Assembly: GCA_025356815.1 (NCBI GenBank)
Contig: JANXQL010000138.1
Location: 1-41,919 of the forward strand
DNA length: 41,919 nt
Reading direction: 5' to 3'
DNA from: Pseudomonadota bacterium
GTDB lineage: Bacteria > Pseudomonadota > Gammaproteobacteria > Steroidobacterales > Steroidobacteraceae
The notes below the pieces were generated by a model. That model did not search any database. It was not told where the DNA came from and saw nothing but the letters and a program-made list of their open reading frames with translations. Made by a program: the position numbers and the translations under genes. Every line of letters begins with the position of its first letter. Position 1 is the first letter of the stretch. This document shows positions 1 to 41,919 of the stretch, in pieces.

Positions 1-75
1 GTCGACCCGCGGCTGAACTACGAGCAGGCGCTCGAGGTGGCGATGCGGGTCGGTCGCTGGCCGGGGGCCCGCTAG
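1..75 (+). CDS. C-terminal end of an unidentified protein (partial, runs off left edge)
   Basis: The first 24 codons are open in frame 1 and end at TAG (73-75); the last residues read RVGRWPGAR. The composition looks like ordinary protein, but the fragment is too short to assign to a family. It overlaps the open tail of the minus-strand pseudouridine synthase, so one of the two readings in this overlap is probably not translated. I do not recognise it. Confidence 0.3.
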   Translation, partial: VDPRLNYEQALEVAMRVGRWPGAR

Positions 76-646
76 CCGACAGCAGGCTGCGCAACGCGGT
101 GATTTCCGCGGGCGACGCGTCGCGGCTGGCGCCCGGCGCGAGTCCTTCGAGGTCGAACGGCCCGATCGACGATCGGACCAGCCGCAGCGTCGGCAGGCCG
201 ACCGCGGCGGTCATCCGCCGCACCTGGCGGTTACGCCCCTCGCGCAGGGTCAGCTCCAGCCAGCCACTCGGGATCTGCGCCCGGTAGCGGATCGGCGGGT
301 CGCGTGCCCACAGGCCTGGTGGCGCCTCGATGGTGCGCGCCCCGGCGGGGCGGCTGAGTCCGTCGGACAACAGCACGCCCGCGCGCAGCTGCGCCAGTTG
401 CGCCTCGGTGGGCGTGCCTTCCACCTGCGCCCAGTAGGTCTTCTGCAGGGCATGGCGCGGGTCGCTGATCCGGGCCTGCAGGACGCCGTCGTCCGTCAGC
501 AGCAGCAGCCCCTCGCTGTCGTAGTCAAGCCGGCCGGCCGGATACAGCCCGGGCGCCGCGACGCAGTCGGCGAGCGTGCGCCGCTCGTCGGCACGCGAGA
601 ACCGGGTCAGCACCCGGAAGGGCTTGTTCAGCAGCAGCAGCCGCAT
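2..646 (-). CDS. rluE: 23S rRNA pseudouridine synthase, RluE-like (3' end beyond the window)
   Basis: Reading leftward from ATG at 646-644 gives a protein beginning MRLLLLNKPFRVLTRFS. It carries the family hallmarks in order: an LNKP start; the catalytic loop GRLDYDSEGLLLLTDDG (residues about 39-55), whose Asp is the nucleophile; a KTYWAQVEG strand; and the REGRNRQVRRM segment near residue 150. This is the RsuA/RluB/RluE/RluF family, which converts uridine to pseudouridine in rRNA. It has no N-terminal S4 domain, which fits RluE (23S U2457) better than RluB or RsuA. The conserved part ends near residue 190. The frame then continues as a Pro/Ala/Ser-rich stretch with no stop before the edge, so the true C-terminus is not visible. 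The subfamily assignment is an inference. Confidence 0.75.
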   Translation of the reverse strand, partial: MRLLLLNKPFRVLTRFSRADERRTLADCVAAPGLYPAGRLDYDSEGLLLLTDDGVLQARISDPRHALQKTYWAQVEGTPTEAQLAQLRAGVLLSDGLSRPAGARTIEAPPGLWARDPPIRYRAQIPSGWLELTLREGRNRQVRRMTAAVGLPTLRLVRSSIGPFDLEGLAPGASRDASPAEITALRSLLSASGPPASDRPASPPRAPARSSAAGR

Positions 647-678
647 GGCGGGTTTCCGAAAGGCGGGACGCGCGCAGA

Positions 679-708
679 TTGCCTGTAGGCGGCCATTCCC
701 GCTAGTAT
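679..708 (+). promoter_or_regulatory. Candidate sigma-70 promoter for aceBA
   Basis: A -35-like TTGCCT (679-684) and a -10-like TAGTAT (703-708) are separated by 18 bases in the gap between the divergent rluE-like gene and aceB. Transcription would start near 715, which favours the TTG at 757 rather than the GTG at 715 as the aceB start. Both boxes match consensus at only four of six positions. Confidence 0.35.
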
Positions 709-756
709 TGTGCAGTGCAAAAGACACGCGCCCCGAACGGGCGCCGAGGGGGTCGA

Positions 757-2373
757 TTGACTGCAGCTCCACAGACGGGGCACGACCCCGCCGCGCCGGC
801 GGGAGTCGACATCAGCGGCGGCGACGCGCCCGGCCGGGCAGTCGTGCTCACGCCCGCCGCGATCGAGTTCGTCACCGCGCTTGCCCGGGAATTCTCGCCG
901 CGGGTCGCTGCCCTGCTGGCGGCGCGCGACGCGCGCCAGCGGCAGCTCGACGCGGGTGTCTGGCCCGACTTCCTGCCGGAGACGCGCTCGATCCGCGACG
1001 CCGACTGGCGCATCGCCGGCATCCCGGTCGACCTGCTCGACCGACGCGTGGAGATCACCGGCCCCACCGAACGCAAGATGATCATCAACGCGATGAACTC
1101 CGGCGCCAGGATGTTCATGGCCGATGCCGAGGACTCCTCCTGCCCGACCTGGCAGAACGTCATCGGCGGCCAGCAGAACCTGGCTGACGCGGTACGACGC
1201 ACGATCGAGTTCTCAGGGGCCGACGGCCGCCAGTACCGGCTCAACGAGCAGACCGCGGTCCTGCTGGTTCGGCCGCGCGGCTGGCACCTTTACGAGAAGC
1301 ACTGGCACGTCGATGGCGCGCCGGTGCCCGGCGCGTTCGTCGACTTCGGCCTGTACCTGTTCCACAACCACGCGGAACTCGCCGCGCGCGGCACGGGACC
1401 GTATTTCTACATGCCGAAGCTCGAGGGCCACCTCGAGGCGAGGCTCTGGAACGACGTGTTCCGCCATGCGGAATCCCGCCTAGGCATGGCGCACGGCACG
1501 ATCAAGTGCACGGTGCTGGTCGAGACCATCCTCGCGTCCTTCGAGCTCGACGAGATCCTCTATGAACTGCGCGACTACATCGTCGCGCTCAACTGCGGTC
1601 GCTGGGACTACATCTTCAGCTTCATCAAGAAGTTCAGCCGCCATGCGGCCTTCCTGCTGCCGGATCGCGGCCAGGTGACGATGACGACCCACTTCCTGCG
1701 CTCGTACTCGCAGCTGGTCGTCAAGACCTGCCACCGCCGCGGCGCCCTTGCGATGGGCGGCATGGCGGCGCAGATCCCGATCAAGAACGATCCCGTCGCC
1801 AATGCCGAGGCGCTGGCCAAGGTGCGCGCCGACAAGGAGCGCGAGGCGACCGACGGCCACGACGGCACCTGGGTCGCCCACCCGGCGCTGGTACCGGTCG
1901 CGATGGAGGTGTTCGACCGGCTGATGCCGACGCCGAACAACCTCGCGCGCAGCCGCGACGATGTCGAGGTGACCGCCGCCGACCTGCTCACGGTCCCGCC
2001 AGGCTCGATCACCGAGGCGGGGCTGCGCAACAACCTGTCCGTCGCGATGCGCTACCTGGCGGCCTGGCTCGGCGGCAACGGCTGCGTGCCGATCTTCAAC
2101 CTGATGGAGGACGCCGCGACCGCCGAGATCTCGCGCGCGCAGCTCTGGCAGTGGGTGCACCACCGCGCGGTGCTCGCCGATGGCCGTGCGGTCTCGTTCG
2201 CGCTGGTCACCTCGCTGCTCGCGCAGGAGCTGGCGAAGATCCGCGCCGAGGAGGGCGAGGAGGGCTTCCGCCACGGCCACTACGCGCGCGCCGCACAGCT
2301 TGTCACCGAGCTCACCGCTACCGAACAGTTCGAGACATTTCTGACGCTGACCGCGTACCGCGACATTGACTAA
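757..2373 (+). CDS. aceB: Malate synthase A
   Basis: Condenses glyoxylate with acetyl-CoA to malate, the second glyoxylate-shunt step, in the cytosol. At 538 residues it matches the roughly 530-residue form A rather than the 720-residue form G. Visible family segments are the active-site arginine strand LLVRPRGWHL, the metal-site Glu in VLVETI, the signature LNCGRWDYIF, a KTCHRRGALAMGGMAA stretch, GHDGTWVAHP, and NLMEDAATAEIS, which holds the catalytic Asp. In the signature the usual His of RDH is Tyr (RDYIVALNCGRWDY). I chose TTG at 757 because GAGGGGGT (746-753) lies just upstream; the frame also opens at GTG 715, which would add 14 residues. The aceA start follows 18 bases after the stop, so the two form an operon. 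The function is secure; the start is not. Confidence 0.95.
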   Translation: MTAAPQTGHDPAAPAGVDISGGDAPGRAVVLTPAAIEFVTALAREFSPRVAALLAARDARQRQLDAGVWPDFLPETRSIRDADWRIAGIPVDLLDRRVEITGPTERKMIINAMNSGARMFMADAEDSSCPTWQNVIGGQQNLADAVRRTIEFSGADGRQYRLNEQTAVLLVRPRGWHLYEKHWHVDGAPVPGAFVDFGLYLFHNHAELAARGTGPYFYMPKLEGHLEARLWNDVFRHAESRLGMAHGTIKCTVLVETILASFELDEILYELRDYIVALNCGRWDYIFSFIKKFSRHAAFLLPDRGQVTMTTHFLRSYSQLVVKTCHRRGALAMGGMAAQIPIKNDPVANAEALAKVRADKEREATDGHDGTWVAHPALVPVAMEVFDRLMPTPNNLARSRDDVEVTAADLLTVPPGSITEAGLRNNLSVAMRYLAAWLGGNGCVPIFNLMEDAATAEISRAQLWQWVHHRAVLADGRAVSFALVTSLLAQELAKIRAEEGEEGFRHGHYARAAQLVTELTATEQFETFLTLTAYRDID

Positions 2374-2391
2374 CCGCACCGGGAGCATGCC

Positions 2392-3678
<1,287 letters not shown>

Positions 3679-3716
3679 CGGGACTTGCGGGGGGGCGGGC
3701 CGGCACCGGATTATCC

Positions 3717-5645
3717 GTGCCGATGCCGACCGTCACCCCCGCCGATGATTCCCCGGCCGCCGTTCCCGAGGCCGGGCCTGCAGCCGCCCCGCCGGCGCTG
3801 CTCGTCGAGCCCACCGGGGCCGATGCCAACCGGCCGTTCGATCCCAGGACTTTTGTCGCCTCGCTGCCCACCCGGCCCGGTGTCTACCGGATGCTGGACG
3901 CGGGCGGCCAGATCATCTACGTGGGCAAGGCCGGCAATCTGCGCGCGCGGGTCGGCAGCTACTTCCGCGCCGACGTCGTGCAGCCCAAGGTCGTGGCACT
4001 GGTGCGGCAGATCGCGGCCATCGAGGTCACGGTCACCAACTCGGACACCGAGGCGCTGCTGCTCGAGTTCAACCTGATCAAGAAGCACCGGCCGCACTAC
4101 AACATCCTGCTCAAGGACGACAAGAGCTTCCCTTACCTGTACCTGACCACCCAGCAGCCGTTCCCGCGGCTGAGCTTCTATCGCGGCAGCCGGCGCATGC
4201 CGGGCCGGTTCTTCGGTCCGTACCCGAACTCGGTCGCCGTGCGCGAGACCCTGCTGCAGCTGCAGAAGCTCTTCAAGCTGCGCCAGTGCGAGGACAGCTA
4301 CTTCGCCAATCGCACCCGTCCCTGCCTGCAGTACCAGATCGCGCGCTGTTCGGGCCCCTGCGTCGGTCTGATCAGCCAGGCCGACTACGGCGTCGACGTG
4401 GCCGCGGTCGCGCGGGTGCTCGAGGGCCGCAACGACGAGGTGGCGACCGAGCTTGGCAACCGCATGGAGGCGGCCGCCGCGGAGCTCGCCTTCGAGAAGG
4501 CGGCCGCGCTGCGCGACCAGCTCGCGGCGCTGAAGGCCCTTCAGGCGCAGCAGATCGTCAGCGCCGGCGAGCAACTCGACTGCGACGTGATTGCCGTCGC
4601 CAGCGGCCCGGGCGAGTACGGCATTGGGGTGATGTTCGTGCGCGCCGGGCGCAACCTCGGCACGACGACCTACTTCGCCCGCGCGCCGTTCGCCGAACCC
4701 GACGAGGTCGCCGCGGCGTTCCTCGCCCAGCATTACCTTGCCCACGAGGCGCCGCCGGAACTCATCGTCGGGGTTGCGCTACCCGAGGTCGATGCCCTCG
4801 CCGTGGCGCTGGGCGAGCGGGCGGGGCACCGCGTCACGATCCACGCTGCCTCGCGCGGACTCAAGGCGCGCTGGCTGGAGATGACTTGCGACAACGCCGA
4901 GCAGGCGCTGAAGATGCGCCTCGCGAACCAGGCCGGCATCGAGCAGCAGCTGCGCGAGGTCGGAATCGCGCTAGGGCTGGCGGCGACGCCGCAGCGCCTC
5001 GAGTGCTTCGACATCAGTCACACCCGCGGCGAGGCGACAGTCGCGTCGTGCGTCGTGTTTGGTCCGCAGGGGCCGCTCAAGAGCGACTACCGACGCTTCA
5101 ATCTCGAGGGCATCGCGCCTGGTGACGACTACGGCGCGATGCGCCAGGCGCTGACCCGGCGCTACAAACGCGTCAAGGCCGGGGAGGCGCGACTACCGGA
5201 CGTTCTCCTCATAGACGGCGGCACGGGCCAGCTCGCGCAGGCGGTGGAGGTACTTGCCAGCCTCGAGGTCCGGGTGCCGGCGGTGGTCGGCGTCGCCAAG
5301 GGCGCGGACCGGCGCGCAGGGCAGGAGCGGCTCTTCTTGTTGGGTCAGGACCTGCCGCTTATACTGCCGCCGGACTCACGTGCCCTGCACCTGATCCAGC
5401 GAGTCAGGGACGAGGCACACCGCTTCGCGATCGCAGGCCACCGGGCCCGACGCGCCAAGGCGCGCCAGTCCTCCGTGCTCGAGGACGTGCCGGGGCTAGG
5501 GCCTGCGCGACGACGGGAGCTGCTCACGCGGTTCGGTGGTCTGCAAGGGGTGCTCGGCGCCGGCATCGACAATCTCGCCCAGGTACGTGGGATCGGACGG
5601 CACCTCGCCGAGGCCATATACGCTCGCCTGCACCCGGACACCTGA
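3717..5645 (+). CDS. uvrC: UvrABC excinuclease subunit C
   Basis: Makes the dual incisions around bulky DNA lesions with UvrB. Domains in order: a GIY-YIG nuclease (about 53-130; PGVY and IIYVGKAG, candidate catalytic Glu117 in EALLLEFN); a cysteine cluster C191, C203, C211, C215 with exactly the 12/8/4 spacing of the E. coli UvrC iron-sulfur site; a UVR helix pair that binds UvrB (about 240-275); the RNase H-like 5' nuclease (CFDISHTRGEATVAS, LLIDGGTGQL, DEAHRFA); and a C-terminal helix-hairpin-helix (VPGLGPARRRELL). The length of 642 residues is somewhat above the usual 600-610 because of an Ala/Pro-rich N-terminal leader of about 40 residues. GTG 3717 and ATG 3723 are both possible starts, and neither has a clear ribosome site. 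pgsA follows after three bases, as in many proteobacteria. Confidence 0.97.
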   Translation: MPMPTVTPADDSPAAVPEAGPAAAPPALLVEPTGADANRPFDPRTFVASLPTRPGVYRMLDAGGQIIYVGKAGNLRARVGSYFRADVVQPKVVALVRQIAAIEVTVTNSDTEALLLEFNLIKKHRPHYNILLKDDKSFPYLYLTTQQPFPRLSFYRGSRRMPGRFFGPYPNSVAVRETLLQLQKLFKLRQCEDSYFANRTRPCLQYQIARCSGPCVGLISQADYGVDVAAVARVLEGRNDEVATELGNRMEAAAAELAFEKAAALRDQLAALKALQAQQIVSAGEQLDCDVIAVASGPGEYGIGVMFVRAGRNLGTTTYFARAPFAEPDEVAAAFLAQHYLAHEAPPELIVGVALPEVDALAVALGERAGHRVTIHAASRGLKARWLEMTCDNAEQALKMRLANQAGIEQQLREVGIALGLAATPQRLECFDISHTRGEATVASCVVFGPQGPLKSDYRRFNLEGIAPGDDYGAMRQALTRRYKRVKAGEARLPDVLLIDGGTGQLAQAVEVLASLEVRVPAVVGVAKGADRRAGQERLFLLGQDLPLILPPDSRALHLIQRVRDEAHRFAIAGHRARRAKARQSSVLEDVPGLGPARRRELLTRFGGLQGVLGAGIDNLAQVRGIGRHLAEAIYARLHPDT

Positions 5646-5648
5646 CTC

Positions 5649-6224
5649 GTGAATCCCTACACGCTTCCCAACCTGCTGACGGCGCTGCGCATCGCGCTGA
5701 TCCCGGTGATCGTGGGGCTGTTCTACCTGCCGTACGGCTGGGGAGACATCCTCGCCTGCACGCTGTTCGCGATCGCCGGCATCACCGACACGCTCGACGG
5801 CTACTTCGCCCGGCGCTCCGGGCAGGAGTCGCGCCTCGGCGCGTTTCTGGACCCGGTCGCCGACAAGCTGATCGTCGCGACCGCGCTGGTGCTGATCGTC
5901 AGCCGCGACCACATCTGGTACGTGACCCTGACTGCTGCCGTCATCATCGGCCGCGAGATCGCGATCTCCGCGCTGCGCGAATGGATGGCGGAGATCGGCT
6001 CGCGCCAGAAGGTCGCGGTGTCGAAGCTCGGCAAGTTCAAGACGATCGCGCAGATCGTCGGGCTGTCGATGATGCTTTTCTACCAGGACCTGTTCGGACT
6101 GCCGATCTATCGCATCGGTCTTGCGCTCACCGTACTCGCCGCCGTGCTGACGCTGTGGTCGATGGTCGTTTACCTGCGGGCCGCATGGCCGGAACTGAGC
6201 GCTCGTACTCAATCCGGCGCCTAA
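5649..6224 (+). CDS. pgsA: CDP-diacylglycerol-glycerol-3-phosphate 3-phosphatidyltransferase
   Basis: Inner-membrane enzyme that transfers phosphatidyl from CDP-diacylglycerol to glycerol 3-phosphate, the committed step to phosphatidylglycerol and cardiolipin. The CDP-alcohol phosphatidyltransferase signature is complete: D50-G-x2-A-R-x8-G64-x3-D68-x3-D72 (DGYFARRSG ... LGAFLDPVAD). The 191 residues and alternating hydrophobic segments fit the family of about 180-190 residues. The start is GTG three bases after the uvrC stop; with no room for a separate promoter the gene is probably translated from the uvrC message. The two tRNA genes downstream have their own promoter. Confidence 0.96.
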   Translation: MNPYTLPNLLTALRIALIPVIVGLFYLPYGWGDILACTLFAIAGITDTLDGYFARRSGQESRLGAFLDPVADKLIVATALVLIVSRDHIWYVTLTAAVIIGREIAISALREWMAEIGSRQKVAVSKLGKFKTIAQIVGLSMMLFYQDLFGLPIYRIGLALTVLAAVLTLWSMVVYLRAAWPELSARTQSGA

Positions 6225-6230
6225 AGAGCC

Positions 6231-6258
6231 TTGACACTTTATTCCCTTACATTAGAAT
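6231..6258 (+). promoter_or_regulatory. Strong sigma-70 promoter for the tRNA-Gly/tRNA-Cys unit
   Basis: Perfect -35 TTGACA (6231-6236), 16-base spacer, and -10 TAGAAT (6253-6258; five of six matches to consensus). A start near 6265 would leave a leader of about ten bases before tRNA-Gly. This is the closest match to a consensus promoter that I noticed in the window, as expected for stable RNA genes. Confidence 0.8.
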
Positions 6259-6274
6259 TCCGGGTTCGCCGCGG

Positions 6275-6350
6275 GCGGGAATAGCTCAGTTGGTAGAGCG
6301 CAACCTTGCCAAGGTTGAGGTCGCGAGTTCGAGCCTCGTTTCCCGCTCCA
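6275..6350 (+). tRNA. tRNA-Gly(GCC)
   Basis: 76 bases with encoded CCA. The acceptor stem GCGGGAA (6275-6281) pairs with TTCCCGC (6340-6346), followed by discriminator T and CCA (6348-6350). The anticodon arm CAACC-TTGCCAA-GGTTG shows anticodon GCC, and the T arm contains GTTCGA. It equals glyW in the E. coli pgsA-glyW-cysT-leuZ order. Confidence 0.97.
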
Positions 6351-6358
6351 AATCCTTC

Positions 6359-6432
6359 GGCGTCGTGGCGGAGTGGTCACGCAGCGGACTGCAAATCCGT
6401 GTACGCCGGTTCGATTCCGGCCGACGCCTCCA
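6359..6432 (+). tRNA. tRNA-Cys(GCA)
   Basis: 74 bases with encoded CCA. The acceptor GGCGTCG (6359-6365) pairs with CGACGCC (6422-6428), followed by discriminator T and CCA. The anticodon loop CTGCAAA gives GCA. It sits eight bases after tRNA-Gly in the same transcript. Its 3' half is copied, in decayed form, near 7720-7763. Confidence 0.97.
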
Positions 6433-6506
6433 CTAAAAATGCTGCCTTTTCAGATACTTAGCTGATAGCAGCCGAGGTGGAGGCGGGCTTTGGCCGAGGG
6501 CCGATC
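6389..6506 (+). repeat. Left copy of a diverged direct repeat: tRNA-Cys 3' half plus downstream flank
   Basis: Comparing this segment with the one 1331 bp downstream, without gaps, I count about 84 identical bases of 118. Matches cover the anticodon loop (CTGCAAA), the T arm, the acceptor end with CTCCACT, and then non-tRNA sequence including TTAGCT, AGCAGCCG, TGGAG and TTGGCCGA. It resembles an attL-like junction or one half of an old segmental duplication; I see no integrase nearby. Confidence 0.75.
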
Positions 6507-6524
6507 GAGTGGCGCGGAGCGCCC

Positions 6525-6540
6525 TGGCAAGCGCTTGCCA
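6525..6540. promoter_or_regulatory. Perfect 16-bp palindrome resembling a LacI/GalR-family operator
   Basis: TGGCAAGCGCTTGCCA is fully self-complementary and has the central CG with flanking AA/TT typical of LacI-family half-sites. It lies between tRNA-Cys and the 3' end of the minus-strand unknown gene, so the gene it would control is not obvious. Binding is an inference from sequence form only. Confidence 0.4.
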
Positions 6541-6643
6541 TTCGCTACCTGCCACCCCGTGCCCCCGAACTCGCGCAACCGTTGTTGCATGCGGAACGGT
6601 TCCCGATCCTCAGGCGTCGCCGTTCACCATCCACTGATCCTCA

Positions 6644-7267
6644 CTAGATGACCAGATAGGGACGCGAAACGATTGCCTCCCAATGGCTAGCCAAGACCTT
6701 CCAGTCACCATCGGTCAGCGAAGCGGGCCCGATCTTCGCCTGTACCCAGAACCGCTTTCCGGCGACTACCCAAAACTGCGCGAGTGCGGTCCCTGGCAAA
6801 TACGCAGCCGGGTCGTTCGGTGAAGGTAACGCCGGCCTGACTTTGACCAAGCGCTGTCTGCCCGAGATTTGCAGGGTTGAGACTTGCTTCAATTTGTACG
6901 CTCGGACGTCATCACCACTCCATGGACCATAGGTGTGGTCCGTCCTGAGCACACGCTCCGGCTGAAGTGGTCGCCGATCCACTGACTTGGGCAATTTATG
7001 CCCTTGAACGACGCCGTCAGAAAGCCACGCGGCGCCGCGCATTTCATAGTCATCTACCGCTAGTTTGTCCGCCAGATAGAGCAGGTACCACCCTTCCGAT
7101 AGCAGGCCTGCGGGATAGCCGACAATCCCTTCAATCGCCCGCGACGATCGGCCATAGATCTCGTTGAGTCGGAGAACGTATCCACTCCCCGGAGGAGGTC
7201 CGCTCGCCGAAGGAGGTCTGCTCCCGGGGAGAGGGAAGGTCATGTGTGTGCCGGGCACAAGTCTCAT
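6644..7267 (-). CDS. Hypothetical protein in a lower-GC segment
   Basis: The 207-residue product has no domain I recognise. It starts with a short Pro/Ser/Gly-rich stretch (to about residue 28) and continues as a mixed soluble sequence rich in Trp and Tyr (EGWYLLYLADKL, FWVVAGKRFWVQ). No signal peptide or membrane segment is visible. Translation looks real: AGAGGT lies six bases before the ATG at 7267-7265. Sampled lines of the gene are about 50-57% GC against 65-70% around it, and it lies between the two tRNA-Cys-derived repeats, so acquisition by transfer is likely. The function is unknown. Confidence 0.6.
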   Translation of the reverse strand: MRLVPGTHMTFPLPGSRPPSASGPPPGSGYVLRLNEIYGRSSRAIEGIVGYPAGLLSEGWYLLYLADKLAVDDYEMRGAAWLSDGVVQGHKLPKSVDRRPLQPERVLRTDHTYGPWSGDDVRAYKLKQVSTLQISGRQRLVKVRPALPSPNDPAAYLPGTALAQFWVVAGKRFWVQAKIGPASLTDGDWKVLASHWEAIVSRPYLVI

Positions 7268-7284
7268 TTTATGACCTCTGCTAA

Positions 7285-7299
7285 CGCAGTCGAACTGCG
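7285..7299. promoter_or_regulatory. Inverted repeat upstream of the unknown gene
   Basis: CGCAGT-CGA-ACTGCG is a perfect 6-bp dyad with a 3-base centre. It starts 18 bases upstream of the start codon of the gene at 6644-7267. The position suits an operator or a small leader hairpin. No regulator is encoded beside it. Confidence 0.3.
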
Positions 7300-7719
7300 C
7301 TGATTAGAGTGCGCCTGCCCGATGGCAGTCAAAGCTTATTCAACTCAACGGTGGACGGCGGCCGGGCATCGATCCTACACGGCGCTTGCACGAATGCGCA
7401 CCGCGAATTTGGAGCAGCAACTCGAATGCGCAGTGACACAAGCTAGCTGCAAAGCGGCTGCATGCGCTCTTGGCAGATCGGTGCGCCGGGCGCCGAGACG
7501 GTAGCCCGTTCGGCGGGCCGCGTCCGTACAGCGAGAAGCAGCGCCGGCGACGCCGTCGCGTGCGCCGACCGAAGTGCGAGTCAACTGCGACGAGCGCTGA
7601 AAGCTGCTTCCATTCTGGCCGTACCCGGTCAAATCAGGATGAAAACAAAGGCGCGATCGGGCGCCACCGGTCACCGGATTGCTTCTATCGACCCACCTGG
7701 AGATACGCGATCCCGTCGC

Positions 7720-7837
7720 CTGCAAACCCTTGTGCGCCTGGTCGATGCGGGGCGACGACTCCACTCAACACACAGCGTCTTCCGATTGTTAGCTTGCAGC
7801 AGCCGCTCTGGAGAAAGGCGTTGGCCGACCGCGTCTC
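7720..7837 (+). repeat. Right copy of the diverged repeat, including a decayed 3' half of tRNA-Cys
   Basis: It aligns without gaps to 6389-6506 (offset 1331, about 71% identity by my count). The tRNA part retains CCTGCAAA, TGTGCGCC, TCGAT and a GACGACTCCACT end, but T-arm and acceptor pairing is broken and no matching 5' half is clear, so it is not a functional tRNA. The non-tRNA part retains TTAGCT, AGCAGCCG, TGGAG and TTGGCCGA. With the left copy it brackets a 1.3-kb lower-GC segment, as expected for an attR-like scar or an old duplication. Confidence 0.7.
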
Positions 7838-7960
7838 ACGTCGCTTCGGTCCCTCGCGTCTGCCCCGTGCGCTCGTCGATAGCCTTGCGACCCGCGCGCC
7901 GCGCATGCCCATCCCGATGGCACGTGCTGCGCGCGCGGCTCCGTCGTGGGCAGGGCGCGG

Positions 7961-9022
7961 TCAGTCGAACAACGCGGCGATGGAGTCCACGTTCGGCGCC
8001 GGCACCACGCCGCGCTCGGTGATCAGGGCCGTCACCAGTGCCGCAGGCGTGACGTCAAACGCGGGATTGCGCACGGCGACGCCTTCAGGCGCCCATTGCT
8101 GCCCTGCGAAGCCGCGAACCTCCGCCGCAGCGCGCTCCTCGATGGGAATCCCCGCGCCATCCGCGAGTCGCCGGTCGATCGTCGACAGCGGGGCTGCGAC
8201 ATAGAACGGCAGCCCGTGGCGATGCGCCAGCACCGCCACCATGTAGGTGCCGATCTTGTTGGCGAAATCACCGTTGGCCGCCACGCGGTCGGCGCCGACG
8301 ATCACCGCATCGACCTCGCCTCGCTGCATCAGGTGGCCGGCCATGTTGTCGGTGATCAGCGTGACCGGGATGTCCTCCTGTTGCAGCTCCCAGGCGGTGA
8401 GCCGCGCACCCTGCAAGAACGGGCGTGTCTCGTCGGCGATCACCTGCAGATGCTTGCCCGATGCGACCGCGGCGCGGATCACGCCGAGCGCAGTCCCGTA
8501 GCCGCCCGTCGCGAGCGCGCCGGCGTTGCAGTGCGTGAGCACGCGCATGCCGTCCGAGAGCAACGCCGCGCCGTGGGCGCCCATCGCGCGGTTTGCGGCG
8601 ACATCGGCGGCGAGCACCGCATGCGCTTCCTGCAGCAGCCTGCCGGCCACCACGCCGGGCGGCGCATCCGCCAGCGCATCGAGGCAGAGGCGCATGTGCT
8701 CCAGCGCCCAGCGCAGGTTCACCGCCGTCGGGCGGCTCGCATCGAGAACCGCGAAGCCCTCGTCCAGCGCCGCGGCGAACGCGTGCGCGCAAAGGTCGCG
8801 GCAACGCAGCGCCTCGAGTGCGACCCCGTAGGCGGCGGCGCAGCCAATCGCCGGGGCGCCGCGCACCACCATGCTGCGGATTCCGTCGGCAACCGCCGAC
8901 GCGCTGTCGTACGCCAGTCGCTCGAAGCGCGCCGGCAGCACACGCTGGTCGATCATCTCCAGCACGCCGCGCGCCTCGTCCCAGCGAAGCGTCTCGATGA
9001 TCAGCCGGGGTGACGGGCTCAT
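7961..9022 (-). CDS. mtnA: S-methyl-5-thioribose-1-phosphate isomerase
   Basis: Isomerises 5-methylthioribose 1-phosphate to 5-methylthioribulose 1-phosphate in methylthioadenosine salvage; relatives also act on 5-deoxyribose 1-phosphate. The 353 residues fit the family. Key segments are VRGAPAIGCAAAYG (about 53-66), the active-site Cys165 in THCNAGALATGGYGTALG, and the catalytic Asp245 in GADRVAANGDFANKIGTY, which together separate MtnA from eIF2B-type relatives. I placed the start at ATG 9022-9020, with SPSPRLIIETLRW following; the frame runs further upstream but only as antisense to mtnP. Its ATG overlaps the mtnP stop (ATGA), so the two are translationally coupled. No mtnB, mtnC or mtnD genes of the classical pathway are present in the window. 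Confidence 0.96.
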   Translation of the reverse strand: MSPSPRLIIETLRWDEARGVLEMIDQRVLPARFERLAYDSASAVADGIRSMVVRGAPAIGCAAAYGVALEALRCRDLCAHAFAAALDEGFAVLDASRPTAVNLRWALEHMRLCLDALADAPPGVVAGRLLQEAHAVLAADVAANRAMGAHGAALLSDGMRVLTHCNAGALATGGYGTALGVIRAAVASGKHLQVIADETRPFLQGARLTAWELQQEDIPVTLITDNMAGHLMQRGEVDAVIVGADRVAANGDFANKIGTYMVAVLAHRHGLPFYVAAPLSTIDRRLADGAGIPIEERAAAEVRGFAGQQWAPEGVAVRNPAFDVTPAALVTALITERGVVPAPNVDSIAALFD

Positions 9023-9900
9023 GGCGCGGCCGCGCGGCGCCCGAGCACGCGCCCGGCAACCGCATCCAGACGCGCGCACAGCACCGGGTCGCGCGCGTCG
9101 GGCGAGGTGATCAACGCGTACTCGAGCGCATGCTGACAGCCCTGCGGGCAGGCGCCGCCCTCGATGCGAGCAACCCGCGGGGCCACCTGCCGGACGAGAT
9201 TGCGGGCATGGTCCGCGTTCGCGTGCAGCGTGCGCACGATCATCTCGACGCTGACGTGATCGTGGTCCGGGTGCCAGCAGTCGAAGTCGGTCACCATCGC
9301 GACGGTCGCGTAGCACAGCTCTGCCTCGCGGGCGAGCTTGGCCTCCGGCATGTTGGTCATGCCGATGACGTCGCAGTTCCAGCTGCGGTAGAGCTCGGAC
9401 TCCGCCTTGCTGGAGAACTGCGGCCCCTCCATGACCAGGTAGGTGCCGCCGCGAACGTGGCGGATGCCCGCTTCGGTCGCGGCGACGGTGAGCGCGTCGC
9501 CGAGCCGGCTGCAGACCGGGTGGGCGAGTGACACGTGGGCGACGAGTCCGGTACCAAAGAAGCTCTTCTCGCGGGCATAGGTGCGATCGATGAACTGGTC
9601 GACGATCACGAACGTGCCGGGTGGCAGATCCTCACGCAGCGAACCCACGGCACTCACCGACAGCACCTGGGTCGCGCCGAGGCGCTTCAGCGCGTCTATG
9701 TTGGCGCGGAAATTGATTGCCGACGGCGGCAGCCGATGGCCGCGGCCGTGGCGCGGCAGGAACGCGAGCGGCTGACCCGCAAGCTCGCCGAGCAGGATCT
9801 CGTCGGAGGGCTCGCCGAACGGCGAATCGACCTTCACCCAACGCGTATGGGCGAGGCCGTCGATCGCGTACACGCCACTTCCGCCAATCACTGCCAGCAT
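9019..9900 (-). CDS. mtnP: S-methyl-5'-thioadenosine phosphorylase
   Basis: Cleaves methylthioadenosine (by-product of polyamine and homoserine-lactone synthesis) with phosphate to adenine and methylthioribose 1-phosphate; family members also take 5'-deoxyadenosine. The 293 residues contain GGSGVY (6-11), PRHGRGHRLPPSAINFRANI (phosphate/ribose site), MEGPQFSSKAES, GMTNMPEAKLARE, and TDFDCW (204-209). The Asp of this last motif favours a 6-aminopurine (adenine) over hypoxanthine, so MTAP rather than the inosine-type enzyme of pseudomonads. That distinction is from family knowledge. It lies 15 bases after the aldolase/dehydrogenase gene and overlaps mtnA by four bases. Confidence 0.95.
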   Translation of the reverse strand: MLAVIGGSGVYAIDGLAHTRWVKVDSPFGEPSDEILLGELAGQPLAFLPRHGRGHRLPPSAINFRANIDALKRLGATQVLSVSAVGSLREDLPPGTFVIVDQFIDRTYAREKSFFGTGLVAHVSLAHPVCSRLGDALTVAATEAGIRHVRGGTYLVMEGPQFSSKAESELYRSWNCDVIGMTNMPEAKLAREAELCYATVAMVTDFDCWHPDHDHVSVEMIVRTLHANADHARNLVRQVAPRVARIEGGACPQGCQHALEYALITSPDARDPVLCARLDAVAGRVLGRRAAAP

Positions 9901-9915
9901 GGCTCGTACCTCGTG

Positions 9916-11889
9916 TCAGATCACGCGCTCGTTGCCGCCATCCACCGGCAGCTGCGCGCCGGTGACCTTGTCGAACAGCGATCCGCACATCTCCGCGGCC
10001 AGTTCCGCGACGTCGCGACTGCACACCTCGACCTTGAGCAGGTTGTTCGTGCGGTACTGCGCGACGCTGATCCCGTACTGCGCCGCACGCGCGGCAAGCA
10101 CCGCCTCGCTCCACAGCGCAGTGTCGAAGACGGCGTTCGGATGCAGGATGTTGACGCGGATCCCGTCGCTGGCCCACTCGAGCGCGGCGACCCGCGCCAG
10201 CTGGGTGAGCGCCGCCTTCGAGGCGGAGTAGGCGGCAGCACCAGGCCCCGGCGCCGGCACGTTCTTGGAGCCGATCACGACCACCCGGCCGCCCCGTTGC
10301 GCGAGTCTCAGCAGCGGGTGGCAGTCTCGCAGCAGCGCGAGGTTCGCGTCGACGTTGACGCGCATGACGCGCGCCCAGTCTGCGTCCGAGAGCGACTCAA
10401 TTCGCGTCCCGCCCGGGAACACGCCGGCGTTAAGGACCAGCAGGTCAAGCCCGCCGAACGCCTGCACGCCGGCATCCAGCGCATTGGCGCATGCGGCGGG
10501 GTCGGTCACATCGCACGCGACCCCGAGCACGTCCTGGCGGCCGAACAGCGTCGTGACGGCGGGGTCCACATCAAGCGCGATCACCGCCGCGCCGCGGGCG
10601 AGCAGGGCGTCGACGCAGGCCCGGCCGATGCCGGAGGCCGCGCCGGTGACCAGGCCCACCTCGCCGGCGAACGGTCGTGGTGCGCCGCCGCGGCCGAGCT
10701 TGGCCTGCTCTAGGTCCCAGTATTCGACGTCGAAAAGGTCCGCCTCGGACAGTGCCTGGAAGCCGCCGAGCGCGGTCGACGCCTCGATGACGTCGATCGT
10801 GTGAGCGTAGATGTCGCGCACGATTACCATCTCGCGCACGCTACGACCGGCGCAGCCGAGCCCGAAGGCCGGATCGAGCACCACTCGCGGCGCCGGGTCC
10901 AGCATTCGCAGTGGCCTGCCGGCGCGCGCCGCCTGGCGCTCGAAGTACTGCCGGTAGTCGGCGACGTAGCGCTCCACATCGCCACCGAGCAGCGGCAGCC
11001 GCTTGGTACGGAGCACGTGGTCGGGCGTTGCAGTGCCCTGTTGCGAGACGAGCGCCACATCCGAGCGCTGCGCAAAGGCGAGGAATCCCTCATCCGAATG
11101 GATCGACAGCAGCAGCGGCTTGCCTGCGGCCGCTGACAGCGCGCGGCGCAGCGCGGCGACTTGCGCACGGGTGACGCTGGCCGCCACCGGCGGCGCCCGC
11201 CGGACGCGCCGGTCCGTCGCGTGGCGCGCGAGGTACGCCTCGGCGCGCGCCACCAGCGCGATCATGCGCTCGTAGGATTCGCGGGCCGTGTCGCCGAAAG
11301 AAAAGATGCCATGGTTCATCAGCACCATGCCCTGTGTTCCGGCATGGGCCTGGCGGGCATACTCGCGCGCGCACGCGCGCGCAAGGTCGAAGCCCGGCAT
11401 CACGTACGGGATCACGACGACGTCGGTGCCATAGATCTCGGTGATCCGACGGGCACCGTCAGCGGTGTTGGTAACCGCGAGCAGCAGGTCGGCGTGCGTG
11501 TGGTCCACGTAGCGATGCGGCAGCAAGGCGTGCAGGATCGCCTCGACCGACGGCGCCGGTGCGCCGGCACGCATCACGTGGGTGGCAAGCTCGCTGACCA
11601 TCTGGGCGTCGGAGAGCCGCTCGAGCGAGGCGAGCCTGCGCAAGTAGTCGAGCCGCACCGGCGCGAAGCCCCCGGCCTGGATCGACTCTAGATCCCAGCC
11701 GCTGCCCTTGACGTAGAGAACCTCGTGTTCGTCGCCGAGGACATCGGTTTCGCGCAACTTGACCGAGGTGTTGCCGCCGCCGTGCAGGACCAGCGACGGA
11801 TCGCGACCGAGCAGCCGCGAGGAATACACGCGCAGCGCAAGTTCGTCCGGCTGGCGCGCGGCCTCGGACTCGTCCCAACGTTCGCTCAC
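9916..11889 (-). CDS. Bifunctional class II aldolase / short-chain dehydrogenase (RhaD-ADH-like fusion)
   Basis: Two enzymes on one 657-residue chain. Residues about 1-400 form a class II (Zn) aldolase: GGGNTSVK (37-44), an H130-T-H132 pair in YVDHTHADLLLA, and H193 in LMNHGIFSFG as likely metal ligands. Residues about 408-657 form an SDR: TGAASGIG (415-422, nucleotide loop), LNAG (486-489), Ser541, Tyr554 and Lys558 (YSASK). The same fusion occurs in rhamnose catabolism, where it cuts rhamnulose 1-phosphate and acts on lactaldehyde. No rhamnose genes are present here. It heads a tight operon with mtnP (15-base gap) and mtnA, so the likely substrate is 5-methylthioribulose or 5-deoxyribulose 1-phosphate, giving DHAP plus an aldehyde for the SDR domain. 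The GTG start at 11889-11887 has GAGG six bases upstream. Domains are certain; the substrate is inferred. Confidence 0.9.
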   Translation of the reverse strand: MSERWDESEAARQPDELALRVYSSRLLGRDPSLVLHGGGNTSVKLRETDVLGDEHEVLYVKGSGWDLESIQAGGFAPVRLDYLRRLASLERLSDAQMVSELATHVMRAGAPAPSVEAILHALLPHRYVDHTHADLLLAVTNTADGARRITEIYGTDVVVIPYVMPGFDLARACAREYARQAHAGTQGMVLMNHGIFSFGDTARESYERMIALVARAEAYLARHATDRRVRRAPPVAASVTRAQVAALRRALSAAAGKPLLLSIHSDEGFLAFAQRSDVALVSQQGTATPDHVLRTKRLPLLGGDVERYVADYRQYFERQAARAGRPLRMLDPAPRVVLDPAFGLGCAGRSVREMVIVRDIYAHTIDVIEASTALGGFQALSEADLFDVEYWDLEQAKLGRGGAPRPFAGEVGLVTGAASGIGRACVDALLARGAAVIALDVDPAVTTLFGRQDVLGVACDVTDPAACANALDAGVQAFGGLDLLVLNAGVFPGGTRIESLSDADWARVMRVNVDANLALLRDCHPLLRLAQRGGRVVVIGSKNVPAPGPGAAAYSASKAALTQLARVAALEWASDGIRVNILHPNAVFDTALWSEAVLAARAAQYGISVAQYRTNNLLKVEVCSRDVAELAAEMCGSLFDKVTGAQLPVDGGNERVI

Positions 11890-11918
11890 CCTGCACCTCG
11901 CAGCGATTGCCCGTCACG

Positions 11919-11924
11919 AGTGTA
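11919..11924 (-). promoter_or_regulatory. Possible -10 box before the aldolase-mtnP-mtnA operon
   Basis: On the minus strand GATCTACACT contains TACACT about 30 bases before the GTG start, in the 85-base gap after the arginase gene. No convincing -35 is seen, so read-through from the arginase gene is equally possible. Confidence 0.25.
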
Positions 11925-11974
11925 GATCAGCCGTCGGCGGCTTTCTGCCGGGAAATGCGTATCCGCCAGCCCCT

Positions 11975-12892
11975 TCAGGGCCGGCGCATCAGGGTGCTCT
12001 TGCCGAACAGCGAGGCGACAAGGTCGACCGCCACGGTGGCCGTCCGGTTGCGCTCGTCGTAGGCGGGGTTCACCTCGACCACGTCGAGCGAGGCGAGCAG
12101 GCCCGTGTCCGCGATCATCTCCATGCACAGCTGCGCCTCGCGATAGGAGGGACCGCCAGGGACCGTCGTCGCAACACCCGGCGCGATGTCCGGATCGAGG
12201 AAGTCGACGTCGAAGCTCACATGCAGGTGGGTGTCCGCATCCAGCCCCTCGAGCGCCCGGGCCAGCGTCTGGCGCATCCCCGTCTCGTCGATATAGCGCA
12301 TGTCGAAGACCTCGAGGCCAACGTCGTGCACGAGACGACGCTCGCCGGGATCCACGCTGCGGATGCCGATCTGGCGAATCCAGTCGGGTGCCAGCGCCGG
12401 CGTCCGGCCCGACAGGCCGGTCAGCGGCTCGGGCCCGTAGCCGCACAGGCACGCGACCGGCATGCCGTGCAGGTTGCCGCTGGGCGTCAGCGCGGCGGTA
12501 TTGAAGTCGGCATGGGCGTCGAGCCACAGTACCCGCAGGCGGCGGCCCCGCTCGCGGCAATGGCGCGCGACCGCGCTGATCGAGCCGACCGCGAGGCAGT
12601 GATCGCCGCCGAGCATGATCGGCAGCTCGCCGCGAGCGAGCGACGTGGACACGGCATCGTCGACCGCGCGGCACCACTGTGTCACCTCGTCGAGGTGACG
12701 GTAGCCGGCATGGGCCGGCAGGACCGGATTCGCCGGCCCCACCAGATTGCCCAGATCCGAGACCGTGACGCCCTGCGCCAGCAGGGCCTCGCGCAGGCCC
12801 GCGACACGCAGCGCTTCCGGGCCCATCGAGGCGCCGCGGACGCTGGCGCCGATATCGGTCGGCGCGCCAATCAGCGCAACGTGGCGGCTCAT
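11975..12892 (-). CDS. rocF: Arginase
   Basis: Hydrolyses arginine to ornithine and urea with a binuclear manganese centre. The 305 residues match bacterial arginases. The metal ligands are all present: His98 (GGDHC), Asp125, His127 and Asp129 (WLDAHADFN), and Asp228 and Asp230 (SFDVDFLDP). Other arginase features are GNLHGMP, which binds the substrate, and the final EVNPAYD. This separates it from agmatinase, which usually lacks the Asn-Leu-His-Gly loop form. The start ATG at 12892-12890 lies 10 bases after the ornithine cyclodeaminase stop, so the two genes form an arginine-to-proline unit. Confidence 0.94.
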   Translation of the reverse strand: MSRHVALIGAPTDIGASVRGASMGPEALRVAGLREALLAQGVTVSDLGNLVGPANPVLPAHAGYRHLDEVTQWCRAVDDAVSTSLARGELPIMLGGDHCLAVGSISAVARHCRERGRRLRVLWLDAHADFNTAALTPSGNLHGMPVACLCGYGPEPLTGLSGRTPALAPDWIRQIGIRSVDPGERRLVHDVGLEVFDMRYIDETGMRQTLARALEGLDADTHLHVSFDVDFLDPDIAPGVATTVPGGPSYREAQLCMEMIADTGLLASLDVVEVNPAYDERNRTATVAVDLVASLFGKSTLMRRP

Positions 12893-12902
12893 GCGATTCG
12901 CC

Positions 12903-13976
12903 TCAGCCGGCGCGCCGCAGCGCGGGGCGCCGTGCGACCCCGGCAAGCGTTCCGCCATACAGATCCTTCGGGTTCGCGAGGCGCGGTACCAGGTCGATGC
13001 GCCGACGCAGGCTCCCGTCCTCCTCCTGCAGCAGCTGGTGCAGGAAGCGCAGCGCGGAATAGTCCTCGAGCGCGAAGCCGACCGAGTCGAAGATCGTGAT
13101 GTCGGCAGGCGAGGTGCGACCGGGCGCGCGACCGCGCAGCAGGTCGGCAAGCTCGGTCGCCGGGAAGTCCGCCGGCATCTGCTGGATCTCGCCTTCGATT
13201 CGCGACTGTGGCGAGTACTCCACGAACACCCTGGCGCCGGGCATCGTCAGCACGTCGGCGTGCAGCTCGGTCTTGCCGGGGCAGTCGCCGCCGACGGCGT
13301 TGAGGTGCATGCCGGCACGCACCATCGGCGGCGTGAGGATCACCGCGTTGCGCTTGTCGGCGGTCACGGTCGTGACGATGTCCGCCCCCTGGCACGCATC
13401 CTGGGTGGAGGCACAGCGCACGATGCGCAGGTCCGCCATGTCCGCCATGTCAGCGAGGTTCGCCGCGAGCTTCGCGGTTGCGGCGCCATCGACGTCGAAC
13501 AGTCGCAGCTCACGGATGCCGAGCAGGCGATAGAACGCAATGGCCTGGAACTCGCTCTGCGCACCGTTGCCGATCAACGCCATGACGCGGCTGTCGGGAC
13601 GGGCGAGATGACGCGCGGCCATCGCCGAGGTCGCCGCGGTACGCAGCGCCGTGGTCACCGTCAGCTCCGACAGCAGCAGCGGATAGCCGGTGGCGACGTC
13701 CGCCAGCACGCCGAAGGCGGTGACGGTCAGCAGGCCAGCAGCCGTGTTGGTCGGATGTCCGTTGACGTACTTGAACGAGTACAGTTCGCCATCGCTCGTT
13801 GGCATCAGTTCGATGACGCCGACCGCGGAGTGGCTCGCCACCCGAGCCGACTTGTCGAACGCATCCCAGCGGCGGTAGTCCGCCTCGATCTGCGCCGCGA
13901 GCCGCTCGATGAAGACGCCCGGGCCCTGCGTCCCGACCAGGCGCTGCACGTCGCTGACACCGATGTAATCGACCAT
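12903..13976 (-). CDS. Ornithine cyclodeaminase
   Basis: Converts ornithine to proline and ammonia with NAD bound as a catalytic cofactor. The 357 residues are typical of the Pseudomonas-type enzyme and longer than the alanine dehydrogenase/mu-crystallin relatives. Visible are KYVNGHPTNT near the active site, the Rossmann turn LIGNGAQSEFQA (134-145), and NAVGGDCPGKTELH with Asp231 at the position of the catalytic Asp of the P. putida enzyme. It is the first gene after the divergent AsnC-type regulator and feeds on ornithine made by the next gene, arginase. ATG at 13976-13974 starts the protein. Confidence 0.93.
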   Translation of the reverse strand: MVDYIGVSDVQRLVGTQGPGVFIERLAAQIEADYRRWDAFDKSARVASHSAVGVIELMPTSDGELYSFKYVNGHPTNTAAGLLTVTAFGVLADVATGYPLLLSELTVTTALRTAATSAMAARHLARPDSRVMALIGNGAQSEFQAIAFYRLLGIRELRLFDVDGAATAKLAANLADMADMADLRIVRCASTQDACQGADIVTTVTADKRNAVILTPPMVRAGMHLNAVGGDCPGKTELHADVLTMPGARVFVEYSPQSRIEGEIQQMPADFPATELADLLRGRAPGRTSPADITIFDSVGFALEDYSALRFLHQLLQEEDGSLRRRIDLVPRLANPKDLYGGTLAGVARRPALRRAG

Positions 13977-14085
13977 GGCTGTGCTCCGATGCTCGCCGGG
14001 CGCCGGAGAGGGCGCCCTGATGCGCCATCCTCACCCGGCATCGAGCCAACAGGAAGACAACAGACTGCCAGTTAGTCCTATTTAT

Positions 14086-14100
14086 GTGTCAATATGGCAC
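14086..14100. promoter_or_regulatory. Candidate operator between ornithine cyclodeaminase and the AsnC-type regulator
   Basis: GTGTCA-ATA-TGGCAC is a near-perfect dyad (one mismatch) in the only AT-rich stretch of the divergent intergenic region. The similar words CCAGTTAGTCC and CCAGTTTAAGG flank it on either side. The position is right for autoregulation and control of the arginine-degradation genes by the adjacent Lrp/AsnC protein; this is an inference. Confidence 0.4.
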
Positions 14101-14135
14101 TTTAAAACGGCATAACACCAGTTTAAGGGAGGCTC

Positions 14136-14558
14136 ATGGACGACACCGACCGCCAGTTGCTCGGCCTGCTGAGGGCCGACGCGCGCGCCACCGTGCTCTC
14201 CCTCGCCCGGCGCCTGGGCGTCTCGCGCGGCACGGTGCAGAACCGCATCGCAAGGCTCGAGCGCGACGGAGTGATCCTCGGCTACACGGTGCGGCTGCGC
14301 GAGGCGGTGGAGACGCCGCGCATCACGGCGCTGATGAACATCGCCGTCGACAGCAACCGCGAGGACGCCGTCCGCCGTGCCCTCGAGACGGACCCGTCGG
14401 TCAGCGTGCTGCACTCGACCACGGGGCGCTGGGACCTGGTGGCGGAGTTGCACGCGGAGTCGCTGGCGGCGTTCGATCGGGTGCTCGAGCGCATCCGGCG
14501 AGTGGAGGGCATCGCACGCACCGAAACCTCGCTGCTGTTGTCCACCCGCACGCTCTGA
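14136..14558 (+). CDS. Lrp/AsnC-family transcriptional regulator
   Basis: The 140 residues have the standard family layout. An N-terminal winged helix-turn-helix (about 2-60) begins DDTDRQLLGLLRADARATVLSLA and has its recognition helix in GVSRGTVQNRIARLERDG. A RAM (amino-acid binding, oligomerising) domain occupies about 65-138. The strong AAGGGAGG ribosome site precedes ATG 14136. It is divergent from the ornithine cyclodeaminase and arginase genes, the usual position of a local arginine/ornithine-responsive activator. Which effector it senses cannot be read from the sequence. Confidence 0.9.
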   Translation: MDDTDRQLLGLLRADARATVLSLARRLGVSRGTVQNRIARLERDGVILGYTVRLREAVETPRITALMNIAVDSNREDAVRRALETDPSVSVLHSTTGRWDLVAELHAESLAAFDRVLERIRRVEGIARTETSLLLSTRTL

Positions 14559-14592
14559 ACGGACAATCGGACGCGATTGCGGCATCCTCGGA

Positions 14593-14620
14593 TTTGCGCG
14601 CTCGCCGCGAGGTCTAGACT
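14593..14620 (+). promoter_or_regulatory. Candidate promoter of the small cytochrome c gene
   Basis: TTTGCG (14593-14598), a 16-base spacer and TAGACT (14615-14620) lie about 60 bases before the start codon. The -10 context GGTCTAGACTGC resembles GGTCTAGAGTGC near 41843 in the right part of the window. The -35 is weak. Confidence 0.35.
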
Positions 14621-14676
14621 GCGGTCGTAGGTGCCACAACCGATGTGGGCGCCGTGGGATCTAGAGGAGAGTTCGC

Positions 14677-14958
14677 ATGCGCATCAAGCCCGCTGCCGTG
14701 GCGATCGCCGCCGGTACCGCCCTCGGACTGCTGGTCTCGGGTACCGTGCTCGCGGCCGATGCCGCCGCCGGAAAACTGCTCTTCGACAAGATCTGCGCCG
14801 ACTGCCATGAACTGAAGGACCATGCCGGCAAGCCGACGGCGGACCTCAGCAAGAGCCTCAAGCAGATCGTCGCGCGCCAGAAGAAGCACAAGAAGCAGCT
14901 GAAGCTCGACGACGAGCAGATCGCCAACGTCGCCGAGTACATGTCGACGGCGAAGTAA
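14677..14958 (+). CDS. Small periplasmic monohaem cytochrome c
   Basis: The 93-residue precursor has a signal peptide (basic MRIK, hydrophobic core, cleavage near VLA-AD at 25-27) and one haem-binding CADCH (C40, C43, H44). Met89 in the final EYMSTAK is a candidate axial ligand. The mature protein is only about 66 residues, rich in lysine. It resembles class I c-type cytochromes (cytochrome c-551/553-like electron carriers). GAGGAGAG precedes the ATG. The electron partner is not evident; its haem would be attached by the Ccm proteins encoded at 20571-27374. Confidence 0.88.
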   Translation: MRIKPAAVAIAAGTALGLLVSGTVLAADAAAGKLLFDKICADCHELKDHAGKPTADLSKSLKQIVARQKKHKKQLKLDDEQIANVAEYMSTAK

Positions 14959-14965
14959 CGCGGCT

Positions 14966-15005
14966 CGCGGTCGCCACGCGGCGGCCCCCCGGGGACCCGA
15001 CCGCG
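14966..15005. terminator. Possible terminator hairpin between cytochrome c and tRNA-Leu
   Basis: An 8-bp stem, CGCGGTCG (14966-14973) and CGACCGCG (14998-15005), encloses a GC-rich loop that contains CCCCGGGG. It starts eight bases after the cytochrome stop, between convergent genes. No T-run follows, so factor-independent termination is doubtful. Confidence 0.3.
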
Positions 15006-15013
15006 GATCGGCC

Positions 15014-15098
15014 TGGTGCGCGGGGCGGGACTCGAACCCGCACGCCTTTCGGCAAGGGATTTTAAGTCCCCTGCGTCTACCAGTTTCGCCACCCGCGC
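15014..15098 (-). tRNA. tRNA-Leu(UAA)
   Basis: 85 bases on the minus strand with encoded CCA (15016-15014). The acceptor GCGCGGG pairs with CCCGCGC. The D arm GGTGGCGAAACTGGTAGACGC, the anticodon loop CTTAAAA (anticodon TAA) and a long class II variable arm (TTGCCGAAAGGCGT) identify leucine. In E. coli the equivalent gene (leuZ) directly follows tRNA-Cys; here it lies 8.6 kb away and inverted. Confidence 0.96.
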
Positions 15099-15151
15099 GC
15101 CGCTCCGATCATACCCGTGCGACCATTGCCCGCGTAACTTTGCCGTCCCTG

Positions 15152-16417
15152 CTACTCGGACGCGGCGGCCGCGCTGAGCGTCTGCACGCGCCAGCCGCGA
15201 GCGCGCAGTTCGTCGGCCGCGCGCGCCGAGGGCGGCTCGGCGAGCCACAGCTGCGCGCCTGCAGCGTCCTCGCCGAGCGCCTGACGCGCAGCGCGCTCGT
15301 AGCGGTCGACGTCGGAGGTCCAGGAGACAGCGTCGAAGGCGCTGGCGACGACGACGCCCCCGGCGACGCTGCGCGCCGCGGGTAAACGCAGACCCGCGAC
15401 AATGCGGGCGAGGGGTGCGCGGCCATGCACCTCGGCAAGCAGGACGGCGCTGCGCACGAAGGCCTCCACTTCCTGCTCCGAGACGAGCGTCGTCGCGTGA
15501 CGGAACAGCTCGGCCCGTCCTTCAACGCCGGCAAGGCGCTTGGCGGCGGTCTCGAGAATTTGCTGGTGCGTGGGATTGAGCAGCAGGGCATTGTCGAACG
15601 CGTTGATCTCGTCGGGCGTAAGCCCATAGCCCGAAAGCACGGCGCGGCGGCGCGCGCGCAGCACCGCCGGATGCTCGCTGTAGATCGCATCCATGGCGCG
15701 CTGCGCGGTGCCTGCATACGGCAGGCACGGCAGCGACGCGAACTTCAGGCCGAGCTGGGTGGTGGCGTCGACCCGCGCGTAGCGGTGCACCGCGCGCCGC
15801 AGCGGCTCGTTGTCGGTGTACGGATCGACGCCGAGCCGGCCGAACCAGCGGCGCTCGCTCGCGTTGACGCCGAAGTAGCGCGCGGCATAGCGCCGCGCGT
15901 CCGACAACAGGACCACGCCGGCGCCCTTGCCGGTCGTCGCCGGCGTCCGGCCGGCGACGCTCGACGCCTGCTCGCCCAGTTCCTTTGTCTGCGCCGCATA
16001 GCCCTCGAACAGCTGCGAGACGCCGCGCGGAACGCCGCTGACGGTGGCGATGGGGTGCGTCGCGACGCCGATCAGGGCGCGGACGCCGCCGGCCACACTC
16101 TCACCGACGGCCCCCACGACCACCCCGGCCTCGTTGGTCTTCTGCAGCTCGGCGAGCGCTGCGACTTCGCGCAGGCGGGCCTCTAGACCGGCGCGGCCAT
16201 AGCCGTCGAACGTGCCGTAGCGACTGACCACGACATAGCGATGCATCAGGCCGTCGCTGCGCACCGGGTCCTCGACCTCGAAATTCTCGCCCGCGCGTTG
16301 CGCTGCGCTGAGTATCGCGGCCGGCGGTTCGGCCGGCGGCGCCTCGAAGTCCACCGCCAGCGCGGCGCCGGATGCGAGCAGGGCCACCCACGCACACCGA
16401 CCGGACGCACTGCGCAT
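15152..16417 (-). CDS. Exported protein of unknown function
   Basis: The 421-residue product begins with a clear signal peptide (MRSASGRCAWVALLASGAALA). I recognise no family. The mature part is Ala/Arg-rich. Residues about 100-160 contain two Gly/Val-rich segments (EAGVVVGAVGESVAGGVRAL, VATHPIATVSGVPRGVSQLF) that could lie against or in a membrane, and the C-terminal third ends with a strand-rich stretch (GGVVVASAFDAVSW). The form suggests a periplasmic or outer-membrane-associated protein. It stands alone on the minus strand, divergent from the phosphoesterase gene. The start is ATG at 16417-16415. No catalytic motif is visible. Confidence 0.75.
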   Translation of the reverse strand: MRSASGRCAWVALLASGAALAVDFEAPPAEPPAAILSAAQRAGENFEVEDPVRSDGLMHRYVVVSRYGTFDGYGRAGLEARLREVAALAELQKTNEAGVVVGAVGESVAGGVRALIGVATHPIATVSGVPRGVSQLFEGYAAQTKELGEQASSVAGRTPATTGKGAGVVLLSDARRYAARYFGVNASERRWFGRLGVDPYTDNEPLRRAVHRYARVDATTQLGLKFASLPCLPYAGTAQRAMDAIYSEHPAVLRARRRAVLSGYGLTPDEINAFDNALLLNPTHQQILETAAKRLAGVEGRAELFRHATTLVSEQEVEAFVRSAVLLAEVHGRAPLARIVAGLRLPAARSVAGGVVVASAFDAVSWTSDVDRYERAARQALGEDAAGAQLWLAEPPSARAADELRARGWRVQTLSAAAASE

Positions 16418-16563
16418 ACCTGCCTCGTCGCTGTGGCGTGCCCGGGCAGGCCGCGCCTGAGGGTAATTATATCAGCCGAAGCCAAGCGGCCTTCACACCA
16501 GCGCAACACTCGCGTCGCACAGTCGATCCGGTCGACATCCCACCTGCCACGGAGAGACGGAAC

Positions 16564-17808
16564 ATGAGACTCGACGCCCATTCGGTCGCGGCCACCACGC
16601 TCGCCGCGCTGGTCGCGATCAGCGGCTGCGCGAGTAGTCCGGCGTTCGCCGACGACGACCCGGTCATTCTGAAGTTCGCCACCGTCGGCGACTCGCGCCA
16701 GGACCCGAAGAAGGCCGACCCGACGCAGACCGACCCGCAGACAAGCAAGCTGACCGGCCAGGACGCCCACTGGTTGCAGAATTCGAGGGCTTTCGCGCGC
16801 ATCCTGCGCGAAGCCGGCGCGCAGCGCCCGAGCCTGCTGTTCTTCAATGGCGACATGATCATGGGCTACGGCCGCGCGACCGTGCCGCCAGGCTGGACCA
16901 CGACACCGCCGACCGATGCGCAGCTCGCCAGCACCGACCTCACGAAGTTCATCGCCCAGTACGCCTTCTGGCGCGGCATGATTGCGCCGACGCTGGAGGC
17001 GGGCATCTACGTCGTGCCGGTGCCGGGCAACCACGAGGTGCAGTGCAACGCGGCCAACCAGACGGATGCCTACAATCAGGCGACCTGCCCGTCGGGTAAG
17101 CACGCGCAGGTCGAGAACGAGCTCGCCTGGTCCGCCAACATGGGTGATCTGATCCTCGACACGAACCGATTCCAGAACCTGTACGGCACGACGCCGACGG
17201 CGGTCAGCTACAACAACCTGGTGCCGGGGCTGGACGGCCAGACCACCGACCAGAGCAAGCTGACCTACAGCTTCGACTTCAGGGGCTCGCACTTCGTCGT
17301 CATCAATACCGATGCGGTCGGCGCAGACGCGGCCGGCAAGCCGCTCGACTCGCATGCACCGACCCGGTGGCTGGCGCAGGATCTCGCATCCGCCGCGTCG
17401 CGCGGCAACACGCACTTCTTCGTGTTCGGCCACAAGCCGGCGTGGACGTACGACTATTCCGGCACCGGCGCGGTCACCGGCGCTGGCCTTGACGTCGACG
17501 CGCCGGCCCGCGACGCCTTCTGGGCGCTGATCGAGCAGTACGGCGCAACCTACTTCTGCGGCCACGAGCACTCGACCCAGGTGATGCGGCCGCAGGGACG
17601 CGCCTACCAGGTGCTGGTGGGCTCGGGCGGCTCGCCATTCGATGTCGCCGCAGGCACCACCAGCGCCCACCCGGAGACGGATCGCGACTACGCCTGGGCG
17701 ACGGTCAGCATCCACCAGAGCGGCGAGGTCAAGGTCGGCGTGTACGGGTTTAGCGAGGCCTTCGGCCCGACGGCCGTGCTGCGCAAGCTGGCGTTGCGGC
17801 ACGAGTGA
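16564..17808 (+). CDS. Metallophosphoesterase lipoprotein
   Basis: A 414-residue calcineurin-like phosphoesterase with a lipoprotein signal (lipobox AISGC, Cys22), so it is probably anchored in a membrane facing the periplasm. Metal-site motifs appear in order: GDSR (42-45, where the family usually has GDxH), NGD (about 95), GNHE (about 158), GHKPAW and GHEHS. The missing His in the first motif resembles the purple acid phosphatase-type subfamily. The substrate is unknown; extracellular phosphate esters are plausible. GGAGAGACGG precedes the ATG at 16564; the frame is open upstream but without a better start. A strong hairpin follows the stop. Confidence 0.82.
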   Translation: MRLDAHSVAATTLAALVAISGCASSPAFADDDPVILKFATVGDSRQDPKKADPTQTDPQTSKLTGQDAHWLQNSRAFARILREAGAQRPSLLFFNGDMIMGYGRATVPPGWTTTPPTDAQLASTDLTKFIAQYAFWRGMIAPTLEAGIYVVPVPGNHEVQCNAANQTDAYNQATCPSGKHAQVENELAWSANMGDLILDTNRFQNLYGTTPTAVSYNNLVPGLDGQTTDQSKLTYSFDFRGSHFVVINTDAVGADAAGKPLDSHAPTRWLAQDLASAASRGNTHFFVFGHKPAWTYDYSGTGAVTGAGLDVDAPARDAFWALIEQYGATYFCGHEHSTQVMRPQGRAYQVLVGSGGSPFDVAAGTTSAHPETDRDYAWATVSIHQSGEVKVGVYGFSEAFGPTAVLRKLALRHE

Positions 17809-17810
17809 GC

Positions 17811-17845
17811 GGCGCAGGCGGACGGGGGATCCGTCCACCTGCGCC
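17811..17845 (+). terminator. Strong hairpin directly after the phosphoesterase gene
   Basis: GGCGCAGGCGGACGG (17811-17825) and CCGTCCACCTGCGCC (17831-17845) pair at 14 of 15 positions around the 5-base loop GGGAT, starting two bases after the stop codon. No T-tract follows. It probably marks the transcript end or protects the 3' end. Confidence 0.5.
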
Positions 17846-17965
17846 TCGGCGACCCCCTACGGTGCCGCCGCCGGTCGGCGTGGCACAATGCCGCGGTAGT
17901 CTCGGTCCGGCGGCGTGCGCAGCCCTGCGCGCGCCACTGCGGCCGGCACGCCGCGGCGGGGACCC

Positions 17966-18733
17966 ATGAAGGCTGATGACCTGTTCGACCTGACCGGCCG
18001 CGTCGCCCTGGTCACCGGCGCCAGCCGTGGCATCGGCGCTGCGATCGCCATGACGCTGGCGCGCTACGGTGCGCGCGTCCTGCTCAGCAGCCGACGCGCG
18101 TCGGGCTGCGACGGCGTCGCCGAGGCCATCCGCGCGGCGGGGGGCGAGGCACACGTGCAGGCCTGCCATGCGGGGGACCTGGCCCAGATCGAGGCGCTGC
18201 ACGCCTGGGTCGGCGAGCGGTTCGGGCGCCTCGACGTGCTGGTCAACAATGCCGGCACCAACCCGATGTATGGCTCGGTGCTCGAGGCGGACCCGGCCGG
18301 CTTCGCCAAGACGGTCGATGTCAATTTCCGCGGCTACTGGTTCATGTGCCAGCACGCGGCGCGCCGCATGCAGGGCCAGGGTGGCGGCTCGATCATCAAC
18401 ATCGCAAGCGTCGCCGCGTTGCACCCGATGGACGGCATCGGTGTGTACGGCGCGACCAAGGCGGCGGCGGTCAACCTCACGCAGGCGTTCGCGCGCGAGT
18501 GCGGACCTGCTCAGGTGCGAGTCAACGCGATCCTTCCGGGGCTCATCAACACCCGATTCGCCGCAGCCCTGCAGAGCGAGCCTGCGCAGCGCTCCCGCGT
18601 CATCGAGGCGACCCCGCTGCGCCGGATCGGCGAGCCCGAGGACATCGCCGGTGCCGCGCTCTACTTTGCCTCTGACGCCTCGCGCCACACGACCGGCGCA
18701 ACACTGCGAATCGACGGCGGCATGTACGCCTGA
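17966..18733 (+). CDS. Short-chain dehydrogenase/reductase
   Basis: A 255-residue classical SDR: TGASRGIG (18-25) for NAD(P), LVNNAG (about 92-97), catalytic Ser in IINIASVAALHP, and the YGATK catalytic pair (about 161-165), ending with the usual GATLRIDGGMYA. A hydroxyacyl or alcohol dehydrogenase role is likely. The acyl-CoA dehydrogenase gene starts 32 bases downstream, so the pair probably serves oxidation of the same carbon chain. In the human ACAD10/11-type pathway dehydrogenases act on 4-hydroxyacyl chains. The exact substrate cannot be read. Start ATG 17966 was chosen because the family motif begins 17 residues in. Confidence 0.9.
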   Translation: MKADDLFDLTGRVALVTGASRGIGAAIAMTLARYGARVLLSSRRASGCDGVAEAIRAAGGEAHVQACHAGDLAQIEALHAWVGERFGRLDVLVNNAGTNPMYGSVLEADPAGFAKTVDVNFRGYWFMCQHAARRMQGQGGGSIINIASVAALHPMDGIGVYGATKAAAVNLTQAFARECGPAQVRVNAILPGLINTRFAAALQSEPAQRSRVIEATPLRRIGEPEDIAGAALYFASDASRHTTGATLRIDGGMYA

Positions 18734-18765
18734 GTCCTTCACGACGGCACCTACGGAAGCTGAGC

Positions 18766-19995
18766 ATGGATTTCGAGCACTCCCCCCGGACCCTGGACCT
18801 GATCGCGCGCGTGTCCGCGTTCATGCACGAAGAAGTATTGCCCAACGAGGGACGCTTCGAGGCCGAGGTCGCAGGTGCCGCCAGTGGCGACTTCGCCTGG
18901 CCGCCGCTCCTGGACCAGCTGAAGGCCAAGGCGCGCGCGCAGGGGCTGTGGAACCTGTTCCTGCCGGATGCCCACCACGGCGCGGGTCTGACGAACGTTG
19001 AGTACGCACCGCTTGCCGAGATCATGGGGCAGGTCTACTGGGCGAGCGAGGCGTTCAACTGCAATGCGCCGGACACGGGCAACATGGAAGTGCTGCACAT
19101 GTACGGCACGCCCGAACAGCAGCGCCGCTGGTTGCGACCGCTGCTCGACGGCGAGATCCGCTCGGCGTTCTGCATGACCGAGCCCGACGTCGCCTCGTCC
19201 GATGCCACCAACATCGCCACTCGGATCCGTCGCGACGGCGACAGCTACGTGATCGACGGCCGCAAGTGGTGGACGACCAACGGCCTGCATCCGAAGCTCG
19301 GCATCCTGATCGTCATGGGCGTGACGACGCCCGACGGGCCGCGCCACGCGCGCCACGGCCAGATCCTGGTCGAGCCATCGACGCCGGGCGTGAGGGTCGT
19401 CCGCCACCTGCCGGTGTTCGGCTACCATGAGGCGCCGGCCGGCCACGCCGAGGTCAGCTTCGAGAACGTGCGCGTCCCGGCCGACCAGCTGATCCTCGGC
19501 GAGGGGCGCGGCTTCGAGATCGCGCAGGGACGCCTGGGACCTGGGCGTGTGCACCACTGCATGCGCTCGATCGGCGCGGCCGAACGGGCGCTCGAGCAGA
19601 TGTGCCGGCGCCTGCTGTCGCGACAGGCGTTCGGCGGGCCAATCGCCGACCAGTCGATCTGGCAGCAGCGGGTCGCCGAATGCCGTACCGAGATCGACAT
19701 GTGCAGGCTGCTGGTCTATCGCACCGCCTGGCTGATGGACCGCGGCGGCAACAAGGCCGCGCGCACCGAGATCGCCTCGATCAAGGTGGCCGTGCCGCGG
19801 ATGCTGCAGCAGGTCGTCGACACGGCTATCCAGGCCTTTGGCGGCGCCGGCGTCACCGACGACTTCGGCCTCGCGGCGCTGTATGCCCGGGCGCGCACAA
19901 TGCGCCTCGTCGATGGCCCGGACGAGGTGCACAATCGTGACATCGCCCGGCTCGAGTTCAGGAAGTACAAGCCGCCCCGCCACGCCGGGACCTGA
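18766..19995 (+). CDS. Acyl-CoA dehydrogenase (ACAD10/11-like)
   Basis: A FAD enzyme introducing the first double bond in acyl-CoA oxidation; 409 residues. Segments typical of the family are FCMTEPDVASSDATN (FAD and substrate contact), IDGRKWWTTNG, FENVRVPADQLILGEGRGF, GPGRVHHCMR, and QAFGGAGVTDDFGLA. The position of the catalytic base is held by DGPDEVH near residue 385, the Asp form used by the ACAD10/ACAD11 branch instead of the Glu of medium-chain enzymes. The SDR upstream (32-base gap) is a probable partner and the CBS-domain gene follows 38 bases later. The aceBA genes in the window could use the acetyl-CoA produced. Confidence 0.92.
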   Translation: MDFEHSPRTLDLIARVSAFMHEEVLPNEGRFEAEVAGAASGDFAWPPLLDQLKAKARAQGLWNLFLPDAHHGAGLTNVEYAPLAEIMGQVYWASEAFNCNAPDTGNMEVLHMYGTPEQQRRWLRPLLDGEIRSAFCMTEPDVASSDATNIATRIRRDGDSYVIDGRKWWTTNGLHPKLGILIVMGVTTPDGPRHARHGQILVEPSTPGVRVVRHLPVFGYHEAPAGHAEVSFENVRVPADQLILGEGRGFEIAQGRLGPGRVHHCMRSIGAAERALEQMCRRLLSRQAFGGPIADQSIWQQRVAECRTEIDMCRLLVYRTAWLMDRGGNKAARTEIASIKVAVPRMLQQVVDTAIQAFGGAGVTDDFGLAALYARARTMRLVDGPDEVHNRDIARLEFRKYKPPRHAGT

Positions 19996-20033
19996 TCGGG
20001 CGGCTCCGACCCAACCGTACACGGGGGGTAACG

Positions 20034-20462
20034 ATGACGACCGTCGAACAGATGCTGAAGGCGAAGGGTGCCGATATCTTCTGGATCGAGCCGGACGATC
20101 CGGTGCTCGAGGCGATTCAGATGATGGCCGACCGACACGTCGGGGCGCTGCTGGTGATGCGCGGCCCGGCACTGGCCGGCATCGTCTCGGAACGCGACTA
20201 CGCCCGCAAGGTCGTGCTGCTGGGGCGCTCCTCGGCCGACACGCCGGTCTGGCAGATCATGTCCAGCCCCGTCACGACGGTGGCGCCCGAGGCCACCGTC
20301 CACCACTGCCTGGAACTGATGACCGCGCGCCGGATCCGGCACCTGCCGGTCGTGGCGGCCGGCGCGGTGGTGGGCATGCTCTCGATCGGCGACTGCGTCA
20401 AAGCGGTCATCGACGAGCAGCGCCACCATATCGAGGATCTGGAGCGCTTCATCCGCAGCTAG
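20034..20462 (+). CDS. CBS-domain protein
   Basis: The 142-residue protein consists of two CBS motifs (about 8-65 and 77-133) with little else. Recognisable repeats are DPVLEAIQMMADRHVGALLV and ATVHHCLELMTARRIRHLPV, with GIVSERDYARK closing the first. Stand-alone CBS pairs bind adenosine nucleotides and act as energy sensors or modulators. This type is often annotated as a histidine-kinase- or IMPDH-like CBS protein without known target. GGGGGGT precedes ATG 20034. The position after the acyl-CoA dehydrogenase gene suggests co-expression, but no functional tie is proven. Confidence 0.9.
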   Translation: MTTVEQMLKAKGADIFWIEPDDPVLEAIQMMADRHVGALLVMRGPALAGIVSERDYARKVVLLGRSSADTPVWQIMSSPVTTVAPEATVHHCLELMTARRIRHLPVVAAGAVVGMLSIGDCVKAVIDEQRHHIEDLERFIRS

Positions 20463-20486
20463 GGGATGCCCCGGCCGCGCGCCCAT

Positions 20487-20509
20487 GGGGGCAAACCGAA
20501 AGAGCCCCC
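20487..20509 (+). terminator. Possible hairpin after the CBS-domain gene
   Basis: GGGGGC and GCCCCC (6-bp perfect stem) enclose an 11-base A-rich loop between the CBS-domain stop and the candidate ccm promoter. There is no T-run, so its role as a terminator is uncertain. Confidence 0.3.
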
Positions 20510-20523
20510 CCGGCGGCTTACGG

Positions 20524-20529
20524 TATAGT
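20524..20529 (+). promoter_or_regulatory. -10 box of the likely ccm operon promoter
   Basis: TATAGT in the context CGGTATAGTGCGG, 41 bases before the ccmA GTG. Nearly the same word (CGGTATAGTTGCCG) occurs before cbbA at 37574. No clear -35 is seen at the expected distance. Confidence 0.4.
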
Positions 20530-20570
20530 GCGGCCTCGTTTTTAGGGCCTCTTGCGGGCAAGGGTTCATC

Positions 20571-21200
20571 GTGGCGCCGACCGGCCCCGCACTCAGCGCG
20601 GACAACCTGCACCTGTGGCGCGGTACCCGCCATGTCCTGCGGGGGCTGTCGTTCACCGCCTCGCCGGGCGAACTGGTCCACGTTCGCGGCCCCAACGGCT
20701 GCGGCAAGACCTCGCTGCTGCGCACGCTGGCCGGCTTTCTGTGGCCGGAGGAGGGGCAGCTTTGCTGGGGCGGGCGGCCGATCGAGGACGACCGTGACGG
20801 CTACTGCGGTGCCCTGGCCTACCTAGGGCACGAGAACGCGCTGAAGGCCGACATGACCCCGGTGGAAAACCTGCACTACGCCGCGAACGTCCGCCACGCG
20901 ACCAGTGCCGATCAGGTCATCGACGTGCTCGAGCGCCTCGGCGTGGGCCCGCAACGGCACCTGGCGGTGCGCTCGCTGTCCGCCGGGCAGCGCCGGCGGG
21001 TCGCCATGGCCCGGGTCATGCTCGCGCAGGCCCGGCTGTGGCTGCTCGACGAGCCGTTCACGAACCTGGACGTCACCGGCGTGAGCGACCTGGCGCAGAT
21101 CGTCGCGCGGCATGTCCAGGACGGTGGGATCGCGATCCTGACGGCGCATGCCGAGATCGACCTGCCGCCAGGCACGATCCGCCACCTGGAGCTGCAGTGA
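20571..21200 (+). CDS. ccmA: Haem exporter ATP-binding protein CcmA
   Basis: ATPase of the CcmABCD complex that drives release of haem-loaded CcmE during cytochrome c maturation; cytosolic face of the inner membrane. The 209 residues contain Walker A GPNGCGKT (40-47), the ABC signature SLSAGQRRRVAMAR, Walker B LWLLDEPF and the switch His in LTAHAE. The usual length is about 205. The start is GTG 20571 with AGGG upstream. The stop overlaps the ccmB start (GTGA), showing translational coupling. First gene of a complete ccmABCDEFGHI set. Confidence 0.96.
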   Translation: MAPTGPALSADNLHLWRGTRHVLRGLSFTASPGELVHVRGPNGCGKTSLLRTLAGFLWPEEGQLCWGGRPIEDDRDGYCGALAYLGHENALKADMTPVENLHYAANVRHATSADQVIDVLERLGVGPQRHLAVRSLSAGQRRRVAMARVMLAQARLWLLDEPFTNLDVTGVSDLAQIVARHVQDGGIAILTAHAEIDLPPGTIRHLELQ

Positions 21201-21886
21201 GCGAGGTCACGACCAGCCTGTCGCAGGCGGCCTGGCTCGTGCTCGAGCGCGACCTCAAGCTCGCCTTTCGGCGCTGGGAGCAGGTGACCCATCCGGTGGT
21301 GTTCTTCCTGATGGTGGCGAGCCTGTTTCCGCTGGCGCTGAGCCCGGAACCGTCGCAGTTAAGGAACATCGCGGCCTGTGTGGTTTGGGTCGGGGCGCTG
21401 CTATCCTCGCTGCTGGCGCTGGAGTCGCTGTATCGGGCCGACCAGGACGACGGCACCCTTGAGCAGCTGACGCTGTCCGGTCAGCCGCTGTCGGTGCTGC
21501 TGTTCGCCAAGACCCTGGCGCACTGGCTGCTCAGCGGCATCCCGCTGGTGGTCGCGGCGCCGTTCGTGGCGATCTCCATGGGGGCGACGGCCGAGGCCTT
21601 CGGCGTGCTGATGACCTCGGTGGCGCTCGGCACGGGCGTGCTCAGCTTCCTCGGCTCGGTCGGGGCGGCACTGACGCTCGGGTCGCGCCGCGGCAGCGTG
21701 TTGTTGTCGCTCTTGGTGCTGCCGCTGGCGCTTCCGGTCCTGATCTTCGGCGCCCGGGCGACCGACCTTGCGATGCACGGGGAGTCGGCGGCGGGCCCGC
21801 TGTGGCTGCTGTCGGCGGTGCTGATCCTGACCGTGACGCTCGCGCCATGGGCCTCTGCCGCGGCCGTGCGCATCAGCCTCGAATAG
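21197..21886 (+). CDS. ccmB: Haem exporter permease CcmB
   Basis: Integral membrane partner of CcmA; 229 residues with about six hydrophobic segments and the family start LERDLKLAFRRWEQ followed by NPxVFF-like HPVVFFLMVASLFPLALSP. The conserved LLALESLYRADQDDGTLEQL loop is typical. The frame is open well upstream, but GTG 21197 gives the standard length and overlaps the ccmA stop by four bases. Confidence 0.95.
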   Translation: MSEVTTSLSQAAWLVLERDLKLAFRRWEQVTHPVVFFLMVASLFPLALSPEPSQLRNIAACVVWVGALLSSLLALESLYRADQDDGTLEQLTLSGQPLSVLLFAKTLAHWLLSGIPLVVAAPFVAISMGATAEAFGVLMTSVALGTGVLSFLGSVGAALTLGSRRGSVLLSLLVLPLALPVLIFGARATDLAMHGESAAGPLWLLSAVLILTVTLAPWASAAAVRISLE

Positions 21887-21909
21887 ATTGGCTTGCAATA
21901 GGGAACGAC

Positions 21910-22650
21910 GTGGCTACCTGGACCTGGTTTCACAAGCTGTCATCGCCGCCGCACTTCTACCGGATCGCGGGCAAGATGATCCCCTGGTACGCGATCCCGG
22001 CGGCGATCCTGATCGTGCTTGGCATCTACGGGGGCCTGTTCAGCGCGCCGGCCGACTACCAGCAGGGCGAGGCGTTCAGGATCATCTACGTGCACGCACC
22101 GGCCGCCTGGCTGTCACTGATGTGCTACACGACCATGGCGGTGGCAGCCGCCGTGGGCTTGATCTGGCGTATCAAGCTTGCCCACGCGCTGGCCGCCGCC
22201 ACCGCTCCGATCGGCGCGTCGTTCGCGCTGCTGTGCCTCGCCACGGGCTCGCTGTGGGGCCGGCCGATGTGGGGCACCTGGTGGGAGTGGGACGCGCGCC
22301 TGACCTCGCAGCTGATCCTGTTCTTCCTCTACCTTGGCTACATGGCGCTACGTTCGGCCTATGACGACCTGACGCGCGCGGATCGTGCCAGCGCGGTGCT
22401 TGCGATCGTCGGCGTCGTGAACGTGCCGATCATCCATTTCTCGGTCAACTGGTGGAATTCGCTGCATCAGGGCTCGACGGTGATCCGCAAGGGCGGTCCG
22501 GCGATGCCGCCGTCGATGCTGATTCCGCTGTTGATGTGCTTCGCCGGCTTCACGCTGCTGTATGCGGCGCTCGCGTGCGTGCGGGTGCGGGCCGAGGTGC
22601 TGCAGCGCGAGCGCAATGCCACGTGGCTCAAGGAACTTGGAGCCGGCTGA
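21910..22650 (+). CDS. ccmC: Haem-handling protein CcmC
   Basis: Transfers haem to the chaperone CcmE at the periplasmic side of the inner membrane. The 246 residues form six membrane spans and carry the tryptophan-rich haem-handling motif WGTWWEWD (121-128), with flanking His ligands in YVHAPAAW (His62) and VPIIHFSV. The start is GTG 21910 with AGGGAA upstream; the frame is open earlier but would overlap ccmB for no reason. ccmD follows after 22 bases. Confidence 0.96.
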   Translation: MATWTWFHKLSSPPHFYRIAGKMIPWYAIPAAILIVLGIYGGLFSAPADYQQGEAFRIIYVHAPAAWLSLMCYTTMAVAAAVGLIWRIKLAHALAAATAPIGASFALLCLATGSLWGRPMWGTWWEWDARLTSQLILFFLYLGYMALRSAYDDLTRADRASAVLAIVGVVNVPIIHFSVNWWNSLHQGSTVIRKGGPAMPPSMLIPLLMCFAGFTLLYAALACVRVRAEVLQRERNATWLKELGAG

Positions 22651-22672
22651 CCGGTCTTTCTAGGAAGCGATT

Positions 22673-22852
22673 ATGGATGCATTTCTGAGCATGGGCGGCT
22701 ACGGCCGCTTCGTCTGGCCCTCCTACGCGCTCGCCGCGGCGGTGCTCGCGTGGAATATCTGGTCGGCGCTGCGATTGCAGCGCAACGCCCTCGAGCACGC
22801 CCGCCGCCGGGTCGCGATCGCCCGCGGCGATGCCGACCGTCAGGCCCTCTGA
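22673..22852 (+). CDS. ccmD: Cytochrome c maturation protein CcmD
   Basis: Small membrane protein of 59 residues located exactly between ccmC and ccmE. It starts [20 protein letters not shown], has one transmembrane helix (about 17-32) and then an Arg-rich tail ([12 protein letters not shown]), the normal CcmD layout. It stabilises the CcmABC-CcmE complex. GGAAG lies eight bases before the ATG. Confidence 0.93.
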
Positions 22853-22874
22853 GCCCACTTTTCCCGGAGCCCGC

Positions 22875-23318
22875 ATGACCCCGCGCCGCAAGAGACTCTT
22901 CGCCATCGCCGGCATCCTCGCCGGCGTCGGCCTCGCCACCGCCGTCGCGCTCAAGGCGTTCGACAACAACCTGCAGTACTTCTACGACCCGTCCGAGGTC
23001 GTCGCCGGCAAGGCACCCCTGGACAAGAGCATCCGCGTCGGCGGCATGGTCACCAAGGGCAGCGTCGAACGAAAGCCCGGCAGCCTGGAGGTACAGTTCC
23101 TGATCACCGACTTCGCGCAGAGCGTGAAGATCAGCTACACCGGCGTACTGCCGGACCTGTTCCGCGAAGGGCAGGGGATCATCGCGCACGGGCGACTGCA
23201 TGACGGCGTCTTCGTCGCCGACGAGGTGCTCGCCAAGCACGACGAGAAATACATGCCACCGGAAGTGGCGAAGTCCCTCAAGAAACCCGTCCCGCCCGCC
23301 CCGGAGGGCCGCACGTGA
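22875..23318 (+). CDS. ccmE: Haem chaperone CcmE
   Basis: Periplasmic, membrane-anchored carrier that binds haem covalently and passes it to CcmF. The 147 residues show an N-terminal anchor ([23 protein letters not shown]), an OB-fold beta-barrel (about 45-118), and the haem-linking His122 with Tyr126 in [13 protein letters not shown]. His rather than Cys marks the common System I form. The start ATG 22875 was chosen because the anchor begins there. The stop overlaps the ccmF GTG. Confidence 0.96.
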
Positions 23319-25276
23319 TACCTGAACTTGGCACACTCGCACTCGTCATCGCGCTGCTGCTGGCGTCCGCGCAGGCGTTCTTCGGCCTCGTCGGCGCCCA
23401 CCGCAACAAGCTCAGCTGGATGCAGGCGGTCACGCCTGCGGTCGCCGGCGTCTGGGTGTTCGTCAGCTTCGCCTTCGGCATCCTGACGTACTCGTTCATC
23501 GTCCACGACTACTCGGTCGGCTACGTCGCCACCAACTCCAACAACGAGCTGCCGCTGATGTACCGGGTCGCTGCGGTGTGGGGGGCGCATGAGGGCTCGC
23601 TGCTGCTGTGGATCGAGATCCTGGCCACCTGGGCGCTCCTGGTGGCGGCGTTCTCGAAGAGCCTGCCGATCGCCTTCCGCGCCCGCGTGCTCGGCATCCT
23701 AGGCATGGTCGGCGTCGGCTTCGGCAGCTTCACGCTGCTGACCTCGAGCCCGTTCACGCGTCTTCTGCCGGCCGCGGCGGAGGGTGCGGATCTCAATCCG
23801 ATCCTGCAGGACCCCGCGCTTGCGATCCACCCGCCGATGCTCTACATGGGCTACGTCGGCACCTCGGTCGCCTTCGCCTTCGCGGTCGCCGCGATGCTCT
23901 CCGGCCGCATCGATCCGGCCTGGTCGCGCTGGACGCGGCCGTGGACCGTCGCGGCGTGGATGTGCCTGACCGTCGGTATCGCGCTCGGCAGCTGGTGGGC
24001 CTACTACGAGCTCGGCTGGGGCGGCTGGTGGTTCTGGGACCCGGTCGAGAACGCCTCGTTCATGCCGTGGCTTGCCTCGACGGCGCTGATCCACTCGCTG
24101 GCGGTGACCGAGAAGCGCGGCCTGTTCAAGAACTGGACGCTGCTGCTGGCGATCTTCGCCTTCAGCCTGAGTCTGCTGGGCACGTTCCTGGTGCGCTCGG
24201 GCGTGCTGGTATCGGTGCACGCATTTGCCTCCGACCCGTCGCGCGGCATGTTCATCCTCGGGCTGCTGCTGTTCTTCATCGTCGGCTCGCTGACGCTGTA
24301 CGCGATCCGCGCGCCGTCCTTGAAGTCCGACGGCGGCTTCGAGCTCATCTCGCGCGAGTCGTTCCTGCTGCTCAACAACGCGCTCTTGGTCGCCGCGGCC
24401 TGCCTGATCCTGGTCGGCACGCTGTGGCCACTGGTGATGGACGCGTTCAACCTCGGCAAGATCTCGGTGGGACCGCCGTACTTCAACATGGTGTTCCTGG
24501 TGCCGACGCTGCCGCTCTTGGCGCTGGTCGGCATCGGCATGCATGCGGGCTGGCGACGCTCGGCGCTGGGTGGCAAGCGCCGCACGCTCGCGCTGATCGC
24601 GGGCGGGGCGCTCTTGGTGTCGATGGTGGTGACGCTCGTCTTCTACGGCGGCTTCGGCCTGCCGCTGACGGTAGTCGGCTTCACCGGTGCCCTGTTCGTG
24701 ATGGGTTCGGCGCTGATCGACCCGATCTCGCGCTGGCGCAACAAGCAGGGGATCAGCCGTGCCGCGCTCGGCATGGCGGTCGCGCACTTCGGCGTCGGCG
24801 TGTTCGTGATCGGCATCAGCGGCGTCGCGTCCTACAAGATCGAGAAGGACGTCAGCATGGGCCCCGGCGACTCCGCCGAGATCGCCGGCTACCGCTTCAA
24901 CTTCATCGGGACCGAGAACGTCCGCGGCCCCAACTACGACGCCCTCGAGGCGCGCGTCAAGATCACCCGCGCCGGCACGCCGGTCGCGGACCTCACGACG
25001 CAGAAGCGCAAGTTCAAGATTCAGGCCATGCCGATGGCGCATGCCGGCATTGCGGTGGCCTGGAACCGCGACCTGTTCGTCGCGCTCGGCGACGAGCTCG
25101 GGGCGGGCAAGTGGAGCATGCGACTGCAGTACAAGCCGCTGGTTCGCTACATCTGGATCGGTGCGGTGATCGTCGCGCTCGGCGGCCTGATCGCCACGCT
25201 GGACAGACGCTATCGCGTACCGCGTACCGCCGACGCGCTCCTGCCGGCGGATGCCGCCACCGACAAGGTGTCCTGA
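23315..25276 (+). CDS. ccmF: Haem lyase subunit CcmF
   Basis: Large inner-membrane protein (653 residues, many spans) that ligates haem to the CxxCH motifs of apocytochromes with CcmH and CcmI. The haem-handling signature [19 protein letters not shown] is near residue 235-253, and conserved His residues flank it ([29 protein letters not shown]). The start is GTG 23315 overlapping the ccmE stop. Length and motifs match typical proteobacterial CcmF, so the protein looks intact. Confidence 0.97.
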
Positions 25277-25279
25277 ACC

Positions 25280-25825
25280 ATGTGGCGTTACTTGGGCCCT
25301 GCGGCCGCGTTCCTGGTCCTCGGGGCGCTGTTCGCGTTCGCGCTCGTGCGCATCCAAAACGGCACGCTCGACGTGCGCGAGATCAAGTCGCCGCTGATCG
25401 GCAAGGCGGCGCCGCTGTTCACGCTGCCGCTGGTGACCGATCCGAAGCAGAGCTTCGACACGCGCACGATGGCCGGCAAGGCCTACATCGTCAACGTCTG
25501 GGGCACGTGGTGCCCGGCGTGCCGCGAAGAGCATGATTCGCTGCTGCAGCTGGCCCGCACCACCGGCGTGCCGTTCATCGGCATCGACTGGAAGGACGAC
25601 GGCGCGATGGCGCAGCAGTACCTGGCGCAGCTGGGCAACCCGTACCAGCAGGTCGTCGCCGACGCCGACGGACGGATCGCGATCGATTGGGGCGTGTACG
25701 GCGCGCCGGAGACGTTCCTGGTCTCGTCCGCCGGCATCGTGCTCGCCAAGCACGCCGGCGCCCTGACCGAGGCCGTCTGGGCCGAAAAGTTCGCCCCGCT
25801 GTTGGGCACCGGAGCTCGCCAATGA
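25280..25825 (+). CDS. ccmG: Thiol:disulfide oxidoreductase CcmG (DsbE)
   Basis: Periplasmic thioredoxin-like protein that keeps apocytochrome cysteines reduced for haem attachment. The 181 residues have an N-terminal membrane anchor (about 5-24), the active site WGTWCPAC (C78, C81), the central FIGIDWKD insert and the cis-proline loop GVYGAPETFLV. It starts three bases after ccmF and its stop overlaps the ccmH start (ATGA). Confidence 0.96.
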   Translation: MWRYLGPAAAFLVLGALFAFALVRIQNGTLDVREIKSPLIGKAAPLFTLPLVTDPKQSFDTRTMAGKAYIVNVWGTWCPACREEHDSLLQLARTTGVPFIGIDWKDDGAMAQQYLAQLGNPYQQVVADADGRIAIDWGVYGAPETFLVSSAGIVLAKHAGALTEAVWAEKFAPLLGTGARQ

Positions 25826-26253
25826 TCGCCCCTCGCCGCTGGATCGTGCTGCTCGCCGCGTTGCTGCTGAGCGCTGCCGCAGGCGCAATCGATACGGAGG
25901 CTGCGTTTGCCGATGCGGCGCGCCAGGCGCGCTACGAGCACCTGACCAACGAGCTGCGCTGCCTTGTCTGCCAGAACCAGACGATCGCCGACTCGAACGC
26001 CGGGCTTGCAGGCGACCTGCGCCGCGAGGTGAAGGAGATGATCGCCGCCGGCAAGAGCGATAACGACATCAAGCACTTCCTCACCGCCCGTTACGGCGAC
26101 TTCGTGCTGTACGACCCGCCGCTGACGCCGCGCACGCTGCTGCTGTGGGCGGCACCGGCGCTCCTGGTGCTGATCACGGTCGGGGCGGCGGCACGAGTGA
26201 TTTTGCGCCGTTCCAAGGCGCCGATCGATGCGGATCCGGAGGAGACGGTTTGA
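25822..26253 (+). CDS. ccmH: Cytochrome c maturation thiol protein CcmH
   Basis: 143 residues: a signal peptide, a three-helix periplasmic domain with the redox motif LRCLVCQNQTI (C47, C50), the usual GDFVLYDPP segment and one C-terminal transmembrane helix (about 105-125). This is the short CcmH form with CcmI encoded separately, unlike the fused E. coli protein. It works with CcmG on apocytochrome reduction. Start ATG 25822; its stop overlaps the ccmI TTG. Confidence 0.95.
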   Translation: MIAPRRWIVLLAALLLSAAAGAIDTEAAFADAARQARYEHLTNELRCLVCQNQTIADSNAGLAGDLRREVKEMIAAGKSDNDIKHFLTARYGDFVLYDPPLTPRTLLLWAAPALLVLITVGAAARVILRRSKAPIDADPEETV

Positions 26254-27374
26254 CTACGTTCATTATCATCGGCGCAATCATGGTGTCGATCGCGCTCGGC
26301 CTGCTGTTGCGACCGCTGTTCCGCGCCCGCGCCGAGGACGGCCGCAGCGCGCTCGTGGTGATCGCGGCGTTGGCGATCCTGCTGCCGCTGGGGGCGGCCG
26401 GGATCTACCACAAGGTCAGCAACTGGAGCTGGGACCCGGTCGCGCTGCAGCAGGCCGGCAACGGCGCGCACTCGATCCAGGAGATGATCGACAAGCTGCA
26501 GGAGCGGCTGAAGGCGAAGCCGGACGACGTCGATGGCTGGCTGATGCTCGGCCGTACCGAGTTCGTGCGCAACGACTACAAGAGCTCGGCCGAGGCGTTC
26601 GGCCAGGCCTACAAGGTGTCGCAGGGCAAGAACATCGAGGCGGTCGTCGGCTATGGCGAGGCACTGGCGGTGTCGGACCAGACGGCGCTGCGCGGCAAGG
26701 CCGCGGAGCTTTTCGAGGAAGTGCTGAAGATGGACGCGGCCAACCCCAAGGGCCTGTGGTACGGCGGCATGGCCGCCGCGATCAACGGCAAGCTCGACCT
26801 GGCGCGCGAGCGCTGGCTGAAGCTGCTCGGCCAGCAGCTGCCGGCCGACATCAAGTCGATGCTCGTGCAGCGGATCAAGGAAGTGGACGTGGAACTGGGC
26901 CGCAAGGACGACCCGGAGCTTGCGCACCTCGCCGCCGCGATCCCGCCACCGGCGCCGGCGATGGGGGCGATGGCAGCGTCGAGCACGGCCAGTGCGGCCG
27001 CCGGCGGCGACGCCAGCGCCGTGGGCGGCCCAGGCACGGTCACCGTGCGCGTCAAGATCGCGCCGGCGCTGGCAGGCAAGGTCCCACCGGGCGCACCGCT
27101 GTTCGTGCTCGCGCGCGATCCGACGCAGCCGGGCCCGCCGTTCGCCGCCAAGCGCTTCGCGGGGGCCTCGCTGCCGCTGAATGTCGTGCTCACCGAGCAG
27201 GACGCGATGATGCCGGCACGCACGATCAAGACCGCCAAGCAGCTGACCATCGTCGCCCGCTTCTCGTCCTCCGGCATGCCGCAGCAGTCGAGCGGCGATC
27301 TGTACGGCGAGGTCGCCTACGACCTCGCCAGCGGCAAGCCGGTCGAGCTTGTGATCGACAAGCAAGCGCCCTGA
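26250..27374 (+). CDS. ccmI: Apocytochrome c chaperone CcmI
   Basis: 374 residues: two N-terminal membrane helices (about 1-22 and 34-50), a cytoplasmic loop between them, TPR-like helical repeats (about 75-215) that hold apocytochrome c, a low-complexity Ala/Gly linker (about 227-262) and a C-terminal Ig-like domain (about 263-374; VTVRVKIAPALAGKVPP start). The unusual TTG start is supported by the strong GGAGGAGACGG just upstream and the TTGA overlap with the ccmH stop. It completes the System I set in the window. Confidence 0.92.
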   Translation: MTTFIIIGAIMVSIALGLLLRPLFRARAEDGRSALVVIAALAILLPLGAAGIYHKVSNWSWDPVALQQAGNGAHSIQEMIDKLQERLKAKPDDVDGWLMLGRTEFVRNDYKSSAEAFGQAYKVSQGKNIEAVVGYGEALAVSDQTALRGKAAELFEEVLKMDAANPKGLWYGGMAAAINGKLDLARERWLKLLGQQLPADIKSMLVQRIKEVDVELGRKDDPELAHLAAAIPPPAPAMGAMAASSTASAAAGGDASAVGGPGTVTVRVKIAPALAGKVPPGAPLFVLARDPTQPGPPFAAKRFAGASLPLNVVLTEQDAMMPARTIKTAKQLTIVARFSSSGMPQQSSGDLYGEVAYDLASGKPVELVIDKQAP

Positions 27375-27384
27375 GGTGACGCCC

Positions 27385-28614
27385 GTGGCAGGCGAACGAC
27401 GTCGGCTGCTGCTGTCGTTCGCCTACTTCGCGCTGCTGCTGGCCAGCTACTACCTGATCCGGCCGGTGCGCGACGCGCTCGCGGCAGGCGCGGGCGCCGG
27501 GACAATCAAGTACCTCGCCAGTGCCGTGTTCCTCGCGATGTGCCTGCTGGTACCGCTGTTCGGCTGGCTGGTCAGCCGCGTACGACGCGTCTGGCTGCTG
27601 CCCGGGATCTACGGTTTCTTCGCGCTCAACCTCGTCCTGTTCGCGCTCGCCTTCGCGCTCGTACCGTCGGCCGCGTGGCTCGGGCCTGCGTTCTACGTCT
27701 GGACGACCGTCTTCAACCTGTTCGTCGTCTCCGTCTTCTGGAGCTTCATGGCCGATTTGTGGCGGGAGGCAGAGGGACGGCGGCTATTCGGGGTCATCGC
27801 CGCCGGCGGTAGTCTCGGTGGGCTGGCGGGGCCGCTGCTGGCGCGCCTGCTGGTCGGCAGCCTCGGCCACGCGGGGCTTGCGCTGCTCGCCGCCGCGCTG
27901 CTGTGCGGGGCGCTCGGCATGGTCCTGCTGCTGCTCAGGGACGCGGCTGGCCGCGCGTCGACACCCGCGCGGCTGTCATTTGCGGAGCCGGTCGGGGGTG
28001 AGATTCTGGCTGGCCTCACCGGGCTTGTGCGCTCGCCGTACCTGCTGGGGATTGCGGCGCTGGTCGCGCTGGGCTCGGTACTGGGCATGTTCGTCTACAT
28101 CGAGCTTGCCCGCGCGGCTGCGGCGGCCTTTGCCTCCGGTGAGGCGCGCACGGCGTTCTACGCGCAGCGCGACCTGTGGGTGAACGGCATCGCCTGCGTG
28201 CTGCAGCTGGCTGCGGTCGGCCCGCTGGCGCGTCGGGTCGGGGTCCGGCCGGTGCTGACCGGCAGCGCGGCACTGACGGTCTGCGCGTTCGCGGCCCTTA
28301 CGCTTGCGCCGCTGGCCGGGACGCTGGTCGCGATCAACGTGCTGCTGCGGGTGGTCGAGTTCGGCCTGGGCAAGCCGGCCCGCGACATGCTCTATACGGT
28401 GGTGGACACCGAGACCCAGTACAAGACCAAGAACCTGATCGACACGGTCGTCTACCGTGCGATGGATGCCGCCTCCGGCTGGCTGCACGCAGGCCTGACC
28501 GCCCTCGGGCTGTCGCTGGCCGGGGTCGCCTCGGCCGGCACCGCGCTGGCACTCGTGCTGGTGGGCGTCGCCTGGGCGGTGGGCAGCGGCTACCGCCGCC
28601 GCGGCGGCGTCTGA
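27385..28614 (+). CDS. MFS-like transporter (nucleotide-exchanger-like), end of the ccm transcript
   Basis: About 409 residues with roughly eleven hydrophobic spans. Segments such as SYYLIRPVRDAL, FVVSVFWSFMADLW, RRLFGVIAAGGSLGGLAGP and GLGKPARDMLYTVV are characteristic of a proteobacterial MFS branch distantly related to plastid/parasite ATP:ADP translocases. The substrate is unknown. I prefer GTG 27385 because GAGGTGA (27373-27379) lies five bases upstream; GTG 27376 would overlap that site. It begins ten bases after ccmI, so it is probably co-transcribed, which hints at a link with haem or cytochrome supply but does not prove one. Confidence 0.8.
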   Translation: MAGERRRLLLSFAYFALLLASYYLIRPVRDALAAGAGAGTIKYLASAVFLAMCLLVPLFGWLVSRVRRVWLLPGIYGFFALNLVLFALAFALVPSAAWLGPAFYVWTTVFNLFVVSVFWSFMADLWREAEGRRLFGVIAAGGSLGGLAGPLLARLLVGSLGHAGLALLAAALLCGALGMVLLLLRDAAGRASTPARLSFAEPVGGEILAGLTGLVRSPYLLGIAALVALGSVLGMFVYIELARAAAAAFASGEARTAFYAQRDLWVNGIACVLQLAAVGPLARRVGVRPVLTGSAALTVCAFAALTLAPLAGTLVAINVLLRVVEFGLGKPARDMLYTVVDTETQYKTKNLIDTVVYRAMDAASGWLHAGLTALGLSLAGVASAGTALALVLVGVAWAVGSGYRRRGGV

Positions 28615-28631
28615 CGGTGCCTTCGAGCTTC

Positions 28632-28648
28632 GTTTATTTCACATAAAC
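28632..28648. promoter_or_regulatory. AT-rich inverted repeat before the S46 peptidase gene
   Basis: GTTTAT-TTCAC-ATAAAC is a perfect 6-bp dyad in a locally AT-rich 60-base stretch between the transporter and the peptidase gene. It could be an operator or a weak transcription end. No clear promoter boxes are next to it. Confidence 0.3.
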
Positions 28649-28759
28649 AAGTGGTTACTGCGACAAATTCCACAGATTTCGCAGCGTCGACCCGCGCACG
28701 ATGCGCTCTCACGCGGGCGCCTGCAGAGGGTGGCCTGAGCCTTTAACGCAGGAGTGCGG

Positions 28760-30850
28760 ATGCGCGGGTTGCGAGCTTTCGGCGTGATGCTGTGGGCGGC
28801 GCTGCTGTGCCCGGCGCAGGCGCGCGCGGATGAGGGCATGTGGACCTACGACCACTTTCCGGTGGCCTCGGTTCGTGAGCGATACGGCGTGGACCTCCAG
28901 CCGGGCTGGCTCGATCACCTGCAGCACGCATCGGTGCGCCTCAGCAGCGGTTGCTCGGGCGGCCTGGTCTCGACGGCGGGCCTCGTCGTCACCAACCAGC
29001 ACTGCGTCATCGGCTGCGTGCAGGGCGCCTCGAACGCTACGCACGACTACGTCGCCGACGGCTTCCTGACCCGCCGCCGGGAGGAGGAGCGCGCCTGCCC
29101 GGGACTGGAAGCGCAGATCCTCGAGGCAATCAGCGATGTGACCGCCGAGGTTGACCGCGCGGCACGCTCGGCCGACAGCGCGGATCTGCCGCGCGCGCGC
29201 CTCGCCGCCGCCGCCGCGCTCGAGGAGCGCGCCTGCCAGGGGCGCACCGACGCATTGTGCGAGGTGGTGGCCTTTTATGGCGGCGGCCAGTTCAAGTTGT
29301 ACCGCTACCGGATCTACGGCGACGTGCGGCTCGTGTTCTCGCCCGAGTTCGGCGTCTCGTTCTTCGGCGGCGACCTCGACAACTACAACTTCCCGCGCTA
29401 CTGCCTCGACAGCGCGTTCCTGCGCCTGTACGTCGACGGCCGGCCGGCCGTGACGCCGGGCTACCTGCGCTGGCGCGGCACGGCGCCGCGTGCGCGCGAG
29501 CCGATCTTCGTCTCCGGCCACCCGGGCAGCACCAGCCGGCTGCTGACCAACGCCGAACTCGAGATGCAGCGCGACCTCTACCTGCCGACCCGCCAGTTCG
29601 TGCGCGCGGAACTGCGCGGGCGGTTGCTGCAGTACGCGGCAGGCGGCACCGAGCAGGCGCGCATCGCGACCGACACGCTGTTCGACGTCGAGAACAAGTT
29701 CAAGTGGTTCTACGGCCGCGGACGGGCGCTCGCCGATCCCACCTTCTACGCGATCAAGCAGCGCGAAGAAACGGCGCTGCGCGACGCGGTCGCCGCGGAT
29801 CCGGCATTGGCCGCCGCCACGGGCGATGCCTGGGGTGAGGTCGCGCGCGCCATCGAGCGCTATCGCGAGATCTTCCTGCGCCATGAGTTCCTCGAGGCAC
29901 GCGCAGGCTCAGTGTCAGATCTGTATAAGGACGCGGTGCTGCTGGTGCGTGCCGCGGCGGAGCGCGAGCGACCCAGCGGCGAGCGCCTCGGCGAATACAG
30001 CGACTCGCGCCTGCCGCTGCTGGAAAAGCAGCTGCTCGACGACCGCAGGTTCTACCCGGACATCGAGCGCATGGGCCTTGAACTATGGCTTGCGAAGGCC
30101 AGCGAATACCTCTCGCCCGACAGCCCCGAGGTGCGCGCACTGCTCGGGCGCGAGGCGCCGGCCGCGTTGGCGGCACGGCTGGTGGCGGGCACGCATCTGG
30201 CGGAGCCCGCGGTGCGCGCCGCGCTGTGGCGCGGCGGCCGGTCCGCCATCGAGGCCTCGGACGACCCGCTGATCCGCCTGGTGCGCGCGACCGACGCTGC
30301 GGCGCGCGGCGTACGGCGCGATTTCGAACAGGGCGTCGAGGGTCCGATCGCCCGGGCCTCGCAGCGCATCGCCCACGCGCGGTTCGCGGTCTACGGCGAG
30401 GCACTCTACCCGGACGCGACTTTCACGCTGCGTCTGACCTTCGGCCAGGTGCTGGGCTGGCGCGAGCAGGGCAGGGACATCCCGCCGTTGACCACCTTCG
30501 CCGGCCTCTACGAGCGCGCGACCGGGGCCGGCGCGTTCGCACTGCCTGCGCGCTGGCGAGCCGCGCAGGGCCGGGTCGATCCCGCCACCCCGCTGGACTT
30601 CGTCGCCACCTTCGACACGGTCAATGGCAACTCGGGGGCCCCCGTGGTCGACGCCGACGGCCGGCTGCTCGGGGTCGCGTTCGACGGCAACCTGCATTCA
30701 CTCGGCGGGGAGTACGGCTACGACGGCCGCACCAACCGCGGCATCGCGGTGAGCAGCGTCGCGATCACCCGCGCGCTGCGCCGGATCTACGGACTCGACG
30801 CACTGGCGCACGAGCTCGACGGCGAGACACCCCGCCCGGGGCGTGACTGA
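28760..30850 (+). CDS. S46-family dipeptidyl-peptidase (DPP7/DPP11 type)
   Basis: Periplasmic serine exopeptidase removing dipeptides from peptide N-termini. The 696 residues begin with a signal peptide (cleaved near ARA-DEG, about 23). The catalytic triad is visible: His81 (VVTNQHCV), Asp217 (PRYCLDSAF) and Ser625 (NGNSGAPV). The FGGDLDNYNFPR block is diagnostic for S46. Gly643 in FDGN lies 18 residues after the serine, where DPP7 has Gly and DPP11 has Arg by my recollection, so preference for hydrophobic rather than acidic penultimate residues is likely. I chose ATG 28760 with GGAG five bases upstream. S46 enzymes are common in Xanthomonadales-like bacteria and Bacteroidetes. Confidence 0.93.
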   Translation: MRGLRAFGVMLWAALLCPAQARADEGMWTYDHFPVASVRERYGVDLQPGWLDHLQHASVRLSSGCSGGLVSTAGLVVTNQHCVIGCVQGASNATHDYVADGFLTRRREEERACPGLEAQILEAISDVTAEVDRAARSADSADLPRARLAAAAALEERACQGRTDALCEVVAFYGGGQFKLYRYRIYGDVRLVFSPEFGVSFFGGDLDNYNFPRYCLDSAFLRLYVDGRPAVTPGYLRWRGTAPRAREPIFVSGHPGSTSRLLTNAELEMQRDLYLPTRQFVRAELRGRLLQYAAGGTEQARIATDTLFDVENKFKWFYGRGRALADPTFYAIKQREETALRDAVAADPALAAATGDAWGEVARAIERYREIFLRHEFLEARAGSVSDLYKDAVLLVRAAAERERPSGERLGEYSDSRLPLLEKQLLDDRRFYPDIERMGLELWLAKASEYLSPDSPEVRALLGREAPAALAARLVAGTHLAEPAVRAALWRGGRSAIEASDDPLIRLVRATDAAARGVRRDFEQGVEGPIARASQRIAHARFAVYGEALYPDATFTLRLTFGQVLGWREQGRDIPPLTTFAGLYERATGAGAFALPARWRAAQGRVDPATPLDFVATFDTVNGNSGAPVVDADGRLLGVAFDGNLHSLGGEYGYDGRTNRGIAVSSVAITRALRRIYGLDALAHELDGETPRPGRD

Positions 30851-30892
30851 GCCGCCGGCAGCGAGCCGCTGCCTGACGCCACGCGGCGGCGC

Positions 30893-31813
30893 TCAGCTTT
30901 TGAAGTGCGCGGCGAGAAACGCCTCGCCGCGTTCGAGGACGAAGCAGCGGAATGCCTCGGCAGCGGGTGAGAGTGTCTTGGCAAGGTTGTTGACCACGTG
31001 CCAGCGGCGCATGACGGGCAGCCCCTCGACATTCGGTGTCGCGATCAACTCGTGCTCGAGTTCCAGGCCGACCGTGTGCAGTGACAGCAGCGCGACGCCC
31101 ATGCCGCACATCACCGCCTGCTTGATCGCCTCGTTGCTGGACATCTGCATCGCGACGCGTGCGGTGAGGTGGTGCGCGTGCAGGAATTCGTCCAGCGCCG
31201 CGCGCGTCCCGGAACCGGGCTCGCGCACGATGAAGCCTTCATCGCTCAACAGCCGTGCCGGCACCTCCTCCATGCGCGTGAACGGATGGTCCACGGCGGT
31301 GACCAGCACGTGCGGGTGCAGCGCGTACGGCTCGGCGCGGGTCGGCCAGCCCTTCGGCGGGCGGCCCATGACCGCTAGCTCCACCTCGCCCTGCTGCATG
31401 AGGCTGACGATCTGCTCGCGGTTCTCGCAGACCTGCAGTCGGATCTCGATGCCGGGGTGCTCCGTGCGGAACTGCGCCAGCAGGCGCGGCAGGAAGTACT
31501 TGGCGGTGCTGACCATGCCGACATCCAGCGGGCCGGTCCGTAGGCCCCGGAAGCGGGCCACCAGGTCCTCGGCGTCCCGCATCGAGGAGAGCACGCGGCG
31601 CGTGTGCGCGAGCAGGTACTCGCCGACCATCGTCAGCGACACCTTGCGGCTGGAGCGGTCGAACACAGGCAGTCCAACTTCTGCCTCCAACTCCTTGATT
31701 TGCATGGAGACGGCAGGGGGTGTCAGGTTCAGTTCCGCCGCTGCACGGGCGAAGCTGAGGTGCCTTGCGACGGAGGCGAAGACCCGCAGCTGGCGTAGCG
31801 TGACGTTCTTCAT
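30893..31813 (-). CDS. cbbR: LysR-type regulator CbbR
   Basis: Activator of Calvin-cycle genes, usually sensing NADPH or phosphorylated metabolites. The 306 residues contain an N-terminal winged helix-turn-helix (LRQLRVFASVARHLSFARAAAELNLTPPAVS, about 5-38) and a periplasmic-binding-like effector domain (about 92-300). It is transcribed away from cbbL with a 97-base shared control region, the standard CbbR position, and its sequence (IREPGSGTRAALDEF, GMGVALLSLHTVGLELE) is CbbR-like. The final stop is 42 bases from the convergent peptidase gene. Confidence 0.95.
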   Translation of the reverse strand: MKNVTLRQLRVFASVARHLSFARAAAELNLTPPAVSMQIKELEAEVGLPVFDRSSRKVSLTMVGEYLLAHTRRVLSSMRDAEDLVARFRGLRTGPLDVGMVSTAKYFLPRLLAQFRTEHPGIEIRLQVCENREQIVSLMQQGEVELAVMGRPPKGWPTRAEPYALHPHVLVTAVDHPFTRMEEVPARLLSDEGFIVREPGSGTRAALDEFLHAHHLTARVAMQMSSNEAIKQAVMCGMGVALLSLHTVGLELEHELIATPNVEGLPVMRRWHVVNNLAKTLSPAAEAFRCFVLERGEAFLAAHFKS

Positions 31814-33389
<1,576 letters not shown>

Positions 33390-33410
33390 AGCAGCGGGAG
33401 ACACGACACC

Positions 33411-33851
33411 ATGATGACCAACCCCACCGGTCGCGTGACGCAGGGCCAGTTCAGCTTCCTGCCCGACCTGACCGATGCCGAAATCGTGTTGCAGGTCGAG
33501 TACGGCCTGTCGAAGGGCTACGCCTGGAGCGTCGAGTACACCGACGACGCGCATCCGCGCAACACGTACTGGGAAATGTATGGAATGCCGATGTTCGACC
33601 TGAAGGACGCGGCAGGCGTCATGACCGAGCTCGCCGCATGCCGGGCCACCTTCCCGGAGCACTACATCCGTCTGATGGCCTTCGACTCGACCCGCGGCAT
33701 CGAGAGCGTCGCGATGAGCTTCATCGTCAACCGGCCGAGCAAGGAGCCGGGCTTTGGCCTGGTGCGCATGGAAGGCCGCAACCGCGAGATCCGCTACACC
33801 GTCCACAGCTACGCGACCGACCGGCCCGAGAACGAGCGCGGCGGGCAGTAG
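33411..33851 (+). CDS. cbbS: RubisCO small subunit, form IC
   Basis: 146 residues with the red-type features: an N-terminal [16 protein letters not shown], the [17 protein letters not shown] segment, and a long C-terminal extension ([28 protein letters not shown]) that forms the extra beta-hairpin barrel of red RubisCO. It caps the L8S8 complex. It begins 21 bases after cbbL with GGGAG upstream; ATG 33411 and 33414 are both possible starts. Confidence 0.97.
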
Positions 33852-33856
33852 CGAGC

Positions 33857-34828
33857 ATGGCCGGCCCGCTGTACTCGATACCCGGAACGACGCCTTCGGC
33901 AGCGTCGGCGGATCCGCCGCCGGCGCAGCCGCCGGTGGCGGACGGCGCACGCACGGTCGCGGCGGTGCTGGCGCAGACCCAGGCCGGCGCGGTCATGGAC
34001 GAGCTTGAGCGAGACCTGGTCGGACTCGCGCCGGTCAAGGCCCGCATCCGCGAGATCGCCGCGCTGCTGGTGATCGACAAGCTGCGCCTGAACCTCGGTC
34101 TGAGCGCCGCGAGCCCCAGCCTGCACATGTCCTTCGTCGGCAACCCGGGCACCGGCAAGACGACGGTCGCGCTGCGCATGGCCACGATCCTGCATCGGCT
34201 CGGCTACATCCGCAAAGGACACCTGGTTGCCGTCACGCGCGACGACCTGGTGGGACAGTACATCGGCCACACCGCGCCCAAGACCAAGGAAGTCCTGAAG
34301 AAGGCGATGGGCGGGGTGCTGTTCATCGACGAGGCCTACTACCTGTACCGTCCGGAAAACGAACGCGACTACGGCCAGGAGGCGATCGAGATCCTGCTGC
34401 AGGTCATGGAGAACCAGCGCGACGACCTGGTCGTGATCCTGGCCGGATACAAGGACCGGATGGAGACGTTCTTCCAGTCCAATCCCGGCATGCGCTCGCG
34501 CATCGCCCACCACGTTGACTTCCCCGACTACCAAGCCGCCGACCTGCTGCAGATCGCCGACAAGATGCTCGCGCAACAGCATTATCATTTCGGGCCGGGC
34601 GCTCGCGCGGCATTCGTCGAGTATCTCGAACGACGGCTGACCCAGCCGCAGTTTGCTAATGCCCGCAGCGTACGTAACGCGCTGGAGCGGGCGCGACTGC
34701 GACAGGCGAGCCGGCTGTTCGGTGATCAGGAGCGCGAGCTCACCGCCGACGACCTGACAACCATCAGCGAAGCCGACATCCGCGCCAGCCGGGTGTTCCA
34801 GGACGCGGCCGCCGCGCCAAAGAAGTAG
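33857..34828 (+). CDS. cbbX: Red-type RubisCO activase CbbX
   Basis: AAA+ ring ATPase that pulls the C-terminus of the red-type large subunit to release inhibitory sugar phosphates. The 323 residues contain Walker [10 protein letters not shown], the pore loop [11 protein letters not shown], Walker [11 protein letters not shown], and [15 protein letters not shown] with the arginine finger. An Ala/Pro-rich N-terminal stretch of about 40 residues makes it slightly longer than usual. ATG 33857 lies five bases after the cbbS stop. Confidence 0.97.
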
Positions 34829-34839
34829 GGGAGACGAGC

Positions 34840-35919
34840 ATGCATCTGGGACGAACCACGTTGTCGAAATTCCTGATCCAGCAGCTGGACGGCATCGAGA
34901 ACGCGCGCGAGCTGGGCGCCCTGCTCGTCTACGTCGCCGCCGCGGTCAAGGCCATCTCGGCGATGACCGCCAAGGGCGCGCTCAGCGGAATGCATGGCAA
35001 GGTCGAGACGCAGAACGTTCACGGCGAGGTTCAGGCGAAGCTCGACGTGATCGCCAACGACGTCCTGCTGCGCAGTTCCGAGTGGGGCGGCCTGGTCGCC
35101 GGCATGGCCTCCGAGGAGGTGGACGAGCCGTACCCGATCCCGCCGCAATATCCGCGCGGCCGATTCCTGTTGATCTTCGACCCGCTCGACGGATCTTCGA
35201 ACGCCGACGTCAACGTCTCGGTCGGGACGATCTTCTCGATCCTGCGGCATGACCGTCCCGAGGCACCCCTGCTGCAGGACTACCTGCAGCAGGGGCGTGA
35301 GCAGGTCGCGGCCGGCTACGCGATCTACGGCCCGTCGACGATGCTGGTGCTGACCGTCGGCAAGGGCACGCACGGCTTCACGCTGGACCGCGAGATCGGC
35401 AACTTCATCCTGACGCACCCGCAGATGACGATTCCGGCGGACACCGGTGAGTTCGCGATCAACACCAGCAACGCGCGCTTCTGGGAGGCGCCCGTGCACC
35501 GCTACGTGACCGAATGCCAGGCCGGTCGCACCGGCGAGCGCGGCCGCGATTTCAACATGCGCTGGATCGCCTCGATGGTTGCCGAGGTCCACCGCATCCT
35601 GATCCGCGGTGGGGTGTTCATGTACCCCAAGGACACCAAGGATCCGGGCAAGCCCGGTCGGTTGCGGCTGATGTACGAGGCGAGCCCCATCGCGATGCTG
35701 ATCGAGCAGGCGGGCGGGCGCGCGAGCACCGGGCGGCAGCGACTGCTTGAGGTCAAGCCGACCGAGCTGCACCAGCGGGTGCCGGTGATCCTCGGCTCGG
35801 CCAACGAAGTCGCCCGCATCGAGCGCTACCACGTCGAACACGACGCCGGACACGACGGGCCGTTCGTTTCGCCGCTTTTCAACGAGCGTTCCCTGTTCCG
35901 CCCCGAAGCGCGCGGCTGA
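34840..35919 (+). CDS. cbbF: Class I fructose-1,6-bisphosphatase
   Basis: Removes the 1-phosphate from fructose 1,6-bisphosphate in the regenerative phase of the Calvin cycle and in gluconeogenesis. The 359 residues are longer than E. coli Fbp (332) but typical of cbb-operon enzymes. Visible are [14 protein letters not shown], the metal-binding [21 protein letters not shown] block (split motif DPLDGSS), [29 protein letters not shown], and [14 protein letters not shown]. It starts 11 bases after cbbX with GGGGAG upstream. Whether it also acts on sedoheptulose bisphosphate is unknown. Confidence 0.96.
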
Positions 35920-35943
35920 TGCGCCCCCGTTCCTGAGGTAGTC

Positions 35944-36834
35944 ATGTCGACCAAACATCCCATCATCGCGGTCACCGGTTCGTCCGGCGCCGGCACGACG
36001 ACGGTCATGAAGAGCTTCGCGCACATCTTCCGCCGCGAGGGGTTCAAGGCCCAGGTCATCGAAGGCGACTCGTTCCACCGCTTCGACCGGGTCGAAATGC
36101 GTGCGCGGGTCAAGGCGGCGGACGAGGGCAAGGGGCCGCAGATCAGTCACTTCGGTCCCGAGTCCAACCTGCTCGCAGAGCTCGCTGCGACCTTTGAGGA
36201 ATACGGCGCGACCGGGCACGGCAAGGTGCGCCGCTACATCCACGACGAAGTCGAGGCGAAGGAACTGGGCGGTGAGCCCGGCACTTTCACGCCGTGGGTA
36301 CCGATGACCGCTGACAGCGACCTGCTGTTCTACGAGGGCCTGCACGGCGCCTACGTGGAAGAGTCGGGCGAGGTGGACGCAGCCCGGCATGTCGACCTGC
36401 TCGTCGGGGTCGTGCCGATCATCAACCTGGAGTGGATCCAGAAGCTGCACCGCGACAAGAACCTGCGCGGCTACAGCCAGGCGGCGGTGGTGGAGACGAT
36501 CCTGCGCCGCATGCCGGACTACGTCAGCTACATCTGCCCGCAGTTCAGCCGCACACACGTCAATTTCCAGCGCGTGCCGGTGGTCGACACCAGCAACCCC
36601 TTCATTGCCAAGGATATTCCGTCGGCCGACGAGTCGATGGTGGTGATCCGCTTCGCCAATCCCAAGGGCATCGACTTCCCCTACCTGCTGTCGATGCTGG
36701 ATGATTCATGGATGAGTCGGCCTAACAACATTGTCGTCCCGGGCGGCAAGATGGGACTTGCGATGCAGCTGATCTTCACCCCGATGATTCTGCGACTGAT
36801 GGACCTGCGCAAGCGCGCACTGCGATCCGGCTGA
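35944..36834 (+). CDS. cbbP: Phosphoribulokinase
   Basis: Makes the RubisCO substrate ribulose 1,5-bisphosphate from ribulose 5-phosphate and ATP; diagnostic for the Calvin cycle. The 296 residues match the bacterial octameric class. The P-loop is GSSGAGTTTV (about 12-21), followed by EGDSFHRFDR, the HFGPESNLL and YIHDEVEA segments and LLFYEGLHG. No regulatory cysteine pair of the plant type is seen, so control is likely by NADH as in other proteobacteria. Start 24 bases after cbbF; cbbZ follows three bases after the stop. Confidence 0.97.
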   Translation: MSTKHPIIAVTGSSGAGTTTVMKSFAHIFRREGFKAQVIEGDSFHRFDRVEMRARVKAADEGKGPQISHFGPESNLLAELAATFEEYGATGHGKVRRYIHDEVEAKELGGEPGTFTPWVPMTADSDLLFYEGLHGAYVEESGEVDAARHVDLLVGVVPIINLEWIQKLHRDKNLRGYSQAAVVETILRRMPDYVSYICPQFSRTHVNFQRVPVVDTSNPFIAKDIPSADESMVVIRFANPKGIDFPYLLSMLDDSWMSRPNNIVVPGGKMGLAMQLIFTPMILRLMDLRKRALRSG

Positions 36835-36837
36835 ACG

Positions 36838-37578
36838 ATGCGTGCACACTGGCTGGGGAAACCGCTGCAGGCCGTCCTGTGGGATCTCGACGGCACGCTG
36901 CTCGATACGGCGCAGGACATTGCGTTGGCGCTGAACCGCTCGTTCCGCGACCTCGGCCTGCCGACGGTGGCGGCCGACGTGGTGCGCACCCTGATTGGCC
37001 GTGGTTCGCCCATCCTGATCGAGCGAGCCCTGGCGCTGAATGGCATCAGCGTGCACGAGGCTACGCGCGAGGCGCTGTTCATCCGCTTCGTGTTCCATTA
37101 CGAGACGCTGCAGGAGGAGGGCGAGTCGACCGCGACCGCCTACGACGGTGCCGCCGAGTCGCTCGAGTGCCTGCGGTCGGCGGGCCTGCAGCTGGCCTGC
37201 GTCACCAACAAGCAGCGGCTGCTGGCGGAGCGTTCGCTTGAGCACGCCGGCCTGCTGCGCCACCTGCACCTGGTGGTCGGCGGTGACAGCTGTGCACGCC
37301 GCAAGCCGGCGCCCGACCCGCTGTGGCACGCCTGCCGCGAGCTTGGCGTCGCGGTTGACGCGACGCTGATGGTCGGCGACTCCCTGAACGACGTGCTCGC
37401 CGCGCGTGCCGCCCCCATGCCGGTCGTCTGCGTGCCCTACGGCTACAACGAGGGCAATGATCCGCGGCTGCTCGACTGCGATGGCCGGGTCGAGACGCTC
37501 GCCGAGCTGTCGACGCTGCTTGGACTGACGGCCGCGGGGAATTCCCGGATTCCGGGGCTGGTCGAAATCCCGGTATAG
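36838..37578 (+). CDS. cbbZ: Phosphoglycolate phosphatase (HAD family)
   Basis: Dephosphorylates 2-phosphoglycolate, the waste product of RubisCO oxygenation. The 246-residue HAD hydrolase has the nucleophile motif LWDLDGTLLDTA (Asp16, Asp18), motif II CVTNKQR, Lys in RRKPAPDPL and the acidic motif MVGDSLNDVLAA. The position directly after phosphoribulokinase (3 bases) fixes the role better than sequence alone, because generic Gph proteins are similar. The end of the gene carries palindromic DNA and the likely cbbA promoter. Confidence 0.93.
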   Translation: MRAHWLGKPLQAVLWDLDGTLLDTAQDIALALNRSFRDLGLPTVAADVVRTLIGRGSPILIERALALNGISVHEATREALFIRFVFHYETLQEEGESTATAYDGAAESLECLRSAGLQLACVTNKQRLLAERSLEHAGLLRHLHLVVGGDSCARRKPAPDPLWHACRELGVAVDATLMVGDSLNDVLAARAAPMPVVCVPYGYNEGNDPRLLDCDGRVETLAELSTLLGLTAAGNSRIPGLVEIPV

Positions 37579-37579
37579 T
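37537..37579 (+). promoter_or_regulatory. Palindrome-rich internal promoter region before cbbA
   Basis: GGGAATTCCC (37537-37546) and CCGGATTCCGG (37545-37555) are perfect overlapping palindromes inside the end of cbbZ, followed by TATAGT (37574-37579) in the context CGGTATAGTTGCCG. The wider 84-base gap to cbbA and this -10 suggest separate transcription of the aldolase gene, useful when glycolysis or gluconeogenesis runs without CO2 fixation. Confidence 0.4.
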
Positions 37580-37662
37580 TGCCGCGCTGGCCGCCACGGA
37601 CGCCATCGGGTCCGGTCGGGCGGTGCTGTACATTCGTTCAATCGCCAACCGAGGACCTATCC

Positions 37663-38700
37663 ATGGCGCTCATTTCGCTCCGGCAACTGCTCGATCACGC
37701 TGCGGAACACGACTACGGCGTGCCTGCGTTCAACGTCAACAACGTGGAGCAGGTCCGCGCGATTATGGACGCCGCCGAACTGACCCGCAGCCCGGTGATC
37801 CTTCAGGCCTCCGCCGGCGCGCGCAAGTACGCAGGCGAGACGTACCTGCGCCACGTCGTCCTGGCGGCGGTCGAGGCTCATCCGGACATCCCGATCGTGC
37901 TGCACCAGGACCACGGCACTTCGCCGGCCGTGTGCCAGTCGTCGATCCGCTCGGGGTTCACCAGCGTGATGATGGACGGCTCGCTCAAGAGCGACGGCAA
38001 GACCCCGGCGGACTACGAATACAACGTCCGCACCACTCAACTGGTCGTGCAGATGGCCCACTGCATCGGCGTGTCGGTCGAAGGCGAGCTCGGCTGTCTC
38101 GGCTCGCTGGAGACAGGCGAGGCGGGCGAGGAGGACGGCCATGGCGCCGAGGGCAAGCTGACCCACGACATGCTGCTCACCGACCCGGTGCAGGCCAAGG
38201 ACTTCGTCGCCAAGACCGGCGTCGACGCGCTCGCGATCGCGATCGGCACCAGCCACGGCGCGTACAAGTTCACGCGCAAGCCGACCGGCGACATCCTCGC
38301 GATCGACCGCATCCGCCAGATCCACGAGGCGATCCCGAACACGCACCTGGTCATGCACGGTTCCTCCAGCGTGCCGCAGGAGTGGCTCGCCATCATCCGC
38401 GAGTACGGCGGCAAGATGAAGGAGACCTACGGCGTGCCGGTCGAGGAGATCCAGCGCGGCATCAAGCACGGGGTGCGCAAGATCAATATCGACACCGACA
38501 TTCGCCTCGCGATGACCGGTGCGATCCGCAAGGTGCTGTTCACCGACCCGAGCGAGTTCGATCCGCGCAAGCTGCTCGGACCTGCGATCAAGGCGGCCGC
38601 CGGCATCTGCAAGGACCGCTTCGAGGCGTTCGGAACGGCCGGTCAGGCCGACCGCATCAAGCCGATGCCGCTCGAGGCAGTCGCCAAGCGCTACGGCTGA
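37663..38700 (+). CDS. cbbA: Class II fructose-bisphosphate aldolase (CbbA type)
   Basis: Zinc enzyme joining DHAP with glyceraldehyde 3-phosphate (or erythrose 4-phosphate) in the Calvin cycle and central metabolism. The 345 residues contain the metal site HQDHGTS (His81, catalytic Asp83, His84), [19 protein letters not shown] and VMHGSSS, and the phosphate-binding NIDTDIRLA. The C-terminus [13 protein letters not shown] is typical of the CbbA subgroup. ATG 37663 is preceded by GAGGA. Last gene of the cbb cluster; transketolase, epimerase and glyceraldehyde-phosphate genes are not in the window. Confidence 0.97.
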
Positions 38701-39127
38701 ACGTGCCTGCCCGATGGCGAAACCCTTCGCCACCGGGCTCGGCCGCCGCCGCCGGCGGTTTCCGGAACGCGTGACTCGCGACGCCTGAAGCTCCGCCGAA
38801 TTCGCGCGCAGGCGCATACCCCGTCCGCGTCTTCGGTCGACCGCGGGCGCCATGGCGGCCGTCCGTCGCCGTGCGCAACTACACTTTCTGCGCGCCGTGG
38901 TCCGTACGGCAGGCCGCACGCGCAAGCACTTCTTCCCACGCGGACAGATCTGAACACGCTGCTTGCGATGGCCGGCGGGCGGCGTCGCTCATCGATGACG
39001 ACGGCTTCACGTTCCTGGCCGCCCGGGGGAATACAATAGGACGATACGCGACTACCGCGTCCTGCCGCCGACCACCCGCCCATGGGCTGCGGCGACGGCG
39101 GGCAAACCCTCAAGAGGAGAAACCCAC
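38701..39127. other. Intergenic region after cbbA, no gene seen
   Basis: 427 bases between cbbA and the small exported protein. Frames are short with no family resemblance. A TACAAT (39032-39037) about 90 bases before the next start codon could be a -10 box, with no good -35. I see no terminator with a T-run after cbbA. Confidence 0.4.
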
Positions 39128-39577
39128 GTGAAGATTCCCCTGATTGCCGCGACGCTGATGGTCATGAGCGCGCCCGCGTTTGCCGGTGACCTATCCGTGT
39201 CGATCGGCGTTAACGAACCCGGCTTCTACGGACAGATCAACATCGGTGACTATCCGCGTCCCTCCGTGGTCTACGCGCAGCCGATGATCATCGAGCGCGG
39301 CCCGCGGTACGTCGAGGCCGAACCGATGTATCTGCATGTGCCGCCGGGGCACGAAAAGCACTGGAAGCAACATTGCGCCGAGTACCAGGCCTGCGGCCGG
39401 CGCGTGTACTTTGTCCAGGACGGCTGGTATCGCAACGAGTATGCCCGCCGTCACGAAGGTCGCGGCCAGGAGAGGCGCGAGGATCGGCGCGACGACCGTG
39501 GTCATGGCAAGGGCCACGACAAGGGTCACGGTCACGGCCACGACGACGACCAGCGTGGGGGTGGCCGCGACGATTGA
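39128..39577 (+). CDS. Small exported protein with a His/Asp/Arg-rich tail
   Basis: The 149-residue precursor has a signal peptide (cleaved near AFA-GD, about 19). The middle part (GFYGQINIGDYPRPSV, PPGHEKHWKQHCAEYQACGRRVYFV) resembles a conserved uncharacterised periplasmic protein seen in many beta- and gammaproteobacteria; two Cys (in QHC and QAC) probably form a disulfide. From about residue 109 it is low-complexity, with repeated GHGKGHDKGHGHGHDDD-like units that could bind divalent metals. A good GAGGAG site lies upstream. The function is unknown, and the metal-binding idea is an inference from composition. Confidence 0.8.
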   Translation: MKIPLIAATLMVMSAPAFAGDLSVSIGVNEPGFYGQINIGDYPRPSVVYAQPMIIERGPRYVEAEPMYLHVPPGHEKHWKQHCAEYQACGRRVYFVQDGWYRNEYARRHEGRGQERREDRRDDRGHGKGHDKGHGHGHDDDQRGGGRDD

Positions 39578-39586
39578 GCTGCCTCG

Positions 39587-40552
39587 CTACGGCGCCGGGC
39601 AACCGGTGTCCGTGGCGCCGGCCGCCGACTGACGTATTTCTTTGGCGCTGTCGGCAACGCTCGCCTCGAGCGACGTCCCCGTCGCGTTCTTGAGGGCAAG
39701 TTCGATCTCCGCGCGCGCTGCGGCAACACAGCCCCGGCGCGCCAGCAACAGCGCCCGGTTGTTTCGGGCTGCGGCGTCGCCTGGGCGACGCCTTACGGCT
39801 TCCGCGAACGCGTCCTCTGCAGCCCGATCCTCCTTGCGCATCAGCCGAAGATTGCCAAGCGCCAACCACACCAGCGATTCATCGGGCCAACGGGCAACGG
39901 CGGCGTCGAATGCAGGACCTGCCACCGAAGGTCCGGTGCTCGCCGCCAAGGCCTGCGCCGCGACCACGTAGTCCGCGGCAGTCGCGGTCACCGGCACTTC
40001 GCCGGGCCGCAGCACGACCATCGCCCAGGACCCGCCGCGGCGCCAGGTGCCGTCGAATCGTGCTGCAGCGAGTAGCTCGCGTCGCGTCGTGCCGGTGCGG
40101 AGCACGAACCGGTCGCTCGCGCGCTGGTAGCCGATCACGACCGCGTAGTGCCACAACGGCGCCCGCGAGAGCCCGAAGTTCTGCAGCACCAGTACCGGTC
40201 GCCCGGCCTCGAGTTCGCGCACGAGCGCAGGCAGGGTAGGGGCAAGCGTGTAGGGCAGGCGGCCGTGACGGCGCGCCGCGGCCTGCAGTTCTGCCTGCAG
40301 GCTTCCCTTGAGGCCGGGTGTGTACACCTCGTGCGAGAGCACCTCGGGCGCGACGTCCAGTCCCGATGCACCGAGGGTCATGGCCAGCGAAGCTGGTCCG
40401 CACTGGTGCTCGGTCTGCGCGAAGAACGGCACATCGGCCAGTTCCAGCCGCTCCTGGACGGCGTCAGCTTCGCGCAGGCGTACCGTCGTGCATCCCGACG
40501 CCGCGACCAGCAGCAGGCAGGCTGCTGGCAGCCGGCGCAGCGGCGCTATCAA
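39587..40552 (-). CDS. PA2778-type C39-like cysteine peptidase with TPR domain (lipoprotein)
   Basis: 321 residues: a lipoprotein signal (LVAASGC, Cys21), a papain-like C39-type domain (about 35-170) with catalytic Cys51 in EHQCGPASLAM and His135 in PLWHYAVVIGY, then TPR-like helices (about 205-300; AFAEAVRRRPGDAAARNNRALLLARRG). Unlike bacteriocin-exporting C39 proteins it has no ABC transporter. The family is known as PA2778-type; its role is undetermined. The TTG start at 40552 overlaps the stop of the partner gene (TTGA), so the two are translationally coupled and probably work together. Confidence 0.85.
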   Translation of the reverse strand: MIAPLRRLPAACLLLVAASGCTTVRLREADAVQERLELADVPFFAQTEHQCGPASLAMTLGASGLDVAPEVLSHEVYTPGLKGSLQAELQAAARRHGRLPYTLAPTLPALVRELEAGRPVLVLQNFGLSRAPLWHYAVVIGYQRASDRFVLRTGTTRRELLAAARFDGTWRRGGSWAMVVLRPGEVPVTATAADYVVAAQALAASTGPSVAGPAFDAAVARWPDESLVWLALGNLRLMRKEDRAAEDAFAEAVRRRPGDAAARNNRALLLARRGCVAAARAEIELALKNATGTSLEASVADSAKEIRQSAAGATDTGCPAP

Positions 40553-40947
40553 CGACGATGATGGAAGACGTGGATGACGTCGAGGTAATCGAGGAGCAGC
40601 AGCACGACGAACACCACGCCGATCAGCGCGAACAGGCCACCGTCGCCGCCGGCAGGCAGCTGGTCGGCCTTGACCGACAGCTGGGCGAGGTCCGCGTCGC
40701 TGAGCGCGGCAGCGCGCTGCAGGGCATCGACTGGATCAACGCCGAGCGACTGCAGACGCTGCGCCACATCCTGCCGCGAGAACATGGTACGGACCTTCGC
40801 GAGATTCTCGGCACGGCTGGTCTGCTGCGCCACGGTGTCCGTCGCGATCATGGCGGCATAGGCGTTGACGGGCAGGGCAGCGGCGAGGAACGCGGTAACG
40901 ACGACGCTGGCGATGACGCGAGCGGGCAGGGAATGGCAGGTCTTCAT
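40549..40947 (-). CDS. PA2779-type small membrane protein
   Basis: 132 residues: an N-terminal signal or anchor (VIASVVVTAFLAAALPVNAYA), a helical acidic middle (about 38-95; MFSRQDVAQRLQSLGVDPVDALQRAAALSDADLAQL), and a C-terminal hydrophobic helix (LFALIGVVFVVLLLLDYLDVI) ending HVFHHRR. This is the form of the PA2779-type family, almost always encoded next to the PA2778-type peptidase. The function is unknown; it could be the peptidase's substrate or anchor. I chose ATG 40947-40945 because the signal begins there, with AGAAGG upstream. Confidence 0.82.
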   Translation of the reverse strand: MKTCHSLPARVIASVVVTAFLAAALPVNAYAAMIATDTVAQQTSRAENLAKVRTMFSRQDVAQRLQSLGVDPVDALQRAAALSDADLAQLSVKADQLPAGGDGGLFALIGVVFVVLLLLDYLDVIHVFHHRR

Positions 40948-41866
40948 ATTATTTGGAACCTTCTCAATCAATGCGCCTTCGGGCGCGGAATGTAGGGCAG
41001 CGGACACAGGCCCGCCGGCGGCCGTCTTACAGCCACCTGAGCGCCGCAGTGTCCGCGATGGCAGGCCCTGCTTCAACGCGACCGGCGTCGGCCATTGGCG
41101 ACAGGCCTCGGGGGCCGGGCAGCGGATTCGGCGTTGCCGGGGCTTGCCGGGATGGAGGCAAGCCCGAGACCGGCCGACCGGCCGACCGGCACGCAGCCTG
41201 CCGTGATCGCACGCGCCGCTCGCGGGGCCGGGAGCGGACGCAGCGGAACCGGGAAGGTTCGCAATCGCGTCGATTCCAGTTGTGAGTGGGCTGGCGCACC
41301 GACTCGCGAGCCGAGACGTAGTGGAATCGCTGCTTGGACTACCGCCATCGGACTCTAGCGTCCCCCGCGAGTCTGCCATGCAGATGCGGCTCCGCGGGAG
41401 GCCTGACCGAGGCCTTCCATTGTCCGCCATCGAGGAGATGGAGGTCGCAACCCGTGGCAAGGTCGACGATACGACCGACCCGGAGACGAGGACCGAGGCG
41501 TCTGCCCGGAGCCACCTTGCAAGATTTCAATCGGCTTCCTGATCGCCAATACTGGACGCTCGCGGGCGGCGACCCAACGAGGATCGGCGGTTCCTCCTAC
41601 CGCGACCCCGCCGCGCCCTACGCACTGCTCGCGAAGCCGGGGTGCGTTCTGGTTTGCCTGCCCGAGAGCCCGATTCTATCGCTGGCCCGGGTTCAACTCG
41701 CCCGCGATACCAGCGCGCGCGGTACGCTGCGCGGCGAGTCGAGCTGGCTGCCACATGGGAACCGCGGACTGAGACTGGCTGTATGCCGCGTCCAGCGTCG
41801 ATTTTAATGAGTCGGTTGCGAGTGGCGACTATCCGGCCGCCGGTCTAGAGTGCAATCCACGCGCAG
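40948..41866. other. Region without supportable genes
   Basis: About 920 bases. The open frames present, including one of 157 codons at 41334-41807, have mixed codon use and no resemblance to known proteins. The region may be decayed coding or accessory DNA. Its only distinct element is a short GACCGGCC tandem array. Confidence 0.4.
41168..41190 (+). repeat. Short tandem repeat GACCGGCC, nearly three units
   Basis: Two exact 8-base units and a third of seven bases follow each other directly. The unit is part-palindromic (GGCC core). It is too short to be more than local slippage. Confidence 0.7.
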
Positions 41867-41919
41867 GTGCTTGGCAGAAGAACGCTGGGCCTGGCGTCGC
41901 AGGCGGCACTGTTGGTGGC
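41867..41919 (+). CDS. Possible 5' end of a protein with a signal-like N-terminus (runs off right edge)
   Basis: From GTG 41867 the frame stays open to the edge, giving LGRRTLGLASQAALLV after the first residue, which looks like a basic-plus-hydrophobic export signal. A TAG stop lies seven codons upstream, and no ribosome site is clear. GGTCTAGAGTGC just before resembles the -10 region of the cytochrome c gene. The evidence is thin. Confidence 0.25.
   Translation, partial: MLGRRTLGLASQAALLV

Follow-up and report, generated by a model that had tools for sequence, protein, structure and literature searches.

A class II aldolase-short-chain dehydrogenase fusion encoded with mtnP and mtnA, a candidate for the last two steps of a DHAP shunt

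The DHAP shunt of Rhodospirillum rubrum, Escherichia coli ATCC 25922 and Bacillus thuringiensis employs MtnP or MtnN/MtnK, MtnA and the aldolase Ald2/DrdA. RhaEW is a rhamnulose-1-phosphate aldolase fused to an L-lactaldehyde dehydrogenase. The window (the whole stretch of 41,919 nucleotides analysed here) encodes an aldolase-short-chain dehydrogenase (SDR) fusion alongside MtnP and MtnA, raising the question of which sugar phosphate this fusion would cleave and what would become of the aldehyde. Our reading, to which we give a probability of about 0.78, is that the products of the operon form a DHAP shunt that acts on 5'-deoxynucleosides and whose last two steps are joined in one protein. The sequence itself shows the protein families, the operon structure, which residues are conserved, and how the genes are linked and co-occur, while substrates, redox direction and any channelling are inferred.

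The three genes form a tight operon on the minus strand, in the order aldolase-SDR fusion (9916..11889), a 15-base gap, mtnP (9019..9900), a 4-base ATGA overlap and mtnA (7961..9022); this arrangement, as given in a preliminary description of the locus, was confirmed by gene coordinates and family models. The fusion (657 aa, GTG start; Pfam Aldolase_II and adh_short) consists of an aldolase domain (about 11215-11889), a middle region (about 10675-11214) and an SDR domain (about 9916-10674). It was matched over its full length (residues 1-657) by NCBIfam model NF006196 (1017.4 bits, cut-off 831), and its Aldolase_II match (PF00596; 78.1 bits, cut-off 22.2) places a class II aldolase in the cluster. 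MtnP, an MTA/5'-deoxyadenosine phosphorylase of 293 aa, scored above the cut-offs of NF006492 (499.2 versus 437) and TIGR01694 (301.9 versus 274.85), as did MtnA, a 5-methylthioribose/5-deoxyribose 1-phosphate isomerase of 353 aa, for TIGR00512 (431.8 versus 279).

The operon probably extends upstream, where an arginase gene (11975 to about 12892, minus strand; TIGR01229, 283.6 bits, cut-off 227.6) is separated from the fusion by 85 bases and an ornithine cyclodeaminase gene (12903-13976, minus strand; NF005762, 533.7 bits, cut-off 350) is the first of the same-strand run. These two genes, unmentioned previously, occur in the same order in locus L003, and among the loci compared the tight fusion-mtnP-mtnA trio was found only there and in the window. 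A promoter scan of the locus identified none, and terminator-like sites were no more frequent there than expected by chance.

Metal and catalytic residues had been said to be kept in both halves of the fusion, and all were found to be present and conserved in an alignment of 57 mtn-linked, 11 rha-linked and 33 other rows, Asn487 included (codons on the minus strand). His130 (11500-11502) and His132 (11494-11496), the presumed metal ligands, were conserved in every row of the three groups, and His193 (11311..11313), presumably the third ligand, in all rows. Glu116 (11542-11544), which we take to be the acid/base, was present in 57/57 mtn-linked rows, with Asp in 10/11 rha-linked rows. On the dehydrogenase side, Ser541 (10267-10269), Tyr554 (10228-10230) and Lys558 (10216-10218), which we take to be the SDR catalytic residues, were shared by all 57 mtn-linked and all 11 rha-linked rows, and Asp440 (10570..10572), at a position that we expect to favour NAD(H) over NADP(H), was Asp in 57/57, 11/11 and 33/33 rows of the mtn-linked, rha-linked and other groups. 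An AlphaFold2 model of the fusion had a mean pLDDT of 91.3 and a pTM of 0.90; with Foldseek, its aldolase half matched 3m4r best (42% identity) and the other half matched SDR structures.

In the route proposed, MtnP would convert 5'-deoxyadenosine or 5'-methylthioadenosine and phosphate to adenine and a 5-substituted ribose 1-phosphate, which MtnA would isomerise to the ribulose 1-phosphate form. The metal-dependent aldolase half would cleave this to DHAP and acetaldehyde or methylthioacetaldehyde, and the SDR half would then act on the aldehyde, most likely yielding acetate or methylthioacetate by NAD+-dependent oxidation of the kind catalysed by its RhaEW relatives. That the fusion is an aldolase of 5-deoxy- or 5-methylthio-ribulose 1-phosphate is very probable. 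The main substrate here is likelier to be 5'-deoxyadenosine, since the genome from which the window derives (4.0 Mb, 95% complete) contains no match to the spermidine synthase family (PF01564). The term "one-polypeptide DHAP shunt" used previously is an overstatement, as the fusion would account for the last two steps following MtnP and MtnA.

The window shares with the described DHAP shunt a phosphorylase (mtnP), an MtnA-type isomerase and a class II aldolase in one cluster. It differs, in a comparison made by description from the sources as available, in that the aldolases described are separate, fuculose-type proteins, whereas here a single protein carries both activities. With blastp, the aldolase half of the fusion was not matched by a fuculose-type aldolase of a Pusillibacter mtnA cluster (L107), the stand-in used for Ald2/DrdA. 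Moreover, the available accounts of those systems name no gene for the dehydrogenase, for which the fusion is a candidate. In the portion of the literature surveyed, the DHAP shunt was nowhere described with a fused aldolase and dehydrogenase. NF006196 (PRK08324.2-4), a bifunctional aldolase/short-chain dehydrogenase family, is described with no substrate or pathway, and one is proposed here.

Association with mtnA was investigated in GTDB genomes, in the 80 fusion loci with the highest scores out of 306; close relatives are among them, so that the counts are not independent. In 46 of these 80 loci the same fusion lies directly beside mtnA, on the same strand and less than 400 bases away, with mtnA downstream in 37 and upstream in nine, the latter all in Actinomycetota; such recurrence in two gene orders suggests more than chance adjacency. 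Three further loci have mtnA near but not directly beside the fusion, and 28 of the remaining 31 genomes carry it elsewhere (26 above cut-off). In total mtnA was identified in 77/80 fusion genomes, as against 41/117 genomes sampled from the window's order. In 17/80 loci no linked mtnA was seen although each flank extends for 2.5 kb or more, and no mtnA was found in genomes L014 and L059 and the small MAG L074. Sugar kinases take its place near the fusion in L013, L014 and L059, so that members of the fusion family do not all act on a single substrate; the fusions of L013, L014 and L056 also pass the NF006196 cut-off.

Other neighbours likewise fit 5'-deoxynucleoside salvage. An apt-like gene was present in 7/80 loci (three of them verified as apt above cut-off), a deaminase in three, a BMP-type importer in five and a nupC-type importer in one. 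Fusion-adjacent mtnP occurs in few loci; of 36 fusion genomes examined, 29 contain an MTAP-family phosphorylase with E below 1e-70 (10 above cut-off), five weaker relatives alone and two none. Plasmids of Shinella and R. rosettiformans carry mtnK-mtnA near the fusion, and two Ruegeria plasmids carry mtnA-fusion. Taken together, these associations give good support to a link between the fusion and the DHAP shunt.

Less can be drawn from gene loss. The earlier observation that mtnBCD genes are absent from the window was extended by a profile search of the whole genome, in which neither MtnC nor MtnD, both belonging to classical methionine salvage (MtnBCD), was found above cut-off, as in the DHAP shunt; two cupin-like matches to MtnD reached 21-22 bits, below cut-off. 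MtnK was not found in this genome. Apart from the fusion, a single PF00596 protein is encoded; it belongs to the PRK07490 type, and its listed matches at E<=1e-20 do not include MtnB. The absence is not telling, however, as 37/41 mtnA-bearing genomes sampled from the order also lack MtnD above cut-off. MtnD and MtnC were each identified above cut-off in 1/36 fusion genomes, the same one for both. MtnD loss was therefore dropped as evidence, its rarity being an order-wide background.

The architecture of the fusion and its identity of about 30-38% to rhamnose-linked fusions would also allow a RhaEW, acting as rhamnulose-1-phosphate aldolase and lactaldehyde dehydrogenase, that lies beside mtnP and mtnA by chance. 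RhaEW proteins (YuxG of B. subtilis, Caur_2283), for which rha-linked plasmid and genome relatives served as stand-ins, share with the window fusion the two domains, the metal-type His, the NAD-type Asp and the SDR catalytic residues, but differ in having Asp in place of Glu116, in their clade and in linkage to rhaI instead of mtnA. In the tree, all rha-linked fusions (8/8, then 11/11 rows) fell on one side of a branch with an SH-aLRT of 100 and the window on the other, the tool having warned of long branches between the two sides; tight grouping with rhamnose-type fusions was thus not seen. In most rows, further class-specific columns read W65/M164/F198/L330 on the mtn side versus G/R/W/R on the rha side. 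The TIGR02632 score of the window fusion (446.8 bits) lies under the cut-off of 567.75, and no RhaI was found in the genome by a search covering the rhizobial type. RhaEW membership is rejected on this score, the missing RhaI and the separate clade; given also the recurring mtnA linkage, a chance neighbour is extremely improbable. No rhamnose genes lie within the operon, and queries with R. leguminosarum RhaI and RhaM and a Sphingobium rhamnulokinase-like gene gave no match in the same 80 loci, in agreement with the earlier view that the fusion goes with MtnP/MtnA. The related proposal of recruitment from rhamnose catabolism is not supported as stated with regard to the direction of descent. 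Lactate-oxidation genes adjoin rha-type fusions in Deinococcus and Sphingobium, a point in favour of oxidation by the SDR half.

Ordinary nucleoside catabolism, in which ribose 1-phosphate would undergo MtnA-like isomerisation and ribulose 1-phosphate would yield DHAP and glycolaldehyde, then glycolate, draws on uridine or purine-nucleoside phosphorylases and nucleoside-type importers in some fusion loci, on a ribulose-1-phosphate aldolase model of NCBIfam (NF053831) matched by another protein, and on a haloarchaeal nucleoside route with glycolaldehyde, as given in the part of the source available (PMC9700705). The phosphorylase of the window is, however, of the MTA family above cut-off, most of the fusion genomes examined have a strong match to that family, and the isomerases belong to the MtnA family, making this explanation improbable.

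A reductive variant of the shunt would leave the aldolase step unchanged and have the SDR half form ethanol or methylthioethanol, as the preliminary description held. Many SDRs are reductases; R. palustris yields 2-(methylthio)ethanol, presumably via an alcohol dehydrogenase not yet named in the text available (PMC5893883), and acetaldehyde ends as ethanol in aerobically grown E. coli, according to the part of that report available (PMC10986504). Against this, characterised RhaEW proteins oxidise the aldehyde with NAD+ and had no activity with NADH in the available portion of the study (PMC3870299), and both clades have Asp440 and the same SDR catalytic residues. Because these relatives oxidise, and because the NAD-type Asp and catalytic residues are kept, the oxidative reading is favoured: the SDR half probably works as an oxidase, reduction is unlikely and the earlier claim is probably wrong. 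A Pusillibacter plasmid on which a separate class II aldolase gene lies together with mtnA and an SDR gene was considered as proof of a role for the fused SDR in the pathway. This argument is weakened, as the SDR there shares 30-32% identity with fused SDRs, no more than with other SDRs of the set (up to 38%), and as some fusion loci (L015, L021) hold additional SDR genes, which the DHAP-shunt model does not need.

It is tentatively suggested that an oxidative DHAP shunt may be widespread, occurring in Pseudomonadota, Actinomycetota and a number of further phyla. In it, one polypeptide would cleave 5-deoxyribulose 1-phosphate and hand the acetaldehyde directly to an NAD+-dependent SDR site, so that 5'-deoxyadenosine would be turned into adenine, DHAP, acetate and NADH without release of the aldehyde. 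5'-deoxyadenosine is a radical-SAM by-product, and the sugar concerned is the leftover of used-up S-adenosylmethionine. If true, the oxidative reading would predict acid and NADH, not alcohol, as the product in such bacteria, provide a candidate dehydrogenase for the step of the DHAP shunt that deals with the aldehyde, and offer a natural fused pair for the study of toxic-aldehyde transfer. It would also assign a substrate and a pathway to a common family so far named only for its domains, "bifunctional aldolase/short-chain dehydrogenase", which in the literature as far as found is tied to rhamnose, whereas much of it is not rhamnose-linked in the present data.

The operon of the window lies on the minus strand, and its layout as given in the preliminary description was borne out: the ORF of the aldolase-SDR fusion (11889-9916) is followed after a gap of 15 bases by mtnP (9900-9019), which overlaps mtnA (9022-7961) by 4 bases. 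The gene families of this operon were identified by NCBIfam and Pfam matches above curated cut-offs. Genes for ornithine cyclodeaminase (13976-12903) and arginase (about 12892-11975) lie ahead of the fusion on the same strand (11975-13976), an order identical to that of L003, another fusion locus, with a regulator of the Lrp/AsnC family (14136-14558) encoded divergently upstream of the ornithine cyclodeaminase.

The fusion was found to match the bifunctional aldolase/SDR model NF006196 over the full length (1017 bits against a cut-off of 831) and scored under the cut-off of the rhamnose model TIGR02632 (447 bits, cut-off 568). Its AlphaFold2 model (input alignment of 58 sequences) had a mean pLDDT of 91.3 and a pTM of 0.90. 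In Foldseek, the aldolase half matched a class II aldolase domain of Thermoplasma acidophilum (3m4r; 42% identity, TM 0.94 by target); the matches of the remaining half were SDRs. Among the aligned fusion sequences, His130, His132 and His193, presumably metal-type residues, were conserved in 101/101 rows; Glu116, Asp440 (presumably NAD-type) and Ser541, Tyr554 and Lys558 (presumably SDR catalytic) were each present in 57/57 mtn-linked rows, and Asn487 in 46 of these. Glu76 of the shunt aldolase DrdA is described as a metal ligand and acid/base (PMC6079011).

The fusion did not group with rhamnose-linked fusions. A branch with SH-aLRT 100 separated all 11 rhamnose-linked rows, derived from plasmids and three genomes of the window's order, from the 57 mtn-linked rows, with a warning from the tool that the intervening branches are long. 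Position 116 was Asp in 10/11 rhamnose-linked rows versus Glu in all mtn-linked rows, and further columns separated the classes in most rows (mtn versus rha: Trp65/Gly, Met164/Arg, Phe198/Trp, Leu330/Arg). The loss of two Arg in the mtn class would fit a substrate lacking the additional hydroxyl group that rhamnulose has. Queries with RhaI, RhaM and a rhamnulokinase-like protein gave no match in 80 fusion loci, and RhaI was above cut-off in 0/36 fusion genomes (weaker matches in two).

These loci were the best 80 of 306 places encoding a fusion relative in a search of GTDB genomes. Pairing of fusion and mtnA was found to recur, with mtnA directly adjoining on the same strand (gap <400 bases) in 46/80 loci; it lies downstream in 37 of these, and the nine with mtnA upstream are Actinomycetota. 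It was nearby in three more (L003, after mtnP; L005, opposite strand; L021, 2.7 kb off) and unlinked in 31, of which 14 have a contig end within 2.5 kb and 28 have an MtnA match elsewhere in the genome (26 above cut-off). Presence of mtnA in 77/80 fusion genomes versus 41/117 genomes sampled from the window's order is a comparison of sets with unmatched lineages, the 80 including close relatives. On the fusion tree the mtn label required 13 changes, versus a shuffled mean of 33. Plasmids of Ruegeria AD91A and THAF33 also carry mtnA adjoining the fusion, and those of Shinella WSC3-e and R. rosettiformans carry mtnK-mtnA in its region; the window's two sampled genus mates have neither fusion nor mtnA. 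On the R. rosettiformans plasmid (L100, 14979-20073), genes for transketolase/DXS-like proteins and for a RuBisCO-like protein come after mtnK-mtnA.

Salvage-type genes were identified among the 80 loci, namely an apt-like gene in seven (three checked, all above adenine phosphoribosyltransferase cut-offs), BMP-type ABC importers in five, a nupC-family importer in one and, in three, an amidohydrolase of MTA/5'-deoxyadenosine deaminase type. An MTA phosphorylase adjoins the fusion in L015 and a purine-nucleoside phosphorylase in L021. Extra separate SDR genes adjoin it in L015 (two), L019 and L021. A Pusillibacter plasmid (L107, 3230-13035) groups an unfused class II aldolase, a DUF985 cupin, an SDR, mtnA, a BMP importer and deoD; a cupin of this type also adjoins the fusion in L021.

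Across 36 fusion genomes, an MTAP-family phosphorylase was found at E <1e-70 in 29 (10 above cut-off), with weaker relatives in five and none in two. MtnD and MtnC were each above cut-off in 1/36, both in G006, the sole such genome, where mtnA is not linked. Absence of MtnD by itself says little about the pathway, because MtnD above cut-off is rare across the window's order (5/117 genomes, near full-length in two) and lacking in 37/41 of its mtnA-bearing genomes.

Both MTA and 5'-deoxyadenosine fit as starting substrate. Spermidine synthase is the usual main source of MTA, and a search for it (PF01564), positive in 11/14 genomes, gave no match in the window's genome. With that source gone, 5'-deoxyadenosine would be favoured here, a preference that is not firm since the genome is 95% complete. 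Three fusions (L013, L014, L059) lie near FGGY or ribokinase-type sugar kinases, L014 also near pyruvate dehydrogenase-like genes, and L014 and L059 come from genomes in which no mtnA was found; the substrate of these fusions is probably a different sugar phosphate. The rhizobial group of L089, L101 and L102 was likewise separate from the linked fusions. On S. meliloti pSymB (L083, 7001-8251), a class II aldolase that shares the middle region of the fusion and lacks its SDR half (~41% identity to the window) sits after an lsr-type (autoinducer-2) transporter operon.

Reduction of the aldehyde by the SDR half, as first proposed, would agree with the alcohol end product reported for the shunts of R. 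palustris and E. coli (PMC5893883, PMC10986504), where it is formed by other enzymes. Chloroflexus RhaEW, a rhamnulose-1-phosphate aldolase fused to L-lactaldehyde dehydrogenase, forms DHAP and L-lactate with NAD+, yields neither product without it and is inactive with NADH, according to PMC3870299. In Deinococcus deserti and Sphingobium, rha-type fusions have lactate-oxidation genes as neighbours. The presumed NAD-type Asp and SDR catalytic residues are common to the mtn and rha clades. On these three grounds the SDR half would oxidise the aldehyde (probability roughly 0.65), and reduction appears unlikely.

A partial literature search revealed no earlier report of an aldolase-dehydrogenase fusion in the DHAP shunt. 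The window operon is not a new kind of pathway and, judged from comparative evidence, is probably a fused, oxidative variant of this shunt.
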